This document shows, in pieces, positions 1 to 14,891 of a DNA stretch of 14,891 bases (positions within the stretch are counted from its first letter, which is position 1; each line of letters opens with the position of its first letter). Location of the stretch: NCBI GenBank assembly GCA_007136585.1, contig SLGR01000187.1:1-14891 (forward strand), in the 5' to 3' direction. Source of the DNA: Candidatus Sumerlaeota bacterium (GTDB taxonomy: Bacteria; CG03; SLGR01). A program made the position numbers and the translations under genes. The notes under the pieces were generated by a model, which was not told the DNA's origin, made no database searches, and saw nothing but the letters and a program-made list of their open reading frames with translations.

Positions 1-143
1 GTGAGATGGTTATGCCCGGGGATAATGTTGATATAGAAGGCGAGCTGATAGTCCCGATAGCGATGGAGAAGGGACTGAGGTTCGCTATCCGCGAGGGCGG
101 CCATACCGTAGGGGCCGGCGTAGTGACAGAGATAATAGCCTAG
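1..143 (+). CDS. tuf: Elongation factor Tu, C-terminal fragment (partial, runs off the left edge)
   Basis: Only the last 47 codons are in the window (reading frame begins at base 3; stop TAG 141-143). EF-Tu carries aminoacyl-tRNA to the ribosomal A site as a GTP complex. The visible residues belong to domain 3, the second beta-barrel: a segment reading EMVMPGDNV, then [20 protein letters not shown] and the terminal [26 protein letters not shown] is the standard EF-Tu C-terminal signature, so identity is firm although the GTPase domain is not seen. The stop codon directly touches the rpmG start (TAG then ATG). A second tuf begins at 14787, so this genome has two copies flanking the cluster. 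I cannot tell from the window whether the two copies are identical. Confidence 0.97.
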
Positions 144-308
144 ATGGCAAAGAAAGACAGGATAATACAGCATCTGGAGTGCACCTCCTGCAAGAGGAAA
201 AACTATACCTTCAGGAGGAACAAGGTTCACAGGCAGGATAAGCTTGAGTTGAACCGGCACTGCAGGTTCTGCGGTAAGCATACGAAGCACAAGTCGGTAA
301 AGGGTTAG
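144..308 (+). CDS. rpmG: 50S ribosomal protein L33 (zinc-ribbon form)
   Basis: A 54-residue basic protein, the normal size for L33, a small 50S subunit protein near the E site. It keeps both cysteine pairs of the zinc-binding (C+) form: C13-x-x-C16 and C40-x-x-C43, followed by the GKHTKHK tail seen in L33. The ATG directly follows the tuf stop with no gap and no clear Shine-Dalgarno sequence, so translation is probably coupled to tuf. Only 7 nt separate its stop (306-308) from tRNA-Trp, so the mRNA and tRNA are probably cut from one transcript. The order tuf-rpmG-trnW-secE-nusG is found in many bacteria and supports the call. Retaining all four cysteines indicates the zinc-dependent paralog; whether a zinc-free L33 exists elsewhere in the genome cannot be seen. 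Confidence 0.95.
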   Translation: MAKKDRIIQHLECTSCKRKNYTFRRNKVHRQDKLELNRHCRFCGKHTKHKSVKG

Positions 309-315
309 GCTGAGA

Positions 316-392
316 AGGCCTGTAGCTCAATTGGCCAGAGCACTGGTCTCCAAAACCAGGGGTTGCAGGTTCGAGTCCTGCCAGGCCTGCCA
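316..392 (+). tRNA. trnW: tRNA-Trp (anticodon CCA), with encoded 3' CCA
   Basis: A complete cloverleaf can be read. The acceptor stem AGGCCTG (316-322) pairs with CAGGCCT (382-388), followed by discriminator G389 and an encoded CCA (390-392). The D arm is GCTC/GAGC (325-328, 338-341). The anticodon stem CTGGT/ACCAG (343-347, 355-359) closes the loop CTCCAAA with anticodon CCA at 350-352 in the order C-C-A. A 5-nt variable loop follows, then the T arm GCAGG/CCTGC with loop TTCGAGT. The anticodon reads UGG, tryptophan. All stems pair perfectly. It sits 7 nt after rpmG and 39 nt before secE with no promoter or terminator visible, so it is embedded in a protein-coding transcript and must be released by RNase P and 3' processing. 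Confidence 0.98.
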
Positions 393-401
393 GCATCCGT
401 T

Positions 402-420
402 CCGGCTTTACGTAAACCGG
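402..420 (+). promoter_or_regulatory. Near-perfect palindrome / hairpin between tRNA-Trp and secE
   Basis: The 19 bases CCGGCTTTACGTAAACCGG form an inverted repeat. CCGG-TTT pairs with AAA-CCGG around an ACGT loop, with one bulged C at 406. As RNA it gives a hairpin of about 7 bp, or up to 9 bp if the central TTTACGTAAA is counted as a palindrome. It starts 10 nt after the tRNA CCA end and ends 11 nt before the secE GTG. Its last GG belongs to GGGG (419-422), the best Shine-Dalgarno candidate for secE. Possible roles are a pause or cut site for tRNA 3' processing, protection of the downstream mRNA end, or control of secE translation. It lacks a following T run, so it is not a standard terminator. 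Function is inferred. Confidence 0.5.
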
Positions 421-431
421 GGTATCTGGAA

Positions 432-611
432 GTGAAAAAAATATCGGGTTTTTTAAGAGAAGTGGTCTCGGAGATGAGAAAGGTGACCTGGCCGGGCAGG
501 AAGGAACTCATAGGTTCCACAATAGTAGTTGTGGTCCTTGTTCTGATTATAGCGTTTTACATCGGGCTGGTGGATTTCTTTCTTTCAAGACTAATGGATA
601 TGGTACTGTGA
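432..611 (+). CDS. secE: Preprotein translocase subunit SecE (single-span form)
   Basis: A 59-residue protein translated from GTG 432. SecE clamps the two halves of the SecY channel in the inner membrane. The amphipathic cytoplasmic helix includes the family signature E14-MRKVTWP-GRKEL (residues 14-26). One hydrophobic segment follows at about residues 27-50, rich in Ile, Val and Leu. This is the short single-span SecE typical of most bacteria; E. coli SecE is longer with three spans. The frame stays open upstream into the tRNA gene, but residues upstream of V1 look unlike SecE, so I place the start at 432, with GGGG (419-422) as a weak ribosome binding site. The stop TGA overlaps the nusG ATG (TGATG), implying coupling. 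The secE-nusG pair is almost universally adjacent in bacteria. Confidence 0.93.
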   Translation: MKKISGFLREVVSEMRKVTWPGRKELIGSTIVVVVLVLIIAFYIGLVDFFLSRLMDMVL

Positions 612-1159
612 TGAATGAGGTTAACCGAAAAACAGCAAAGTGGTATGTAGTCAATACCTATACCGGGCATGAGGAGAAGGTAAAGACTTATATAGAGAAG
701 ATGAAGGAAGTCTCGGGACTGGATGAGAAGATAAACGATATACTCATTCCCCGCAAGGATGTTGTAACCTTGCGGAAAGGAAAGAAGAAGATCGTTGAGA
801 AGGAGTTCTTTCCCGGGTACATAATAATAAATATGCTGGTTGATAACCAGACATACTGGGCTATAAAGAATATCGCCGGGGTCACGGATTTCCTGGGGAA
901 GGAGAACCCCATTCCCCTGCGGGATAGTGAGCTTGAACGGATCCGGGAAATGATCAGGAAGAAAGACGAGCAGGAGCCGCGCCCCGCCGTTTCTTTCAAA
1001 CAGGGCGACCGGGTAAGGATAATTGACGGCCCGTTTGACAATTTTATGGGTATTGTGGAGGACGCGGACGATACAAAGCAGAAAGTCCGGGTGATGGTCA
1101 CTATCTTCGGAAGGACCACGCCCGTTGAGCTGGATTACCTGCAGGTTGAGAGCCTGTAG
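611..1159 (+). CDS. nusG: Transcription termination/antitermination factor NusG
   Basis: A 182-residue protein. NusG binds the RpoC clamp helices, suppresses pausing, and links RNA polymerase to Rho or to ribosomal protein S10. The N-terminal NGN domain runs from about residue 10 to 115: [15 protein letters not shown] at the start, the conserved [10 protein letters not shown] block, and a GVTDFLG motif. The C-terminal KOW domain (about 125-182) begins [18 protein letters not shown] and ends with [10 protein letters not shown]. There is no large insertion. I start it at ATG 611, which overlaps the secE TGA by one base; a GTG three bases upstream at 608 is the alternative. No strong Shine-Dalgarno sequence is visible, in keeping with translational coupling. 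NusG acts on the polymerase encoded by rpoBC in this same cluster. Confidence 0.97.
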
Positions 1160-1176
1160 GAATTAGAGGTGGTTTA

Positions 1177-1611
1177 ATGATGGCAAAGAGACAGGTTGAA
1201 ACGTTCATAAAACTTCAGATACCGGCGGGCGGAGCCACGCCGGCGCCTCCGGTAGGCCCGGCGCTGGGTCAGCACGGGGTAAATATAATGGAGTTCTGCA
1301 AGGCCTTTAACGATTCTACAAAGAACCGTGAGGCGGGGATGCTGGTTCCGGTTATTATTTCCGTATACAAGGACAAGAGTTTTACTTTTGAAACAAAAAT
1401 AGCCCCCGTATCCGCTCTGCTTAAGAAAGCTGCGGGTATAGCTGTGGCCAGCGGGGTTCCTAACAAGGAAAAGGCCGGTTCGGTTACGGCCGAACAGGTA
1501 ATGGATATCGCCAAGCAGAAACTTCCGGATTTAAATACGGAAGACCCCGAAGCGGCGGCAAGAATAGTAGAGGGAACGGCGAGAAGTATGGGAATAGTAG
1601 TTGAGGATTGA
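1177..1611 (+). CDS. rplK: 50S ribosomal protein L11
   Basis: A 144-residue protein of normal L11 length. L11 binds the GTPase-associated region of 23S rRNA at the base of the L10/L12 stalk and is needed for stringent-response sensing. The N-terminal domain has the signature [20 protein letters not shown] (about residues 26-45). The C-terminal rRNA-binding domain includes LLKKAAGIA and ends with the family tail [13 protein letters not shown]. Two ATG codons stand in tandem (1177 and 1180). GAGGTGG at 1166-1172 is spaced better for 1177, so I use that one; starting at 1180 would remove one Met. The gene follows nusG by 17 nt and precedes rplA by 55 nt, the usual nusG-rplK-rplA order. In many bacteria L1 represses this pair by binding the mRNA; I could not identify such a site confidently. 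Confidence 0.97.
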
Positions 1612-1666
1612 GGCGGTATGCGGTGTGGGCAGTTAGAGTCAGGAGACCCGGTCAGGGTGAGGTAAA

Positions 1667-2341
1667 ATGAGCAGGAGCAGGAGATATCAGCAGCTTAGGG
1701 AGAAGGATATACCTTCAGATTGCGAGCCGGCAGAGGCTATGAAATTTGTAAAAGAGTCGGCTACCGCAAATTTTGACGAGTCGGTGGATCTGGCTATAAC
1801 ACTAGGGGTGGATCCAAAGAAATCAGACCAGATGGTAAGGGGCAGTGTCGTTCTTCCGCACGGAACGGGAAAAAAGGTGCGTATTGCCGTTGCTGCCGAA
1901 GGTAAGGAAGCCGAGGAGGCTAAGGAAGCAGGCGCGGATATCGCCGGCAAGGAAGAGGTCATCAAGATGATTGAAAAATCGCAGCTGGAGTTTGATGTCC
2001 TGGTAGCCTCTCCCGGATGTATGAAAGATCTTGCCAGGTACGGGAAGATGCTGGGCCCCAGGGGTCTTATGCCTTCTCCCAAATCCGGCACGGTCTCAAA
2101 AGACTTAGCAGCGACAGTCAGTAAACTTAAGCAGGGTCAGATAGAGTACAAGATGAGCAAGAACGGGGTGCTCCATGTTATGATAGGGAAAACTTCTTTC
2201 CCGGCTGAGAACCTGCTTGATAACTTTAACAGCTTTATGGATGCTGTTAAAAAAAGCCGTCCCGCTTCTGCCAAGGGCAAGTTCATTAAAAAGGCGGCGG
2301 TCTCCTCAACTATGGGGCCGTCGGTTACTGTCCGTCTTTAG
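1667..2341 (+). CDS. rplA: 50S ribosomal protein L1
   Basis: A 224-residue protein, slightly short of the usual ~230. L1 forms the mobile stalk beside the E site and commonly acts as translational repressor of its own operon. The ATG at 1667 has GAGG at 1659-1662 upstream. The clearest marks are the L1 signature LGPRGLMPSPKSGTV in the second domain (about residues 128-142), preceded by the ASPGCMKDLARYGKMLGP region, and a C-terminal STMGPSVTV tail. The usual asparagine in the family motif PNPK is serine here (PSPK), a mild variation. The 55 nt before it (1612-1666) contain no recognisable gene; ACCC/GGGT there could form a 4-bp stem near the ribosome binding site. It is followed by the largest intergenic gap of the window, which carries a new promoter. 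Confidence 0.97.
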   Translation: MSRSRRYQQLREKDIPSDCEPAEAMKFVKESATANFDESVDLAITLGVDPKKSDQMVRGSVVLPHGTGKKVRIAVAAEGKEAEEAKEAGADIAGKEEVIKMIEKSQLEFDVLVASPGCMKDLARYGKMLGPRGLMPSPKSGTVSKDLAATVSKLKQGQIEYKMSKNGVLHVMIGKTSFPAENLLDNFNSFMDAVKKSRPASAKGKFIKKAAVSSTMGPSVTVRL

Positions 2342-2359
2342 AGACGGAACTTTTATGAC

Positions 2360-2387
2360 TTGACAAGTCCTGTTATTTAAATACAAT
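2360..2387 (+). promoter_or_regulatory. Sigma-70-type promoter upstream of rplJ
   Basis: A perfect -35 hexamer TTGACA (2360-2365) is followed by a 16-bp spacer and a -10 hexamer TACAAT (2382-2387), which matches the TATAAT consensus at five of six positions. It starts 18 bp after the rplA stop and lies in an AT-rich stretch unlike the flanking coding DNA. Predicted transcription start is near 2394, giving a leader of about 149 nt before rplJ. A separate promoter before rplJ is common because L10 and L7/L12 need independent control. The -10 element is also one arm of an inverted repeat (2382-2399), listed separately. Confidence 0.7.
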
Positions 2388-2407
2388 CAAAAAATTGTAA
2401 TTTGATT
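2382..2407 (+). repeat. Overlapping AT-rich inverted repeats on the rplJ promoter -10 element
   Basis: Two perfect short inverted repeats overlap here. TACAAT (2382-2387) is mirrored by ATTGTA (2394-2399) across 6 bases, and AATCAAA (2385-2391) is mirrored by TTTGATT (2401-2407) across 9 bases. The first covers the whole -10 hexamer and the predicted start site, so it could be an operator for a dimeric regulator. It could equally be chance in AT-rich DNA. The stems are too AT-rich for a good intrinsic terminator of the upstream rplKA transcript. Confidence 0.35.
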
Positions 2408-2542
2408 TTAAAAGGGCGGTCTCGACGTAAGGAACCGGTTGCCCCGGAAAGTTAAAGCCCGGTTTACAGAGAGATATTAGGTAAAGTAATTGAGTAAACT
2501 AAAAATATGACAGGGTGAATTTTAAAGCGCGGAGGAGATTAG
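2394..2542 (+). promoter_or_regulatory. Candidate rplJ (L10) mRNA leader with two alternative stems
   Basis: The ~149-nt leader between the predicted start site and rplJ can pair in two incompatible ways. In form A, GTAA (2427-2430) plus ACCGG (2434-2438) pair with CCGGTTTAC (2459-2467), leaving a 3-nt bulge GGA on the 5' side and a 20-nt loop. In form B, GGTTTAC (2461-2467) pairs with GTAAACT (2494-2500; one G-U) around a 26-nt loop. Both use the same GTTTAC bases. Bacterial L10, alone or with L12, is known to bind leaders upstream of its gene and repress it, so this position fits an L10 leader. I did not find a clear downstream terminator with a T run. Direct masking of the rplJ ribosome binding site (GGAGGAG, 2531-2537) is also not obvious. 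The regulatory role is inferred from position and pairing only. Confidence 0.5.
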
Positions 2543-3637
2543 GTGCAAATAGAAGATAAAAAACAAGTCGTAGAAGAACTCAGGGAACTTTTCCGGAGCC
2601 ACGAAAGCCTTATAATAGCAGGGTACCAGGGTCTGCGTGTAAACGATCTCAATGAGATGAGAAGAAAACTGGATACTGCCGGGTGCAGTTTCAGAGTGGT
2701 GAAAAACCGCCTTGCCGTGAGGTCGCTTGACGCGCTTGGAGAGAGCGAGGCCTCCGAACTTTCTGAACATTTCCGGGGTCCTACGGCTATTCTTATGGGG
2801 GCTTCCGAACCTTCCGACGCGATTAAAATTTTTAAAGAGTACTCGGAGGATAACGAGCTTATGGCGTTCAAGGGGGGGATAATGTCGGGACTTCTTTTAA
2901 ACCGTCAGCAGGTTAACAAGATAGCGCAGCTCCCCTCCAGGGAGGTTCTTCTGGCCCAGACAGCCTCTGCGCTTCACGCTCCGGTTCAGGGCCTTTATAA
3001 CGCGCTTGCCGGGACGGTTCGCGGCCTGCTTTTCGCGCTGAAGGATTATATAAAAAAGAAAGAAGAGGAGCCTTCGGAAGATAAAGCTGAGAAACCTGAG
3101 CCGGCCGCCGCGGAAGAAGAGAAACCTTCCGCTGAACCCGCCGGTGAGGAGAAAGAAGGTTCGGCTGAGGCGGAGAGTTCCGGCGAAGAGGAAGAGCCTG
3201 CGGATGATAAGGCTGAAAAACCTGAGTCCGCCGGTTCGGATGAAGAAGATTTGAAAGAAACGGAGCCGGCTGAAGTTAGCGCTGAGAAGCCTGAGCCGGC
3301 CGCCGCTGAAGAAGAGAAACCTTCCGCTGAACCCGCCGGTGAGGATGAAAAAGGTTCCGCTGAGGCGGAGAGTTCCGGCGAAGAGGAAGAGCCTGCGGAA
3401 GATAAAGCTGAGAAGCCTGAGGCCGCCGGGTCGGATGAAGAAGATTTGAAAGAAACGGAGCCGGCTGAAGATAGCGCTGAGAAGTCTGAGCCGGATGCCG
3501 CGGAAGAAGAGAAGCCTTCCGGTGAACCCGGAGAGGCCGTTTCGGATAAGAAAGAGGTTGATAAAGAGCCGGAAGGCTCCGGGAATAAAGAAGACGATAA
3601 TCAGGAGGAGGATCAGGATGGCGCAGAAAAAAAGTAA
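2543..3637 (+). CDS. rplJ: 50S ribosomal protein L10 with a ~190-residue acidic repeat tail
   Basis: A 364-residue L10; the family is usually about 165-180 residues. L10 anchors the stalk: its N-terminal domain binds 23S rRNA beside L11 and its last helix carries the L7/L12 dimers. Residues 1-173 are ordinary L10: [19 protein letters not shown], then [35 protein letters not shown] and a final helix region up to LKDYIKKK. From 174 to 364 follows a low-complexity tail rich in Glu, Pro, Ala, Ser and Lys, containing a 65-residue tandem repeat (copies at 182-246, 247-311 and a partial one from 312). By my count one copy has 26 acidic residues and 6 lysines. The tail is probably disordered, and its role is unknown. 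Translation starts at GTG 2543 with GGAGGAG at 2531-2537. The frame is continuous, so this is not an obvious frameshift fusion. The last 20 nt overlap rplL. Confidence 0.95.
3086..3535 (+). repeat. 195-bp in-frame tandem repeat inside rplJ, about 2.3 copies
   Basis: Copies begin at 3086, 3281 and 3476, exactly 195 bp apart, and the third stops after about 60 bp (3535). Each encodes a 65-residue unit starting [20 protein letters not shown]. Copies 1 and 2 agree at about 59 of 65 residues by my alignment; the partial third copy reads [20 protein letters not shown]. Within each unit there is a shorter echo, DKAEKPE followed by an acidic run, so the unit itself probably arose by internal duplication. 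The period is a multiple of three, so gain or loss of a copy would keep rplJ and the downstream rplL start intact. The strand is strongly purine-rich. Confidence 0.93.
3603..3611 (+). promoter_or_regulatory. Very strong ribosome binding site for rplL, inside rplJ
   Basis: AGGAGGAGG lies 6 nt before the rplL ATG (3618). The same bases encode the Gln-Glu-Glu-Asp stretch near the end of the L10 acidic tail (codons CAG GAG GAG GAT). This site decides the rplL start and is one of the two best Shine-Dalgarno matches in the window, the other preceding tuf at 14773. It fits the need for several L7/L12 copies per L10. Confidence 0.85.
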
Positions 3638-4007
3638 CGTGGATAAAATCCTTGAGGAGATTTCAAACCTGACCGTAATAGAGCTTTCGGAACTTGTCTC
3701 TTCCATGGAAGAAAAGTTCGGGGTTACGGCTCAGGCGCCTGTGGCTGTGGCTGCTGCCGGGGCGGCGCCCGGGGCGGCGGCGCAGGAAGAGGAAAAATCT
3801 GAGTTTGACGTTGTTCTGCAGGCTGCGGGCAGTAAGAAAATTCAGGTCATAAAGACGGTAAGGGAGATTACCGGGCTGGGTCTGAAGGAAGCCAAGGCGC
3901 TGGTTGACGGGGTGCCGAAACCCGTAAAAGAAGGCGTTGATAAAGAGACGGCTGAAGAGGTGAAGAACAAGCTGGAAGAGCAGGGGGCAACCGTCGCTGT
4001 AAACTAA
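3618..4007 (+). CDS. rplL: 50S ribosomal protein L7/L12
   Basis: A 129-residue protein of typical L7/L12 size. It forms dimers on the L10 helix and recruits translational GTPases such as EF-Tu and EF-G. The N-terminal dimerisation domain (to about residue 35) contains [18 protein letters not shown] flexible Ala/Gly/Pro hinge follows (about 38-60), then the factor-binding C-terminal domain with [30 protein letters not shown] (about 75-94) and [12 protein letters not shown]. The frame is open upstream for 41 codons, but that stretch is basic and unlike L7/L12; ATG 3618 with AGGAGGAGG at 3603-3611 is the clear start. The gene starts inside rplJ (20-nt overlap) and its stop overlaps the rpoB start (TAATG). 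In most bacteria spacers lie on both sides of rplL, so the arrangement here is unusually tight. Confidence 0.97.
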
Positions 4008-7000
4008 TGCTTTACCGCAATATACCCGCAAAGAAAAAGGAGTTTGCCTCAAGGCAGACGCTGCTGGAGCTGCCGGATCTTATACAGGTTCAGCAACAGT
4101 CGTATGATGACTTTCTTCAGCTGGGGTCCAGAGGTTCCGACCGCCTCCTGCAGGGTCTGCAGGGGGTCTTTGAGGACGTGTTTCCCGTTGATAATATTGA
4201 CGGGTCTCTCAAACTGGACTTTACCGGGTACAAGGTGGAGGAACCGTCATATACGGTGGAAGAGGCGATCCGGAAAGACGCTACCCACGCCCATCCAGTA
4301 CGGGTGCGGTTCTCTCTGGAGGTTCATCACCAGGACCGTGATAAACCCGAGATAAGGGAGGAGGAAATTTATCTTTTTGACTTCCCTAAAATGACTGAGA
4401 ACGGCACCTTCATTATAAACGGGGTGGAGAGAGTGGTTGTCAACCAGTTGCACAGGTCTCCGGGTGTTAATTTTGAGGAAGACGAGAAAAAAGGGGTCTC
4501 CAGCCTGGGAAAAAAACTATACAGCGGAAGGATCATACCCTACCGCGGATCCTGGATAGAGTTTGAGTATAATAACCATAACGAACTTTATGTGCGTATA
4601 AACCGCAAGAGAAAGTTCCCCTTCACTGTCCTGTTAAGGGCTATGGGATGGGATAAGGACGAGGATATACTGAGGCTTTTTTACGAGACACGCAAGGTTC
4701 CTGTAAAGGGAACAAGGACCGCTCTCTTTACCGGGAAGGTCCTTGTAACTCCCCCGAAAGTGAAAGGGGTTGAAGAGTTCCTTGGGCGGGCGAACCAGGT
4801 TATTCCCGAGACTCTTGTTGAGAAGTGGAGGAAGCTGGGGGTAAAGGAAGTTGAAGTTGCAGATTTTCATCAGTGGGACGAAGAGAACACCATAAACGAT
4901 CAGAGTATCCATCTCACCCTGGCAAAGGACAGTATTGCGGATAAGATGGATGCCATATTTGAGATATTCAAGGTGCTGAGGGCCCAGCAGCATATAACCC
5001 CCGAGGTCGCCCAGGAGTATTTTGATACGCTCTTCTTCAAGGGAACAAGGAAATACGATCTTACTAAAGTGGGAAGGTACAAGCTGAATAAGAAACTGGC
5101 TTCTGTCTTTAAGGAGTCAGGGATGAAACTTCCCGGACCGGAGCAGAGGAACCTTCTCCCCGAGGATATAATCTGCGCCGCCAAGTACATCATTATGCTT
5201 AATAACGCCGTCGGGGGCGAGGTGGACGATATAGATCATCTGGGTAACCGGCGCGTGAGAACAGTCGGGGAGCAGCTTGAGAACCAGCTCCGCCGGGGAG
5301 TTACCCACCTGACCCGCCTTATAAGAAGCAAGATGAATATGCAGTCCCCGGAGGAGGTCACCCCTTCCACCCTGATAAATCCCGCCCCTATAGTAGCTTC
5401 AATAAATAAATTTTTCGGCACGGGGGAGCTCTCCCAGTTTATGTCACAGACTAACCCGCTATCAGAGCTTACCCATAAGAGACGCACATCAGCCCTCGGA
5501 CCCGGCGGGCTTAACAGAAAGAGAGCGGGTTTTGAAGTGCGGGATGTTCATCATACCCATTACGGCCGGATATGTCCGATTGAGACGCCTGAAGGGGCCA
5601 ATATCGGACTCAGGACCTCGCTCTCCATATATGCAAAGATAAATAAATACGGACTTATAGAAACCCCGTACAGGGTAGTGGAGAAAGGGCGCGTTACGGA
5701 CAAGGTTGAGTACCTGACAGCCGACAGGGAGGACGAGCACCTCATAGTTCCCGGGAATGTGCCTATTGATAAAGACGGATACCTTCCCAAAGGACTCATA
5801 ACAGCAAGAGAGAGGGGGCTTTTCCCGCTTGTTAAACGGGAGGAAGTTCATTATATGGATATATCTCCCAAACAGATGGTAAGCGCAGGGGCGGGGCTTA
5901 TACCCTTCCTTGAACATAATGACGCAAACCGCGCTCTTATGGGCTCCAATATGCAGAGGCAGGCCCTGCCGCTTATGATAACCGAGCCTCCCATAGTGGG
6001 AACGGGAATGGAAGAGGTGGTTGCCAAAAATTCCGGAGCCGTTGTGAAGGCAAAACGCTCCGGGGAGATCATATACGTTGATAACTCAAGGATCGCGGTA
6101 TGGCACAGGGGGAAAGGGAAAAAGACCATAAAATCCGGGGACGTTGACCTGTACGAGCTCAAAAAATACGTACGGAGCAACCAGGATACAAATTACAACC
6201 AGACGCCTATAGTCTCTCTGGGAGATAAGGTAAAGGAAGGCGATATAATGGCTGACGGGCCTGCGACAGCTGGCGGGGAGCTTGCAATGGGCAGGAACCT
6301 GCTCGTGGCCTTTATGTCCTGGGAAGGGTACAACTTTGAGGATTCCATCCTTATATCCGACCGCCTGGTAAGGGACGATGTCTTTACATCCATACATATT
6401 CACGAAGAGAACGTTGAGGCCAGGGAGCTTAAGATCGGAAGCGAAGAGATAACCCGCGATATACCTAACGTAAGCGAGCTCAAGCTGCGTAACCTTGATG
6501 AGAACGGGGTTATAACACCCGGATCGTTTGTGCGCCCGGGAGATATCCTTGTGGGAAAGGTCACTCCCAAGGGTAAGACCCGGTATACCCCGGAGGTGAG
6601 GCTTCTGAAAACAATATTCGGGAAGAAGGCCGAAGACGTAAAGGATTCTTCCCTGAAAGTCCCCCCGGGAGTGGATGGGAAAGTCACTAAAGTTGAAGTA
6701 TTTGAGCGGAAGGGATCCCTTACCGCCCGGGAAAGAAAACAGAAGTTGACCGAGATTGAGGCAAGGTACGGGGAAGCCATTGAAGAGCTCCGGCGTGAGC
6801 GCAATTCAAAGACCCGCAGGATGCTCAGCCAGGTAAAGGCAGGGAATATTTCCAAGAGTAAATATGAGGAAGAAAAAGAAAGAAATAACGCTTTCACACA
6901 GATACTCATAGACCGCCATCAGCTGGAGATGAAGAATGAGATCCGGGACCTTGACAAGAGTGACGAGCTTCCCGTTATGGTTCTTAAAAAGGTCAAGGTC

Positions 7001-7729
7001 TTTATAGCCAGCCGCAGAAAGATAATGGCGGGAGATAAAGTGGCCGGCCGGCACGGAAACAAGGGGGTTATATCAAAGGTCCTTCCCGAAGAGGATATGC
7101 CTTACATGGAAGACGGAACCCCTATTGATATAGTGCTGAGTCCTCTGGGAGTGCCGTCTCGTATGAATGTTGGACAGATACTTGAGACTCATATAGGACT
7201 GGCCGCCCGCGCCCAGAACGTAAGGGTTGTTACCCCGGTCTTTGACAGCGCGAAAGAATCCGATATAAAGCAGATGCTGAGAGAGAGCGGACTTCCGGAA
7301 TCAGGGCGCGCCGCGCTTTATGACGGCCGGACCGGAGATCTGCTTGGACGGAATATTACTGTGGGATATATGTATGTGATGAAACTGGAACATATGGCAG
7401 AGGATAAGGTCCACGCCCGGGCCACGGGTCCCTATTCCCTGATAACACGCCAGCCTCTCGGGGGTAAGGCTATGTTCGGGGGGCAGAGGTTCGGGGAGAT
7501 GGAGGTCTGGGCAATGGAAGGGTATGGAGCCGCCTACACTCTGCAGGAGTTTCTGACATATAAGAGCGACGATGTAAAGGCGCGGACCGAGATGCACGAG
7601 GCTATTATAAAAGGCGATGAGATAAAGAAGCCCACGGTTCCGGAATCTTTCAGGGTCCTTGTAAAGGAGCTCCAGTCCCTGGGCCTTAAGGTGATCCTGG
7701 ATACCAGGAGGGAGGCGGAGAGAAACTAA
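4007..7729 (+). CDS. rpoB: DNA-directed RNA polymerase subunit beta
   Basis: A 1240-residue beta subunit, between the sizes seen in Bacillota and in E. coli (1342). With RpoC it forms the catalytic core of RNA polymerase. Visible blocks are the lobe/protrusion region with GTFIINGVERVVVNQLHRSP, the rifampicin cluster around LSQFMSQTNPLSELTHKRR (about residues 475-493), RDVHHTHYGRICPIETPEG, the NTP-contacting GDKVAGRHGNKGVIS (lysines 1011 and 1019), and C-terminal QPLGGKAMFGGQRFGEMEVW. A Lys/Glu-rich coiled-coil-like insertion of roughly 80 residues lies before the GDK block, where E. coli has dispensable region II. The residue equivalent to E. coli Asp516 is Ser480. The ATG overlaps the rplL TAA by one base and has no nearby Shine-Dalgarno sequence, so translation is probably coupled to rplL. 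Confidence 0.98.
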   Translation: MLYRNIPAKKKEFASRQTLLELPDLIQVQQQSYDDFLQLGSRGSDRLLQGLQGVFEDVFPVDNIDGSLKLDFTGYKVEEPSYTVEEAIRKDATHAHPVRVRFSLEVHHQDRDKPEIREEEIYLFDFPKMTENGTFIINGVERVVVNQLHRSPGVNFEEDEKKGVSSLGKKLYSGRIIPYRGSWIEFEYNNHNELYVRINRKRKFPFTVLLRAMGWDKDEDILRLFYETRKVPVKGTRTALFTGKVLVTPPKVKGVEEFLGRANQVIPETLVEKWRKLGVKEVEVADFHQWDEENTINDQSIHLTLAKDSIADKMDAIFEIFKVLRAQQHITPEVAQEYFDTLFFKGTRKYDLTKVGRYKLNKKLASVFKESGMKLPGPEQRNLLPEDIICAAKYIIMLNNAVGGEVDDIDHLGNRRVRTVGEQLENQLRRGVTHLTRLIRSKMNMQSPEEVTPSTLINPAPIVASINKFFGTGELSQFMSQTNPLSELTHKRRTSALGPGGLNRKRAGFEVRDVHHTHYGRICPIETPEGANIGLRTSLSIYAKINKYGLIETPYRVVEKGRVTDKVEYLTADREDEHLIVPGNVPIDKDGYLPKGLITARERGLFPLVKREEVHYMDISPKQMVSAGAGLIPFLEHNDANRALMGSNMQRQALPLMITEPPIVGTGMEEVVAKNSGAVVKAKRSGEIIYVDNSRIAVWHRGKGKKTIKSGDVDLYELKKYVRSNQDTNYNQTPIVSLGDKVKEGDIMADGPATAGGELAMGRNLLVAFMSWEGYNFEDSILISDRLVRDDVFTSIHIHEENVEARELKIGSEEITRDIPNVSELKLRNLDENGVITPGSFVRPGDILVGKVTPKGKTRYTPEVRLLKTIFGKKAEDVKDSSLKVPPGVDGKVTKVEVFERKGSLTARERKQKLTEIEARYGEAIEELRRERNSKTRRMLSQVKAGNISKSKYEEEKERNNAFTQILIDRHQLEMKNEIRDLDKSDELPVMVLKKVKVFIASRRKIMAGDKVAGRHGNKGVISKVLPEEDMPYMEDGTPIDIVLSPLGVPSRMNVGQILETHIGLAARAQNVRVVTPVFDSAKESDIKQMLRESGLPESGRAALYDGRTGDLLGRNITVGYMYVMKLEHMAEDKVHARATGPYSLITRQPLGGKAMFGGQRFGEMEVWAMEGYGAAYTLQEFLTYKSDDVKARTEMHEAIIKGDEIKKPTVPESFRVLVKELQSLGLKVILDTRREAERN

Positions 7730-7731
7730 TC

Positions 7732-10700
7732 ATGCCCCAGCAATTAGATTACAACAAGTTTAACTCTATACAGCTTATGATGGCCTCCCCGGAAGATGTA
7801 AGGGAGTGGTCCCACGGCGAGGTAAGGAAACCCGAGACGATAAACTACCGTACCTTCAAGGCCGAGCGGGACGGACTTTTCTGCGAGAGAATATTCGGCC
7901 CGATGCGGGATTACGAATGCAACTGCGGGAGATACAAGTACCCGAGGCACAGAGGAGTGGTCTGTGAAAGGTGCGGCGTTGAGGTTACCGAAAAGGAAGT
8001 CCGGCGCGAGAGGATGGGGCATATTGAGCTTGCTGTCCCGGTGGCGCATGTCTGGTACATACATAAGCCTCCTTCCCGTATAGGAATGCTTCTGAACCTT
8101 AAGAGATCCGATGTAGAGCGTATAGCCTACTATGCCGCTTATATAGTAACGGAAGTAAGTGATCCCAATATAAAGCTCGGCGGCAAGAAACTCCGCGAGG
8201 GTCAGCTTATATCTATAGAAGATTACCAGGTTCTGAAGGAGGAGTACGGCTCCGATTTTGAGGGGCTGATAGGAGGCGAAGCCCTGGATTCTCTTCTTTC
8301 AGATGTTAATCTCAAGAAAATTGCAAAGGATATCCGTAAAAAACTTTCCGGGAAGAAAGGAGGGAAAGGGCAGAGAAGGCGGTGGAGAAGGAGGCTGAAG
8401 GTCGTCGAGGATTTTATACAGTCGGGTAATAACCCTTCCCATATGCTCCTCTCCTGCATCCCTGTTATTCCTCCGGACCTGCGTCCCCTTGTGCCTCTTA
8501 AAGGCGGAAAGTTCGCCTCTTCCGATTTGAACGACCTTTACCGGCGTATAATAAACCGCAATAACAGGCTCAGGCAGATAACCGAGATGGGGGCCCCCAC
8601 TGTTATGCTGCACAATGAAAAAAGGCTCCTTCAGGAGGCCGTGGACGCTCTGATAGAGAACGGGGCCAGGGGAAGGGTGGTGACCGGTATGGGTAACCGT
8701 CCCCTTAAATCCCTCTCGGATACAATTAAGGGCAAACAGGGGCGGTTCAGGAGAAACCTTCTCGGGAAAAGGGTGGACTACTCCGGGCGCTCGGTAATTG
8801 TCATAGGTCCTGATCTAAAACTTAACCAGTGCGGTCTCCCCAAGGAGATGGCTATTGAGCTTTACAAGCCTTTTATACTTAGAGAACTCATACACCGCGG
8901 GGTCGCGGCCAATATAAAATCCGCTCGGCCTTTCCTGGAGAGCAAGAACCCGGTGGTTTTTGATATCCTGGAAGGGATAATCAAGGACCATCCGGTAATG
9001 CTGAACCGCGCTCCCACGCTTCACAGGCTGGGTATCCAGGCCTTTGAACCCGTTCTTATAGAGGGGAAGGCCCTGCAGCTTCATCCACTGGTATGTACGG
9101 CGTTCAACGCTGATTTTGACGGTGACCAGATGGCGGTCCACGTTCCGATATCCCCTGAGGCCTGTATAGAGGTCAAGATGCTTGTTATGTCCACTAATAA
9201 CATAATAGCCCCCTCAAACGGTCAGGCCATAGTCGCCCCCACCCAGGATATGGTTATGGGGTGCAACTACCTTACCAAGGAAAAGAAAGGGGTCCACGGG
9301 GAAGGAGCCATATTCGGTTCTATAGACGAGGTGGAGCGAGCCTATGATCACGGCAGGGTGGACCTTCACGCAAGGATAAAGGTCAAGGGGATAACCAGGA
9401 TCAGGGAGTCCGAAGAGTGGACCAAAGACGATTTCCGGAACCCCGGAAAGTGGGAAGATTACACTACAGCAGGGCGGGTAATATTCAACCGGCACCTTCC
9501 CGATAAGTTCGGGTACATAAACGCGGAGGCTACAAAGAAATCGCTCTCCCAGCTTGTTTACAAGTGTTACTGGGAACACGGCAAGCACGATACCATAAAG
9601 CTTCTTGATGATATCAAGAACCTGGGGTACAGGTACGCCACTTTCAGCGATACCTCTATCTCGGTTGACGATATGCATGTTCCGGGAGACAAGCAGGAGA
9701 TAATTGAGAGGGCCCAGGAGAAGGTCAAGAAAGCGGAGGCCAATTATAACCGCGGAATAATCACTAACGTGGAACGTTACAATACCATAATAGAGATATG
9801 GAGCCACGTTACGGACCGGATAGCCGACAGTATGATAAATGAGATAAAGAAGAAAGAGCAGGTTGACTATGACGGAACGGGTCCGAAGTTCAACCCGATC
9901 CTTCTTATGGCCACCTCGGGAGCCCGGGGGTCATTTGACCAGATAAGGCAGCTTGCGGGTATGAGGGGACTTATGAGCAGGCCCCACAAGTCCATTAAGG
10001 GAGCGGTCGGTGAGATCATAGAGTCTCCAATAAAAACTAATTTCAGGGAAGGGCTCTCGGTCCTTGAATACTTTATCTCAACACACGGCGGTCGTAAGGG
10101 TCTGGCTGATACGGCTTTAAAGACCGCTGATGCGGGGTACCTTACCAGAAGGCTGGTGGATGCGGCCCACAACCTTGTGATTACCGAGAAAGACTGCGGG
10201 ACAGTTAACGGTGTCAGGGTAGGTCCGCTTAAGGAAGGAAACGAGGTGATTGAGCCCTTCTCCGAGAGGATAGAGGGGAGGGTTATACTTCAGACCGTAA
10301 CCGACCCCATACTGGACGAGGTTATCGTAAAGGAAGGGGAGATGCTGGACGCCGCTGCGGCCGCCAAGGTCGAGAAGAGCGAGATAAGCAATATCAGGAT
10401 AAGATCCCCCCTTACCTGCGAGACCTCATACGGTATATGCAGTAAATGCTACGGGGCGGATCTCTCCACCGGGAAACTGGCTAAGCCCGGACTTGCCGTG
10501 GGAATCATAGCGGCGCAGTCCATCGGTGAACCCGGAACGCAGCTTACCTTAAGGACTTTTCATATAGGAGGCACGGCTTCCCGGGTTGCCCAGCTCTCCG
10601 CCGTTATTTCACATTATGACGGAAACCTTGAGTATTTCGGCGTTACTACTATCAAGAACCGGAAGGGGAACCTTATAAACGTTGCCCGTAAAGCCAAGGC

Positions 10701-11826
10701 GGTAATAAGGCGCGACGGGAAGCAGGTCTTTGATTTTGATATAAGGTACGGGGCGATCCTACACGCCAAACCGGGTAAAAAACCCACTCCGGTCAAAAGA
10801 GGCGAACTCCTTGTTGAGTGGGATCCCTTCGCCATGCCTCTTATAACGGAGGTCAACGGGACCGTGACTCTCAAAGATATCAAGGAAGGGATAACCGCCA
10901 AGAGGGAAGTTAACCAGGCAACCGGGCGGGAGGAACGTGTAATAATACCTTACAAATCACCCAAGCTTCACCCCCAGATCGAGGTGAAGACCTCGTCGGG
11001 AGAGAATAAAGTATACCCCCTTCCCGTTGATACGCACCTTGTGGCAAACGAAGGGGAAGAAGTTTACGCCGGGGATGTTCTTGCCAAGATCCCTCAGGAG
11101 GTAATAAGGACCCGCGATATAACCGGGGGTCTGCCCAGGGTAACCGAACTATTTGAGGCGCGCAAGCCCAAGAACAGCGCTGTAGTAACCGAAATAGACG
11201 GAACGGTAAAGCTGGGAACGATAGAGAGGGGAGCTTTCAAGGTTACGGTAGAGAGCGAGAAAGGGCAGTCCCGGGCTTACGTTATTCCGCCCGGAAAGCA
11301 CCTTGTTGTATACGAGGGTGACAGAGTCTATGCGGGGGAACCCCTCACTGACGGGCCTATTAATCCGCACGATATGCTTCAGGTCCGCGGAGACAAGGAA
11401 GTTCAGGAGTATCTTGTAAACGAGGTCCAGGGGGTTTACCGGCTTCAGGGGGTAAGGATAAACGACAAACATATTGAGATGATAATCAAGCAGATGCTCT
11501 CCTTTGTCCAGATAGTGGACAGCGGTGATACCACTCTCCTTGAGAAGGAAATAATAAAAAAGAACCTGGCTGACAGGATAAACAGGAGGATGGTGAAAGA
11601 AGGAAAGAAACCGGCTACCTACGTTTCCAAGCTTCTTGGTATATCAAAGTCATCCCTTTCCGGGGAGAGCTTTATATCGGCGGCCTCTTTCCAGGAGACT
11701 ACAAGGATACTGACAGAAGCCGCTGTGGCGGGACAGGTGGATTACCTTAAAGGGTTGAAAGAGAATGTTATCATCGGAAAGCTTATTCCGGTGGGTACGG
11801 GGATGTTTTCCGGAGGGGAAGAATAA
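7732..11826 (+). CDS. rpoC: DNA-directed RNA polymerase subunit beta'
   Basis: A 1364-residue beta' subunit, close to E. coli (1407), carrying the catalytic magnesium site [14 protein letters not shown] with Asp461, Asp463 and Asp465. The N-terminal zinc site has Cys63, Cys65, Cys78 and Cys81. The second zinc site has Cys822, Cys896, Cys903 and Cys906. The trigger loop begins [19 protein letters not shown] (to residue 947) and resumes with [16 protein letters not shown] (from 1129). The ~180 residues between them match the position and general pattern of the E. coli SI3 insertion, including a [14 protein letters not shown] motif. SI3 is a mark of Gram-negative lineages. Translation starts 2 nt after the rpoB stop with GGAGAG at 7717-7722 upstream. 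The stop TAA directly touches the rpsL ATG. No truncation or missing catalytic residue is visible. Confidence 0.98.
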
Positions 11827-12195
11827 ATGCCAACAACAAACCAGCTTATAAGAAAGGGCAGGAAGAAGCTCCATAAGAAATACAAGACACCGGCGCTTGA
11901 ATCCTGCCCCCAGAGAAGGGGGGTCTGCGTAAGGGTCTTTACCACGACGCCAAAGAAACCCAACTCCGCATTAAGGAAGGTTGCCAGGGTCAAGCTTACA
12001 AACGGTACGGATGTTGCCGCCTATATACCCGGCGAGGGGCACAACCTTCAGGAGCACTCTATAGTTATGATAAGGGGCGGTAGGGTCAAGGACCTTCCCG
12101 GGGTCAGGTACCATATAATAAGGGGAGCCCTTGACGCGGCGGGAGTAGAAGGGCGCTCGCAGGGGCGCTCCAAGTACGGAAGGAAGAAGCAGTGA
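11827..12195 (+). CDS. rpsL: 30S ribosomal protein S12
   Basis: A 122-residue protein, normal for S12, which lies at the decoding centre and affects accuracy. Conserved parts are [31 protein letters not shown] (about residues 39-55), the [10 protein letters not shown] block and [20 protein letters not shown]. The lysines mutated in streptomycin-resistant strains, in [10 protein letters not shown] and in RVKDLPGV, are both the wild-type residue. The ATG follows the rpoC TAA with no gap; GGAGGGG at 11812-11818 is a good ribosome binding site. It opens the str operon segment (rpsL-rpsG-fusA-tuf), here apparently part of the same transcript as rpoBC because no terminator or promoter separates them. 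The last 4 nt overlap rpsG (GTGA). Confidence 0.98.
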
Positions 12196-12668
12196 GCAGG
12201 AAGAAGAAGAGGACCGCTGCCGCTTCAGCGCCGGATACGGATCCCCGGTACGGGAGCCAGGCCGTGAAAATGCTTATAGCCAAAGTAATGTGGGACGGGA
12301 AGAAGTCGCTGGCCTCCCAAATAGTTTATGAGGCGATGGAGCAGGCCGGCAGGCAGCTTAAGGCCGAACCCCTGGAGGCGCTGGAGAAGGCGATCTCCAA
12401 TGTCCGGCCTGTGCTTGAGGTCAAGTCCCGCCGGGTGGGAGGAGCCACATACCAGGTGCCGGTGGAGGTCTCCCAGCGCAGGGGTCTTGTCCTGGCCGTG
12501 CGATGGATAGTCGGCATCTCAAGGTCAAAGAAGGGAAGGCCTATGGCTACCCGGATGGCCGATGAGTTTGTAGCCGCGGCGCGGGGTGAAGGAGCCGCGG
12601 TAAAGAAGAAGGAAGAGACCCACAGGATGGCCGAGGCGAATAAGGCTTTTGCCCATTACAGGTGGTAA
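12192..12668 (+). CDS. rpsG: 30S ribosomal protein S7
   Basis: A 158-residue protein of normal length. S7 nucleates assembly of the 30S head and contacts E-site tRNA; in E. coli it also regulates translation of the str operon. It begins at GTG 12192 within the GTGA overlap with rpsL, with AAGGA at 12180-12184 upstream. Conserved sequence includes [20 protein letters not shown], the [20 protein letters not shown] region (about residues 66-85), [12 protein letters not shown], and the C-terminal [21 protein letters not shown] tail (18 or more matching residues to S7). The spacer to fusA is 49 nt if fusA starts at 12718, long enough for a small S7-binding hairpin as in E. coli, but I did not recognise one. 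Confidence 0.97.
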
Positions 12669-12717
12669 AGAGCCGTTGAGCACAGCAGTGGTAGCGGGTA
12701 GAAAAAGCAGAAAGAAG

Positions 12718-14891
<2,174 letters not shown>

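Follow-up and report, generated by a model that had tools for sequence, protein, structure and literature searches.

A long, predicted disordered C-terminal tail on ribosomal protein L10 is a lineage trait of one bacterial order

The window, a 14,891-nucleotide stretch of a metagenome-derived contig assigned to Candidatus Sumerlaeota, contains the gene order rplK-rplA-rplJ-rplL-rpoB-rpoC-rpsL-rpsG-fusA. Within it, rplJ (2543-3637, forward strand) begins with a GTG start codon, ends with a TAA stop at 3635-3637, and encodes an L10 protein of 364 residues. The first 173 residues (2543-3061, forward strand) constitute the L10 core, whose extent is set by two family models, a structural alignment and a predicted helix. 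The NF000955 model is matched over its full length (model positions 1-168 of 168, residues 4-174) with 147.8 bits against a curated cut-off of 85, and PF00466 (Ribosomal_L10) matches residues 2-100 with 88.9 bits (cut-off 22.8). The protein aligns to Thermotoga maritima L10 (PDB 1ZAV), binding helix included, up to residue 170, and AlphaFold2 predicts a C-terminal helix for L7/L12 dimers at residues 133-175. This full-length match, the predicted helix and the position of rplL directly downstream place the protein among the bacterial uL10s.

The rplL gene (3618-4007, forward strand) encodes an ordinary L7/L12 of 129 residues, which matches TIGR00855 over residues 6-128 with 158.2 bits and in which the N- and C-terminal Pfam domains are both found. 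The end of rplJ and the start of rplL are interlocked (3601-3637, forward strand): the rplL ATG at 3618 overlaps the last 20 nucleotides of rplJ, and the Shine-Dalgarno AGGAGG of rplL sits inside the coding end of the L10 tail. On the other side of rplJ, the 200-nucleotide gap that separates it from rplA (2342-2542), which is the expected place of an L10 leader, gave no above-chance match in Rfam. An antisense open reading frame that runs over the tail (2897-3706) was rejected as a gene, as it mirrors the low-complexity coding strand.

Residues 174-364 (3062-3634, forward strand) form a C-terminal tail of 191 residues, which more than doubles L10 and is delimited by its composition, the lack of family or PDB matches, low pLDDT values and its presence throughout the order. 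The residues E, K, D, P, A, S, G, Q, T and N account for 97% of the tail, while those of the ILVMFYW group amount to 2.6% and F, Y, W and C are missing altogether; the net charge is −58 and the charged fraction 0.52. As determined with TRF, a tandem repeat with a period of 195 bp (65 codons) extends in frame over 2.4 copies within the tail (3058-3530, forward strand), with a 90% match and without indels. The sequence-only reading of this locus, which had proposed an ordinary L10 fold followed by a 191-residue tandem-repeat tail, is therefore upheld on both counts. The same reading had the tail project from the stalk base and offered a disordered spacer as one of its possible roles. An AlphaFold2 model, calculated from a shallow alignment of 5 sequences, is consistent with projection and disorder: the predicted L7/L12-binding helix 133-175 precedes the tail, which is modelled without secondary structure at a pLDDT of about 40-49 up to the C-terminus. 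By charge and hydropathy, too, the tail is classed as disordered. Disordered extensions of r-proteins are defined here as more than 20 residues past the C-terminus of the E. coli protein together with predicted disorder, and the 191 residues past the L10 model are predicted to be of this kind.

Residues 174-364 have no match in Pfam, NCBIfam or PDB, and on this basis the idea that the tail derives from a known domain or from a different gene was rejected. Within its own genome no second copy of the tail was found; the sole other match (E = 0.026) is on contig C157, antisense to the Pro/Ala-rich repeat of a DnaA-like gene. The latter (L117, 1280-3350) encodes a DnaA-like ATPase of about 690 residues with a C-terminal Pro/Ala-rich repeat region. 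L10 is the only extended protein among the 16 r-proteins read from the window genome, as the 15 others, which belong to two gene clusters (five in the window and ten in the S10/spc cluster), are all of ordinary length.

We have studied the distribution of the tail in 16 genomes of the phylum. In the order to which the window belongs, a tail of 85-191 residues with an intact frame is present in all seven genomes in which L10 was found, representing four families (f1-f4), while the eighth genome of the order (G007, 66% complete) gave no L10 match. In the sister families f5 and f6 of the same phylum, all seven L10s found are tail-less and stop a few residues past the helix. The comparison with relatives thus bears out the suspicion that the tail is a lineage trait. 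In a tree of the L10 core the order forms a single clade (100/96), adjoined by the tail-less family f5, and the simplest history would be that the tail was gained once, before the order diversified.

The net charges of the seven tails are −58, −37, −18, −32, +6, −9 and −24. The initial description of the tail as strongly acidic is correct for the window, but acidity is not the key property, since a genome of the window's own family (G001) has a tail of 189 residues with a net charge of +6, and the tail of G005 has a net charge of only −9. All tails in the order are devoid of F, Y, W and C, have a charged fraction of 0.30-0.58 and are likewise classed as disordered by charge and hydropathy; they have in common a composition and a length class, but little sequence and no shared motif. 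Judging from this set of sequences, what is kept in the order is the length class, the hydrophilicity and the high charged fraction, and not the sequence or the sign of the charge. The main repeat arrays are codon-phased, with periods of 195 bp in G000, 36/54 in G002, 105 in G004 and 60/102 in G001. Between G004 and G006, which belong to one genus and whose L10 cores are 87% identical, the tails differ in length (177 versus 116 residues) with orthologous ends, and a 105-bp triplication is found only in the longer of the two.

These comparisons also bear on whether the tail, or its repeats, could be produced by misassembly or a frameshift in a metagenome-derived contig. The window genome consists of 257 contigs and is 88% complete, and short reads can miscount a 195-bp repeat, so that we are unsure of the exact number of copies in the window tail. 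However, a tail of different sequence occupies this position in six other assemblies, the repeat copies differ from each other at about a tenth of their bases, and the frame is intact into the rplL start. An artefact of sequencing is accordingly considered extremely improbable.

The age of the tail can be set against the divergence of the L10 core, for which dS is 0.89 in the closest pair and larger than 1.6, or saturated, in the others in the order. In simulations of neutral tails, no more than 1.3% remain open at one substitution per site. As the tails are open in seven of seven genomes despite a near-saturated core dS, the frame must be constrained, and survival by drift is ruled out. The repeat copies within the tail are less informative: while a Nei-Gojobori count gives a seemingly significant pN/pS of about 0.3, a conservative count that allows for transition bias gives an N/S ratio not significantly below neutral, and the claim of purifying selection within the repeat copies was dropped. 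In a pair of genomes from a different phylum (G021 and G308 of f12, described below), 87 tail codons give a dN/dS of about 0.17, at a dS that is close to saturated. These results can be considered in the light of neutral or nearly neutral growth, according to which replication slippage extended a C-terminus that is exposed to solvent and accepts any soluble sequence. Such a process would fit the variation in repeat number between G004 and G006, the scarce conservation of the tail sequence, and the substitutions between repeat copies, which are compatible with little constraint. It is challenged by the absence of any loss in seven of seven genomes at saturating divergence, where neutral tails would gain stops, and by the energy that additional residues would cost in a highly abundant complex of the cell. 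Overall, we regard neutral growth as quite improbable.

The strongest rival to the interpretation that we favour below acts on the mRNA rather than on the protein. According to this hypothesis, the tail is kept since translation of rplJ must terminate at the start of rplL: any earlier stop within the tail would leave rplL uncoupled by hundreds of nucleotides, and the peptide itself would do little. In five of the seven tailed genomes of the order rplJ does overlap the rplL start, by 8-23 nucleotides, and in a sixth the two are 1 nucleotide apart; furthermore, dS in the last 34 tail codons of the G004/G006 pair is 0.20, compared with 0.89 for the core, which would fit a constraint on the RNA at the 3' end. 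Nonetheless, there are tails without overlap (G003, +45 nucleotides; G021 of f12, about +59; f72, +78 to +119) and there is overlap without a tail (G013, −4 nucleotides), and therefore coupling alone is insufficient as an explanation. It also leaves unaccounted for the hydrophilic, aromatic-free character of the tails and their repeated expansion. For these reasons we consider this hypothesis unlikely, although it ranks above the other alternatives.

Outside the phylum, the L10 frames of 309 genomes were read, and each frame of at least 213 residues was fetched. Tails of at least 40 residues that are not L12 occur in 7 of the 309 genomes, with lengths of 45-79 residues (G081, G352, G222 (f72), G379 (f104), G123 (f114), G344 (f245) and G188 (f165)). 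In the small phylum f12, strongly acidic L10 tails of 92-100 residues are present in all four genomes examined; at the corresponding loci (L077-L080, in G021, G308, G169 and G386) one of the tails is built of ExE/VEAEAE-type repeats. The tail of the window is the longest in the survey. In the core tree the order, f12 and f72/f104 are found at three separate places, with f114, f245 and f165 placed without resolution. Long tails on L10 are thus rare in this survey but, on the evidence of the tree, convergent, having arisen independently at least three times. The earlier statement that no bacterial L10 of this kind had been described can be retained in part: no description was found in the open-access literature, which is weak evidence of novelty because most subscription papers lie outside that scope, but the protein is not unique, as tails occur in the whole order and in at least two unrelated clades.

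A separate observation concerns fusions of L10 with L7/L12. In 8 of 17 genomes, from six families, in the phylum of G042, a stop-less rplJ continues in the same frame into a complete L7/L12, across an rplL Shine-Dalgarno and ATG that are both intact (e.g. AAAGAGGGAGGTTTATCTATG), giving an open reading frame of 320-328 residues (loci L118, L119 and L121-L126, corresponding to G042, G392, G391, G400, G325, G402, G399 and G189). The same in-frame fusion of rplJ and rplL is also seen at L069, L100 and L102, and a further, apparently independent one at L103 (G309), in a different family, with the junction TCAGGAGGATCCGTG. Whole-genome searches of the eight fusion genomes gave no second match to L7/L12, and these genes are predicted to yield one L10-L7/L12 fusion together with free L7/L12 from the internal start. 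At L129, L131 and L132 (G395, G397 and G396, from the same phylum as G042) rplJ and rplL share a reading frame and are separated by one stop codon, an arrangement that is possibly a step to or from fusion.

Disordered extensions of r-proteins are reported to be common throughout bacteria and to have a largely elusive function (Xue et al. 2022, PMC9534751). In Mycoplasma pneumoniae 11 r-proteins are extended and disruption of the extensions affects fitness; the detail available is mostly for S6, L22 and L29, with L10 present only as a fitted homology model (PMC9534751). The L10 of the window is similar to these cases in having a long C-terminal extension with respect to E. coli, predicted to be disordered and patchy among lineages, but differs from them in that L10 is the only extended protein of the 16 read, and in that the extension is located at the stalk base and consists of 191 residues. 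The length of the L10 helix has been read as the number of L12 dimers, with a heptameric stalk in T. maritima (PMC6021402). The alignment of core and binding helix with T. maritima L10 through residue 170 makes a heptameric stalk likely also in the organism of the window; while T. maritima L10 (180 residues) stops with the helix, the window L10 adds 191 residues. The suggestion that the tail might space or dock additional L7/L12 dimers did not survive this comparison: extra docking sites were rejected because hydrophobic residues are nearly absent from the tail and because the binding helix, like that of the Thermotoga protein, already has its end close to residue 175.

P0, the archaeal and eukaryotic uL10, has a flexible acidic C-terminal tail near the factor-binding site, and a resemblance to it had been pointed out from the start. 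The two proteins are alike in having an acidic-leaning, flexible C-terminal extension on the protein of the stalk base; they differ in that the window L10 is without the P0-specific extra domain and the acidity of its tail varies among relatives. The archaeal models (PRK04019) score 27-44 bits with the window L10 versus cut-offs of 331-585, and the conserved hydrophobic/aromatic C-terminal motif with which P0 binds factors is absent from the window tail, which has no F, Y or W. A close analogy is thus not supported, and the two tails would be alike in position only. The same data are pertinent to the idea that the tail is a recruitment platform, in which short motifs bind a specific partner (a factor, a nuclease, a chaperone, another ribosome) or in which basic partners accumulate on the acidic chain, as with P0/P1/P2. 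The location of the tail at the factor entrance, the strong acidity of the tails of the window and f12, and the repeats, which could represent several binding copies, are in line with this idea. On the other hand, there is no motif common to the tails of the order, one of which is net positive, and a tail without aromatics and with few hydrophobics is unlike the C-terminal motif of the P-proteins, so that a recruitment platform appears to us a rather remote prospect.

The interpretation that we favour, with a confidence that falls somewhat short of even, is that the tail serves as an electrosteric bristle, a disordered chain maintained at the stalk base under constraint on its composition and not on its sequence. 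We favour it because composition, and not sequence or sign of the charge, is kept; the independent tails of like kind in f12, f72/f104 and others also count in its favour, while the fact that rplJ ends inside rplL in five of the seven tailed genomes counts against it, as retention of the frame could serve the coupling of rplL. A translated, disordered extension would have become fixed on L10 in the ancestor of the order and would have been retained since. On mature ribosomes the tail would emerge where the L10 helix bearing the L7/L12 dimers terminates. The flexible L7/L12 arms have their base at this point, and a hydrated, charge-rich chain originating there would occupy the volume that surrounds the stalk base and the C-terminal domains of L7/L12. 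From standard chain scaling, we estimate the radius of gyration of a disordered chain of 191 residues at about 4-5 nm, which is similar to the reach of the L12 arms. Such a bristle might keep the stalk extended, repel neighbouring ribosomes or sticky proteins, and tune the access of GTPase factors; if length, hydrophilicity and high charge were its sole needs, the sequence would drift and the repeats would expand and contract. Nothing tells a bristle of this type apart from other uses that a disordered chain might have.

Translation GTPases are recruited by the L10-L7/L12 stalk, a structure that is generally regarded as uniform among bacteria but for its number of L12 dimers. The tail described here is a real lineage trait, at a ribosomal site for which the literature searched describes no such extension. 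Its fixation in an order and its separate gain in other clades suggest that a long, charged and disordered chain can be accommodated by the stalk base where the factors enter, and may even be favoured there. The tail also offers a natural removable module with which the effects of crowding and charge near the stalk on translation could be probed. A bolder proposition, which we hold to be rather unlikely, is that some bacterial lineages have independently evolved an L10 tail with an active part in tuning the traffic of factors or the contacts between stalks. If this were true, the tail would be, in function, the bacterial equivalent of the tail of P0, made from an unrelated low-complexity peptide in which composition, and not sequence, is what matters.
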